Made by a program: the position numbers and the translations under genes
Origin: Diphasiastrum complanatum
Taxonomy: Eukaryota; Streptophyta; Lycopodiopsida; Lycopodiales; Lycopodiaceae
Length of the DNA: 64,000 bases
Direction of reading: 5' to 3'
Assembly: GCA_029204225.1 (NCBI GenBank)
Contig: CM055111.1
Span: 13,804,477-13,868,476 of the forward strand
Notes under the pieces: model-generated
Told to the model about the DNA's origin: nothing
Databases searched by the model: none
Seen by the model: only the letters and a program-made list of their open reading frames with translations
In this document: in pieces, positions 1 through 64,000 of the stretch
Numbering within the stretch: the stretch's first letter is position 1
Layout: each line of letters starts with the position of its first letter

Positions 1-246
1 CTGATTGGCATTTCGACTGAACCACATCTCCCCAAAGTCTTAGAGGCTGGAAAAAAAAAAAAAGACATGAACACCAAAAAAATTTCAAAAAAATAAAACT
101 CATACCAATAGAAAGCCCTTTTTATACTGAGTCTCCACCTTCACTTCCTTTCAACATCCTAAAAAATTCAAAAACACCAAAAATTCTAAAAAATCCAAAA
201 ACACCAAAAACACATACCCAACACAAAAAATACACAACAATACCCA
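1..246 (+). other. A-rich leader upstream of a Ty3 gag
   Basis: This stretch is rich in A tracts and has no coding frame of its own. It precedes the first ATG of the gag remnant that starts at 247, so it is probably the untranslated leader of that element. The LTR and primer-binding site, if present, lie outside the window to the left. Confidence 0.4.
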
Positions 247-1599
247 ATGGCCGACAATACCGATTCTGAAATCCCAGAAGATTATCCATACGAGATCAGG
301 TCCCCTGTAGCTGAACAAATCTGACGTCATAAGTTCTACCAAATGCGGGCCCAAATACACGAGCCATCCACAAACCCATTCGAGGGACAAGAACCTGATA
401 GAGTTGAGTCTTCACGAGCACGAGCCTGTTCTTATGGTGCTGACCCCTCCCAGGCCAGAACCAACCTTAATGGTGCTTTTGCTACCCACGGTGCTCATTT
501 TGAAAGACGTACACCCAAGCTAGATCTACCAAAGTTTGACGGTAGTTCGGACCCTCAGTGGATTTTTGCAAATCTTTGAGAATGCATGTGATGTGTATGG
601 CGAAACATCTCTCGATGCTATGGTCCAACTATTTTTGATGACCATGATCGCTAAAACACGTGATTGGTTTTTCAACCTTGATCGTGAAGATAAGATAGAC
701 TGGTCAATTTTGAAAATATCCTTTATCAAGCGTTTTAAGCCCTTTCGCTTGATCGAGAGCCCTTTTGTCAAATTGAGTAACATGAAAATGGAAAAAGACG
801 AACGTGTACGAGACTATACTGAGCGTTTCAAATGCCTCAAAAGTCAAGTCCAAGAATAGCCCTTTGAACAGATGCTCATCATCTGGTTCCTAGTCGGACT
901 TCCAAGATGGATTAGACGTGAGCTTAAATTCAATGATGAATATATGAGTCTCAAATTAGCTATGTCTGATGTCATCAAGGAAGAAGACGAAAGATCAGAA
1001 GTTGACGAATCCAGGGAAAGAAGAGCACCACGTGCTCCTGTCCATGAGTCAAAGCCGATCGAGGACACCCGAGATCAGCTTTGGAAATCACAGCTGGAGT
1101 TGCTTAATAAGCAACACCAACTTCAAATGGAAAAACTCACCAATGAGTTTCAAACTACCCTGAAGTCTATCCAAAGTAGTATGCTTGGTCAGCCAAATAT
1201 TGCACAGGTACCTTATAGACAAAAAAAAAAATGGTGCCCACATTGCCGGGCTACGCATTGGTTTATGCTTGTCCTTCATATCCGCCTATTCAAGCACATA
1301 CAGTCCAACAATATGAAGAACAACTGTCACCATCTGGAAATGCCTTGACTTATCATGAATATCCACTTGAAAGTCCAAAACCATTAGCCATACAAGATGG
1401 CTATGCTGTTATACGAGGGCCATTGCACACTAGATGTTTCATATGTGGTGAAACTGGCCACTTCATGGCTGATTGTCCAGTCAAGACCAAGTACCATGCT
1501 GAGTGTCCTGACTATATCAGAAAACACAGTTTCAAAGACTGTCCGAAACAACCAACTAAGATCCTACCTGTCCGTCATGTCAATTATGAATCACAATAG
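247..1599 (+). pseudogene. gag: Ty3/Gypsy gag remnant with CCHC zinc knuckle
   Basis: This is a decayed nucleocapsid (gag) gene of a plant Ty3/Gypsy retrotransposon. The frame opens at ATG 247, has a TGA at 322, shifts frame near 555-560, has a TAG at 857 and shifts back at the A-run near 1221-1232. The retrotransposon gag core is recognisable: LPKFDGSSDP, then FLQIFENACDVYG, DWFFNLDREDKIDW, RVRDYTERFK and WFLVGLPRWIRREL. A CCHC knuckle, CFICGETGHFMADC, lies near 1438-1479, followed by a second Cys/His cluster ending KDCPKQP. The gag of the minus-strand element at 6251-8641 shares the same block order and many residues, so both belong to one family. No protease or polymerase follows on this strand. 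The product cannot be made from this copy. Confidence 0.85.
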
Positions 1600-3560
1600 G
1601 ATCCTCACGACAACAACACGAGTTAAACCATAGCAACCAACAGTTAAACCTGCTGCTCAATCGAGAAGTTTCTTGCAAAGTTCTACATTACCACACAATA
1701 CACCAACTCCATAATGAAAAAAGACAATATGAAATGAGTCCTTGTCGAAAGAAAGTGAAACCGATATTCCGTCATCTGCTACAATGTCCAACCAAGAGCA
1801 ACCTCCACAGGGAATTGACAGTTTTTCTCCACTTCTACAACCTCAAATCTATTTGTTTTTTCACATGCTGATAAGATTTCCAATGTGCCTATCCACAATA
1901 TTTCTCAGATTCGAAAATCTAGATAGAGATTCAGTTCTGAATCTCTTACTCAAAGAGGTCCTCAGGACATAGTACCTCAACCATATCTGCATCTCAAGCT
2001 ATATCTTACAACATTTGCTATTCATGATGGTAGATTTTAGTGTCACCCACTCTGTCTTGTTTTGACAAGGACATGTCAGAGTAAGTCACATTACTCTACA
2101 AAACAACTGAAATATTGCAACTATCAAGGTACATTATCAATGTTGATGAATGCAAGTTTTGTTCAACAAGTACACTACAGTTCTCACTCTCTGTACTATT
2201 TGTATATATTCCTTGTTTTTCTTCATTCCTAGTGTGTGATTGATTTTTGCATGAGAAATAGCGGCTACATGAGAGTCTTCTTTAGAGCATCTCATGAACA
2301 CATTTTCATTCATCTATCCATCTTCAGACTACCTTGTATAGCAGTTTAGGATTTTTGAGAAATATGAGAAGTACATGTCAAATTAGAGCTGATTCCTACA
2401 TCTCATTGTCATATTAGTTTTTGAGTCAACTACAGCAAGATCGAAACAAATTTAGTTAAAATTTGTTCAATCTTTAGTCTAGTCGCATGTTCAACGAGTT
2501 TCAACTACGTGTTCCACAAGCCGATTCAATCCTGAGCATAAATAGTTACCAGCAACAACATCCCCTAGTATTTCTAGGCAAATGTAATAAACGAAAGTAG
2601 ACCCCTTTAAAAGAAAGTAGAGTGAGCCACCTTTTGATGGTGACCTCTAGAGGAGAGCATTATTCCATTTGTAATTTGTGAAATGCGGAAATTCCACTAA
2701 GATGCCACCTAAGGAGCTCTCTTGCTTATTTAAGAGACTCCCTCTTTGTGAAGATGAGTTTTTTGTGTATTGTATCAACTCCATGTGAAATGAGAAGAGC
2801 CTCCATGAGTTAGATGCATCCATTGAGCTCCTTGATCATGATGGCTTTCTTGAGTGATGCCCCTATGATCATGCCCTTCCATTCATATTGTGTGTGGTTG
2901 TGGATTTAGAGTTGATTAGTTTTCTTGCTTTCCTAGTTGCGGATTAGATTTCATGTTTTCTTGTGGATTAATGTAGGATCCAGCTTTCAAGTAAACTAAA
3001 TAGGCTAGAAATGTGGCATAAATCTTGCATATTCTCTAACATTCTAGTTCTTGATGTTCTTGGGATGTCCAAGAATCAAAAGACTGGCTAGTTTCTTGAT
3101 TCTTGGACTTCTAACATGCTGTAGATTAGTTCTTGTTTCTTGTTTTGTCAATTTATGCAAGTAAATTAGTGTAGGATCTGATTTTAGTTCATTTTGCAAC
3201 AAAGTAGAAGTAGAATTTCATTGTTTGTTCAACGGATCTGCACACTGAGTTTATGGTTGAACGTTTTGACATGTATGAGTGGTTGTTTATGCATGTGCAT
3301 TAGTTCAAGAGTGACTTCCCTAGATTGTCTTTTGAAAGGCAGGACATTTACTACATCGATATCAGTCCCTTCTGTCCGATTTCGACATTGAACTAAGAAG
3401 TAACATTCAAGAAATGCCAACAAGCCTCTAAACAGGCAGAAAACAGTTCTTGTAAACAAGAAACAAGGAAGAACTAGTAAACAGATTCTATAGGCTCTGA
3501 AGATGCCAACATCTAGATGAACTAGATTCAGATGCATTAGTCTCTTGATTAATGCGCTCA
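1600..3560. other. AT-rich retroelement flank without genes
   Basis: No coding frame with recognisable similarity was found here. The sequence directly after the gag remnant (1600-1990) is Ser/Pro/Gln rich in translation but full of stops. A segment around 2560-2990 has the look of LTR sequence, with a TATA-like TTATTTAAG near 2729 followed by pyrimidine-rich sequence, but I found no second copy in the window to prove it. Confidence 0.35.
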
Positions 3561-3699
3561 TCAATTTCCATTATCTCTTTTAAGCCTTGACGTAGACGAC
3601 GAGGTAATTGCTTTATATGTGGACCGTTGTATTGCATTCGTCGTCTACGTCGACCATTACGAGGATTATTGTCTCCAACACTAAATGAGGATGAAGAAT

Positions 3700-3850
3700 C
3701 CTATATATCAAAATAACAAGAAGTAGGTTGAAACAATGCTTGATAAACATTTCCTCCCAATACTTGATAGATGTAAATGTTGCATATGAATATAAATTAC
3801 CTCTTAGCTTAAAACATATGAACATACCAATGTATCTATTAGACAAATTT
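3700..3850 (-). pseudogene. Second SET-like C-terminal fragment
   Basis: The minus-strand translation reads LYSYATFTSIKYWEEMFIKH, which lines up with CATRSIKFGEELFIKYSF of the neighbouring fragment at 4040-4290. It looks like a diverged tandem copy of the same short domain end. Nothing else of the domain is left. A basic, Ser-rich tail with several consecutive arginines follows in a shifted frame (about 3560-3680). Function cannot be assigned beyond the weak SET-domain resemblance. Confidence 0.35.
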
Positions 3851-3884
3851 GTCTTTTCAACTTGTTAACATTCAATGAACTCAA

Positions 3885-3944
3885 AGACGAATAATGCTCC
3901 TAACATTTAATCTAGGCAAATGACGAATAATGCTCCTAACATTT
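3885..3944. repeat. 23-bp direct repeat
   Basis: GACGAATAATGCTCCTAACA and the following TTT occur twice, starting near 3885 and 3922, separated by about 14 bp. It looks like a short local duplication. Confidence 0.7.
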
Positions 3945-4029
3945 GACATATTTAATGACACAAACCAAATACAATCAAGATGCATGAATTATACATCCCT
4001 ACATATCAACAAAATTTAAATCTTCACAT

Positions 4030-4290
4030 TTGACTTATTGTCTTTTGCAAACATTTGGGTAGAGGGCGGTGGAAACTATACTTGATGAACAATTCCTCCC
4101 CAAACTTGATAGATCTAGTGGCACAGACCATAACATAAGTGCCCTTTACATTCCTAGTAAAATATTCTTCTTTTCCATTGGTGCGTTCTTCAAAATCACA
4201 ATGCATCAATAGAGGGTGGCCAATGGAACTATTCCATGCACATCTGGACGTCCATCAATGTATGTATGATTTGTCCTTGAAATGTTGCCT
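4030..4290 (-). pseudogene. SET-domain-like fragment
   Basis: On the minus strand one frame reads TYIDGRPDVHGI and, after a frameshift near 4230, SSIGHPLLMHCDFEERTNGK, then VMVCATRSIKFGEELFIKYS. This order (YIDG, a small HP..C cluster, then ATR.IK.GEELFI.Y) resembles the end of a SET methyltransferase domain, where an NHS..PNC motif is followed by A.R.I..GEEL...Y. The canonical NHS is not preserved and the domain start is missing, so it is a fragment at best. It lies just left of the truncated LTR at 4523. The call rests on motif resemblance only. Confidence 0.4.
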
Positions 4291-4522
4291 CCTTGCATGT
4301 GTTGCTCCTTTAAAGAATAAGCATTTGAATTCAAGCCATATACTTGCATCCTCCATTGGTGACAACACAAAGCATGCCAATCACCTCAATTGTATTGAGG
4401 TATTGCATATGGCATCAATGTCACAACACTATTTAAAGAGACCTCAATACTACTCAATGCAAAAAGGCCCAAACCAGCCTCAGGAAAGTGTTCACTAGGC
4501 ATGATCATGTACATTCGACCCC

Positions 4523-4990
4523 AATAGAGCAATAGCAAGTAGTGAATAGCAAATGAGGATGCTTCTCTTCCAAAAATGGTAGAGTTTTCTCCTTCTCATT
4601 AAGCATGGAAATAGTGTACAAATGGTGCCTTTTTATAAAATGGGGAAGGCCCTTGCCCCTCAATCTTATTGGCTAATATTCACAATGATCCTAACCATTC
4701 ATCTTGGACCCAACTTAATCCAAGGGTCCACAAAAAGTACATTAAAAATCACAAGATTCATGTGAGTCCCAATATGGACCCAACTCTAAAAAGTGATCTC
4801 TAAGTTTAAAAATGACATTGGGCCTCTAGTTTTATTTTAATTACAAGGCCCAAGTCAAGATTATTTTATTTACAACTTCAATTGCATGCTCATTGGGCCA
4901 TGGGCTTATGCACGCAGGATGCCATGACCTCGCAACACATTTTATTGGAGGATTTTATTTATTTACACTTTGTTGGGAATATCCCCAACA
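4523..4990 (-). repeat. Truncated 3' LTR
   Basis: This segment matches 10303-10768 nearly base for base. On the minus strand it begins TGTTGGGGATATTCCCAACA at 4990, as expected for an LTR end. The part matching 9947-10302 is missing; sequence left of 4523 is unrelated. Confidence 0.85.
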
Positions 4991-5559
4991 GGACCCACGG
5001 CCTGAAGTAGTGCCGGTCCCTCGGCACTCTGCCGGTTTAGTAGAGAGTTCTCTTGGACCGCCTTTGATGGATGAGATATCCCGTAATGTCTTCCATGAAG
5101 TTGAGACGGTCCAGTTTCTTTGAGTCCTTTGGCATGTGGAAGGACTTGTGAACTCCTGTCAACCATTCCTGATCCACCCATGCTTGGAATCATTTCGTCC
5201 AGGGATCGCCAAGGAATGCAGCTCGGTAATATACGCGAGCGACTGGCAGCTGGTCTTTGACTTTGTTGGAAGCGAGCGCCTTATTTGGATCAAAAAATAT
5301 GGAGGGAAGAAAATCATCCCATTTTGTTTCAATGCCCATTAAATATTCCAAGTACCGGGCATAAGTGGCTGCCGCACGGACTGTGGGATCGGGGCAATTG
5401 ATGTAGTGGCTGACGAATGCGGAGAGAGCCCTTCCAGCATTGTCCACCCATATTCAGATTTGATGATTGGCCGGTTGAAATTGTTGAGTGTGATCTGGTC
5501 CAGAGGAGTGTCGCATTCCGCCCATTTGGATCTTCTTGGACATGGCAAAAAATGCGCAT
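4991..5559 (-). pseudogene. Unidentified ORF block of the LTR element, distal part
   Basis: The clearest open stretch is 5447-5190 on the minus strand, with the segment FFDPNKALASNKVKDQLPVA followed by RVYYRAAFLGDPWTK. A TGA after WTK interrupts a frame that continues FQAWVDQEWLTG. An upstream frame (about 5560-5340) carries LNNFNRPIIKSEYGW, so at least one frameshift separates the two. I do not recognise the domain, and no polymerase motif is present. A similar series, FDINKPL then INVARLYYRAA, occurs at 26180-26250 downstream of the H3-like gene, so two different elements carry related sequence. It occupies the place where polymerase would be expected. Confidence 0.5.
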
Positions 5560-6177
5560 TCATTCTGTCACCTGTGTAGAAGATGACGTTGTATTTGAGT
5601 CCAACTTGATTGACTTCAAAGAATCCAACACCTTCTTCTTGTCTTTTTTTGTCATTTTGATAGGTTCATCCTTGTTGTCCTTCTTTGGGACTGTTGTGAC
5701 ATTCGCCTCATGGTTGCGAATATCAACGTCTACTGTAGCTATTGCCTCTTCGGGTAGGTCACTCCATCGAATCACCTGGTTGTAGCGTTGCTTCAACTGA
5801 TTCTTCTTATTTGTAGGTGTCTTGGGTGGTTCGATCCTTGAGACTTTCGCCATAGCAGACCTTTGTGGTGGTCGAGCTGGTACCTTCTTGGTTCCGTAAC
5901 GATCTGGGTCCATGTGGTGGAGGACTTGTTCATCAGTCAGCTCAGTCTCCTTATTATAAGTTAGAACATGTTGCCAAGGGGCAAGATTATCGTCCACTGG
6001 GTTCTCAATCGGCACCGCTGACAGCCATGCTACGTTTATCATATTCACTCCAAATGTGATTGGTGTGTCCATAGTGTAACATTTGGGTGAAGATGTACTC
6101 GGTTCTGGATCTGATTCATATTGACATGACTGGCAGTCAATAGTTGCTAATGCATCCGTCCATCTCATGACATCCAT
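5560..6177 (-). CDS. Unidentified ORF of the LTR element, 205 residues
   Basis: This frame starts at ATG 6177 (MDVMRWTDALATIDCQSC) and ends with TQVTE before a stop at 5560. It is in a different frame from the preceding gag-protease and begins 74 bp after it ends. The protein is hydrophilic. The middle carries Pro/Arg/Lys-rich stretches (KKVPARPPQRS, PPKTPTNKKN), and a Lys-rich helix (KMTKKDKKKVLDSLKSIKL) lies near the end. No membrane segment, signal peptide or catalytic motif is visible, and I do not recognise the family. By position it might be a linker between protease and a lost polymerase, or a separate accessory protein. It has no internal stop, unlike the gag-protease frame next to it. 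Confidence 0.5.
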   Translation of the reverse strand: MDVMRWTDALATIDCQSCQYESDPEPSTSSPKCYTMDTPITFGVNMINVAWLSAVPIENPVDDNLAPWQHVLTYNKETELTDEQVLHHMDPDRYGTKKVPARPPQRSAMAKVSRIEPPKTPTNKKNQLKQRYNQVIRWSDLPEEAIATVDVDIRNHEANVTTVPKKDNKDEPIKMTKKDKKKVLDSLKSIKLDSNTTSSSTQVTE

Positions 6178-6250
6178 CTCTGAATGATAGTGACCTCCCT
6201 TGGCTAGCCTTGGGCGGTCAATCGTATGATCTGTCGTGGATGATCCGTCA

Positions 6251-8641
6251 TCAGCTTTGGAAATTAGGTTTTACCGCCCATGTGGTTGGATCTACCTTCA
6301 CAACCCGTTCTCTGTTCTCAAAGGTGAGTTTCCCTGTACCCCAGTTGTGTACTACTTGCGCAGCCCTCAACCATGGTCTTCCTAGTAAAATACGATATGC
6401 AAATGGAGGTTCAGATATATCCATGACCACAAAAGTAATTACATACTGCATGTCTGCTATCTTTACGGAAATATCAGCAACTACACCTTTTGGTTTCACA
6501 CGGGATTGATCTGTTAGTTTGATGGCGAATTTGACTGGCTTCAATCCTTGTAATCCCCATTTTTTGTACAAAGTAGTGGAGATCAGATTGATACCCGATC
6601 CTCCATCTACCACCGTCGCCTCGTCCTCGTATCTCTTGTGTTTGATTGGCAAAGTGATGTTGTGTTCCTCACTTTTCCATGCTGCTCCGATGTGGAGGAC
6701 GCTACTTGTTTCGTCATAGCCCGCACAATATATGGGCTCAGGCGCTACTGGCTCCTCATCCGCTTTGGCCCATTCAGCTAAAAGGCTTTTCGCTTGTGGT
6801 GCAATTCGCAGTAGTTCTCCGAGGGGTAAACTAACGTGGCTTGACAGCAAGAGTGTGAGCCTTTCAGTGTGTGGTTCCTCAAGCTCCACCATGTGAAAAG
6901 GTGGTTCATGTTGGTGCAACCGATCATTCTGATCAGTGCGCAGTGGTGAGCCTGTTTGAGGATCTCGTTCGACGTCGACTGGAGGTTTTGTGAGATTGTT
7001 TCATTCTTGCTCTTTTTTCTCCTCTTGTGCTTTTTGTACCCAGTGTCTTATTTTCTGGTACTGTCTTCTCTCTTCCCTCACATTTGGATATGGCATTAAA
7101 GTTGAGGGTTGGTCGTCAGTGATCGATGGTGGTGATGAGGGAGCCACTTCCTTCCTCTTCTATGTTCGCGTAACAGCTAACACAGGAGCGTAGTCGTGTC
7201 GACCTTTCGTTGGCATCCCTGTTGGAACTGCTGATTGTTGTATGGCAATGAGGTTAAGAGGTGCACTGGTTCCAGGTTTAAATGGACAATTCTTGAAACA
7301 GTGTCCATAACTGCAATCCCGGCAGGAGGTTGTATATTGTCGTTTGTAGGGACATTATGCAATTATGTGTCCCTCCCCACACCCGTAGCAGCCGTAATTT
7401 CTTCCACCTTGACGTTGAGTTTGAGCTTCATAGGCCGAAACATATTCATTTATGGCAGGATCCATAAATGGTTCATCTGGTCCGTACCACTGCTGCTGCT
7501 CAGGTTGAGGTGACATTTGCAATTCTTGTTCTGCTACCATTAGGTTTACATGGGCCACTTGTTGATTGGCTGGCCCTGGTGGAGCAGGTAAGGCCATGCG
7601 TTGTGGTTGATTGAGTGTGTCGTACCTTGGTGCCACATTAGGTGCCCCTTGATGATAAGGATAAGAAGTCTGATAAGGACTTCTCTTATGTTGAACAACC
7701 CTGGGGTTAAACGGGCAAAATGCCGTATCGTACGATGTTGCATTGCACAGATGGCAGAATTTATGTGTCAGTCTTAGATTTTGCTTTAGGACTGGACACT
7801 CGTTCGCTGTATGGTTTTGCGTGCATATTGAACACCATACATTTTCTCATCGAGGATACTGCATCTGGGTCTGTTGTTTGTGTAATTTTGTCATTTGCTC
7901 CAACAGCAGTTCTATGGATAGAGCGGATGCGTTTGATGATGATGATGCGATTGAGGGAGTAGGAGTGTGGGTGGAAGGATATTCGTCGTCAGATCCCTCA
8001 TCCTCTTCCCTGATGGCATCTTCCATAGCTTTTTGCAGAGTAGCGTACTGCTCCCGTCTTTTCAGTTCTCTTCTGATGCTTTGTGGTAATCCGGCTAGGA
8101 ACCACATGATCACAGCATGATCGGGAGTCAGGACAGCACTACACTCGGATTGTAGATGTTTGACCTGTTCAATATAGTCCCGGACCCTTTCTCGTTCTCC
8201 CATCTTGACTTTGCTCAGCAGGAGAAACGGGTCCTCCAGGAATTTTCTTGGTATAAAGCGCGTAATGAGTGCCGCTTTAACCGCTTCCCAAGTGGATTTC
8301 TCTTTCTTTGATAGGTTGAAAAACCAATCCTGAGCCACTACAAGTAAGGACATAGGGAATAGCATCAGCTTTTCTGCAGGTGTCCGTTCGTCGTAGATTT
8401 CACAAGCTTGCTCGTAGATCTGGAGGAATCGGATGGGATCTGAGGATCCGTCGTATTTTGGTATCTCCATCCGTGGTGCTCTCCAAATTGCATGCAAGGG
8501 TGCGACAGATACAGGGTGGCCCATTGGATCCATTGGTGCTGGTTTCGGATCTGTCTCTTCTTGCATAGCTGCTAATCTGGGAAGGTGTGGTGCCTGATTT
8601 GCTATCCTTCGTGCTATCGATCGTCCCGATCTCAAATTCAT
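6251..8641 (-). pseudogene. gag-pro: Gag-protease polyprotein with several in-frame stops
   Basis: The frame starts at ATG 8641 (MNLRSGRSIARR). Gag occupies the first 265 residues: MEIPKYDGSSDP, FLQIYEQACEIYDE, DWFFNLSKKEK, RVRDYIEQVKHLQ and WFLAGLPQSIRREL. An in-frame TGA at 7847-7849 follows. Beyond it, still in the same frame, are Cys-rich knuckles: CSICTQNHTANEC, CHLCNATSYDTAFC, CYGCGEGHIIA with a TAA (near 7355) before its last Cys, and CRDCSYGHCFKNC. After more stops the protease lies at 6251-6919 with VVDGGSGINLIS and ILLGRPWL. The D-G-G variant of the aspartic protease site is common in plant Gypsy elements, so it alone does not show inactivity. All parts share one frame, so damage is by nonsense changes rather than frameshifts. 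Gag would package RNA and protease would process it. Confidence 0.85.
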
Positions 8642-9925
8642 CCGATGGTGGGTTTCGAAGTGATTGGATCTTGCTTATACAATAGGATCAGTCTGGATCT
8701 TCAAGGATCTGATCGATCTGATCGGCCGAAATGAATTTTAGGCCTTTTACTGTGGTTTTTCCTTGATAACGTTTTACTCCTTGCACTGATTGACCTGAGA
8801 TTTTGACAGTAGCTGGATCTGATGCAGATCTTTCCACTGATCTGGTTTGCGAGGGTTATCTTGTGCGAGGGTTGGCTGTGCGAGGGTTCTTTAGCTATTT
8901 TTGCAGGTAAAAAACTTGATATCTTTCAGATATTTGGGATGTAACTCTTGCAAGCTTCATAGTAGCTAGATCTGGGTCAGATCTCACTATAGAATTATCT
9001 ACGAGAGTTACCTCTCGCAAGAAGTGAGATTTTCACTGTCTACGAGAGTTCAAAATCACTTTTTGTGCTTGATATTCACCAGATCTTCATACTAACTCTC
9101 GCAGGCTTCATCACTGATGTAATTTGACATTTTAAATTGATTGAGAGGATTTGTAAGAGTTCCTATTGGAAGGATTTGCTGGATCTTCACTTTTTAGTGA
9201 TTTTTTAGCACTTAAATCCAATTTTTTGCTCATTGGAATCAAACTAACTCTCGCAAGCTCTTCTGTGTCCTAGTCTCACTGAGATGGAACTTCAAAATCC
9301 TCTGCGAGAGTTCTTGACCACTGGAACTGAAAATTTCAGTGTCTGCGAGGGTTCACTAGTACTTTCCCGTCTTTTTTTCACTGGGAACTCTCGCACATGC
9401 ACTTAATCATCAAACTAACTCTTGCAAGCTTCTCTGTGCCCTAGTCTCACTGAGATGAAACTTCAGAGGGCTTTGCGAGAGTTCTCATGAAAATTTGAAT
9501 TTTTTTGGATTTTTTCAATGGTTTTTTGAATTTTTTATGATTTTTCTCTGATTTTTATAATCTGCTTGGAACTAGCTCTCGCAGGCTTTTATGCAGGTCT
9601 GGGACAGTATCCTGGAGCTACTGCCAGTCATGCAAGGGTTAATTCCCATTGATTCTGGAGATATAAAAATCTGATGAGTTTTTTTGGCTCTTTTTCCCTC
9701 CAAATGCAGATTGGTGTGTTTTTTGAGTTTTTTGGATGATTGGTTTGGGTTTCAAGCCCTTAGAGGTTGTTCAAGGCCTCCTTCCTCACACCTCCTCTGC
9801 TAGCTGTGAACAGTCCAAACACAAAAAAATACAGAAAACTAACTCTAAACTCCCAAAAATCTACCTAAACTATTGTAAAAAACAAGAAAATAGCTAAAAT
9901 GCAACTAAACTAGTTAGTGGAAACC
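8642..9925 (-). other. Untranslated leader of the LTR element
   Basis: The stretch lies between the primer-binding site and the gag ATG. It carries no protein-coding frame. Its main content is an array of a 10-bp motif in both orientations, described separately. The remainder is T-rich on the plus strand. Confidence 0.65.
8848..9640. repeat. Array of TGCGAGAGTT / AACTCTCGCA motifs
   Basis: About sixteen copies of TGCGAGRGTT or its complement AACTCTCGCA, some with one change, lie in roughly 800 bp. Plus-orientation copies start at 8848, 8864, 8879, 9041, 9303, 9344, 9474 and 9631. Complementary copies start at 8943, near 9010, 9094, 9246, 9386, 9417 and 9574. Two related units of about 70 bp (9246-9315 and 9417-9490) each start with the complementary motif and end with the direct one, so each could fold into a stem with a loop of about 50 nt. 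Confidence 0.85.
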
Positions 9926-9945
9926 TATCCCCGGCAACGACACCA
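9926..9945 (-). other. Primer-binding site, tRNA-Asp type
   Basis: The minus strand reads TGGTGTCGTTGCCGGGGATA directly after the inner LTR end. It resembles the TGGCGCCGTTGCCGGGGA primer-binding site of plant Gypsy elements primed by tRNA-Asp, with two changes near the start. Confidence 0.75.
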
Positions 9946-9946
9946 C

Positions 9947-10768
9947 TGCGGGGTCGAAGATCTTTCGTTGTATAACCCTTCCGCCTGTCGACAAAGGTTA
10001 GATCACTGGATAGGTGCCTAACTATGCATAGATGCTACTTTTAGTTAATTTCCTACTTTCTCCCTTAACTCTACTCACCACTATACTACTCCTCTTTAAC
10101 TCTACTCCTCTACACTAACATTCATCATAGTTTCTGTTGAAGGGAAGGGATGGAGAAGAAGAGATTGAGAAGAGAAGAGAAAGAGAGAGAAAGAGAGTGA
10201 GGGTGGAGGTTAGCTCAATTGCTCCTTATGCTTGCTAATGGAAAAACATTCACTATGGCAAACAATAAAACATGGAAATAGAAAGCAATAGAAAACACAA
10301 CTAAGAGCAATAGCAAGTAGTGAATAGCAAATGAGGATGCTTCTCTTCCAAAAATAGTAGAGTTTCCTCCTTCTCATTAAGCATGGAAATAGTGTACAAA
10401 TGGTGCCTTTTTATGAAATGGGAAAGGCCCTTGCCCCTCAATCTTATTGGCTAATATTCACAATGATCCTAACCATTCATCTTGGACCCAACTTGATCCA
10501 AGGGTACACAAAAAGTACATTAGAAATCACAAAATTCATGTGAGTCCCAATTTGGACCCAACTCTAAAAAGTGATCTCTAAGTTTTTAAACGACATTGGG
10601 CCTCTAGTTTTATTTTAATTACAAGGCCCAAGTCAAGTTTATTTTATTTACAACTTCAATTGCGTGCTCATTGGACCATGGGCTTATACATGCAGGATGC
10701 CATGCCCTCGCAACACATTTTATTGGAGGATTTTATTTATTTACACTCTGTTGGGAATACCCCCAACA
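9947..10768 (-). repeat. 5' LTR of the minus-strand element
   Basis: The LTR runs from TGTTGGGGGTATTCCCAACA (minus strand, from 10768) to CCCCGCA at 9947, one base before the primer-binding site, giving TG...CA ends and 822 bp. The outer 466 bp match the 3' LTR copy at 4523-4990. A purine-rich tract (GAGAAGAGAAGAGAAAGAG type) lies at about 10140-10205. Confidence 0.8.
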
Positions 10769-10934
10769 TCTCTATGTGCACTCCATTGGCCCAAATATGA
10801 TCGTTGACAATCCTCCTTGTCCGAATCCTAAGGCCTTTGCATTGTGTGCATGTACATGGTATCCTCTCAACATATTCTGGTTGAAACTGGTCCAATAATG
10901 CAATTGCAAATTGCACAAATTCTTTCAGTGTCAT
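10769..10934 (-). pseudogene. CACTA transposase-associated domain fragment
   Basis: Immediately outside the LTR, the minus strand reads FVQFAIALLDQFQPEYVERI, then CTCTQCKGLRIRTRRIVNDH and IWANGVH. The pattern resembles the transposase-associated zinc domain found before TNP2-type transposases of CACTA elements (a C-x-C-x2-C cluster followed by a V..HL...G pattern). If so, the LTR element landed in or next to an older CACTA copy. The fragment is about 55 residues long and no transposase core follows directly. Confidence 0.5.
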
Positions 10935-11098
10935 TCAAGTGAAAATTGACAAATTCTAACATGTGACGAATTGTAACATGTGACAGAAATTGACAAAATA
11001 GTCTTTGTACATTTAGTGCATTTTCAACCTTCATTTGTGATGGAGTGGTGTCTTGGCTTTCCAAAGAGCAATATACTATATCCAAAGAGCAAATCGGA

Positions 11099-11530
11099 TT
11101 ACATCACTATTACAAATAAAAAAATTATGACATAAATCAATATACATACATGTGATGGATCAATAGGCGGTCTACGTCGACTGATGGAAGAGCTTGAAGA
11201 TGAACCAGTCAATAGTTGTTCATTGTACTTTAGTCTTGCTTGCTCCTTTTTTCTGTGATAGATCTCAATTCCTTTTTCTTTCTCTAAATCACGTGGAGAT
11301 ACAATAATTTTCCTAGAATTCATAATTCCAATCAAATGTCATTGTAAGCATAAATTTGCAAGAAAAATTATACATTCATATTCAAATAACAAATAAAGTG
11401 CAATTGATGTCAATATCAATAACAATATATACCTGCTATTGCGATCATGAGATGAATCGCTATCTGATGATGATGACATCATCGATGACATATACACACT
11501 GTAGCTAGCTACTCTATACCACGTCATAAG
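11099..11530 (-). other. Ser-rich and basic ORF remnants, origin unclear
   Basis: Two short minus-strand frames lie here. One (11527-11339) reads MSSMMSSSSDSDSSHDRNSR before becoming hydrophobic. The other (11335-11099) reads SPRDLEKEKGIEIYHRKKEQ, then TGSSSSSSISRRRPPIDPSH. The Ser-run plus RRRPP tail is similar in kind to the tail near 3560-3680. They could be exons of the same decayed CACTA as 10769-10934, but I recognise no domain. Confidence 0.25.
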
Positions 11531-12650
11531 TAATCATTATGAGATCGTATGTACTGAACAAATATATTAAAATTTGTTAAAGACATGCCAACATCTAATC
11601 CATGTATATTCTACTTATGCTTAATGTAAATCTAATATTCTAGTAGCATTGCTATTAAGAAAATTGTTGGGTGGGGCAACACATGACGACCAATCAAAAT
11701 GAGGTTCATACTGACAAATGTTAGACATCAATAGATAGTGCGTGCAGGCCTATCTCAACTAATTTAAAGACCACATGTTCAAAGCTCTCAGTTTAAACTC
11801 TTGTCTAAGATGAGTGATGATCTCACTCGATCTTTCTTTCAAGATAGAATTATCAAAATCAAACAATCAGTCATATACTCAATTGATTCATTGCCCACTC
11901 AATCACTCATTTGATTAATTAATACTTGGCTCGAGCTAGTTAAAGATAAATCTCTTTCGCCCTTTCTATCTATGGTTGCTTTGTATGCAAGAAATCATAT
12001 ACTAGATAACACACCATTGATCAACATCTTTATTACAATGCTAAATGATATTTCAACTAATTACTATGATTTCATATAAGGTTATATAGGTCACACACCA
12101 ACAATTAAAAAAATTTATCATATAGGTCACATATCACTAAGGTCTTCAATATAACATAAATGCTTTTGATCATCAATCTAAATGACCCCATGCAACCATT
12201 TAAGAGGCCACATGAGAAAAGCAAAAAAAAATTATTTGACCATGTAATTATGTCATCAAATTATATCAAATCTATGACACCTAGATTATTAATAACTAAA
12301 TATTTTATGACATCACCGATTTGACATAATATTATGTCATAAACTATTAAAAAACTTGTCAAATTACTTGTTTAATAATAATATGTACTATTTCTTATCT
12401 CATGATTTTGTCTTGTATGTCAAATCTTCAGAAAAATAAAATTTATATCAATATAAAACTAGTTTTAACAATTAAATACTACCATAATGATTTTTGAGTT
12501 GATTTTTTTACATTCCATCATATTAAAAAATATATTTTATGTAAAATCCTACAATATAATATTCTCATAATATCTAGAATGTCCTCAAAGGATCTTTCAT
12601 GACCTCTTATAGTTAGCTTTACATTTGACTCCATTGGTGTATAACAAGAT
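11531..12650. other. AT-rich stretch, no gene seen
   Basis: Very AT-rich sequence with no open frame of note and no recognisable repeat. Confidence 0.6.
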
Positions 12651-13150
12651 TTATACCATATGAAATTTTAGAATAGAATGAGCATACTTCTCTTGACATA
12701 TGAATGTAAATTGAGAAGTTCTAAATAGCTCTATTGAACTCAAGATATAATGTAAAAGACCAAGATCATGCATCTCAAACTCCTTTTTGAGTGCAAACTT
12801 GATATCGTCAATACCTTGCTTGTTGCCTCCACTCAAAATGATGTCATCCACATAGATTAGAAGGATAGTAACATGATTTCTAAAAAATATATAGTGAAGT
12901 GAATGATCATATTCACTCATCATGAAATTTTGTGAAATTAAAAAAGAGTTAAGCTTAGCATTCCAACTCCTTGGTGCTTGCTTAAGACCATACAAACTCT
13001 TTTTTTTTGTAGAAAACAAACATGATTTGGCTTGCCATGTGAAATGTAGCCCTTGGGTTGCTCCATAAACACCTCCTCCTCAAGATACCCATTCAAGAAT
13101 GCATTTGTGATATCCAATTGCCATAGATCCCATCCAAAAATGTGTAGCAA
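12651..13150 (-). pseudogene. Ty1/Copia reverse transcriptase fragment
   Basis: The minus strand encodes the central part of a Copia reverse transcriptase. The first frame (13150 downwards) reads [20 protein letters not shown] and EQPKGY. After a frameshift at the T-run near 13003-13012 the frame continues with [18 protein letters not shown], then ILLIYVDDIILSGGN, which includes the YVDD catalytic box, and KKEFEMHDLG. Both flanks are non-coding and AT-rich, and no gag, integrase or RNase H is attached. It is an isolated fragment of about 500 bp, not a functional enzyme. Confidence 0.85.
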
Positions 13151-13363
13151 GTGAAATTATTAATTCTTGTCTAGCATTGATTGTGTTTGTAATTGTATAG
13201 CATTAATTGTATTGCCATGAATGCTTTTTTCACAAATTTTTCATAATGTGAATTTGTCGATTTTCAGATCTTCGACTGAATAATTATTGTCCAACATACG
13301 ATAGAATTCATTTCATAATTGATTTGTTTGTTCAGCATCCACAAGTATTTTTTGCACACAGCC

Positions 13364-14203
13364 ATGAGTGGAAGTGGCAGTGGAAGTGGAAGTGGAAGTG
13401 GTAGTGGCAGTGGACGTCATCGATCCAGATCTGTATATGAAGATTACGCCGCTAGCCTGATTGGTACCATGTCGCCCGAACAAAGGGCAACTGTTAACAC
13501 AGAAGAAGGTGCCACAGAAGGCCCTTCATCTCCATCCGTTGCTACAGATGAATTGTCCTCCAACCCTCACTACAATTTAAATGTCGATGGGGATGTAGTG
13601 AGGGATGAAAAAAGAACAATTATTATTAATAAGTTGCATTTTTTTGGGAACAATACTTTTAAAAAATGGTGTGATCAACCTGGAGAATCAAAATCCAAGA
13701 TTATGCAGGAGCTGCGGAAAGAATTCCCACAAGAAAATGAGTTTGATCCAGGATCCATATCAATGAGCAAATGGATTCGACATAATCTAGGGATTCGCAG
13801 GCAAGTCAAAACCTGCCTGGTGTTCCAAGCCAGATTGGAAGGCCTGCAAGGATCAGGCGAAAGATCCAAATAAATATCATCTGTAGAAGGAGGCTGCAGC
13901 GAGTAGGATGACCCATGGCATGGGTAATCCTAAGTTAGGATCTAGTGGAAAGGTGGGCCTACAGGCCCAAATGGTATGTAATTCATTTATATTCTACAAT
14001 GCATTCTTTACTATCATCGCATATGGATTAATTCATGGTCCATTTTTAACTTGTTATTCATTTTTGTTCTTTTTTACAACATCATGACTTTGGACGCTAT
14101 CCATCCAAGGCTGAGTATAAAATTGCATTTCATGATTCATACACCGGTTTGGTGGCAGAGCTAGCTCGTCAGAGACGGAAAGTCTCACAACATTATGTAA
14201 TAT
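13364..14203 (+). pseudogene. Plant transposase (Ptta/En/Spm-like) remnant
   Basis: The frame starts at ATG 13364 with a Ser-Gly repeat (about ten SG pairs, coded by an AGTGGN repeat) and then RHRSRSVYEDYAASLIG. The conserved part reads FKKWCDQPGESKSKIMQELR, FDPGSISMSKWIRHNLGIRR and, in another frame after about 13850, KEAAASRMTHGMGNPKLGSS. A likely GT donor lies at 13974, and a continuation around 14080-14200 reads HDFGRYPSKAEYKIAFHDSY. The layout resembles the small plant transposase family linked to En/Spm (Transposase_24): a basic helical segment, then an AAASR-type motif, then a D...Y segment. A frameshift and a TAG near 13893 disable it. It precedes the TNP2 remnant and probably belonged to the same CACTA element. 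Confidence 0.55.
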
Positions 14204-14588
14204 AACGTTCGAATTTTGGTATAATGTTCGAATTTCAATGATATTGATTTGTGATTGAATGGATTGTAATTTTCATACGTTTGAAACATAGCTTAGATTC
14301 ATTATATGTTCTTTAATTATTTTCATTATATACCCTAGATTAAATCTATTTGCTATTCACTTAGTAAGTTCGCAAGTGAAGTTGTCAATGAATCCTAAAA
14401 TTCAAAAAAAATGTTTTAAACTTGTTTAAAGAAAACATTTTCAAAGTTGTTGGACTTTTTAAAACTTCTAATGAAATCATCATCCATGGTACGCATAATA
14501 AGAACACTTAATTTAATTAAAGACAACTTAGATCTTATGACCGACCGCATTACATTATGAACACTTATCACGTGAATGCTTGGAAAGC

Positions 14589-14746
<158 letters not shown>

Positions 14747-15169
14747 TGAGTTATGCTAGATGAAAGAATACGATTGGTAAAAACATAACTCATGATGACT
14801 AACCTCATTTTAAAACACCAATTGTATCAAGGAATCATTAGTTGAACTCAATGCAACATCTCGCCAGCTCCGATCCTATTCTCAAAAAAACACGCGCATA
14901 AACTGTGCGGCAAAAACAATAGAATTTTTTTTAAATGATTTTTACAATGTCAGATTCGGATTCCAATACCCAATTTGAATAACAATCCGGGGGTATGCCG
15001 GTAGCCGGAAAGAAAAATCTGTCAAATTATGACATGTTGAATTCCGACAGATTGGGTGTGACAGATTTTTTGACATGGTTTTTGACAGATCCTCTGACAT
15101 CCTAAAATTTGAGGAAATTGATTTTCGCGATTTTGTGTCAAATATATGTCGAAAATGACCGCTTTCTGT

Positions 15170-16720
15170 TGTTGTGTACAAGGCCAAGAACATGGATGTG
15201 TATCTTGCACATTTGGTCGATGAATTGTGCATTCTTTGGTTTGGTATTCACGCTTACGACATCTCGAGACCGTTACAACAAAGGAGCTTCATTGTTCATG
15301 GAATTTTAATGTGGACGATGCATGACTATCCCGGTTTAAGTGAATGTTCAGGTATGTATCAAATCATACGAATCAGTTTTAGGGTTTAGCATTTGAGTGC
15401 ATTTGAATAAGCTTATCTGACATTTGGTTTATGAACTATACAAGTTTAACCACATCGGGTTCCAACGCATGTTACATTTGTGGACCACTTTTGGAGGGTC
15501 GTCATAGCACAAATATGTTGAAAAATGTGGTCTACAGAAATCAACGCAAATACTTGCCGCTTGATCATCCTTTTCGAAGGTTGAATAGGCGATTTTTTGG
15601 GGGGCGAGAAAATAATCCTTTAACTACACCACCACCCTCATGCATGTGAATGGCGGAATGGCATGGTGAATGGCTTAAACATCATGATGTAAATTCTTCA
15701 TGGAATGAATCCATTGATGGTATGAAATGATTGTCTATTTTTCATAAATTATCCTATTGGAGGATTTATTGATAAATCTTCCATTGGATCCTATGCACGT
15801 ATTCAAAAACGTCGGTGAATCACTATGGAACCACATCCTTGGCATAAATTACAACTCTGCAGCTCGTAAAGATCTATAAGTGGCCGACGTGAAAAGATCC
15901 TATTGGATTTAATACACTGAAGGTGGAAATGACAGCGTGCCATGGATTTTTACAAAAGAACAACTCCAACATGCTATGCACATTCTTTATGCAAATGATT
16001 TACCAAAGATGGTAAATTAAGTGGATTGAAATCGCATGATTGGCATGTTGCAATTCATACTTCCACTTTCTATTCTAGGTCTCTTCAACAATGACATACG
16101 AAATATGCTTTACAATTTATCATCGATGATTAGGTTTGTATATCTTTTTTAAACACTTGTATAAATATGTGCTATTGCAATATTTTTATGTGCTAAACAA
16201 CCTAATGTTATATCAATACTCTTGTAGGTGGATTTCCTCAAAAGAAATGAAAAATAATGAATTGGATTCCATGAAAATCCAAATGATCGAAATGGTATGT
16301 TTGTTGGAAAGAGATTTTCCAACTTCCTTTTTGGATATACAAGTTCATCTTCTTGTGCATTTGGTCGAAGAAGTATCAATTGTAGGACCTGTGCACACGT
16401 GATGGATGTTCTACCTTGTGCGTTTTATGAAAGTTTTGAAGGGCTTTGTGAGACAAAAGGCAAGGCTAGAAGATAGCTTGTACAAGAATCTTTGTTTAAT
16501 ATCACCGAAATAATCTCACAATTGCATCCTGCAAGTCCAAAAATGTGGTGTGAAGAAGAAGATGAACGTGTTAAGGGTGAAGTACCATAAGGAAATGATG
16601 TGCAGAAGAGACTTTCATCTCAATTAAAAGAGAAAATTGACATGTTCATATTATATAATTGTGGACAACTGGAAAAGTGGATTTCAAGGTATGAAGAAGC
16701 CAAAAAGGAAATAAACATAA
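15170..16720 (+). pseudogene. CACTA (En/Spm) TNP2 transposase remnant with DUF4218-like end
   Basis: The first exon reads NMDVYLAHLVDELCILWFGI, then FIVHGILMWTMHDYPGLSEC, a classic Transposase_21 (TNP2) block. A GT donor at about 15354 and an acceptor near 15450 splice to SGSNACYICGP and the HPFRRLNRRFFGG segment. After a stop at about 15648 the homology continues with decayed text (WHGEWLKHHD, MPWIFTKEQL) and a DUF4218-like part: ISSKEMKNNELDSMKIQMIE, FLDIQVHLLVHLVEEV and FMKVLKGFVRQKARLE (about 16210-16480). Many stops and frameshifts are present. The 15540-16320 part is repeated, better preserved, at 38105-38930. The enzyme would cut CACTA ends in the nucleus; this copy cannot. Confidence 0.8.
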
Positions 16721-16789
16721 CATTGAAACGAAGATTACAAATCCCTCTCTCTCAAATTACAAATCTAATATTCAAATACTATCAAACAT

Positions 16790-17271
<482 letters not shown>

Positions 17272-17299
17272 CGACGACGAGCTGAGTAGCTTGTGGAGA

Positions 17300-18755
17300 G
17301 TGCTATGTCCTATATATTTTGGTCTGTGACTGGTAGATCGAGAGGGCTACACTTTGGGCCCAATTTATGAGTTTCTGGATCACATAGGCCAAGCCTTGTA
17401 GAGACCACTCCTTGATGACTAGAGGTACTCATATTTGCATTCTAATTGTTTTTAAAGTTAGTAATAATTTTGCAGTTGTTTTCAACATAATGTTAAGTTA
17501 TCTCATGAAATGATTTCAAGTTTTTTGTGTATTGTGAGATGTCAAAATTGCAAGATAAGTGGGCCACGGGGTGGGATTTTTTTCATAAGCCTATTCATGA
17601 TGTTGCATATTTACTTCATCCTTTGTGATCACATCGACGCACACACACTAGTGAGATTCTACATTATGGATGGAGATGCTACACTTCCACTATTTATCTT
17701 CATCATGGACCTGATCTACAATTGATTGAGCGTCAGAAGTTGGATTTTGAGCGTGGACATAGGTCATTTTTTGGAGAGATGGCTGATGAGAGAGAGTTTC
17801 TGGTAGAGCCCATTACTTCATGGGGTGTGGTTGGGAAGGGCTCTCCTGAGTTGACAACATTTGCTATGCGTATCTTGTCACAAGATTGCTCTATTTCAGC
17901 TTGTGAATGCAACTGGAGACCATTACTTGGTGGGGTGTGGTTGGGAAGGGCTCTCCTGAGTTGATGACATTTGCTATGCGTATCTTGTCACAGGATTGAT
18001 CTACTTCAGCTTGTGAATGCAACTGAAACACATGGTCTCTTTTTCATATGAAGAGACGTTACAGGTTGACTGTGCCACAATGTGGGGGATTGGTGTTTTG
18101 TAGCACCAACATGCGACTTGTTTGATGCATTCAGAAAGACGGGACCATTGCAGGTGAATCCAGATCATTGCACCGTTCTTTCCGGTCCAGTTGCTGCACC
18201 TACAGAGGTGGATATAGATGGTGAGATCTTCTCAGAGCTACATCATGCGACATCACATGAGGAGAGGAGGCATTGTAGAGTTGAGATGGAGGCTACTACA
18301 ATTGAGTGATGATGAGGGTGGGGATGAGCAGGAGGATGAAGAGGAGACGAGACTGATCATGATGTAGGATGAAACACACTTACCAGATGAGGAGGAGATG
18401 CATGTTGATCTTGACTCTCAGACATTTCCAGATCATGTACCACTTGTACATAGAGGTCGAGGCAGAGGTAGAGGTGCATGCACGGTTAGGCTCATGGACC
18501 TTTATGGAGATGTAGATAGGACGACCACTTCGTAGACAAATAGGATGCATGCACCTATGAGTCACACACAGCCTAGAGGGACTGGACGAGGTAGAGTCAA
18601 AGGCAGAGGCGAAGGTAGAGGCAGAGGCAAAGGCAGAGGTAGAGGGTTGAGCATATTTTGACACATGGATCTAAAGGGTTCATTTTCATCATCCAGCTCC
18701 ATGAGTGATAGCAAGGAGATGTCGTCAGAGGACGAGAATGATGATGTCTAGATAA
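17300..18755 (+). pseudogene. hAT transposase C-terminal remnant
   Basis: Readable pieces, in order, are LGPIYEFLDHIGQA (17355), KWATGWDFFHKPIHDVAYLL (17560-17610), then SFFGEMADEREFLVEPITSW and the hAT dimerisation motif GKGSPELTTFAMRILSQDCS followed by ISACECNW (17722-17919). A duplicated version of the last part follows, then WSLFHMKRRYRLTVPQCGGL (about 18030). The tail, to 18755, is acidic and then Gly-Arg rich (HRGRGRGRGA, GRGEGRGRGKGRGRG). The same series of blocks occurs in the hAT remnant at 61690-63662, so these are two copies of one family. Frameshifts and stops disable it. The catalytic domain is not preserved here. Confidence 0.75.
17806..18027 (+). repeat. Tandem duplication inside the hAT remnant
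   Basis: The segment 17806-17919, covering TGGGGTGTGGTTGGGAAGGG through TTGTGAATGCAACTG, recurs immediately at 17920-18027 with a few differences. This doubles the dimerisation motif. Confidence 0.85.
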
Positions 18756-20541
18756 TGGCTTCTTCATATCTATTTTATGCACTACTCATGGCATATTTGG
18801 CTTTTTCCCCTTGATATATATGTATTGATCACAAAATCTCTCCTTGTATGAATATTATTTTCTGATATTATGTTGATGAATTTCTCGTTTCAAATTTTTA
18901 GAAAATGTTGTAAATGGTTTTGAAATTATAGTTCAATGTGTGTGGTTTAAGCAAGTCGATTTTGAATTCTGAAATATAAACATGCTTCCGATGTTTGCAG
19001 ACTATGTGGTTTTGTTTCAATCATGTGTGCTTTAAAGATGTGCATTCAAATATGAGATTACATGTTTTGGAAGCTGGTCTTGACATGTATTTTGCACATA
19101 TCCTTGTTTTTGTGAAAACTTTGTTTTTTTGAGTGCCATAGAAACTGATATGTCAATGTTTGGAGTTTAGGATTTCATGCAAGAGTAACCACATTGGTCT
19201 TAGGGCTATTCTAAATAAGGTCAATCATGTAGATTGTATGACAGACCACAATTTATTTATGTGATTTTATTAGTTGTATAGAGAGCACATGAAAGTCTGC
19301 AATCTTGTTGCAAATGGTCTTTCACAAGTGGGACACAAGAGACACAGGGTGTTAAAAAACATTCTGGATTGGAACACATCTCATTGGGCTTCGTATGCGA
19401 ATACACTTGTGCAGATCACTTATTATGTGCGGTATGTAAATTGCACTCATTCCTCATTATTGCTTCTTTTTTTGTTAGTGTTATGTATGAAAAGTGGTAT
19501 GCGTAAAGTAGTTCTATAACCTATACTCGAAAGTTTCATTGATTGCCATTATGGTTTTATCTCTATAACTGCAAGTTAGCCTCCAATTGAACCTCCTCTT
19601 ATTTTATCTTCCTGAAGAGCACTCATTTTGTATGAATACCTATAAGCAACACCCAGTCCATGCTAGAGGTGATGAATGTGAAAGACCTCACTCTGACACA
19701 TGCAGAAAGCCCTACTACAAGTACTTCCAAGTCATTTGGTATTTGAAAGTTTAGTGTAAGCACTCACTTGGTCCAGTTTCAAATTGTCACTATATATGTT
19801 CATTAGTGTACTCTAGTCACCTCTAATTTGGAAGAAAGCATTTTTTAAAGAGCGGAATTCACAAAATCACGGAACTGAAGCACGTGTAGGGAATTTAGTT
19901 AAGAGCGACTAGCAAATTCCAATTGATGTCAACGAGATAAGTAGTCTTTTTTTGTCCCATGAAGGACTCTTTTGTATATTGCAACCAAAAATCTCAACTG
20001 AATTGTGATAGAAAGAAAACTTTGAGTCATAGAACTTAGAACAATAGAATGGTTATTGTAGATACAGGTACACCATCCTCTATACCTTGCTATTTGTCGT
20101 CCTCTATTTAGTGCTATAATGCTAATTGGCATAATTGAACATTCGGTATTCTTGTATGAAATTCCTTTTCAATTCTTGTTGAAAAAGGTGTAATCTCAGT
20201 TCCTCTTGTAGCATCAAGATTCAAAAGAGACCATGGATAATGCCCTAATTTGGCGTCAACACAAGTACAACTATGAATACAATGTCATCCACTTTGCCGT
20301 CCATAGTTTGTTTGTCAATTTTCAATGCATGTTCTAAGTTTTCACATGAACAAGCAACTTTCGTAAAGCGTCTTCCTAGCTAGGGTAAGTACTAGTTTGT
20401 TGAAATGGAGAACGCTATAAGTTGCATACTTGCCACTAACTGAAACTATTCAAAAATAGATGCTACAAACATTGGGAACAACATTGACCCGTTCTAAACA
20501 ATAGAACTTCTATCAATAAGGTAAGAGATAGAACTTCTATC
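18756..20541. other. Long stretch with no gene seen
   Basis: Only short unconvincing frames occur. Composition is AT-rich. I see no transposon domain, RNA gene or clear repeat in this stretch. Confidence 0.55.
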
Positions 20542-20617
20542 ACTTTTAAAAAAGGAAAGTATACACAAAATTGTGTTTCAGGATACAATTTCGTGTATAC
20601 TTTTCTTTTTTGAAAGT
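20542..20617. repeat. Foldback with 32-bp arms
   Basis: Positions 20542-20573 and 20586-20617 are inverted copies with about three mismatches, separated by a 12-bp loop. Each arm contains the core AAGTATACAC. A direct repeat of TAGAACTTCTATCA lies just to the left. It may be a tiny MITE-like element or a hairpin RNA source. Confidence 0.85.
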
Positions 20618-21529
20618 GAAGAATATCTATGTTCGAAGCCTCATGTAAGAAATGTTCACAAGAGATTTTGTGAAAACCGTGCTCCATTTATGAATTGGAA
20701 GGCTATATATAGCCTATGAAATTTCACAAGAAACTTGCATATGAGGTAGATAATGCAATGCCATGTAGCTTATAAGAATAAGACTGGGAGCCAGTTTCTA
20801 TGGCACACAAATCATACCTCAAATATATTCCAAAACTGTCAAGCAGCCAGCAAACAACACAGTGCGCAACAGATCTCACGAAAGGATTCCCCCCCAAAGA
20901 AAAACACAACATGAAAAAAAAAATTGTTTTTTTTTTTTTTCGTTCCGCCAAATGTTTTCAAAAAATGTCATTCGTTCCGGAACCTCGTTCCATTCGTGTT
21001 CCGGAAGCATGGTTCCGAAACTATGATGCTTCTTAGATTGTACCAAAGATGAATGGGGTGGACGCGGACGCTCGTCAGGACGCGCGTTAAGGGACACGTC
21101 CGGACGCGGACACCCGAGACCCGCGTCCACCCTGGACGCACTTATATGTATATATGTATATATATATATATATATAATAGCAAAAAAAAAAATAAGACCC
21201 CGGTGGCTGACGCGAAAAGGCCTTGTCCGGCCCGGCCGGGCCCTCATGTATTACATGATCTTTGAAAACAAGAGTGCCAAGATCCCAAGACACCAACTCC
21301 TCAAGAAGTGATACAATGTGTAAGCTTCACTAGCCTCAATGTTCAATAGAATCGAATAATTTTATTCATCACTGAAAGTACTGAATCACCGATCTGTCCA
21401 AATCAGTAATTTATCAACACTGAATTACTATCTGTTTGTACTTCAGGCATCGTGCAGCTACATCTTGTGGGCGAATTTTATATCAAGTCTCAAAGTATCG
21501 CTTTACTAAAATCACGATGTTGGTGATGA
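20618..21529. other. Non-coding stretch with GTTCCGGAA and GGACGC repeats
   Basis: No gene seen. At 20940-21015 the motif GTTCCG/CGGAAC occurs several times. At 21050-21240 the DNA becomes GC-rich with repeated GGACGC and a (TA)n tract at about 21144-21176. The region 21250-21529 probably holds the 3' untranslated part of the germin-like gene that ends at 21530. Confidence 0.5.
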
Positions 21530-22198
21530 CTACGTTTTGCTGATCAGAGATCTAAGTCGCTGCACATCCTCGGCGCTTAGCTGCAGTGCCTTCTCTAATA
21601 CAGCGTCATTGATAGGTGGGTTGGAGGCAAAGAGCGCATCTGCTACATGCGAAGTGCCCTGATTCTGACTGTTGAAGGCAGAGAAAGCCAGAGCTTTGCA
21701 GTCACCGACGTTGAGCTGGAAATGCACGAGGCCTCTGGGGAAGATGAAGAGCTCCCCGGCATTGATCGTTTGCGCGAATAGTTTATTGTCCGGCGTGCTG
21801 GTGACGAAGCCCACAAGGAGCGTGCCTTGTGCGAGAAAGAGAATCTCAGCGGCACGGGGGTGAAAATGGGGAGCTTTGAGACCGTTTGGTGCGAAGTCGA
21901 TGCGAGCTGCGGAGATCCCCTGAGTGTTGAGACCTCTAAAGGTGAGGACGTTGGCTGGTGTGACTGCTACGCCGAGTGCGTTGGAGGTATTGCCGGGATT
22001 TTGCAGAACAGAAGATGCAAAGTCTGATGCTTGCACTTGCGCAGGATCTTTGCACGAAAATCCATTCACGTGGAGCTGTTGGCCCATCACACAGAAGTCC
22101 TGTAATGGATCTTCGTCAGCAGCTACGCTTCCCGGCTGCATGGCGGCCATCGCTATGAAAACCAGGATCGGTAACCTCGTCCAAAGCGATAGTGCCAT
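21530..22198 (-). CDS. Germin-like protein
   Basis: An intact, intronless 222-residue germin-like protein, a secreted manganese-binding cupin of the cell wall; relatives have oxalate oxidase or superoxide dismutase activity, or are structural. The start is ATG 22198 (MALSLWTRLPILVF); the frame is open a little further upstream but without another ATG. Residues 1-27 form a signal peptide with a hydrophobic core. The mature part begins near DEDPLQDFCVMG, and the second Cys is in NGFSCKDP, which pairs with the first in this family. Germin box 1 is PHFHPRAAEILFLAQG, carrying the metal ligands His, His and Glu. Box 2 is GELFIFPRGLVHFQLNVG, with the fourth ligand His. Length and motif order fit the family. 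The usual PHTHPRATE is PHFHPRAAE here, a mild change. Its upstream 0.75 kb and first seven codons are duplicated at 39713-40595. Confidence 0.95.
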   Translation of the reverse strand: MALSLWTRLPILVFIAMAAMQPGSVAADEDPLQDFCVMGQQLHVNGFSCKDPAQVQASDFASSVLQNPGNTSNALGVAVTPANVLTFRGLNTQGISAARIDFAPNGLKAPHFHPRAAEILFLAQGTLLVGFVTSTPDNKLFAQTINAGELFIFPRGLVHFQLNVGDCKALAFSAFNSQNQGTSHVADALFASNPPINDAVLEKALQLSAEDVQRLRSLISKT

Positions 22199-22955
22199 GA
22201 TTTTGAATGCTTCTGCAGCAACCTCCTCCGAATACTTCAATGGATGTATCTCTCAAGCCACAAATTCAGTACTACCACGAGCCACACACAGAAGAAAATT
22301 AGAAAAGGCTTTACAAGACAGGGCAAGCAATTTAATGGAAGCGTGAACTCTGAGTGAATCAATGGTTTGCTGTCGTATCCTCCTCCTCCTCCTCCTCGCC
22401 ATTGATACTCCATGATGGCCGCCTAAGGTATCTCATTATGCAGCCGCCTCGATACCACCTAAGGTGCCTCCCCAGCAGAAGAGAATGGGAGAATGGTGTT
22501 GACTCCAAATGGTGTTGTCTATAGAACACAATGCATCTTGGTTTTCAAGGGGTGCTTTAACTTGGGACCAAAAGAAACTTTGGATGCCAAGCTAACCAAC
22601 TAATCTTATGCTAGGTTTTTCAAAAGAGAATGGTGGTGTCTCCCACAACACAGTTTGTGAGAACAAAAAATTTATGGCAACGTTTTTTTACACAGTTTGT
22701 GAGGACACAAAGTTCATGGCAACAAATTTTTACATGCACCTTCCGGTTGCCAGAAGGTACACAATTTTTTTTTTTCCTTTTTTTACATGCACCTTCCATT
22801 TGAAAGGTGCGTGTACACAAAATTTACAGCAAAACTAAACATTGAAAAAAAAAGTAACGGCAATGAATGCGGGACATTCCGCCCTTGGGCTATTGCCAGC
22901 CTCAACTGAAATGTCCTCCGTGGGGACCTTTCCCCCTATATATTGGACATACTTA
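22199..22955 (-). promoter_or_regulatory. Upstream region of the germin-like gene (duplicated elsewhere)
   Basis: This is 5' to the germin-like gene on the minus strand. It holds a GAG/CTC microsatellite (22378-22397), two direct copies of a CACAGTTTGTGAG segment followed by ATGGCAAC (22655-22735), two small hairpins around GCACCTTC/GAAGGTGC (22736-22815) and a TATA-like TATATA at about 22936-22941. The TATA lies some 740 bp from the ATG, so a long leader or another start site is needed. The same series of elements occurs at 39713-40595. Confidence 0.5.
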
Positions 22956-23301
22956 ATTAGAAGACGACATTTTCTTGGATATCGCAATATATATTTCTCT
23001 TAAAATGTTCATGCAAGTTAGCGTACTTTCTATCATATTTGTGCTTAGAGGATGGTTGGGAATGTACAAGGTCATGAAAATGATCGAAATAAAACTATAT
23101 ATATAGTAATAATCTGAGAAAAATTATCAAGAAGAGATAGTAAATTATAACGATTTTCGTAAACTAGCTTATCAATATCAAAATGTGCAAAAAAAAAATA
23201 GTGAAAAAATACTCCAATTTCTCAGATGGAATGTCATTGGCATTCAAAAAATCCAGAAGTTTGTCGTCTGGGGACCTTGATGAACTGGTCATATTGAAGA
23301 T
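22956..23301. other. AT-rich spacer, no gene seen
   Basis: No coding frame or recognisable repeat lies here; the motif array starts at its right edge. Confidence 0.6.
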
Positions 23302-23824
23302 GATATCAGTTCAGCGCGCGTGAATGAATCCAATCGGGAATGCTTGAACAAGACGCGCATTAATTCGATTTTGAAGAGGCTGATATAGGTTCCAACGCGT
23401 GACAATGATAAACTTATGGTCGTAAGATGAAGGCGTGCGTCGATTCGATATTGCGTATCACAAAGGAGTTATGAAAAAAGAATTTTGAAATCTCATTGAG
23501 TCAGGTGGTTCCCATATTTATAGGCCTTTCATGATAATCACAACCATAAATTTGTCAAGAAATCAATAGAACTCTGGGGCCTATATTTGTCGACCAATCA
23601 AATAAACACAGCATTGTACTTGTGTCGGAATATAATAACTGGTCTATCATTAGCCTTTTCGAATCATCATTAGCCTAGACCCACCAATATTCTTAAAATA
23701 TCAAAGCATTAATGTTCATCGTAATCCATGCCTTGGAATTCCACACGTGTTTATGAGGGTAATAATTACGAACGACGAGGGTAATAATTACAGATGCTTT
23801 GCCTATTTAAGTGCAAACAAGACG

Positions 23825-23998
23825 ATGAAAAAAATATTTCTAAGTTCTATATTCTTCATAGCTTTGGTCTTTATGGCCTTTACCTTGGCATGTTTGGTTT
23901 TGTTGCGACAAAGATCCTTTCTAATTATCTTTAAACAAATCCAAACATGCCAATGTAAAGGAAATAGAGACCAAAGCTATGAAGAATACAAGACCTGA
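23825..23998 (+). CDS. Small hydrophobic ORF overlying a foldback
   Basis: A 57-codon frame from ATG 23825 starts MKKIFLSSIFFIALVFMAFT, which looks like a signal peptide or membrane segment, and ends CKGNRDQSYEEYKT. A TATA-like TATTTAAG lies 21 bp upstream. Most of it coincides with the inverted repeat at 23850-23988, so the frame may be incidental to a hairpin transcript. I recognise no family and rate the coding potential low. Confidence 0.2.
   Translation: MKKIFLSSIFFIALVFMAFTLACLVLLRQRSFLIIFKQIQTCQCKGNRDQSYEEYKT
23850..23988 (+). ncRNA. Candidate hairpin transcript (54-bp stem, 31-nt loop)
   Basis: Arm 23850-23903 and arm 23935-23988 are inverted copies, 54 nt each with five mismatches, around a 31-nt loop. 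Each arm includes TTCATAGCTTTGGTCT or its complement and GGCATGTTTGG or its complement. Length, stem quality and an upstream TATA-like box fit a young plant MIRNA-type or siRNA-generating foldback. No known microRNA is recognised. A transposon end structure is the alternative. Confidence 0.45.
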
Positions 23999-24680
23999 AC
24001 AAACGATATCGGTTCAGCGCGCGAGGCTTAATGCACTGGAAGACACTTCAACAAGGGCACGCGCTGATCCAATATCGCGGTACCGCAAATTTGATATCGG
24101 TTCAACGAGCCCCATATCAGAATGATCACTTCTCATACTGGTGGTGTGCGTCGATTCACTATCGTATCTGAAAAAGGACCTCAAAATGATGAAAATAGGA
24201 TCTCAAAATTTTTCTGATATTTATGGCCTATCCTAGTCAATCATAGCCATACATTTGTCAAGAAATGAATTGTAGTCTGGGGCCCTTTAATGTCCTCTAA
24301 TCATTGTACCTGTGCCATACTAGTCTATAATTATTGTCCATAATTAGCCTTTTCATTTAATCATTAGTGATGACCCATGACCGTATTCTGTGCTTCAATA
24401 TTCACGAGGGCAATCATTTCGGATTTTTGCCCTATATAAACACAAGCTCGATGGTTAAGAAATTTTACTTTTAGCATCAGCATCAGACCAGCACAAATTA
24501 GATGAGACATTGGTTCAGCGCGTGACCCAATCAAGATAGTTATGTTGCACAATCCCGTGCGCCCATTCGCTATCGCATACTTTCAGACTTTTTTGTCTGA
24601 TATCGGTTCGGCTCGCTTGATCTACTTTTTGCAACTGAGGACCTTTATACGCGCGCACTGATCCGATATTGTGTCTTCCA

Positions 24681-25151
24681 ATGGCCCGCACGAAGCAAAC
24701 TGCACGGATTCATCCTGGAGGTGTCCCAATGCAAGGAGGCCGCCATGGAAGTCCACCACTGCCTCGTCCACAACCACCTCCTACTAGGCATAGGGGAAGA
24801 CCACGAGACCCGCCATGGCTGAAAGATATCCGAAAGCTACAAAAGACAAACAATCTTTTGATTCCAAAAGCTCACATACAAAGATCAATCAGGTAGGTAA
24901 CAAGAAGTCTCTCAACAGATGTGAGAGGGACAGACACAACAAATGAAGCTCTGCACACAGCCTATGAGGATTTTCAAAATTGTGTTATTGCAGCTGTTTA
25001 TACTAAGCGGGTGACTATCATGCTGAAGGATTTCAATATTGTGTACAGGCTATGGAACACATATGACAAATTTGCTGAGTACTTTAGACCAGCTCCATTC
25101 TCTCCTCCAAAACCCACTGTAGAAAAAAAAAATGAAAGCAATTTCAACTGA
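24681..25151 (+). pseudogene. Histone H3 / CENH3-like intronless gene with one in-frame stop
   Basis: The frame begins MARTKQTAR, the H3 tail start, then diverges (IHPGGVPMQGG and a Pro/Arg-rich stretch). The fold region reads LKDIRKLQKTNNLLIPKAHI then QRSIR, a TAG at 24894-24896, and VTRSLSTDVRGTDTTNEALH, EDF and TKRVTIMLKDFNIVYRLW. Against H3 the TAG falls exactly at the Glu of the R-E-I motif, so a single GAG-to-TAG change explains it. NLLIP, T.EAL, EDF and KDF are features of plant centromeric CENH3 rather than canonical H3. About five residues are missing in the loop before TKRVTIM. The C-terminus is extended by NTYDKFAEYFRPAPFSPPKP. Lack of introns suggests a retrocopy or transposon capture. 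It would sit in nucleosomes if functional; this allele would stop early. Confidence 0.7.
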
Positions 25152-25169
25152 CCTGACTTGTATTTCGGG

Positions 25170-25495
25170 TACAGAGCGGGGGTGTCTCAAAAAAGAGGAG
25201 GTCTCTCGGCAGTCCTCAGAAAGCTAGAGAATTTTCAAAGCATGATACTTCTTCACCTAAATCTCCTCCAAGGTCCCCTTCTTCTTCTCCTCCAGTATCT
25301 CCTCCTAAATCTCAATCTCCTTCTAAATCTCAGTCTCCTCCTAAATCACAGTCTCCTTCTAAATCGCAGTCTCCTCCTAAACTCAGTCTCCTTCTCCTTC
25401 TCCTAAAGATTCCTCTTCTCTTAAATCTCCTTCTTATATTCCTAAAGATTCCTCTCCTCCTAAAACTCCCATATTGTGTTCCCCCCTCCAGCATC
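25170..25495 (+). pseudogene. Ser-Pro-Lys repeat segment
   Basis: In one frame the translation is a run of S-P-P-K and S-Q-S-P-S-K units (SPPRSPSSSPPVSPPKSQSP and onwards), about 40 residues, preceded by KKRRSLGSPQKAREFSKHD. Such segments occur in linker-histone-like tails and DNA-binding linkers. After a frameshift near 25380 the Ser/Pro/Lys composition continues (SPKDSS, SPPKTP). The stretch lies between the H3-like frame and the next ORF and may have linked them in one protein before decay. Confidence 0.45.
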
Positions 25496-26102
25496 AGGTG
25501 AAGAGTTAGACAATTTTGTAAATTTAATGATTGAGACATATGGAGTAGTGCATCTACGTGTGATGGATATAGGTAGGAGCACTACTTCAAAAGCTGTGAC
25601 CTATTTATATGGAGTCCATGGCATCAAAGGAGCTAGCTCTCGGCCTACCAAAATCATTCAAGAAGTGTGGCAAGGTGTGCCAAGACAATTACCTCCTGAA
25701 TCCCAATGCATACCGAACAAGGAGCACCTCATCTCCCAAGAGTTCGCACAAAAATATCCACCCAAGGAGCGCGACGATTACATCTTGCCAAACCTTGACC
25801 AATGCAAGACTCACAAGGAAGCCGTAAAGCTCTTGGATCCACAACTTGTCTGGCCCCATCAACTCTTCTTTCAAAGCAAAACATCCATGGAACGGTATCT
25901 TGATGCACCGGCATATACGCGCATCAATCCATACTATTACCCGGTGGCGCATAGAGAACCATTTCCTACCAAGAAGCTGAAAAATAAGATCTATTGGCCC
26001 AAGCTTATAGGTGTAAACATAGACAATCCATCAGATGATATGACTACCAATTGTCGTGTATTTCACCAAAAATACCATGGCAACCCGGATTGCGATTTGT
26101 AA
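25476..26102 (+). CDS. Unidentified ORF of about 200 residues related to the Gypsy accessory block
   Basis: The frame is open from at least 25476 to TAA 26102 and reads EELDNFVNLMIETYGVVHLR, VWQGVPRQLPPESQCIPNKE, then DYILPNLDQCKTHKEAVKLL and REPFPTKKLKNKIYWPKL, ending HQKYHGNPDCDL. Similarity resumes in shifted frames to about 26375: FADNCSLVAFLARLNGFGIG, then FDINKPL, then INVARLYYRAALTLALHVD. The last part matches FDPNKAL..VARVYYRAAF at 5190-5330 on the minus strand. I do not recognise the domain. It sits between the H3-like/SPPK region and a polypurine tract with an LTR start, so it is best seen as the 3' coding part of an LTR element. No ATG near 25476 is certain; translation may begin upstream. 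Confidence 0.5.
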   Translation: MFPPPASGEELDNFVNLMIETYGVVHLRVMDIGRSTTSKAVTYLYGVHGIKGASSRPTKIIQEVWQGVPRQLPPESQCIPNKEHLISQEFAQKYPPKERDDYILPNLDQCKTHKEAVKLLDPQLVWPHQLFFQSKTSMERYLDAPAYTRINPYYYPVAHREPFPTKKLKNKIYWPKLIGVNIDNPSDDMTTNCRVFHQKYHGNPDCDL

Positions 26103-26483
26103 TATTTTGCGGATAACTGCAGCCTGGTAGCCTTCTTGGCTAGACTAAACGGATTTGGAATAGGGGACTCCCACCAATTGCCTTCGATATCAACAAGCCC
26201 TTGTAGACTGAAACGAATCACATCAATGTTGCGCGTCTTTATTACCGAGCAGCCCTCACTTTGGCATTGCACGTCGATATGGTGGAGCTATGGAAAATCC
26301 ATGGATTCCTACAAGGCATGCTCCAATATTACAAACAACTGCCCTTCCTCAATAAATTACGCTAATAGATGATGGAAGATATCGACAACAAAATTTACCA
26401 ATCTTGACAACAACAATCTCACCTCCAAGAAGCTCAAAAAATCCAGGACGAAAAAGCTTCGATTGGTGTGGGACCACCAATCC

Positions 26484-26497
26484 AATAAGAAGGGGGG
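26484..26497 (+). other. Polypurine tract
   Basis: AATAAGAAGGGGGG directly precedes TAA and an LTR-like start TGTTAGCAAC at 26501. This is the expected arrangement for second-strand priming of a plus-strand LTR element whose coding part lies to the left. Confidence 0.65.
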
Positions 26498-26500
26498 TAA

Positions 26501-27581
26501 TGTTAGCAACTATGCAAACATAGAAAAAATATAAAAAGAGAAATAAAACTCCGTGGCATGTGTTTTGTAAGACCACGTATGAGTATTTGTCAATAAACTT
26601 CCACCATGGCATGTGTTTTGTAGGTCCATGGGTAGAAGCTTAAAATAATATAATAACTTTAAACTTAAAATTAGAACTTAGACTTAAGAAACCTAAGCTT
26701 AGAAATATTTGTCTTAAGTTACCTTAAGTAAGAAACTTTTGAAGTTCTAAGTCCTAAGTTAGAAGTTCTAGAATGGCTAGTTTTAAATTCATCTCATAAG
26801 CTAGTGGATACTTATGGAAGACCCTTCTTGCTATAAAAGGAGAGGTATTTGCCATGTACACAACACTTTTGAGATTATGCTAAATTGCTCTCTCTTGAGA
26901 TTATCTTGCTATTTCACTTGTGTTGCATTGGATGGTGCATATCTTGAGGGAAGGTGCTCGGGCCTCCTCTTGCCTCCTTTCATTGGTTTTTATTGTGGCA
27001 TGCTTTTGATTGTTTATTGCTTAGTATTAGCCGCAATCTCCTTCATTTCCTTTTGGGTGTTAGACTAGAATTAGCTTAGCCAACTTGCTAGTTGGGTACT
27101 GCCTTAGCAAGGTTTTAATTAGTTGTATTCACGTTTTCGAGCACCAGTTGGGAAGCCTTGGTGCTTCCTTCTGTTCTTGTTTGTTATTTCCATTTGAAGC
27201 TTTGGTAGGTTCTTAAAAAGTGGATGATCCTCTCTACACTATACTACACCCATGAGTAGATCTAGCCATCGAGTAGACTAGAAATACTTCCAACAATCTC
27301 TTATGGTTTTCTCATGATATCTTGAGTTTCTATGTGTAGAATGCTGATTTTCTTGTTGATCTAACTTTCACATGTGTGGAGTACTGTATTGTACTTCTAT
27401 TGTATGGACAGGGACAATACTAAGTCATATCTAAGTGGTTATGATCAAATCTTGATGCATTTCTAAATGCTAGCATGCATAAAGTAGTGATTTCTATGTT
27501 GTTGACGAATCTAGATGTGTGATCCAAATTGGCTAAAGATCATTGATGAACTAATAGTGTTTTGATCTCTGATTTTTCACA
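26501..27581 (+). repeat. LTR-type sequence(s) between polypurine tract and primer-binding site
   Basis: The left edge, TGTTAGCAAC after a polypurine tract, marks the start of a 3' LTR. The right edge, TTCACA before TGGTATCAGAGC, marks the end of a Copia 5' LTR. Either this is one 1.08-kb LTR shared by two adjacent elements, or two LTRs abut; a possible first end is CCAACA near 27295. A TATA box (CTATAAAAGG, about 26830) lies inside. A palindromic CTTAAG/TTCTAAG-rich patch occupies 26640-26770. No second copy exists in the window to fix the borders. Confidence 0.55.
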
Positions 27582-27597
27582 TGGTATCAGAGCAGGT
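27582..27597 (+). other. Copia primer-binding site (initiator tRNA-Met)
   Basis: TGGTATCAGAGCAGGT is the standard plant Copia primer-binding site, complementary to the 3' end of initiator tRNA-Met. It directly follows the CA end of an LTR. Confidence 0.9.
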
Positions 27598-28170
27598 TGC
27601 AGGCCAAATTTTGTGATCATACCAAATCTAGAAGTGGATTTGAGAGCGCCATAAATTCTATAAGGATTTGGAGGTGTTGTTGGCATTTTCAACTATAGAG
27701 ATTGGATCTTTGTGATCTAAAAGTCATTTTAGGTCAAACCACTAGTAGATGGCCAATTTTTGAAACCACCCATTGGAATGTGGAGAAAAAAATTGCTCAT
27801 GGTAGAGGATGATACATTCTAATAGACGATATATCAAGATTCTAGCTTTTGCATGTAGATTTTACTTAATTCAATATTTTGCATTTTTTATGAAACCCTA
27901 AATTTGATAGGATCTCTTGATTTTCAGGTTGCTAAAATTTTCAAGAGTGTGTTTCAATCTTAGGTGTTGGTAAAAGTTCATCATATTGTGTTTAGATCTA
28001 TTGTGATTAAAAAATCAATATTCTAGCTGCGAGGAGTTGCTAGAAGAGAGAAAAGGAGAGGCTAGAGTGTTTCCAAATCTTTGTGATTTTTTCTTAAGTT
28101 TCATTTGTTGATTTTTAAGAGAGTTCTAAGTGCATTGGAACAGGTCAAAAGAATATCAAATCATTGCAAC

Positions 28171-29880
28171 ATGGCAACCACAAGTAGCTTCATGTTGGAA
28201 GGCAATGATAGGCTTACCTCAATTAGTTATTCTACTTGGAAGGTGAGGATGGAGTCCTTATTGCAGATGAATGAGTTGATGGAAAATGTTGCAGGTGTGC
28301 AGGATAGACCTTTGGCACCTCAAGATCAATTGAGGTATGATAAGAGAGCTAAGAAAGCTCTACACATCATCAAGATGAATGTGAGTAATGAACTTCTCAA
28401 GGAAGTTGGTAAGTGCACAATATCAAAAGAGGCTTGGAATACTTTAAAGAAGTTTTATTAATCTAAGTCTAAATCTAGAGTTCTAACTATAAGGAGACAA
28501 AGCTTTTTTTGTATGCAAAAGAAGGATGAAAGTGCTCATGCTTTTGTTTCGAGGGTTAAAGCATTCAATGATGAGCAAGCATGTATTGATGGCATATCAT
28601 GAGGAGTATTACTCATCTTTGATGGCATTTGAAGGTGACAAGAAGGTGATCTACATGGCCAATGGTGGTGATCCACATGGCCAATGGTGGTGAGCGTGCA
28701 ATCAAAGGGATTGGCACAATTCCTATTTCGCTTTCTACTAATAAGAATGTGAATTTGAGAGATGTTTCCATTACTAATAACTTTCTTAGTGTGATTCAAT
28801 TACTTGATAAGGGATTCAACTAAAAATCTTGTTGGGTCTATCTACTAAAGAGCAAAGATGAGGTGTTTGATGTCTTTGTCAAGTTCAAGATTGCAAGGGA
28901 GGTTGAATTCTCTACAAAGATCAAGTGCTTGAGGAGTGGTGGTGAATATATTTCTACCAGGTTCAAGGCTTTTTGAGATGAGCATGGGATCAAGAGGGAG
29001 TACACAAGTCTGAGGACACCACAACAAAATGGAGTGGCCGAGAGGAAGAATAGAAGTTTGTGTGAAGGTGCCAAAGCCATGAGGTTAGGTGCTAATCTTC
29101 CTAAATCTTTTTGGGATCAAGCTTTGTTGTGTGCTAATATTCTATGCAATAAGTGGCCGAGTGCAATATTGGATGGAAAACTCCCTTTTGAGGTATGAAG
29201 GCCCGACTGTCAACTTTTTTAAAAAATTTGGATGTATTTGCTATATCAACATCATTCTTGATGATTGATCTGTCTTCAAAAAAAGGTGTCTTTTTTCGGT
29301 ATAGTCAGGTAATCAAGGCTTACAAAGTTTACATTACTTCAACAAAGAAAGTAGTCATTGGAAGAGATATCATTTTTTATAAAGGAAATTTTTCAAAATC
29401 TTCTTCAAGTGGTGGTGTGGACATTGGATCTAACATTCTTGATGTTCATGATGAGATCGATGCTACTTTGGATGTTGATGTTGAAGGGCCTACTTCAAAT
29501 GCCAAGGAGGACATCAAGAGAAAGGCAACAACCTTTGAGGCTCACTTATGATGAAAAAGGTGAGCAAGCTGTTGGTAATACAAGCTATGCTTTCTTAACC
29601 TCCTTTGATGAACCTACATGTGTAGATGAAGCAAGGAACAAAGAGGAGTGGATCCAAGCAATGGATCTTGAGTATCAAGCTCTTATGAAGAATGAAACAT
29701 GAAGATTGGTGGAACTTTCAAAGGACAAGAAGGCTATTGGATGGAAATGGATCTTCAAAGTGAGGACAAACCAAGATGGATCAATCAACAAGTACAAGGC
29801 AAGGTTAGTAGCAAAAGGATATGCACAAGAGTATGGAATTGACTATGATGAGACCTTTGCACTCGTGGCAAGATGGTGAG
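28171..29880 (+). pseudogene. Ty1/Copia polyprotein remnant (gag, integrase, start of RT)
   Basis: The polyprotein starts at ATG 28171 (MATTSSFMLEGNDRLTS) with a Copia gag: YSTWKVRMESLLQMNELM, KRAKKALHIIKMNVSNEL, SKEAWNTLKKFY. A TAA at 28459 interrupts a frame that continues RQSFFCMQKKDESAHAFVSR. A short protease/pre-integrase piece (about 28690-28830) carries IKGIGTIPISL. Integrase core text follows: SGGEYISTRFKAF, HGIKREYTSLRTPQQNGVAE, RKNRSLCEGAKAMRLGANLP. Reverse transcriptase begins RNKEEWIQAMDLEYQALMKN and [40 protein letters not shown], and breaks off at about 29880. Zinc knuckle, most of the protease, most of RT and RNase H are missing. Its primer-binding site at 27582 fits the usual distance. 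Confidence 0.85.
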
Positions 29881-29929
29881 CATTAGAGTAAGGCATCATA
29901 AAGTTTTAACTATGTCGCATTTGCACAAA

Positions 29930-30120
29930 AGCTAGTTGGACTAAGAAAGAAACTAGATCAATCAAGTATGAAGAGCATTTTTAGGGGATAATATCTCAAA
30001 AAGCGAAGGTTATAAATCATATGACACTGCTAATTTGGTTGTTAGGAGCAGCGATGTTTTCTTCTTAGAAGATTTATTTCAATCTCTTGAAGACAAAGAA
30101 CAAATTCAAGAAGTTTAACA
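29930..30120 (+). pseudogene. Copia integrase C-terminal fragment
   Basis: Across frames the text reads LVGLRKKLDQSSMKSIF, then KSEGYKSYDTANLVVRSSDV and FFLEDLFQ. This corresponds to the GY..YD......RDVVF segment that follows the Copia integrase core. It does not continue the element ending at 29880, since it is out of order with it, so it is a separate scrap. Confidence 0.5.
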
Positions 30121-30230
30121 CATGCAGTCTAAGTACGGTGTAAGTAAAGTTCATCTGGAATTTTCAGAAGGATATTGGATGTCACAGATATCTCATCAAA
30201 TCGTAACAACAGTTCCGCACAAAATTGGGA

Positions 30231-30401
30231 TTAAAATATGTTGTGGTGCTGTTTGTTTGGCCTTAATTCCAAGCTCATCACAATGTCCCACAGCTCTCTT
30301 TCTATGAAAATGCTCTTCATTTTGAATTTCCATATGCTATAGTTGGAAACGTCATCCAGCTTGCTAGCTTTGCCCAAAACTACTTCACTCATGTTTGCCA
30401 T
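30231..30401 (-). pseudogene. Copia gag N-terminal fragment
   Basis: From ATG 30401 the minus strand reads MANMSEVVLGKASKLDDVSN, YSIWKFKMKSIFIERELWDI, then runs out after about 55 residues. The KLDD.NYSIWKFKMK..FI...LWDIV pattern is the start of a Copia gag (UBN2 type). It likely belongs with the primer-binding site at 31613-31624 on the same strand, although 1.2 kb of unrelated-looking sequence lies between. Confidence 0.65.
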
Positions 30402-31612
30402 CTCGAAACATCCCAAAAACACATTTGTAGGCTAAAAATACGTTCCGAAGTACATAGAAAACTTGACTTGGTATTTCTGCCTTACTAGGCCGCTCGCCGA
30501 TTAGATGGCAAATTGAAAGCCAAAAGTTCCACCAAACCGTAAATGCTTTCCACCGCGTATTGCCAACTAGCCACTCTTTGAAAGGGGCAAATTGCTTTTG
30601 ACATGCTCCGAGTGGTTTCTTTGTGGTAATCACTTGGTTATTGGGTCCCATACTTGTAGCTACAGTTAGGGTGCCCTTTGTTCGAAGGTGATAACCTTTC
30701 GTTTGGTCAAAATAGGCTTAAGGACATGAAAATAAGGGCTTTTCTTATTTTTAAACTATTTCTTCAAATTGAAGAAGCTTTATCTTTCACCAAATTGGGA
30801 CCCAACTCCCATTTCACTTGGAAGATTTTTAACGAAATTGCAACTCACTTTGAACTTCAGGTCCTTTCAAAGGAAATTTGAAATGGATCAAAGAAGATCC
30901 AATGGTTAGGGCTAATCTAACCGATCATCTCCAACACCACGCAATCGTTGATCTAGTCAAGCCTCCATCATCGGATGGTTGGCATTGAGTTCGTGCACCA
31001 AGTTGGATCCATGCACCCACTATGCACACATTTACACAGAGTTACCAAAGTGGTTGGGCGTGTGAACTATCCCGCTCTCATCTTCTCTCCCTCTTCCCTC
31101 TTCCCTCTTTGGCTATGGAGAAAGGTCTTTTGAGTGTATAAATTGGAGAAGTGTGAGACCTCTATTGTGTTGATGGCAGCACAGCCGCCCACGGCCGCCG
31201 TAGACAGTGATTGCTTTGTAGCATGGGCGCCCATCTCCACGCTCTCACAACTTTCAAAAAGTTCTCTATGGAGAGAAACTAAGTTAAGCACTCTTTCTCG
31301 GAGTTTGACTTGGCAAATGTCTTCGTGCAGAGATCTCCCTACAACCAACTCCCAACTGAATCAAACAGTTTTAAAAAGGGCCTAATAACTAGTGAGAAAG
31401 AGCCAATTTCTTTCGAAGGTTGTCCTTCTCAAGAAAGCTCAAAATTGTGGACCGCTTCAAAATTCTTCAAGCTTGACCCGAGTAGAATTTAAGCAGAGTA
31501 TTTGATCCCACTTGATCAAATTTTTCTCTCTTATCATACAAGTTGAATGATAGTTGGATCGAATTTTCTTAGAATTTGGTTTTCAGCTTTCACGAAACCA
31601 CTTTTGTCCTAG

Positions 31613-31624
31613 GCTCTAATACCA
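31613..31624 (-). other. Copia primer-binding site and inner LTR border
   Basis: The minus strand reads TGGTATTAGAGC, a common plant Copia primer-binding variant, directly after an LTR end CCTTAACA at 31625-31632. The LTR body extends rightward; a TATA-like TATATATAG lies at about 31768-31776 (minus-strand reading CTATATATATG). Its outer border is not found. Confidence 0.7.
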
Positions 31625-31784
31625 TGTTAAGGATCGAATTAGCAGTTAGGAATTTCAAAGCAACTATCACAACTCAACCATAAACTCAGATTCATCATAT
31701 TGTAAGGAGAGAGCACACACCAACCCAAAGAAGCTTGTGTTATTCACATAAGAGAAAGTAGGATACATATATATAGCCTAATTT

Positions 31785-33224
31785 TTGGGGGAGAACCGCT
31801 ACATGGCAATTTGGTCCCTGTTACGGGACACATGTCCCGACTCATTAGCCACTTAATGACATGCACTATAAACAAGCAATATATAAAAAATTGTTGAAAC
31901 TTAGTAGTTATGGTCAAGTGTTTAGATAAACTGGACATCTCAATAAGGCCATTCACTTTTTAAGATAACTTGTTTTTTTACCAATAATGGATGGATCTAG
32001 AAAAATTTGAAACAATTTTGGGATTTTTAAACTTTACATAACTAGGATTTTTGAACTCTATTAATATAAAGTGGAACTGTGAAAATCGATTTACATCATT
32101 GAACCCTCAGTTTCATTGCTATTAATCCAAATCAAAATTATTTTGAAACATTTGGCATGCAGCATGATCCACATGCATTGATTTACGAAATAATCAACTT
32201 TTCTACGTAAACTGCCTAACTGAACTCAAAAATCCCTTTTAAACTACTATTTGAAAATTGTACTCATGCATGAAATTTCATCCCAAAAACTACTCTGACT
32301 CATTGTATTATATTTCCAGACATAAAAAATGTTTTAGAAATGACTTTTTAACCTACTATTTCACTTTTCGACATGCAATCATAACATTTCAAAAAATTGT
32401 CAATTTTTGAATAAAAAATTACTAAACTTCTGACGATTATAACTTTTGCTACAGGGCACCAAATTGGATGTTGTAAAGCACAATACAAAGGGAGAGTAGA
32501 TTATCAAGATGCCTTCCATGTCACCACAGACCATACTAGTCACATGTGCAAGCAATTAATGTTGAAAAATCCAGTACGAGGGCACACTTTTTCGAGGTCT
32601 GTAAAAAATCATGCATATTATGCTTCACATGCCATCAAATAGACATTACAAATAGTCTATAAAGGTTTATTAGACATCAGTATAAGCTTCAAGGTCTAGC
32701 AGTAGTTTAGGCTTAGATCAATCAAAAATTAATTTCTAGGATGGGCGCACCTACCAAGGAAAGTTCGATGAATTGTTGCCTAAGTCTCCAATTAGCACCA
32801 GAATAGGTGTATGTGAGCTTGAATCAAAGGTGATTCAACCTGCTTTTCAACTTATATGCAAATCTATAGGATTCAGATTCTGTAAAAGGAGCTATTCATG
32901 CTTTAAAATCCTCAAAAATATACTAATTTTTGAAGTTTTGGGATCTCAAACACTACAAATATTGGCCTACGAAATTTGTTCACAACCTCTGGATAGCTTC
33001 ATTGCAGCTCAAGACCAAGAACTAAATCCCAAATATTTTTTTTCTCTATTCTTTAAGGAAAAAATACTTATGGTTGGAAAAAAATAATTGATAGGTTAGT
33101 TAGCATAAAGTGTGTGCTATATAGTTAGTTGGCCATTAACTACTTGTGTCACTTTTTCAAGGTGGATCAATGGTAAATTGGTCCATGATAGTAGGAGCCT
33201 ATAGGCCTTCATTAAACGGTTTTG
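31785..33224. other. Non-coding, probably LTR and flank
   Basis: AT-rich sequence with no recognisable coding domain. A 104-codon plus frame at 32773-33087 has no recognisable feature and I do not support it as a gene. Confidence 0.45.
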
Positions 33225-33450
33225 GGAGCTCAAGTCAGGGATTGTATAGAGGCCGAGTATGGCTAAATTTGAACCACCTTTGAATCCAAGTTTCAAAGGA
33301 AAGAATTCATAAGCTCATTACTCCATGTCATGATTTCCAAATGATTGACAATTTATTTGTAACCTAGGTCACAAGTTCATCCTTATCCTCACTCATCATC
33401 CATGAGATTGGGACCCAACTAGCATTAAGGGTGATAATTTCTTGCAATTT
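33225..33450. repeat. Dispersed repeat, inverted copy in the POP intron
   Basis: The stretch from TTTGGGAGCTCAAGTCA to TGATAATTTCTTGCAAT matches the reverse complement of about 50020-50260. Shared blocks include TCATCCTTATCCTCACTCAT, CATCCATGAG, CCCAACTAGCATTAAG and TATGGCTAAATTT. It is one member of an unnamed dispersed family, non-coding as far as seen. Confidence 0.8.
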
Positions 33451-33773
33451 AGCCCATGAGTGATAATGACTTGCAAGTAGCTCATGTGGTACTCAATTGT
33501 TTAAGAGTCTACATACAACCACATACTTTCATCCTTTTGTACAATGCCCCTACAAAAATTCAGAGGAAAAGCACAAAAGTTTCAAAGAAAAGTGAAAAGA
33601 AAAAGCTTTTTGTGTTTGGAAAAACCCTAACCCTTATTTGTGGAACGTCATCTAATTGTGGGCTGCAACTATGATCTACTAACCTCCAAAAGTGAGGTGT
33701 AAAATGAAACATGAAAACTTGTTGCTTCCAGGCCATTATAAATCTTTGGTCTTGTTTCCCTAAGCTACTTTTT

Positions 33774-33842
33774 CTATTTTCTATTGTATTCTGGGTCTTT
33801 TTATCCTTAGCCAGTTTTTCTATTTTCTATTGTATTCTGGAT
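33774..33842. repeat. Direct repeat CTATTTTCTATTGTATTCTGG
   Basis: TATTTTCTATTGTATTCTGG occurs twice about 46 bp apart. It looks like a simple local duplication in the dispersed-repeat flank. Confidence 0.75.
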
Positions 33843-33931
33843 GATTATGGCACAAAAATTTCTCTGAAGAGTCTAGAGCAATAAAAAGAGAGTATTCACT
33901 TTGTATGGCGGCTACGGCAGTTTTTATTCTC

Positions 33932-34475
33932 TTACTTTAAACATAGTACACAGATCTTACTTACCCAACATGAACAATTGTGAGCGAATTCCCACTCTTG
34001 TTTTTTCACGTGTTCACCATTTTTCGTTGCTTTTTTGAGAGTATCATAAATCCATTCACATGTGCATCGAGAAGGTAATTGTTCTAATGGCTCGTCATTC
34101 TCATGCAAATGGTGAGTCACTGTCATGTTCCTTCTCCTGTAAGAGTATTTTTGTTTTTTTTTTGTCTCAAGGCCACACTTCTCTCCTTTTTGGCTTCTTC
34201 ATAATCCACTTGTCCATTCTTTCGCAACTGTATAATATGAACGTGCCAATTTTTTTACATAACGACGTAGATATTTTTCTTACGACTCCTTTTCCTTGAG
34301 GTAATTCACCTTTAACATGTTCGTCCTCTTCATCACGCCATAACCTTGGTGCGCTAGAGTGTATTTGCGAGAGATATTCTGTGGTGTAGAACAATGATTC
34401 TTGAACAAGCCAACCTTCTGCGATGCTACCTTCTGGCCTTGCCTTTTGTCTCACAAAGCCCTTTAGAACTTTCAT
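33932..34475 (-). pseudogene. CACTA TNP2 C-terminal fragment
   Basis: The minus strand begins MKVLKGFVRQKARPEGSIAE, GWLVQESLFYTTEYLSQI, and later LCKKIGTFILYSCERMDKWI. After stops it resumes NDEPLEQLPSRCTCEWIYDT LKKATKNGEHVKKQEWEF. These are the DUF4218-like end and the following tail of a CACTA transposase. The first part overlaps in content with 16430-16700 and the second with 39235-39370. It is a third, inverted fragment of the same family and abuts the Copia element at 34677. Confidence 0.75.
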
Positions 34476-34676
34476 AAAACGCCAGTATCTAGCATTACGT
34501 TATAGACCACAAATCTGGGAAGTCAAGTTGAGCATTGAATTGAGTAGCCATATCATCTCCCAAGCGGTCATACCTTAGTCGATAGAGTAATTGTCTTCGT
34601 GTTCTATATTTTTGCACCAGATTTTTCATACTTAAGTCACTGATAGTTTTTCCTATCACCTAGACTAATCTTCCAC

Positions 34677-36933
34677 ATGGATTTCCAAAGGAAAGCCAGT
34701 CCTATCATGGACAAGCTTGATGGAGCCAATTACCATCTATGAAAATTTAAGATGAAAACAATGCTAATGGCTAGAGAATTGTATGACGTTGTTACAGGTG
34801 CAGAAGAGAAACCCGAAGCAGACGACGCAACAATTGCCAGATGGAAGCTGAAGGATGGAAAGGCTTTCGTGCTGATTATCCTCAACATTTTGGATACTCA
34901 AATTGGCCATGTATCCAAAGCCCAGACATCCAAAGAAGTCTGGGACATCTTGAGCACACTGTACGAAGTGCGAGATATAGCTTCCAAGCTACATCTCAAG
35001 AAGAAATTTTACTCTCTCAAGATGGCGAATGGTGATTCCCTGCAGAATCACATCAATCAATTCAAGAACTTGCTAAAGCAAATGGTTGTTGTTGGATCTG
35101 TCATAGATGATCAAGACGTAGTGATGCAACTGCTTACAAGCTTGCCAAGCTCATATGACAGTTGGGTGAAGATCATCACGACACATTCAGAACTGACTCT
35201 TTTGAGAGTCATTACAATGTTGTTGCATGAAGACATGCGGAGGAATAAAGCCTCAAGTGTTTCAACTGATTCTCATGCTTTGTACACCAACAAGAGCACA
35301 ACTAAGAAGAAGAAGAAGAAAGGCCCGATCAAAGCAAGACCAGAAACCAGCACAGCACAAAGATCTATCGAATCTGCAGATGAAGAAGAAGCGGTTCTGC
35401 AAATACTCCAAACGAAATAACCATGAAATTCAAGACTGCCGGATACTACAAGCGGGACGATCAAGGCCTTAAGGTTAGACAATAAGAGTATATTTCTACT
35501 GAGTTTAAGGAGTACTACCAGATCCAAGGCATTGAGCAACAATTCATCACTCCTTACAGTCCTCAGTCGAATGGCTTAGCCGAGAGAAAGAACCGTACCC
35601 TGGTTGAATAAGCCAAATGTATGCTAGCGCATGCATAGCTGCCCAAGAGATTTTGGGTCAAAGCTGTCTACATTGTAGCTTACGTCCAGAACAGATGTTC
35701 GACCAAGGCCCTCTCAGTCAAGACACCCCATGAGGTGTGGACGGGCTCTAAGTCTTCTGTGAAGAACCTAAGAGTATTCGAATGCATTGCCTACACACAA
35801 ATCCCGAAAGACACGACGAAGAAATTCGACTTCCAAGGTCTCAAAATCATACTAATTGGATATACTTCATCTGATAATACATACAAGTTGTATGATCCTG
35901 ATATCCAGCAGATCTTATATAGCCGGGATACAGTCTTTATCGAGGATCAGTTTATTGACATCAAAGGCAAGGATATTGCTCCAGGAGAACCTTCGTCACC
36001 TGCTATTGACACGGCAATCCGAGCTTCTGGCTCAGGTGTGTCCATTGTCGACCCACTATTTGACAACAAATCAGACGAAGATGTTGCTGCTACCTAGCAA
36101 CAAGTCCCAGGAATGGTTCATCAGTTGATTCCTCCCAGAAGATCAAGCCGAATGCACACATATCCCACAGGGTATACTCTTGAGTCTGCATGTCTCTTGA
36201 TACAAGAACCGACAACAATCGAAGAGGCACTCAGCCAACCAGACTCTTATCTCCGGAGAGATGCTATTGACAGAGAGTATTCCTCTATGATCAAGACCTA
36301 GACGTGGTCACTAGTCAAAGCTCCTATTGGCTGCAATATCATTATCTTACCGATTGGAAAGCTCTCATAAGAGTCATGAGGTATATTTGAGCTACCATGA
36401 ACCAGTGCATCTGCTATGGAGAAGTCAACAATGACAATCTTCATCAGCTCAGTGGATACTCTGATGCAAGTTGGGGAGGAGATGTAGACAATTGTAAGTC
36501 CACTTCTGGATTTACATTCTTCTTCAACGACGGTCCTATCTCATGGAACATTTGTAAGCAAATCTCTATCGCTCTTTCTTCTACTGAAGCAGAATACATT
36601 GCTGCTTCTCAAACTATTAAAAAAACATTTTGGTTGAAAGAACTATTGCTAGACATTAATCTATATCCGTACAAAACCACAATTTTATTCTATGAAAATT
36701 AGAGTGCTATTGCCTTATTGGCCAACCCTAGATTTCACTCTAGGAGTAAGCACATTGAAATCAAATATCACTACATCAGGGGCAAGGTTCTCAACAAGGA
36801 GGTAAGCTTAACGTATTGTAGAACGCATGACATGGTTGCAGATATATTCACGAAGACATTAAGTGTTAATGTAGACAACAAGTTTTGTGCATTGCTTGAT
36901 CTAAAAATCAAGGCATTTACGGATCCAGATTAA
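34677..36933 (+). pseudogene. Ty1/Copia element with RT deleted
   Basis: Gag starts at ATG 34677 (MDFQRKASPIMDKLDGANYH); a TGA at 34740 replaces the expected Trp. Open gag follows to 35420: RWKLKDGKAFVLIILNILDT, LKKKFYSLKMANGDSL, LLTSLPSSYDSWVKII. After a frameshift a knuckle reads FCKYSKRNNHEIQDC, with Ser in place of the second Cys. Protease and the integrase start are gone; the integrase resumes FKEYYQIQGIEQQFITPYSP QSNGLAERKNRTLVE, then KTPHEVWTGSKSSVKNLRVF. RT is cut after SLVKAPIGCN (about 36340) and RNase H follows: SGYSDASWGGDVDNCKSTSG and SSTEAEYIAASQ, with ADIFTK near the end. RNase H is nearly intact. The element ends in a polypurine tract and LTR start. Confidence 0.85.
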
Positions 36934-36948
36934 GGGGGGGGGGGGGGG
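36934..36948 (+). other. Polypurine tract of 15 G
   Basis: A run of 15 G directly precedes TGTTGGATTC, the LTR start, just after the RNase H frame ends. Confidence 0.85.
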
Positions 36949-38100
36949 TGTTGGATTCATCTGCTTTTCTCTTTTAAATTCTATGTTAATCTACTTCCAT
37001 TCATGCTGTTGTACTTTTACTCATGTTATCACACAGTCTGCATATTTACATGTAAAATAAGATAGGCGAATAAAACGCGACTGTCTGCATAAATACAAGT
37101 AAATTTCCACAAGCGAAAAAGACAAAAAATGCGACACTGTGTTTTAACACGTGATTTATGATAAGCGAAAAAGATGACATTGCCCTACAAATGCAATAGG
37201 TGCCCTTATAGAAAAGTGAAGGCACTCTGTAAATGAAATCTTAAGGCATTTGTCAAAGTGTCATATTTTTTGCATCTTTACCAACGTCCATTTCAGCGAA
37301 GGCTGACGTCGCGGCCTTCTCATCCCATGCAACTGTGCAATCAGATTTGACAATGACAGCAACCACCCACGATCTCCTATAGACAGCACATCTACCTTTG
37401 TGCTTTCTTCATCTGCACACCTGTAATATTATGTATATATTGAATACCATCTACGTATTCAAGAAGATAACAAGAAGATAATGAAAAGAAAACAAGCAGT
37501 GTGTGAATATTGCATCAAAAGTTTATTAGATAGAGACAAAGTAGATGCTTTCATGGATCGATTCTTTGTATTGTCAGGAATAGGTTTATTCCTTTCACAG
37601 ATTGGATTAGCTTTGTGAAGCATGCGGTTTCGTCCGCTATTGTCTTGTGCTCACCAGCATTATTGACCTGTATATTTTATTATACTTAATCTGATTACAA
37701 CTCTGTTTGTTCTGCGTTCAGATTTACGTCAATATTGCTATGCTTTTTCTACATTTTGTCTGATTCTCTTATTACTTAATCTAGTAGTCTGCTCTTTGCG
37801 AATTATTATTAGTCTAGCTATTCGCGACTAATATTTAGTCTTGCTTTCGCAACTAATTCGCGACTGATAATTTATCTAGCTGTTCGCAACAAATTATACT
37901 AATGTTTTGTTGTTTAATGTTTGGCTACGTAATCAGATCGAACATGATTTCTATCACTAATGTTCTGTTTGTGTTTGATAGGCATAGTCATGCTTAGAAA
38001 AAGAGTGAGATAGCTCATTCAACTGCGCACGAACACTGTCCGTTCGAGTTTGAGCTATTTTTGTTTTCGTTCCACACACACACCCTCTTTCTTCCCAGCA
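36949..38100 (+). repeat. 3' LTR of the Copia element (right border uncertain)
   Basis: The sequence starts TGTTGGATTCATCTGC. A TATA-like TATGTATATATTG lies near 37430. The CACTA fragment begins at about 38105, so the LTR ends before that; TTCCCAGCA near 38100 is a possible end. No matching 5' LTR was found left of 34677. Confidence 0.55.
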
Positions 38101-38104
38101 TAAA

Positions 38105-39420
38105 AATTATCGCAAATACTTGTCGCTTGATCATCCTTTTCGAAGGTTGAATAGGCAATTTTTCGGGGGGCGAGGAAATAATCCTTTAACTCACCACCAC
38201 CCTCATGCATGGGAGTAGCAGAATGGCATGGTGAATGGCTTAAACATCATGTTGTTAATTCTTCATGGAATGAATCCATTGATGGCATGAAACGATTGTC
38301 TATTTTTCATAAATTACCATGTTGGAGGAATTTATTAATAAATCATCTATTGGATCCTATGTACATATTCAAAAACGTCGGTGAAAAACTATGGATCCAC
38401 ATCATTGGCATAAAAGACAACTTCGCAGCTCATAAAAATCTACAAGCGACCGACATGAAAAGACCCTATTGGCTTCAATACATTGAAGGTGGAGATGAGA
38501 TTCTACCTAGCATGCCATGGATTCTTACAAAAGAGCAACTCTCACATGTTAAACATGTCATAAAACAAATGAGAACTCCAATAGGCTATGCACATTCTTT
38601 ATGGAAATCATTTATCAAAGATGATAAATTAAGTGGATTGAAATCGTATGATTGGCATAAGATGTTGCAATTCATACTTCCACTTTCTATTTGAGGTCTC
38701 CTTAATGATGACGTACGAAATACGCTTTACAATTTATCATCGATGATTAAGTTTCTTTATAAACACTTGTATAAATATGTGCTAATTCAATATTTTTGTG
38801 TGCTAAACAACCTAATGTTATATCAATATTCTTGCAAGTGGATTTCCTCAAAAGAAATAAAAAATAATGAATTGGATTCCATGAAAATCCAAATGATCGA
38901 AATGGTATGTTTGTTGGAAAGGTCTCAATCCGAGTTGTCGTTCAAAAGTTACATTGTTTTTTGTTTTGTTTTGTTTTTTTTTTTGAGTTGCATACTATAC
39001 TACAAATAAAATGGCTTATTTACGGGCTGCCCCCAACGCAAAATTACAGTTCTTTTAAAAAAAAAAGAAAATCAATTTGAAGGAGCTACATTACATAGAT
39101 TTCAAATTTGAGCGTTTTGATTGGACCATGTGGAAGAAACTTTTGAGAAAAAAAAAAGTATGTTTTTGAAAGGCCCCTTTTGTGTTCAAATTTTCTCTAA
39201 TGAACATAACATTGAAACAAAGAAGAAAGAGAGCGTTGGAGAACGACGAACCTTTGGAGCCTTTACCTTCAAAATGCACTCGTGAATGGATTTTTGATAC
39301 GATGCTAAAAGCATCCGAAAACGGAGAAGAAGTGACCGAATTAGAATGAGAATTTGTTCGTGGATGTGGATGGAAGGTTAGTGTAGTATTGTCTTTGTTA
39401 AGTTTTGTTTTTGTACTACT
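38105..39420 (+). pseudogene. CACTA TNP2 transposase fragment, second copy
   Basis: The best-kept frame, 38209-38694, reads AEWHGEWLKHHVVNSSWNES, KRLSIFHKLPCWRNLLINHL LDPMYIFKNVGEKLWIHIIG IKDN, MPWILTKEQLSHVKHVIK and SGLKSYDWHKMLQFILPLS. This is the C-terminal half of a TNP2 transposase. DUF4218-like text follows (ISSKEIKNNELDSMKIQMIE, 38838-38910), then after a break ENDEPLEPLPSKCTREWIFD at 39235. The DNA 38105-38930 is closely similar to 15540-16310, including intron-like spacers, so both derive from one family. It breaks off before the germin-promoter copy at 39713. Confidence 0.8.
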
Positions 39421-39712
39421 CAATATATAAATAGTATTTTAATTTACACAAATTTGTTTTTTTTTTTGTGTTTTAGTATAAATCATACACTGCCATGTGG
39501 GCATATAGACATCATTATCGATAGCAAGCGACATACATATGATTGTGGTATAATGGCAAACTTTCAACAAGAGAGTCGTTCTAGTGCGAGGGACATAAAT
39601 GTCATTTCAAGAGACCTAGACTATGTCAACACATTGCAACATATTTATTTTCTTGAGGATCAGAGTATTTGCTTGAGGACCTTAAGTTGTCCTATTCAAA
39701 ACAGCTTTATGT

Positions 39713-40595
39713 AGTCCAAAGTGATAGTGCCATGATTTTGAATGCTTCTACAACAACTTCCTTCAAATACTTCAATGGATGTATGTCTCAAGCCACAAAT
39801 TCAGTACTACCACGAGCCATACATAGAAGAAAATTAGAAAAGACGTTACAAGACAAGACAAGCAATTTAATGGAAGCGTGAACTCTGAGTGAATCAATGG
39901 TTTGTTGTCGTATCCTCCTCCTCCTCCTCCTCCTCGCCATTGATACTCCAAAGCCTGCTTGATAGTACGTTTTATCTTTGTAGTATGTACTATGTAGAGC
40001 TGGGCTGGTATGCTCATCCCATTATCGCACTCCCTCTAGATACCACCTAAGGTATCTCATTATGCAATCATCTCGATACCACCTAAGGTGCCTCCCCAGC
40101 AGAAGAGAATGGTGTTGACTCCAAATGATGTTGTCTCTAGAACAGACTGCATCTTGGTTTCCAAGGGGTGCTTGAACTTGGGACCAAAGAAACTTTGGCT
40201 GCCAAGCTAACCAACTAAGCCAAGCCTACTAGGTTCTCCGTAAGAGAATGGTGCGGTCTTCCACGACACAATTTGTGAGAACAAAAAATTTATGGCAAAA
40301 CTTTTTTACAGCACAATCTGTGAGGACAAAACATTTATAGCAAAAAAAATTTACATGCACCTTTCGGTTGCCAGAAGGTACACATAAATTTTTTTTCCTT
40401 TTTTTACATGCACCTTCCACCCAGAAGGTGCGTGTACACAAAATTTACAGCAAACAAAACGTTGAAAAAAAAAAAAGTAACGGCAGTGAATGACGCCTCT
40501 TCGGGACATTCCGCCCTCAGGCTATCGCCGGTCTCAACCGAAATGCCCTCCATGGAGATCTTTCCCTCCTATATATTCATATGATTGGACATACT
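39713..40595 (-). pseudogene. Duplicated germin-like promoter and first codons
   Basis: This matches 22190-22955 closely. It begins (minus strand) with ATGGCACTATCACTTTGGAC, i.e. the same first residues MALSLWT as the germin-like gene, and then loses all similarity at about 39713. Upstream it keeps the CTC/GAG microsatellite (39908-39930), the GCACCTTC hairpins (40355-40435) and the TATATA (about 40572). It carries about 80 bp (39957-40035) absent from the other copy. The rest of the gene is absent, so it is a promoter copy without a gene. Confidence 0.85.
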
Positions 40596-40849
40596 TAATG
40601 TATTATTTGCCACAATATGCATCATCATGTGACTGGTTAATACATGTATTTTGGATCTTATTGAAACTGCGGATAATGGATGATGGATGATCACTAAGTC
40701 TGTCTCGTGGGACCTTGATGCTTCTTCACCATTGTTTAGGGAAGCTCCTTGAGGTTTCCCTCCAATTTCCTGCAGGTTTTAAGAGTTGGCAGTTTTTCTA
40801 ATATGAAAAAAAAAATTATTGACTCAATAAACGTATGTAACCCTTTACT

Positions 40850-42440
40850 AGGATCTAGCTACTTGACTACACAAATATTTCCTCCATATGAATATGACAA
40901 ACAGAATAATCATCTATGAAAGTCATAAAATATATTGCATCTCCTAAGGACAGAGTTGGCATTGGACCTCAAAGATCACTATGTACAAGATCCAATACAT
41001 GCTTTGTTTTGATGGAATGTGATTTGGGAAACTTGCTTCTAGAGTGTTTGTCATAGACGCATGATTCACAAAAGAAATATTTCCTATCTAATGGAGAAGG
41101 GAAATAGAATCCATCAACTAAACAACGCATATAGGAAAGTGATCTTGCATTCACATGTCCAAATCAACTATGCCACAAAATAGCATTATCGTTTATATTT
41201 TCCTGAGAGATGCTAGCTAATGCAACAGAATCAGAGAGTACGTAAAGATTTCCAGCTCTAGTGCATGTAGTCAAAGTAGTATCTTCCTCGGATATTGTAC
41301 ACTACTCAAATGAGAAAGTAATAGTGTAGCTCTTGTCAGTTATCTTAGAGATTGACAACAGGTTATTTGACAACTGAGGTACGTGAAGAACATTGGTGAC
41401 ATAAATAGAAAGATCATTTTTGAATGCGATCTTGACTGTCCCTTTGCCTTCTATGCGTATGGTGCTAGAATTTCCAAAATAGATGAATTGATCTCTGATG
41501 TAAGTTGTATACTCTGTAAACCATTCCTTGCGAGAGGTCATGTGTTGGGTAGCGCCGTTGTCCAGGTACCAACTATCACAGTCTTCGTTGCTGCTGCTGT
41601 AAGCCATTAACAAGTGTGTATCTTGCTCCTTGAATTTCGTCGCGTTGGAGAAATCTGGATGCTACTGTTGTTGTTTCTTTGCCTCATTGTAGATGCGGAT
41701 GCGACACTCCTTGATGTCGTGATTGGCTCTCTTGCAATATCTGCAGAAAAGCTTATTGCGCGATCCACCATGCTCACCTTGAGTGTGAGGCTTCTGTTGT
41801 TGCTGCTGCACTTGATTCTTGCCCTTGGAATATTCTTTCTTCTTGGTGTACAAGGATTTGTCTTTGCTGGACAGGCCGCTGGTCTTTCTCCACATTTCTT
41901 CTTGAGGAAGACGACCAATCACCTTTTGAAGTGTGAGGTCCAGTTGTGTGGAGATCACCACCACAAAGTGTTCATATGACTTTGGAAGAGAAGAAAGGAA
42001 GGGCATAATGACATCATCATCTTGAATAACACATCCTACAGCTGATAACTGATCCATTAAAGATTTGAAGCTGTTGATGTGAGAAGTGATGGTAGTAGAA
42101 TCGGACATGCTAAGAATAAGAACTTCCTTCTAAGATGTAATCTAGTGGTTACATCATGAGTCTCATAGAGATTTGATAACAAATTTAATGTATCCTTAGA
42201 GGTTTGCATGTGGTAACGTTGGATATTTGGGAGTCAGCCAGATTGAGTGTGATACATGCTAAGGCCTTCTGATCTTTGATCTTCCATGTCTTTGCTTGAT
42301 CACCATCTTCTGATTTCAGGTCAACACCTTCTACTACATCCCAAAGATCTCTATCTATCAACATCATTCGGAGTTTTCCATTCAAAGAAGAGGGAGCAAC
42401 CATCCTTTGACAAGTTGGAGAATGCCATTATTAATTTGGC
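40850..42440 (-). pseudogene. Ty1/Copia gag-protease-integrase start remnant
   Basis: Right to left: gag (LRMMLIDRDLWDVVEGVDLK, WKIKDQKALACITLNLADSQ) up to 42185, a damaged patch, then gag continuing INSFKSLMDQLSAVGCVIQD and FLSSLPKSYEHFVVVI. An intact CCHC knuckle, CRYCKRANHDIKEC, is followed at 41613-41302 by protease WYLDNGATQHMTSRKEW, where D-N-G is a frequent plant Copia form of the active site. The pre-integrase domain NARSLSYMRCLVDGFYFP with FCESCVYDKHSRSKFPKS lies at 41154-40969. It ends soon after VHSDL where integrase should begin. RT and RNase H are absent. It is on the opposite strand to the Copia at 34677. Confidence 0.85.
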
Positions 42441-42698
42441 AAATTTTGAACAACGACGAGCATGCACATAAATTTGAAAGAAAGAGATTGAAAAATTTAG
42501 GAGCTTCGTATATCAAGAAACTTTGAAGTAGTTCAAAGTTAAAAAAAGGTAAGGGATTGAGAGGTTGTGGAATTTAGGGTTTCAGTTGGAAGAGTACAAT
42601 TTATTTTGCAAGTTTGGTTTTTGAATTTAAAGTACCTAGTTGCAACTCACTTCTTATCAATATAGTCTTGTTTTAAGATTTAGGAGCAATGCAATTGT

Positions 42699-43085
42699 GG
42701 TAGCCAGCTTGTATTACCAATGAAGTACAATTCAATTCTTCATTGTCTTTCCTTTTGCTATGCCATGTGATTCTCATATGCAATTTCATTATGATATGCA
42801 ATAATGGTAGCCATCTTGTATCACCAATTAAGTGCAATCCAAATCTTCATTGTCTTCATTGCTTTTTTGAATCCCTGCAATTATGATATGCAATTATGGT
42901 AGCCATCTTGTTCAATGATAAAGTGCAATCCTAGTCTTAATTGTCTTCATTGCTTTTGCTAAGCCCTACAATTATGATATGCAATTTTGGTAGCCAATTT
43001 GTGTCACCAGACAATAAAGTGCAGTGCATATTCTCTTTCTTTTAATTGCTTTTGCTTTGTGATGTAATTTTAAAGTGCTATCCTT
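42699..43085. repeat. Tandem repeat of 90-107 bp, four units
   Basis: Units start with GGTAGCCA at 42699, 42806, 42899 and 42989. Each contains AAGTGCAAT, TTCATTGTCTTCATTG or close variants and ends near ATTATGATATGCAAT. A more diverged fifth unit may lie at about 43198-43260. It is non-coding. Confidence 0.85.
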
Positions 43086-43599
43086 GCTATCTTGAATGAC
43101 TTGTGTTCATGTTGCAGCGAATATATGTTAACCATTTCAACATAATAATTAAGGAGACTCAAATAGATCATGTCTTGTTGTAGGACTAAGAGTAAATATA
43201 GTTGTGGTTGCCAACATCTATTCACAGTGGAGTGAACTTTGGTTCTTCATTGTCTTGTTGGAAGTAGATTGAGGGTAGATGATTTCTGTCATGCCACTGA
43301 ATTATGTTATGATATTGCTACTGCTTCTAGTCAGTCTAGACATAAACTGTAAGACTTAGAAATTTCAACTTACTGATACAGTTGCCTAACCATTTCTTGT
43401 GTACTTGGGATGTCTGATGGAGTTTCATATGTTGTAACTATTTTGTGACATATGGATGATTCGGGTGGTTCCTTTATCAAAGTAATGATGATGTTTTGGA
43501 TTATTATAAATGCAATAAAAGAGAGTTGCATAGAGAAAAGACATAATAACCTTGGACAAATTCAGACTTTGTTTGAAATAGTACAATCACTTAGGCCTA

Positions 43600-44520
43600 A
43601 AAAAAAAAGCACAAGCCAAAGGTCTGTTTGGACACACCCACACATACAAGAGTATGTAGGACATTATTTGCTTGGGTCATACACATATAACTTTCAAGCA
43701 ACGAATGAGAGTTTCTCGAGCAACCTTTGGGTTCATTTGTTCTCGAGTGGCATCTATGATGTCCAAGACGAACACCAATATAAGCAAATGTGTTCCATTA
43801 GAGACTAGGGTGTGTGTTGTGTTATGTAGGTTGGCCATTGGCAGCTCTTTGCAAACAATATCCGATACTTCAAGAGTTGGTATATTGACATGTCATGAGA
43901 TTTTGTTGGATTTTGCCAGGGCAATTAGAACATCTTTGCACTCTATGTTATACGCCAGCCATCAGCTGCAAGAATGAAACAATTTGCATCACAATTTGAG
44001 CACCACATTCCCATCACCGCTCTAACACAACAAGAACATGGTTACTCCACTCCATTTTATTGCAAGTGGTGGTAAATGCAAATTGTGTTATTTGGAATTA
44101 CGATGTGGGGTGGGTAGGTAGTATGCACGATTGGAGTTTGTTTCAAGAGTCAAATCTTGGACAAAGGTGCACCACGAGAATGCTTGGCAAATATCGTTTG
44201 GTCGAGGATGCAATGTACCCCCCATGAGCATGGATGCTGAGTCCTTTCAAAGGTCACAAAGATGGTTTGATGAATGCATAACACCAATGGAATTATGCCC
44301 AGTCCAGCACATGGATGCAATGTAGTGTGCTTTTGGAATTTTGAAGTCCTGTTGGAGGATTTTGTTAAAACGAATTGACATGAGACAAATGTTTATCCCG
44401 GATGTGGTAGTTGCATATCTTGTACTTCACAATGTTTGCATTGTTCACATAGATAGTTTTGATGAATCTTGGATAGGTGATACTAGATTGATTTCTCAGC
44501 TACAAGCATAACAAAATAAA
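43600..44520 (+). pseudogene. PIF/Harbinger transposase remnant
   Basis: In one frame the text reads RMRVSRATFGFICSRVASMM, LETRVCVVLCRLAIGSSLQT and ISDTSRVGILTCHEILLDFA, the N-terminal helix-turn-helix part of HARBI1-like transposases. After stops the same frame resumes at about 44320 with CAFGILKSCWRILLKRIDMR and FIPDVVVAYLVLHNVCI, the conserved end of the DDE nuclease domain. The middle is damaged. The enzyme cuts element ends with a TTA-type target preference and normally works with a Myb-like partner; none is recognisable here. Terminal repeats were not found. Confidence 0.8.
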
Positions 44521-46561
44521 AAAACAACATTTTGGAGTAGGAAGCCACCAAGGCATGTCACTCTATAGCTTATCAACAGAGCTCAAATCAGATGCAAACA
44601 ACAACGACCAACCCCATTCACATGTGCAAATTATTTTGAATTGAAGCTCTCTGCCCACACTCACATGATGCAATCGCAATTGCAGAGCCAATGGCAGTCT
44701 CAACTCCCCCATAGTTGTCAATAGGATCTCCCAAACTCACTAGCAGACTGGGTCCATTTGGGCGTAGCCATATCTGCCAGACTCCCCTTCCTCTTTGCCT
44801 TACCTACTTTCGAGCGCTAGGTGGCATGGACTTGATCTTGGGTAGCTCTGTATCAGGTCTCATATAGCTTGGATCCTCCTTTGTGGTGAACCAACACTAC
44901 TATTGTGATCGCTTCATAATCCAATGTTTGTGTATTGTGGTCCTTCTGGTTGTATTTGGCATTTGGGTTTTGTTTCTGTGCAACCCCTTTGGATCTAAAA
45001 CTTCCTTGTTTGTGGATTCATCTTGAGCGCAACACTTGCTCAAAATGTGTGTGTGTGTGTGTGTGTGTGTCTCGCAGGCGAACAAGTATTGTTGCTGTGT
45101 CTCTCTCTATTTTTCTGGCAGGCAAACATCAAAGGCCGTTACTACACGGGTGGCCCCGCAAACCTCTAGAAAGTTGATACTTGTGTGTTCCAACATGGGC
45201 CCTCCCATTCTATGAGAACCAGAGGGCCAAAATGGGGGGTAAGTGGAGACGAGTGGCATTTGGTCGGCCTTTGTGTGTGAAAAACACCTCCCTAAATCAT
45301 TAAAATTTTTATTGAAAGAGCTCCAAAATCTCAAAAGGGTTAGTCTTGGCTTCCCGAAGGGTAACACAGAAAATTTCTCCTGGTAATGGTCCTCCGGGAG
45401 TAGCCCCTGGCACCGAACGCTGTACGCGCAGTCCCTTAGATTTCTGCCACTTGGCATACTTACTAGGATCTTGAAACCGTGGCAATATCTGAGTGCTCCA
45501 TACCAGAATCCAACGGTGCGAGTGACAATGCTCTCGTGCGACTAAGATACAAGCCTCTCTCTCTCCCCTACACGAGGAATAACTACAGTAGCCTACGCAA
45601 CAAAAACACTCGCGTTCTGATAGCTTCACAGTCGCCTGCCTTTCCACAAGCAAGGGAGCGTTTGATCGGCATCCATGCTTCGCTAATGCATCATTCAATG
45701 CTGGGGAACAATATATTATCCTGAGCTTGTGTTGATTGCACAGGTTTATTACTTATTGGACGTTGCCGTTGCTGCGGGCAGCGCTCAATACCTTTTCTGT
45801 CATGCCTTTGTTTGTTGTGTTAAGTTTTTGTTTGGGATCCTTAGGGTTGCTTGTTTTGACCTGAACGTAGAATGGTCTCTCTGTGTTGGTCGTCAAAGCT
45901 TATTTCTTCTTTGTGGATTGGTGCGGGGATCTTGTCGAGGGAAGGTATTTATTCGGCATGTGTGCAAGCTTTCATGAAGTCAAGATGTCCTTTCAACGGC
46001 TTTTTTGAATCAATATTTTGTTTTTCCTCTTAGAGATTTGCACTCCAAATCTGATTCAACATAATGATGCATTTGCAACTCAGCATATATTAATTTTCTG
46101 ATGGGTATATAATATGGGAAGCTGGTTTAGGTTCATGGCATGAGTGAGAGATACATGGTTTGTGAATCGTAGCTGTAACTTTAAAGCTGTCCATTTAGGG
46201 CTTAGTTGGAGTTTATTTCTTTACTCGAGGGATGTATTATATTGTAAAGCTTTATATATTTATCGTTTATTGCTCTCCCGCTTGACCTTACTGTTTCTAT
46301 GGGATTTTAGGTATCGTGTGCTTCCTTTCACAATGTAGAACTCACGTAATATTTTTTTATTGCTTAATACAATTTACATTATTACCACGCTGCTTTTTCT
46401 ATGAAGGCTATAATGGATGTTGACGCATCACGTAACGTTATCGCTTTTCACCGAACAGAGTATGTTTATGCCTAGAAACACATCTGCAGACTCGATTGCG
46501 ACATTTCTTGAATGCTTACTTCTTGTCTCTCAATGTTGTGTTACAATTCTGGTTTGGATGA
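44521..46561. other. Intergenic region before the prolyl oligopeptidase gene
   Basis: No supported gene. A (TG)n tract lies at 45044-45070. The part 45360-45700 has higher GC content and open frames on the minus strand with no recognisable domain. This stretch probably contains the promoter and any upstream untranslated exon of the gene starting at 46706. Confidence 0.5.
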
Positions 46562-46705
46562 GCAGGACTACATGCCTCGGCTTCGGCAAGCAGCAGCATA
46601 TTGGCTGGTTCATTAGTGGGGAAAAACCGTTTGTTTCGATCGCGCACGTTATTTGCATCTCGGAGTGCACGGGAGGTGATTTTCCGCAGAAAAAGTGCAA
46701 CAACA

Positions 46706-46812
46706 ATGGGCTCCTTGCCTGAAAGCGTATGGTTGGACTACCCGGATGTGAGAAGGGATGGCTCCGTTGTCGAAGATTATCATGGAGTGCCAATTGCGGA
46801 TCCTTATCGATG
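46706..46812 (+). CDS. Prolyl oligopeptidase exon 1
   Basis: Encodes residues 1-35 and two bases of a split Trp codon (DPYRW). Donor GTAGGA. The frame is open for 48 more codons upstream, back to 46562, but without an ATG. Confidence 0.9.
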
Positions 46813-49800
46813 GTAGGACGGGAGAATGATTGATTCACATGTAACTCTTTTTTTAGTCTAAATATGTTAGGCAGTCATCCACACTTATTTGCTCATTTAG
46901 ACTTTATTTATTTTTTGATGTTGGAAACAATGTCATTTGGCAAATGACACTGCACCCAATATAGCCTCAGAATGAATAAATACTTTTCAAACTGTTTTGT
47001 GCTAGTGCTCATGTAGTAGAGCTTAGATCTGTTATGGATTTATAAGACTGATTTACATTGCCTAAACTGGTATCTGACTTTTTGGGAGCTCCAGTCTACA
47101 TACTATATAGGTCATGAAAGTGATGATGCTGATAAGTTACCATCCATTTTCTATATTTGAAACAGGCTGGAGGACCCTGATTCAAAGGAGGTAAAAGACT
47201 TTGTTGAGAGGCAAATTCAATTGACAGATTCTGTTCTTAAAACATGTGAAGGGAGAGACAAGCTAAGGGAAAAAATTACAGATCTTTTTGACTATCCTAG
47301 ATATGACTGCCCCTTCAAGCAAGGGCAAAAATATTTTTATTTCCACAATACAGGACTACAAGCTCATAGTGTGCTCTATGTTCAGGTATGGACAGGTCAC
47401 CAGTTGATTCAATTTGAACAGCCAATCCTCTACTAGAATATTTGTACTTTTAGCTTGTTTTCTGATATGAATGCCTAACTCTTGATGCTCGGGAGATCGG
47501 TAGCTGTCCTTAAGTCTTGCCTTAAGTCCATTAGTTTACGAAACGAATCACTTCAAACAAAGGGTAATTCAGATAGATTTTCAAAATGTCATCAAAGGGA
47601 CATCACAAAGCCAAATATCAACTATGTAGTTTGTTATATGTGTAGAAAGCAATTTTTGGCTTTTTCTGGATATGAAAGCTATTATATTTGTTAGTATCTA
47701 GCCACAGGATTGTATTTGTAATTTTTTTCAAGCTCTCATGGGGTAACTTTATATAGGCCAAGAAATGTAAAGCAAGTTAGGTGCTAATCAAATGGATATC
47801 AAATTGACAGGACTCTTTGGAAGGTAAAGCGGAAGTGCTTCTTGACCCTAACCAGCTCAGTGAGGATGGGACAGTTGCTGTTTCAGTTTATTCCTTCAGT
47901 GAGGATGCTAAGTATCTGGCATTGGGTATCAGTGGAAGTGGCAGTGATTGGGTCACTATAAAAGTGTTGAGGGTGGAGAATAGAATGATGCAGTTGGATA
48001 TACTTTCATGGGTAAAGTTGCAGAAAAGTTGGACCTCTAATTCTCCACCCACTAGGCTCACAAACTTTTTTGTTTCCCTCTGTATGCATACATTTTATGC
48101 TTTGTGCATGGTTTTGTCGATTGCATTTGACATCATTGGACGTCAGCAATAATGTTCTAAACTTCTAATGTATTCAACTCTAACACACGCGTGTGTGCGC
48201 ACACACGCGAGAATGATACCTATTGCTTTCATGAGATCTAGTTGTTGCCTTGGTGGTCGCAGCATTAAATTGAGTCTTCCAATGCTTTTTTGTTATGCAG
48301 GTAAAGTTTTCTTCTATTTCTTGGACCCATGACAATAAAGGCTTTTTCTACTGCCGATATCCAGCACCTACGTAAGAACCTGATATACTTGGCCTCTGGA
48401 TAATAGGCATACTTCAGGATGATTCATTTTTCTAAAATTGAGTTATGGCTGGATATGAACATCAGTAAACTTAAGCTTCTATGACATTTGTGCTACTTTG
48501 TAGTACGGCTATCTTTTTGGTTGAGAGTAATTGCAAAAGATTACAACTTTGCACATATGGGCTTGGTTTCACTAATGGTGATGTGACTTGTTGGTATGTG
48601 ACAAGCTGCTACAGTTCATTTTCTCCCATGGATGTCCAGGTATTGTTACTCATGTGGACAGCACTTTTTTTGGCAGGAACGAAGAGACAGTGGATGCTGG
48701 AACTGAAACGAATTCTAATCTTCACCACCAGCTTTACTACCATTTTTTAGGAACAGACCAATCTGAAGATATTCTTTGCTGGAAAGACCCTGACAATCCT
48801 AAATGGTTGTTTGGTTCTGAGGTGACAGATGATGGCAAGGTTGAATTTTGCTCTTTGCTAAAAACCATTTCAGTACTGGTTTAAGGGTTTTGATTTCTTG
48901 CAATACTCTTGATAGAGTAGTTATGAAAAGTGCAAGGGAGCATGAAAAGTTTGAAAAGACCCAGTTGTCAACATCAGGAAAAATTGCTAGTTTGTTATCT
49001 TCACAAGATTCTCTAGTTTTGGTTTGGAAATGTAGATATGGTACACCTAGCAACAACTTGTAATCCTTCCTCCTTATGCTTCAAAGGTTTTTCATCTTGA
49101 CGTTTGATCATAGGTGCAAAGATCTTGCATAAAACACGTCTTTCCTATATTTGCCATGAAAATTGTACCTCTTTGTCAATCTTTCCTCAAATTGTGATTC
49201 AAACCAGCATGGTTTGAACTGGAAAATAGAGTTAGGGCAAATATCTTCATTTATTCTTTATTTTTTGCTCATGATGTTTGTTTTTTTTGCCTAAAAACTT
49301 ATTTCGTTTTGGATACAATCTTTACGGAATCAATATGCAAATTTTTCCTACATCGGATCCAGGCCAATGTGAAAATATGATTGAATTCGAATAGAACCGT
49401 CATTAGATAATGTTTAGGCAGCATAGCTCTCCTATATTTGAGCCATGTGAATTATCCTAGTGTTCAAGGGCCTATTTATAAGTGTCTGATGGGCTATTTA
49501 TATTGTCATAGGGCCCAAATTAGTGCTAGGCGTATAAGTGTTACCGTTGATGTGTCTTGCTGTCTACTTACTACCATATTTGATGTTTCAAGCCAAATTT
49601 GAAAATCCCTTCAATATTTTCGAGTTATAAGTTTTAACAGTAAGCATTGAAGTCACTAATTTTATTCTAAAGTTTGATTACCCTATAGGTATCACTGATT
49701 AGGTACCTACTACTGTGCGTAGTTGCAAGCAACGTTTCGGAATGTGATCCGGAACGCGTTCTGAAATGTAATCTGGATTGTATTCCATAACGTGATTCGG

Positions 49801-52800
49801 ATCATGTTCTGGAACGTGATTTGGATTGCGTTCCGGAAATTAGGGTGAGGGTTCCCCGGAACACAATTTCTTTATTACTTTGACTTAAATTTTTTTGCTT
49901 CTCCTTGAATTTTTTTTAGGAAAATTGTATAGAAGGGTGGAGGTATGCCAGGCTATCAGCAGTAGGTTGTTAAACAAGTGCACACTGCATAATAGGAAAA
50001 GCCCTTTTGGAATTGTGAGCTATTGCAACTAATTATCACTCTTAATGCTAGTTGGGTGTCAAACTCATGGATGATGAGTGAGGATAAGGATGAACATTTG
50101 AAAGATAACTTAATGGCCTACTTAATGGATAAATTGTCAATAAATGAGCTGATTCTTTTCTCTAGAACTTGCATTGAACAGGTGATTGAAATTTAGCCAT
50201 ACACAACCTGTAAACAATCCTTGATAGGCTTGACTTGAGCTCCCAAACCTTTCTACAAGGGCCTGTCAGAGTGTGTGTTGCTTGTGGCAACTATCTATTC
50301 TTCTCCTATGTGTCAAAGTGTATCTCTATCTGCAATTGATTGGATCAATATAGGTATAGCCTCTATGCAATGGTATTTTTGCCTATTTCCAATTTATCAA
50401 TATGTTGTTCTTTTGATGCACTCATTGATGATTTTCGTGTTCTTTTAACACTAACTAAACTATGGAAAAAAGAAAAAATTAGGTCTTTTTTTCCAAAGTA
50501 AAGAAAAAAGAAGAGAAAACAAGCAAAAATCTCGGTTGCGGATTGATAACGTTTCAGAATGCACGTTCCGGAATGTTTTTGCGGTTGATCACAGTCTGCT
50601 GCAACATTGCTACTGTGATTTAAAACAATTTTGAAGAGCTCTTCAAGTTTCAATTTTCTTAAAATAGGACTTACAATAGTGAGCACCAAAGCTGCTGAAG
50701 CACTCAATTTGTGATTCAAGAACTTTCGATATGAGCACCAAAGCCGCTAGGCACTCAACATTTGTGATTCAAGAATCAATAGTCAAGAGATAGGAGCTGA
50801 TCATATATTCAATGTATGTCATGTATCATGTGACCACTAAAGTGTTTTGAATCTTGCTTAATATCATTGATCAATCATTAGTAAGTTGCAGAGTTGTAGT
50901 ATAGAACTGCGAATCTTGGTTCTGACTAGGGTTTGGAGAATCGTTTTTTGACAAAAGAGATTTTTTAAATATTTATTTTGGTGGTTTAGGATTATTTGTG
51001 GGAAGAAAGATCGCATAAATCAGAGTGAATGATCAGATTGAATTGGAACTGCAACTCTATCGATATGGGCCGGCTTAATTTTGTATTGTTTCAGAATCGA
51101 GGATAGATTATGCCAGATTTATACAATCATCGTGGCAGCTGCAGGATCAGATCAAGTCCAGCTCAATATGCATTCTGTAAGACAGGATCGGAAGCTCAAT
51201 CTCGTCTCATTAGGAGGTGTTTGCGAACTTGCAGTGCAAATGTAAGTTATGGTCCACTGCTGTTCACAGTTCTTGACAAATTGTATTCCTGAAAACTAGT
51301 TGGTATCCAGCTACACAATCTGATATTCATTACAAGTCGCTTGAGTCGCTGCATTTAACTGGAAATCAGATTGAAATCGGCGGCGTGTGGCCTACTGCTG
51401 AAAAAAAGCAGGTTTAAACAAATTATGATTATTATTTTTTGAAAAATCAATTTCTCTGCAAATTGTGATTCTTGGGATTCGCAATTCGCGAATCACGAAT
51501 AGCTGCAAATTGCGATTCGCTGCACCCATGGTAAGTTGTAACCTTACACCTACTACTGAGTATTTCTGAAGAGCTCTTATGATTTCAATTTAAGTTATAA
51601 CTTGTAACACCGAGTTGCATTGAACCAGTGGCCACTGAGCACTCAAAACTGAGCATATGTTATTGAAAAATCAACAATAAGGACTTTAGAGTTGGGGCTT
51701 GGGAGACAGGATGTGATAATCGATTGATTATAGTTTAGACTGTACAAAGCTAAATAGCATCCTAAACACTAAACTAGCACTTGTTTTTGCTATAAAAGAA
51801 GGCTAGGAATAAACCAACGAAACATAAAAACCGGAAAATGGTTTAACTGTTTGAACCTGGTGAGGGTCGATTCTTACACGTTTGAAGCATTGGCTGATTT
51901 GAACCAACCAATGGAACATTGCTATTTGTAGAGCTGCAAACTCCTTACGATTTTGTCTTTTTTACGATAGTATACTAATATTTCAATTTGAAAATAAAAT
52001 GGATACGGCCGTCCGTCCGTTACAGATTTTATAAGTTTTTGCCAGTGATAGATCACAAAGTTTATCAATTGGAAGATCTCTTTTTCACTGTTTTATGAAA
52101 TCGTACATATTTTCTGCTCTGAAAGGATGAATCATAAATTTAATGATAATTTGTAGCTAGCTTTGAATCATTAGTCAATTCAGCAAGGTGTTTTATATTT
52201 TCTGGCACAATTATTTATTGTCATCTCTGAAATATTAATGATCATCTTTACTAAGCTTTTGCTTTGCAAACTTTCTTTGAAAACAAGACAGTCTCTTCTT
52301 TTGTTGTCAGTTTTGTCTCATTTCCTTGTATTTATTTTTCAGTATCTTATCATGACTCTTGAGGAGGGATGCGATCCTGTGAATAGACTCTATTATTTTG
52401 ATCTCAGCACTCTTACAAATGGGCTGGAAGATCTGAGACATACTAGAACTTCACTTCAGTTTCAAAAGCTTATCGACAATTTTGAAGCCCAATATGAACT
52501 CATTGCTAATAACGGAAGTATATTCACTTTCCGTACAAACAAAAATGCTCCTAAGTACAAGCTTACAAGAGTTGATTTGAACAATCCAGCTGTATGGACT
52601 GATGTGATTCCTGAGTCAGAAAAGGACGTTCTGGAGTCTGTGCACTGTGTCAACGAACATCAGTTGGTGGTTTGCTACTTGAGTGATGTGAAATATGTCC
52701 TTCAAATTCATGAGCTGGATACAGGGGTTCTCACTCAACAGCTTCCTTTAGAGATCGGAACAATTTCTGCTGTTTCAGGAAGAAGGAAGGATAAGGAGGT

Positions 52801-55800
52801 CTTTTTCAGTTTTACCAGTTTTCTTACACCAGGAATCATTTACAGGTGCGACTTGACCAAGAACAACTTAGAATTGGATGTATTTCGAGAAATCATTGTG
52901 AAAGGATTCGATAGGGCATCATTTGAAACTAGACAGGTACAATTTTCTTTCCTTGTTTGTTCGTTTTCTTTGAATCACATTTATTCTGTAAAACTAGTTC
53001 TAGTTAGAGCACTTGAAGTTGGTTGGAACCTCTTTATTCCTCAGAAGTTCTAATTTTAGATATTTTCCTGCTTTTGCTGGTCACTTGCTGCTCTGACCCC
53101 GTGTCATTTTGCCAGCCTTTTCAAAGCTACAAGCTTTTTCATGCTGTTTCACCCTCATGTATTGCAATGCCAAACTTGTCCTGTTGTGCTCTATTTCATT
53201 TTTAGGGAGCTTTGCTCTCTGTCAACAACCTGCTCTCCTATTAACAACTATAGTTGGTTCTTTCTGTTGGCCCTATGTGCAAGGTAGCCGCTGATTTATT
53301 GGTTTACCTGGAGTTTTATGTCCTTGCTCTGAGGAATTTCAATCATAATAGCAAACAGTGTTTCTACCAAGCAGTCTAGTACCGATTGGCTTGTTTACTT
53401 TGCCTCCAAAACATGGCCTAGTAATAAGTTCTCATGTTTCTTATCTGCAGGTTTTTGCTCCAAGCAAGGACGGCACAAGGATACCCATGTTTATTGTGTC
53501 AAAGAAGGATCTTGTTCTTAATGGAGCTCATCCAGCACTACTATATGGCTATGGGGGTTTTAACATTAGCATAACACCAGCTTTTAGCATATCAAAAATA
53601 GTGCTTATTCGACATTTTGGTGCAATTTTTGCTAGTGCAAATATCAGAGGTGGGGGAGAGTATGGTGAAGAGTGGCACAAAGCAGGTTGCCTTGGTATAA
53701 AACAAAATTGTTTTGATGACTTTCAAGCATGTGCTGAGTTCCTAATAAGAGAAAAATATACGCAGCCTGGAAAACTGGGGATTGAAGGAGCGAGCAATGG
53801 TGGCCTACTGGTTGCAGCCTGTATAAATCAGGTAGCATTTAACCTTGTCCAAACTTCAAATTTGAAGGTGCCTTATTTCATTTTTAGCTATTTTTTTATT
53901 TCCCCTCAATAAAAACATTTGACAAAAGAACTTTGAAATCTTGATTAAGAAGGTCTAAGAAAGAAAGAGCGTCTCTGGAAGGATTTCATCTATGCTGAGA
54001 GGTTTGAATGTTTTACGAGCTTTATCCTATCTTGGCTTTCTCGATCCCTTTCGAATCTACTCTGTTAACCTTTGATGGTATTCATTTTTGTGGGCTATTT
54101 TGACTGAATGTTCTCAGAAAGTGAACAAGTGCTGTAAAACTTTTGACTGGTCTTTCTAATATTAAGAGACTGCAAAAGGAAGCTGTTAATTGTATGCATC
54201 GTGTTGGAAGAATTCTGGAACTAAGATGTTGAGACTCGACACACATGTAGGACTCATTATTGAAAATCAGGGAATGTTCGGAATCTAATACTAGACTCAC
54301 TATGGGAAAGAAGACCTGGCATTTCCTTCTTTTTAGCATAAGACGCCTTGTGCCACTGCAACAGGGGTCAGATGATGTCCTGAAGCCTCCTTGAAGCCAG
54401 TGCGGGGGCTTAGTAATAGGGTTAGATGCTGTAAAAACACTGAACTCCTTGAAGCTCCTTGAAGCCAGCGGATGTGTGTTAGATGCCCTAAAAAGAGTGT
54501 GAACCAATGGCTGGCTGAAACAAGTGATGGGCGTAATGATGTGCGTAAGATGCTGTCAGAATTATTCTAGGGTTACTAGAACAAATGTAACGGGCATAGG
54601 TTTTACCTGTTCCTAAGGAAAAACCTTATGAATGGTATCTATGAATGTGATGTTCCAAACGGCCTAAAAAATTATCCCTCCTAAACTAAGATAAGACCAG
54701 AATTTGCAATTGGAGCTTCCAAACTTCTGCTGGTAACTATGCTTAGAACTGATATTCAAATGCTAATCTCAATAGTTTAATCTTACAAATTACATTCCTA
54801 TGCTTTCTAAGAATGACATTGCATTTCTCTTATCAGTAAATTCTGTACAAGTCAGGGGCCACTCTCAAAATTTGGTTTCCACCCTGAGTGTGCATGTGCT
54901 GGTTGCTGCTTTCTCTTTTCAGATCTCCACATGATTTTGTTTACTTTTAGAACTGCGATTCACAATCCCCATCTCGAGCTAATGAGAATGCCCAGCAACA
55001 ACATTATCTGGATAGCTTATCATCAATGGTTATGATCTTCTGCAACCTGCTCTACATGCATTCCTCTATGATCTCACGAAATTTGATGTGCTCTATTCTT
55101 TCTAGCAAATTTTCTGCTGTACATTTTTGCATGCACCTTCAAAACTGCATGAATAGAGTACTTTTTCATTGCCTTTACTTAGTTTCAGTCACTCTTTTTG
55201 GTTGGTCTGCTTTTCATATTGTAGCATTTATGTGTGATGAATTTGATGTTGGAAGATTTTGTGGTTGAACCATAGGGTTAACGATTGCATGTGTCCTTTG
55301 TGATGTTCGGTATTGTCGTAGGCATATTGTTGCTATCTCCTTTCTAGTGTTTCCACGAACCGTGGTTTGTTGGTGACCGAACCACGATTCGTCAAAGAAT
55401 CGATTGGATCCAGAAATAAAAATGGTTCTTTGATTGTGACATTAACGATTCTTTGTTTTGGCTTTCCAATGTTTCAAATGTGTACCTAGTATATTGTGTG
55501 ATGGATGTTTGATGCTGGATCATGAATAAATCATAAACTACAATGCTAAGTGGAAGTTGGAGCATGCAATTTAGTTTGTGAAGTTTGAAATGTGTGACTA
55601 ATGTCTCGTGGACCTTTTTGAAAAGCCTTTTCGCAATCCAGTGAAGCACATTCAATATGGGAAAAAATCGGCTTTGTCGGGAAAGAAATGGTGAAACATT
55701 TTTAGAAATTAGGGTTTTTTCTGTTTTGTTCCTAGCCTTTTGTTAAAGGAAAACCAAGTGTTGTTTAAATGTCTAGACAGTGATTATGGCTCTATACAAT

Positions 55801-58613
55801 GACAATGTAAACAATTGATAATCGACACACTTAGATGATTAAGGACTCATATGAGACATTGAGATACATCACACAATGCGCATGCACAAGGTGTTCATAA
55901 TTCTACTATTCTCTACTGAGTTCCAACAAAAGTTTTATATGCCAAACTTTCACACACACACACACATACACACATTAGGAGTTCCTTTCTTTTTCCCCTC
56001 TAATTTTACAAGCCATTTCGAATGGTCCATTTGAAACCGATTTTTCGAAATGGAGTTTCATTCAATGAAACACGTTTCAGTGAAACATTGAATGTGTCCA
56101 TTCCACATTGTCATGTACACTTGTGTTTCTGTGGACGCTGAATTGTAATATGGTTATGTTTTCAATAGCAATCTAACATCCCATAAGATTTTACACACAC
56201 TATAGACATTATACATAATACATTAGATATTTTTTAACATTATTCCTAGAAAATGCAAAAATAAAAATTGCCGATTCTTTCCGATTCTTTAGGGACCCGG
56301 TTCTGAAGAATCTGAACCATGATTCATGCTGATTCATTCGATTCTGAAAAGGTCGATTCTGAACTGGGTGGAAACACTAATCCTTTTGATGTGAAAGAAG
56401 TTTTGCGCTTATTTTTTGGTCTATACTGGTGTTGCATTTCTGTTAATAAAAAATTCTTATGTTGTTCCTGGCAGTGTATTTTTCTAACATTTTTGCTTAC
56501 TTCATCAACAGAGACCAGACCTATTTGGTTGTGCTTTAGCACAAGTTGGCGTTATGGATATGCTTCGGTTTCACAAGTTTACAATTGGTAAGTTGACTGG
56601 AGCTCTTATAAAAATTCATTCCGGCAGTGTTAGTAACTGGTTCTTGTAGATGATCATTAGGTCCAGTTTGCATTGTAGAGTGTTTATGTGTGAACGAGCC
56701 CGCTTGATGTCGTGCTTTGCTATTACCAAAAGGAGGATATGAAGGGGCAATTGTTGCATCAATCTGCAAGAATGAATTTCAAAGCCCTTATTTATCCTTT
56801 TTGCTGCTTTGTTTCAAGTAACCTTGGTAACTTTCAAAATGAATGCCGGTTCATGTGTACTCATGCGCACGGTTGTTGCCCTACATGTTGGCACTGTAAA
56901 GGATAGCTATTGTGTATACATCACAAGATGACTTAACCAAGTTGTTTATGAACATTTCATCTTCTGTATGATGATGTCTCAAAGAACATCTGCTAGTTGC
57001 ACTCATCACCGTAAACTTGGATGCCATTTTATTGTTATTCAGGAGATTGATAGCTATCATGTTGTAGTCAATTTGTCTCTTTGAAGGGTTAGATCTTGTC
57101 CACAACCAATATACATTTTCATATCGATTCCTCTTTGATATCCTTTGCACTGGGTACCCTTTTGATCTGAAGTCTTCTATTCATAGGCACCAAGGTAACC
57201 AAGCTTGTGATGTCATTAGGTTATGATAGAGCTTGGATATATTCAATCACTTCTTCTACTGAGTAAAAGGCATGGTCAAATATTCATCCACCACTGCAAT
57301 TGTTTTGAATACGTCACTGCTACACGACATCAATCAGCAAAAAGACATACTTTTAAAAAAAGTAGACTTTGACCTATAGATTTTATAACCAAGAAAAGAT
57401 TATGGTTTTCTCTCAGGTTAGCTGTACGCTGCCTGCTATTGTGTTCAAACTTTGTAAAGTGGAAGAATATTTTCCTGTGCCAAGGTTTGAAACTTTGAGA
57501 TTCCATATATCACACTCATAAGAGCATTTCTTTCCACAGTCCTCATCAAAATGAAAAAACTGAAAATACCGTGTGACTTATATATTTTACAATAAAAGCT
57601 CAAATGGCTGCTCAATTGCATTCTAATATCAGGATTGCAGTTGTGGCTTGCAGACACAAGCAACTTCATTTGTGAAGACTGCAACTCTGGAAGATTGATC
57701 ATTCATAACCTGTGGTTAAGGTAGAAAGTGAAAACAATGCAGATTGAGAATCTATAAGCCGTCTCTGCACTTGTGCTAAAAACCACAGGCGTCTTGGATT
57801 CTATACTTAAATCATCTTGTACCAAAAGCTGAAATACCCACATTAGAGCCCAAAACAATTCTAACTTTTTCAATATTTTTCTTAAATGAGTAGCCCTTAC
57901 GGAGTAACTGATTTACAAAAGCATCTCTATTGGTGAAAAAACGAGAAAACCTTTAGATTTGTCAAGTAATTACATTACTCCATATTCAGCATCATAAAAC
58001 ATATCTGAAGGCATGCGAATAATTATAAAATTCTGTATTCTTGCTGCAACCTTTAATAGAAATCAGTAACCAAGAAACCTGACCTAGTGTGGCTTATAGA
58101 AAGGTTCAGGTAATCACTCTTATCATCACTAGCTACACAATTGGGTTCACATGAGTCTTAAGGGTAGATTTTTCCATCAAATATGTCAGGGATCTTTATT
58201 TAAATAGTTATGAAAATCAGGAAGATTGGGAACAAGTAAGTCATCAATATGTTCTCTATAATGGGTTGGTTTATGCCTTAGGATGGGACAAGTACTAGAA
58301 CCAATTTTTACAAATTCATAACAGAAAAGAAAACTTTGCTAGATGAACATCCGCAATCAGAACCCATGGGACTAACTATTCTTCGTTGGAATAGAGAATC
58401 ACCTAGAGAAATATGCAACTTATCCAAGTGGAAGCACAACCAAGAATATACCTTATCAAGTTCAGTGGTGTTAGTAAATCTTTTCTTCTGACATCTTTAT
58501 TTTTGTTCTTAATATGAAAGAGATTCTGTGTCAAATTGATGTTTTGCAGGTCATGCATGGACCTCAGATTATGGTTGCTCAGATGAGGAGGAGCAGTTCC
58601 ATTGGCAGATCAA
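46706..58613 (+). CDS. Prolyl oligopeptidase (nine exons in window, 3' end missing)
   Basis: A serine peptidase of family S9A that cleaves after proline in short peptides, usually cytosolic. Exons: 46706-46812, 47166-47385, 47811-48011, 48301-48371, 48677-48839, 52343-52936, 53451-53831, 56512-56587, 58550-58613, all with GT-AG borders. Their phases join without error into 625 codons plus two bases and no stop. Start ATG 46706 gives [20 protein letters not shown] then [13 protein letters not shown]. The beta-propeller domain covers about residues 75-440. The hydrolase domain contains [22 protein letters not shown] and the nucleophile motif EGASNGGLL (Ser about 567). Plant relatives have about 730 residues; the last 100, with the catalytic Asp and His, are absent up to 64000. 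The motif has Ala where GGSNGG is usual. Introns reach 3.5 kb and hold repeats. Confidence 0.95.
47166..47385 (+). CDS. Prolyl oligopeptidase exon 2
   Basis: Encodes [20 protein letters not shown] through [18 protein letters not shown]. Acceptor AACAG, donor GTATGG. Confidence 0.95.
47811..48011 (+). CDS. Prolyl oligopeptidase exon 3
   Basis: Encodes [20 protein letters not shown] through LDILSW, start of the beta-propeller. Acceptor GACAG, donor GTAAAG. Confidence 0.95.
48181..48209. repeat. Alternating purine-pyrimidine tract in intron 3
   Basis: ACACACGCGTGTGTGCGCAC continues as ACACGCG, about 28 bp of strictly alternating purine and pyrimidine, partly self-complementary. This type of sequence can adopt Z-form or cruciform structure. 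Confidence 0.85.
48301..48371 (+). CDS. Prolyl oligopeptidase exon 4
   Basis: Encodes [20 protein letters not shown] and PAP plus part of Thr. Acceptor TGCAG, donor GTAAGA. Confidence 0.95.
48677..48839 (+). CDS. Prolyl oligopeptidase exon 5
   Basis: Encodes [20 protein letters not shown] through [10 protein letters not shown]. Acceptor GGCAG, donor GTTGAA (weak). The following intron is 3.5 kb. Confidence 0.93.
49731..49846. repeat. 24-bp minisatellite with about five units
   Basis: Successive 24-bp units share the pattern GTTCTGGAACGTGATTYGGAT. Clear units start near 49755, 49779 and 49803, with partial units at both ends. The GTTCCGGAA core also occurs at 20940-21015 and near 50570. It lies in prolyl oligopeptidase intron 5. 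Confidence 0.8.
50020..50260. repeat. Dispersed repeat, inverted copy of 33225-33450
   Basis: Inside intron 5, this stretch matches the reverse complement of 33225-33450 over about 230 bp with differences and small gaps. It includes CTCATGGATGATGAGTGAGG. Confidence 0.8.
52343..52936 (+). CDS. Prolyl oligopeptidase exon 6
   Basis: Encodes [20 protein letters not shown] through DRASFETRQ, the bulk of the propeller. Acceptor TTCAG, donor GTACAA. Confidence 0.95.
53451..53831 (+). CDS. Prolyl oligopeptidase exon 7 (catalytic serine)
   Basis: Encodes [20 protein letters not shown] through [18 protein letters not shown] and carries the nucleophilic Ser. Acceptor TGCAG, donor GTAGCA. Confidence 0.95.
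53832..56511 (+). other. Prolyl oligopeptidase intron 7
   Basis: A 2.7-kb intron. It contains GATTC/GAATC-rich patches (55345-55450, 56270-56360) and a (CA)n stretch at about 55950-55974. No transposon domain is visible. Confidence 0.7.
56512..56587 (+). CDS. Prolyl oligopeptidase exon 8
   Basis: Encodes [20 protein letters not shown] and HKFTI plus one base of Gly. Acceptor AACAG, donor GTAAGT. Confidence 0.95.
58550..58613 (+). CDS. Prolyl oligopeptidase exon 9
   Basis: Completes Gly and encodes [20 protein letters not shown] plus two bases. Acceptor TGCAG, donor GTAAGC. The expected next exon (YSPLHNV-type start) is not found before 64000. Confidence 0.93.
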
Positions 58614-59259
58614 GTAAGCTTTGCATCGCTACTTTATGTCTATCAAAAGTAGTCTCTATTTCATCATCTAGAACCTCCTTAAATTTGTCAAGCAATATTG
58701 CACTTGATAGAAATCAATCTATTTTTTCCAATTGATCATTCATTGAAGAATTTGGTTATGACTTCAAAGTCCAAACATTCGACAAGATGAGCTAAAAGTT
58801 ATTGTCGTGGTATCCAAGCACATTTTTGGTGGTCATTGTATGTAGTCTCTAAGTTGCATGAGATTCAGCTTTCTGAAGTCTTTTGAAGCGGCCAGTTTTT
58901 GGTGGATATTACAAATGAGTTTTCTTGAACCTATTCTTTTTGTTTTTTGGGCTAAAACCTGAACTAGGGCATAAAGTAGAATGTTAAAGATTGGTGCCAT
59001 AAACTCTAAAGATTGGTAATTGCAATTTTACACATAAGTACCATCAACTCTAAAATTCCCTATATAGCCTTTGGCCTTGATTTTTGCCATGTATTGCTAG
59101 TGTTGAGCAATCCACCTTGTGTTGGAATTCATGTCGTTCTGCCTCCTGAAGAGAAGACTCCAATGAAGAGTTTGTGGACCTCCATATGTCACCCTTATGA
59201 GCTGCAAATAACGAGGCTATGTATTATGGTCACTGAAACCAATCAAGCCTAGCACTTTT

Positions 59260-59703
59260 TGTTGGAATGTAAATGGAATTGCTTACATTACCATAGGTTA
59301 CTTTGACCCAATGGTCATTTATTATATTAGGCCTACTAAACTTAGGGTTAGCTGAGTTAGTATGAAATTAACTTGGTAGGGACTCATGGGTCCACTAGGC
59401 CTAATTGTGAAATTAAGTAACCCAACTTGACATATTGGAGGTACCTTATTCTTTCTATGTAACTTATAGAAAGTTGGATAGCCAATAGTCAAGTAGTTGG
59501 ATAGCCAATAGTCATGAAGTTAGATAGTCAGCTTGGACTATATATGTGTGTGCATCCCATTTGTATGAGACTTGTAAGCAATACTGACTATTCTCCTTGG
59601 CTGTCCAAGAGTTTCTACAAGAGGGTTTCTAGCCATCTCTCTCTTTCTTTTGAGAATGCTTGAATAGTTAAGATTCTGGATCCTTAGGCCTCTATTTCCT
59701 ACA
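59260..59703 (+). repeat. Copia-type LTR (444 bp)
   Basis: The sequence starts TGTTGGAATG and ends CCTACA, directly followed by TGATATCAGACCC (59704), a variant of the Copia primer-binding site. Inside are a duplicated TTGGATAGCCAATAGTCA (about 59474 and 59499) and a TATATATG near 59540. The downstream internal region has no recognisable gag. It lies behind exon 9 of prolyl oligopeptidase. Confidence 0.7.
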
Positions 59704-60628
59704 TGATATCAGACCCTTTAGGTGATCATATTACTTGTAGGAGGGCGCCCTATAGGAAGCTATCTTCTTCCCTTTTTGGTTGCAGAAAATCATCAAGATG
59801 CTGATTTTTGCAGGAGAAGAATCTGTTCATCCTCTTATAACTTTTTTGCAGGAAATTGTAGGAAATTGAAGGGCACCTTCACCTATTTAAGAGCTAGCAG
59901 TAGGGCGCCCATGATTTAACCAATTGCATGTGATTTTGACTCAATTACATGCTGAAAATTACAGATTTACTTCTTAAATGAAGATACATGTGTTTTGGAC
60001 ACATTTCTTGCTGAAATTTCCCTGTTGGTGAGCTTGGAGTAGGGTGCTACCATCAGCTCTATATGCACATAGTGTGCACTCTTTTTAGCCACAAATTTCT
60101 GGTTTTGGTTTTGGCTTCATTTGAAGTCTACCTATTTGTGAGCATTCTGTTTTTTGTGCAGAAATCAGCCACCTATTTCATTACTTGATGAGCAAATTGC
60201 ATGTGGAGTATTGCAATCTATTGTGCTCATAATTTCAGCTTTGAGATTGCTGCTCTTTGAGTAGATTTTGACTTGGAAAGTCTATTTCCTATCTACTACA
60301 AGCCAAGTCCATCTCTTCTGGAGCTTATCACTAGCATGTGGCAATTCAATACCCAAACATGAACCACTTAGTGCTCTCTCCTCTACCTTGAAGGCACATT
60401 CACAAATCCTTAAACGAACATAATCATGTACTTGGTCCATCTTAGTATTTCCACAAATCACGATTCGTTGGCTGGCGAATTGCAATTCTTCAATGAATCA
60501 GATGGTCCTGATTCGAATTGGAAAGAATCAGGATTGTATATTTTTTTTCTTCCAACCCTTGCCCAATTCCAGTTGCGTTCCTATTTTAACCTTTTGCGCC
60601 TCTTTCGGGAAAAACTTGAGGAGAGAAC

Positions 60629-60680
60629 GGAAAGGAGAGAAGAGAGAGGAGAGAGGAAAGAGGGGAAAGGAGAGAGGAAA
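60629..60680 (+). repeat. 52-bp purine-only tract
   Basis: GGAAAGGAGAGAAGAGAGAG and onward contains only A and G. It is flanked by further GA-rich sequence and TTAGGAG repeats to about 60970. Confidence 0.85.
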
Positions 60681-61039
60681 TGGTTGAATGTGTTAGGTCA
60701 ATCTTCATTGTTAAATGCATTTTGAAGGAGAGAATTTAGAATAGGAGTTAGGAGAAGTTAGACCTTAGGTGTTTAGTAGTATTAGCCACTACTATTAAGT
60801 GATTGAAAGAGAGGTTAGAGCTAGGAGTTAGGAGAGAGAATAGGAGGAGGTGTGGGAAATTGTGAATTTAGTTCTAGGTAGTAGAGTTGTTAGAAGTGTT
60901 AGAGTTTAGAGTTGGGTAATAGAGGTCAGAGGAGCGTTAGAAGGTAGGAGGGTTATGATTTAGCTTAGGAGTTAGAAACTTGCACCTAGAAAATTTGTAC
61001 CTGAACAAAATTTATTCCAAATCAATCAAAATTTGGTAC

Positions 61040-61270
61040 TCAAGGGTTAGAATCAATGCTACCCGTTATAATTGTGGAGCACTAGGACGTTATTCTCTTG
61101 AATGTCCTAAACCAAAGAAACAAATTGGTTATGGTCCATTATGTGGAAATTGTCAAGGTGAATGACATACAACCTCAGAATGTCCAAAACCGAAATATGC
61201 TAAAAATGATGTGGATAATGCAACACAGAATAAAAATGAAGTTATAAAAAGAATCGAGTTGAAACTTGAG
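61040..61270 (+). pseudogene. Double CCHC zinc-knuckle fragment, mutated
   Basis: The frame reads RYNCGALGRYSLECPKPK and PLCGNCQGE, a TGA at 61163, then HTTSECPKPKYAKND. Two CCHC knuckles of the C-x2-C-x4-H-x4-C type are evident, but the first has Arg for its first Cys and Arg for its His (both TGT/CAT to CGT-type changes), and the second has a stop in place of the Gly before His. It is probably a gag scrap. No other gag blocks are attached. Confidence 0.6.
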
Positions 61271-61689
61271 TGTTAAGAGTTAGAACTTAGGAGTTAGGAG
61301 TTGGAAGTCATGGTGAGAACTAGAGCTTGCTTTGAGATACGATAGCTTGGGAAATAATGATGGACGTGAAATTGTTATCGTGTGAGATGCACAGACGGTC
61401 TAGTGCGTATTTGAGCACACCTCGTTTGTTTGCGTGGCTATGAGATCGGACCATGCCCACATGCACCTCCAGGGCTATCGAGCATGATTGCGAGACTAGG
61501 AGCTATTCAGATAGAGGATATCATTCCTCCGACGGTCACTGCAAGTCACCATCATACACTTGTGACCTAATTTTTTACACCTCAAGTTAAGGCGAAACAG
61601 AGGTAGATGCTGACACATCTACACATGTAGATGTACCTGGCCCCTCTACCTCTAGAGCCCCTCGTAGGGGTGTTGTTACTAGTAGAGAA

Positions 61690-63662
61690 TATTGTGTGCA
61701 GTCATTTCGAATGACAACAAGCATAGGGCAAATGTGGCTATTAGAAGACTCTTCTACCGTTGTGACCTCCCCTTTCATCTCGCGAAGACTCCTGCATTAT
61801 ACAGAGTGTTGCTGCGATAGGGGCCACATACCGTGGACCTAGCATAGAGTCCCTACCCAACATGAACTAATGGTTGGAGTGACAATAGGAGGCAACATAT
61901 CGTTAATATTCTAGTGTCTTCATGTGTGGGCACCATGTTCTTGAGAGCCATCAACACATCGACACCTGGCACCATTGTTTTAAGTGAGTAACGAGTTCAT
62001 GACATGTGTTGGATTTCAATTTTCATTGCTCATTGCTAATTACAATCTTAATCATTTTAATTTTCGATGCTCACGAGTTGTTGCTCAAGAGTCGATGCTC
62101 ACACAAAATTTGATGCTCAATGATCGTTACAATTTCTTACAGGTGGGTACATCTACTCACACATCGCGCAAGCGATTGAGGAGGTGGGCCCTCAAAATGT
62201 TGTGCAAGTCATTATTGACAATGTCGCAAATTGCAAAGTTAGGGGGGATTCGGTGATGGAGAATTACCCCACTATCTTTTGGACTCCGTGTGCTGCACAC
62301 ATCGTCGACCTACTAATTGGGGACATTGCAGAAACTAGTCACAAACTTAGTAAGATTCTACATGTCGCGAGGGTTGATTGGTCACGGAGAGTCAAGACTT
62401 TTGTTGTTTGCTCTCAAATTTTCAAAATCATGTACCTCTTTGGACCTAGTAACTAGTTTGTCTTTGCTTTCGTCATGACTCATACATGTCTTGCTTTTGT
62501 CCAACTCTTCTTTGGGTGAAAGAGGTCCTTGATACTGCATGGTTCTTGGTGAGGTTTGTCATCAAGAAACCAAAGGTCCTCACAATTTATAGAGGGTTCA
62601 AAAACTTAAAGATACTTAGACTTGCTCCCACGAGGTTTGAACTTTGAATCTTGATTCTTGATGATATATGTCTTCTCATTCTCAATGCTAGAATATGGGT
62701 CTGTATTTTAACGTTTAGAAATTAGCAGCTAGCTTAAGCCTTATATGGATCTCGATTCTTGCTTTGATGCATTGATGATTGTTCAAAATTTGTAAAATTT
62801 GAATTGTGCAATGTGTTTAGGTTGATTTGGAGCAGCTCCTAAAGGTACATGACACCCCAAGACAGATGGTTGTTTCTAACCTATGGGTACAATAGGGTGG
62901 ATCGGCCGAGTCTCGATCTAGGAGGTTTGAGACCATCGTTTTGTCATCGGCCTTTTGGGATGAGGCAAGGTTGATTGTTGTTGGGTTGTAACCATTCCAC
63001 ACTGTTCTACTACTCACCATGGGCCTTCTTTACGAGTTTATGGATAGGTTAGGTGAGCAGCTTGAGTTTTGCCAGGTATATACTATAACCCCTTGACCCT
63101 TTTAATTTCTTGCGTTTTCCATTTCACAAATCTTCTCAGGTTTGAAGTTGGAACCTTTTCAATCTGAATCGATGACATTCCTTTTTTTAATTTGTAGGAT
63201 TCAAGAGATGGCCAAGTAAGAGAGCAGATGGAACTGGTTTCATAGGCCTTTACATGCAGTTGCCCATGTGCTGCATCTTTGATGGAAGAAATCTGCTCCA
63301 GAGCAGTTCCATGACCATGAGCTTGAGTATGGGTGGTTTGAATACCTCTAGGGGGTCATACCATATGTAGCAACAGACCTGCAATGATGAGCTCATGATT
63401 TTTTGGAGACTGCCTCACATATTAGAGGGCCATGACACAGGATAGAGTTGGCCACTTGAGGCCAATGTCTTGGTGGGACACGTATGGAGGGTGTGCCCCT
63501 AGGCTACAGCACATTGCATTGAGAGTCCTCTCACAGGATTGCACCACAACAAAGTGAGAGGAACTGGAGCATCTACTCCCTCATACACACCAAGAAGAGA
63601 AATAGGCTCTCCACAAAGCAATTAGAAAGGCTAGCGTTTGTGCATTCAAACCTCTGCCTTCT
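61690..63662 (+). pseudogene. hAT transposase remnant (DUF659 to dimerisation domain)
   Basis: Pieces in order: ANVAIRRLFYRCDLPFHLAK (about 61730), NGWSDNRRQHIVNILVSSCV GTMFLRAINTS (61868), then a good GTGAGT donor at 61985 and acceptor TTACAG at 62142, and GYIYSHIAQAIEEVGPQNVV QVIIDNVANCKV with FPTIFWTPCAAH-type NYPTIFWTPCAAHIVDLLIG. These are the DUF659 part of plant hAT transposases. Later come VVLSSAFWDEA-type text (62935), MGLLYEFMDRLGEQLEFCQ (63020), EQFHDHELEYGWFEYL (63300), LQHIALRVLSQDCTTTK and, after a small frameshift at about 63555, ERNWSIYSLIHTKKRNRLST KQLERLAFVHSNLCLL. The remnant at 17300-18755 is related. Many stops. Confidence 0.8.
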
Positions 63663-64000
63663 AGATAATATGGGCCAAAGAACCCATGCAGGTAGTCATA
63701 TAGACTTTGTATTTGAGGCTTGAGCTTGAACAACTCAAAGTTGAACTTGAACTTGAGTGCTCAAGGCTGAAAGTTATCACTTGAATCTTGGTACTTGGAA
63801 GTCTTGAAAGTTGAAAGTTGATTAGTTTGAACTTTGATAAATCATGAACCATTTGTAATTTGTGAATTGACTAGTGTCGATATGGGAATTGTTTAAACTT
63901 TAGGTAAACCCTGAAGAGATTGACATTGCCAAGGTTTTTAATTTTGGTAATTGAAATTTGATTACTTGAGTCTTGTATTTCAATCAACTTTTTGTAATAT
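63663..64000. other. Window end, no gene seen
   Basis: AT-rich sequence with repeated CTTGAACTTGA-like and TTGAAAGTTGA-like words. No coding domain visible. Confidence 0.6.

Follow-up and report, generated by a model that had tools for sequence, protein, structure and literature searches.

A DNA element with terminal inverted repeats carries an H3/CENH3-like histone gene in the genome of Diphasiastrum complanatum

The DNA analysed here, referred to as the window, is a stretch of 64,000 nucleotides from Diphasiastrum complanatum (Lycopodiaceae; assembly GCA_029204225.1, contig CM055111.1, positions 13,804,477 to 13,868,476, forward strand). Positions 24681-25151 of the window hold a reading frame which starts MARTKQTAR and continues through a Pro/Arg-rich stretch into a histone H3 fold. 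The frame lies within a truncated copy of a repeated DNA element, whose family we call family A, and is followed by the remnant of an unrelated retroelement. The features of this region are as follows.

22953..25538, plus strand: truncated, decayed copy of the histone-carrying DNA element, family A (blastn, protein match)
23302..24670, plus strand: three sets of paired inverted GATATCGGTTCAGCGCGC-type motifs upstream of the ATG (pairing partly by eye)
23850..23988, plus strand: near-perfect hairpin of 139 nt (MFE -79.1, z -13.6)
24681..25151, plus strand: H3/CENH3-like reading frame with one in-frame TAG at 24894-24896 (translation, Pfam, PDB phmmer)
24681..24722, plus strand: H3-type tail MARTKQTARIHPGG with Ile in place of K9 and K4 kept (translation; compared over copies)
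24810..25055, plus strand: histone fold, alpha-N to alpha-3, with a 5-residue gap in alpha-2 (profile and alignments)
25157..25498, plus strand: Ser-Pro-Lys-rich linker, here in a different frame, in frame with the fold in copies L022, L026 and L031
25470..25538, plus strand: C-terminal domain of family A, start only, the match stopping at 25538 (tblastn)
25701..27296, plus strand: unrelated retroelement remnant with a 3' ORF, a polypurine tract (PPT) AAGAAGGGGGG at 26487-26497 and an LTR from 26501

The window frame is certainly a member of the histone H3 superfamily. With the TAG read as X it scores 42.9 bits (E=7e-11) with the Pfam family Histone (PF00125), whose cut-off is 26.4 bits, and in a phmmer search of the PDB its residues 1-124 align to H3 at E 1.1e-12. 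Scored separately, the two halves of the frame gave 0.053 and 0.012, below the Pfam cut-off. A first-pass annotation of the sequence had described the MARTKQTAR start, the histone fold, a single in-frame stop and about five missing residues, all of which are borne out. The missing residues correspond to the gap in alpha-2, which was found in the window copy alone among 25 aligned rows; since the other 24 lack it, the window copy is a worn one. We considered and rejected an intron at the TAG, as reading of the sequence showed no workable acceptor. Structure predictions were poor (pLDDT 47.7 and 35.1), and a Foldseek search with the first model returned two nucleosome entries at E 0.68 and 2.2, neither of them significant. 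Codon-usage log-odds separated the frames poorly.

We simulated the neutral decay of an H3 gene to the divergence of the window copy and scored the outcome for at most one stop and no frameshift. This outcome was reached in 20 of 300 runs without indels, in one of 300 at 0.02 indels per substitution and in none of 300 at either 0.05 or 0.1; an earlier indel-free simulation scored by the same criterion gave 6% of 400. As neutrally decaying genes rarely stay this open, most of the change probably arose while the protein was still in use.

On the left side, element DNA begins at 22953, the start of the blastn matches to copies L032, L026 and L033 (23193 for L029), and this is where the likeness to a second germin-like promoter copy stops (22957). 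The matches continue as a gapped run to 25363-25469, and the protein match to L022 extends to 25538 (L022 residues 221-243 against 25470..25538, tblastn E 5e-4). Neither terminus of the element was found near the window copy within 8-9 mismatches. The GATATCGGTTCAGCGCGC-type motif was also found in the 10 other copies scanned, and in eight of these again about 1.3-1.45 kb downstream, and part of the hairpin matches a palindrome which lies about 2 kb downstream of the histone in other copies. The hairpin underlies a short frame whose start, judged by eye, resembles a signal peptide, and its minus strand reaches 52 bits with Rfam MIR837, below the gathering score of 117. Elsewhere in the window, a germin-like gene (by eye) is located on the minus strand at 21530-22957, and its start and upstream region recur at 39714-40599 with 93% and 83% identity. 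Direct repeats at 4526-4990 and 10304-10768 (95.7% identity) are probably the LTRs around gypsy-type frames on the minus strand (type by eye).

On the right side, an ORF at 25464-26102 shares the frame of the histone, and a naive reading of the window would fuse the two. This reading did not hold. From about residue 80 the ORF belongs to the retroelement family, DNA homology to which starts at 25680-25712 and continues into the LTR; as the DNA from about 25701 onwards is that of a different repeat family, what adjoins the window histone in frame is a junction. The retroelement family has 11,466 first-look candidates in the genome and its 3' ORF matches no Pfam family. We found no bacterial or phage relatives of the neighbouring ORF. 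An exact search of viral contigs for the PPT/LTR start found none, with one exact motif hit otherwise. Beyond the remnant lie copia-type frames with a primer-binding-site match at 27582. The Ser-Pro-Lys repeats noted earlier as fused or adjacent to the histone are indeed adjacent, in another frame in the window and in frame in other copies.

Using the 84-residue second half of the window frame as query, we searched the host genome (1,744,706,496 bases) and obtained, from 4002 first-look candidates, 150 scored matches, the window included, a copy count in which small contigs may partly duplicate one another. All 149 other places match at E<=8.6e-24, so that the histone likeness of the window frame is beyond chance. 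By hand count, the matched 84 residues are free of stops at 100 of the 150 places and contain a stop at 50. The sequence of L026, VTRSLSADVRWTVTAIEALHTAYEDFQVKFFSDTVVAAVHAKRVTIMPKDFNIVFRLW, is an example of another copy. These 100 stop-free places, from family A alone, could pass as host genes in annotation, and in genomes of this kind element copies may overwhelm any tally of CENH3 or H3 variants.

The selective constraint on family A was estimated from 25 aligned rows representing 24 distinct loci (L010 and L025 are the same place). Twenty-three rows were ungapped over the 100 codons compared, which cover most of the fold and about 20 residues beyond, the window copy and L019 being excluded; 20 copies were left once near-duplicates had been removed, and stop codons were omitted. 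Over the 190 pairs the medians were 0.088 for dN, 0.279 for dS and 0.31 for dN/dS, a pairwise ratio that blends selection before insertion with drift after it. Differences at the three codon positions numbered 2094, 1568 and 3188, with the third position in excess. The histone fold of family A has evolved under purifying selection. As many of the copies are dead, selection on the active lineage was probably stronger than a ratio of 0.31 indicates.

To delimit the repeated unit, 12 family A copies were taken with about 5 kb on each side, some being extended further. Homology among the copies reaches well past the histone gene. The right terminus, GGGCCCATTTTGAGNTCTAATATCCCCTAATG, has the identical end base in four of the 12 loci (L024, L026, L031, L032), with unlike flanks; in the remaining eight the right end is truncated, diverged or beyond the stretch read. 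The left terminus, CATTAGGRGAAATATGGGCTCAAAATGGGCCC, has the identical end base in three of five copies extended upstream (L032, L033, L029), the other two (L026, L027) being broken before they reach it. Left and right ends form imperfect inverted repeats starting CATTAGG, and L032 carries both, measuring 10,455 bp end to end. In the whole genome the right terminus occurs 494+473 times with up to two mismatches and the left terminus 633+584 times with up to three, counts which take in shorter derivatives and elements possibly without the histone; the reversed-pattern controls gave 0 in both cases. Four end pairs were matched by place and strand among the matches listed, at about 7.0, 6.9, 15.4 and 10.5 kb. 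A target-site duplication of 2-12 bp was absent from all four paired ends (L032, L064-L071). T opens the right flank in six of seven read, and A closes the left flank in four of six.

Fixed inverted-repeat termini mark the element as a DNA transposon with terminal inverted repeats (TIRs), and a Pfam scan of 10 element proteins did not reveal the RT family that an LTR retrotransposon would be expected to contain. The first-pass view of a histone copy in mobile DNA thus stands, with element termini known from other copies. At L025 the histone is flanked by a pair of direct repeats (about 0.7 kb, 72%); no such pair was listed at the other 11 of the 12 large loci. Upstream of the histone and on the same strand are a coiled-coil-like frame and frames with LDESEI, HLAGDLKTLK, HPCLYC and LHAEVRIIEKLIYL, and additional element frames lie on the opposite strand. 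From residue pattern alone, the frames with these motifs are taken for a putative DDE-type transposase gene. In the element frames scanned with Pfam, the piece of the putative transposase included, nothing exceeded the cut-off for this gene, and a profile search of the PDB gave one hit at E 0.96. Neither a hAT transposase nor a hAT dimerisation domain was found by Pfam in the 10 element proteins and the transposase piece, which are partial frames, nor did the element frames scanned give a MULE transposase match. L022 contains, at about -2364 to -1976 relative to its histone match, a small element whose CATTAGAGG-type ends resemble the termini of the histone element; non-autonomous relatives therefore probably exist.

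A second genome query, the fold of Arabidopsis CENH3, gave 13 top places at 58% identity, three of which were read and are canonical H3, and at least 137 further places at about 48-56%. Ten of the latter were read and fell into three further types, B (L059-L061), C (L052, L053, L056, L058) and D (L054, L055, L057). With Pfam Histone, one copy of each scored 84 (B), 98.7 (C) and 104.4 bits (D), and the family A copy L031 scored 54 bits, all above the cut-off given above. Beside the C copy L053, at L062 and about 3 kb upstream of the histone, lies a putative transposase that shares 61% identity with the family A one (E=7e-90), and another piece of it was found at L058 (C; E=7e-27). At the B and D loci no putative transposase was seen within the 1.6-1.8 kb read. 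In an unconstrained tree, support was 99 for A+B, 95 for A+B+C and 41 for A+B+C+D, which supports one lineage comprising A, B and C; D may be separate, and the idea of all four as one supported group was dropped. Type D keeps an H3-like C-terminus. In L055 and L057 the fold ends a long frame; judged by eye, what precedes it there is either coiled-coil-like or a long run of prolines. The three canonical host H3 read have Tyr 41, in agreement with a lycophyte; Phe 41 of H3 is reported to appear first in ferns (PMC5809374).

In L022, L026 and L031, open frames of 378, 351 and 405 residues, respectively, lead from the fold through the SP/K-rich linker into a further domain. Among these three the tail shares the open frame of the fold in L031 only, and the tail of L026 contains a stop. 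In the B copy L059 an open frame of 363 residues extends from MARTKQT across the further domain. The family therefore has the C-terminal extension that had been proposed, and the intact genomic copies of the fused form whose search had been recommended were found in L031 and L059, both open from the tail through the linker.

At 20 of the 24 distinct loci of family A we found a tail that reads MARTKQT[AT]R and then Gly, Ile or Val, in two of them in a frame other than that of the fold; K4 is kept in 19 of these 20 tails and K9 in none. The tail scan found no tail at the other four family A loci or in the three D copies. All three B tails keep K4 and have Leu in place of K9. Three of four C tails read MDRRK.T[KR]R[ED] by scan, and a like stretch is present in the fourth, L053. 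As 300 shuffles gave best scores of up to 6, it is pattern and position, and not the score, that support the C tails (scores 5-6).

The further domain of A and B has a D.V segment and then, beyond a putative intron, an HW motif. The domain of B is related to that of C (27% over 118 residues, E=2e-14). Between A and B no relationship was detectable (E 2.7), although columns in common are seen in an alignment, and the idea of a further domain common to A, B and C was accordingly dropped. In a PDB profile search SENP2 accounted for four of 11 weak hits (E 0.51-1.5, not significant). In Pfam scans C48 was absent from the matches of B and C (E<=10) and of A (E<=1), and no Cys of the His-Asp-Cys triad of peptidase C48 was located in the domain. 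On the strength of the D.V and HW motifs, the further domain may faintly resemble a SUMO protease of the Ulp1/SENP type.

Is the element histone derived from CENH3 or from H3? In every tree the best position was on the CENH3 side, with the element histones next to plant CENH3, and H3 was in no case rejected as the alternative. AU values for the H3 alternatives were 0.097-0.098 in the tree with the window copy, and the alternatives had 0.298 and 0.183 in the tree with five family A copies. In the tree with A to D, grouping the elements with H3 was worse by 7.9 log-units (AU 0.076), and grouping D with H3 gave AU 0.060. One loop was trimmed in the window-copy tree. At columns diagnostic for H3 versus CENH3, the window copy has 8 CENH3-like, 4 H3-like and 8 other residues; with the better-preserved family A copies the CENH3-like excess reverses (6, 8 and 7 in five copies). 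Database scores favour H3: canonical H3 ranks first among the best 60 matches listed, although a CENH3 query of the PDB returned no plant CENH3 at E<=1e-30, and full-length phmmer gave 51.4 bits for H3.1 against 44.5 bits for Arabidopsis CENH3. The comparison with H3 and CENH3 proposed earlier thus placed the frame in the H3 superfamily without singling out CENH3 as nearest relative.

The residues that had been called CENH3-like agree in part. LLIP, the T after the first helix and KDF match plant CENH3 sequences. T.EAL does not line up with the corresponding CENH3 motif. CENH3 is set apart from H3 by a longer loop 1 and by Trp or Tyr there in place of Phe. Loop 1 has the length of H3 in A and D, is one residue longer in C and four residues longer in B. 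A loop-1 Trp is present in the family A aligned rows except L008 (Ser) and the window copy (Gly); the residue is Trp in B, Phe in C and Val in D. The tail of plant CENH3 has lost K9, that of Arabidopsis being MARTKHRVTR, so the loss of K9 in the element histones may be inherited. The CENH3 of the host itself, which the first-pass annotation had wished to see compared, was not found in the genome searches; the three candidates read (C22:38025235, C11:15454797, C20:35715431) are H3-like and nearer to host H3 than to CENH3. A histone match at G000:C20:13898974-13899087, about 30 kb past the right edge of the window, has 61% identity to a CENH3 piece. We favour a CENH3 origin, as yet unproven: the claimed CENH3 identity has the tree on its side, and against it stand the unrejected H3 alternative (AU 0.076) and the database scores.

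We conclude, with a probability of roughly 0.8, that the window frame is a dead family A fragment of a multi-gene TIR element which carries an H3/CENH3-like gene. The element carries this gene, consisting of tail, fold, SP/K-rich linker and further domain, along with a putative transposase gene, and the histone gene is a kept part of the mobile DNA. The copies, the fixed ends, the dN/dS of 0.31, the neutral-decay runs, the association with the transposase and the tails in both A and B argue for this reading. The captured or retroposed copy suggested at first is accordingly not a lone one; it belongs to a gene that a multi-copy DNA element has kept for long. We give hardly any credence to an isolated CENH3 pseudogene, captured or retroposed, in fusion with the ORF of a retroelement. 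Such a pseudogene would account for the intronless frame, the neighbouring ORF in the same frame and the adjoining PPT and LTR, but that ORF belongs from about residue 80 to the other family with its 11,466 candidates, and the histone family has termini of its own. Capture of the histone inside an LTR element was rejected since the PPT and LTR belong to the unrelated family. Viral histones exist, and several frames on both strands accompany the histone, as they would in an endogenous large DNA virus bearing a histone gene. A viral origin is nevertheless very improbable: the inverted-repeat ends occur at about 1,000 places, the Pfam scan of 10 element proteins showed no viral family, and the histone frame and neighbouring ORF have no relatives in viral contigs, in a scan which detects close relatives only.

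What the element might gain from a histone is a more tentative matter. The gene may derive from a CENH3-type or, less likely, an H3-type gene captured ahead of the divergence of A, B and C; the element would use the protein. Paired with host H4, it could form nucleosomes on the DNA of the element or at its targets. Such nucleosomes would keep the K4 end of the H3 tail and could not be methylated at K9, and might thus escape H3K9-based silencing; the further domain, faintly SUMO-protease-like, may help. We regard evasion of silencing through K9-less nucleosomes as the likeliest of the mechanisms, while it may well prove wrong. Equally tentative is the broader proposal, drawn from sequence comparison, that a lineage of TIR transposons has long encoded its own centromere-type histones as working parts, using them to form nucleosomes refractory to silencing through H3K9 or to gain access to particular chromatin, perhaps aided by a fused domain that resembles a SUMO protease.

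Alternatively, a CENH3-like histone loaded at or near centromeres could steer insertions there or mark new copies with centromere-type chromatin. The best trees on the plant CENH3 side, the loop-1 Trp in A and B, the longer loop 1 in B and the CENH3-like LLIP and KDF agree with centromere targeting, but the affinity to CENH3 falls short of significance (AU 0.076 for grouping with H3), family A has a loop 1 no longer than that of H3, and the matches listed are spread across many contigs; we consider it unlikely. Rather more doubtful still is that the histone is a hitch-hiker, copied with the element and useless to it. There is a precedent in Dothideomycete fungi (PMC3538342, PMC6710886), and the dead window copy and the stops at 50 of 150 scored places would fit, but a median dN/dS of 0.31 over 190 pairs with its third-position excess, and the retention of the histone in A, B and C and of the K4 tail, speak against passive transduplication. 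Evasion of silencing, if it occurs, would matter for the following reason. Transposons usually face silencing built on host histones, and an own histone with K4 and without K9, if used, would act directly on this silencing layer. The element would then offer a chance to study how histones of the centromeric type originate and come to serve other purposes.

Of the cases we found, fungal hAT transposons with copies of ordinary H3 come nearest. hAT elements with histone H3-like genes are described in Pyrenophora tritici-repentis (PMC3538342) and in Pseudocercospora, Cercospora and Sphaerulina, in which the H3 copies are RIP-inactivated except for the original (PMC6710886). These elements share with ours an H3 gene inside a TIR DNA transposon amplified to tens or hundreds of copies, and full elements measure about 9.5 kb in P. 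fijiensis. In contrast, the element described here resides in a plant, has no hAT match in the frames scanned and no 8-bp target-site duplication. Its histone is nearer to CENH3 in the best trees, lacks K9 and is extended by a linker and a further domain, and the element shows diverged subfamilies and a dN/dS of about 0.3. With plant CENH3 (Arabidopsis, rice and maize) the element histone shares LLIP, the T after the first helix, KDF, R-W-T at loop 1 (family A) and a tail with K4 kept and K9 lost. It differs in being element-borne and of high copy number, in the H3-length loop 1 of A, in lacking the C-terminal GG..PW and in having a further C-terminal domain. Plant TIR transposons are known to capture genes, among them Mutator elements with ULP1-like genes. 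The likeness lies in the captured host genes and the possible SUMO-protease-like domain; here, however, the captured gene seems to be a permanent component, and neither a MULE match nor a target-site duplication was found. In the main text of a review of gene capture in plants the word "histone" is absent (PMC13317346). No plant or CENH3-like element-borne histone was among the matches listed in our literature search, whose scope was mostly outside subscription papers. Fungal DNA transposons reportedly carry a TET/JBP dioxygenase (PMC12730594), and these resemble the present element in bearing a gene that acts, or here would act, on host marks, with a histone here in place of an enzyme that targets DNA methylation.
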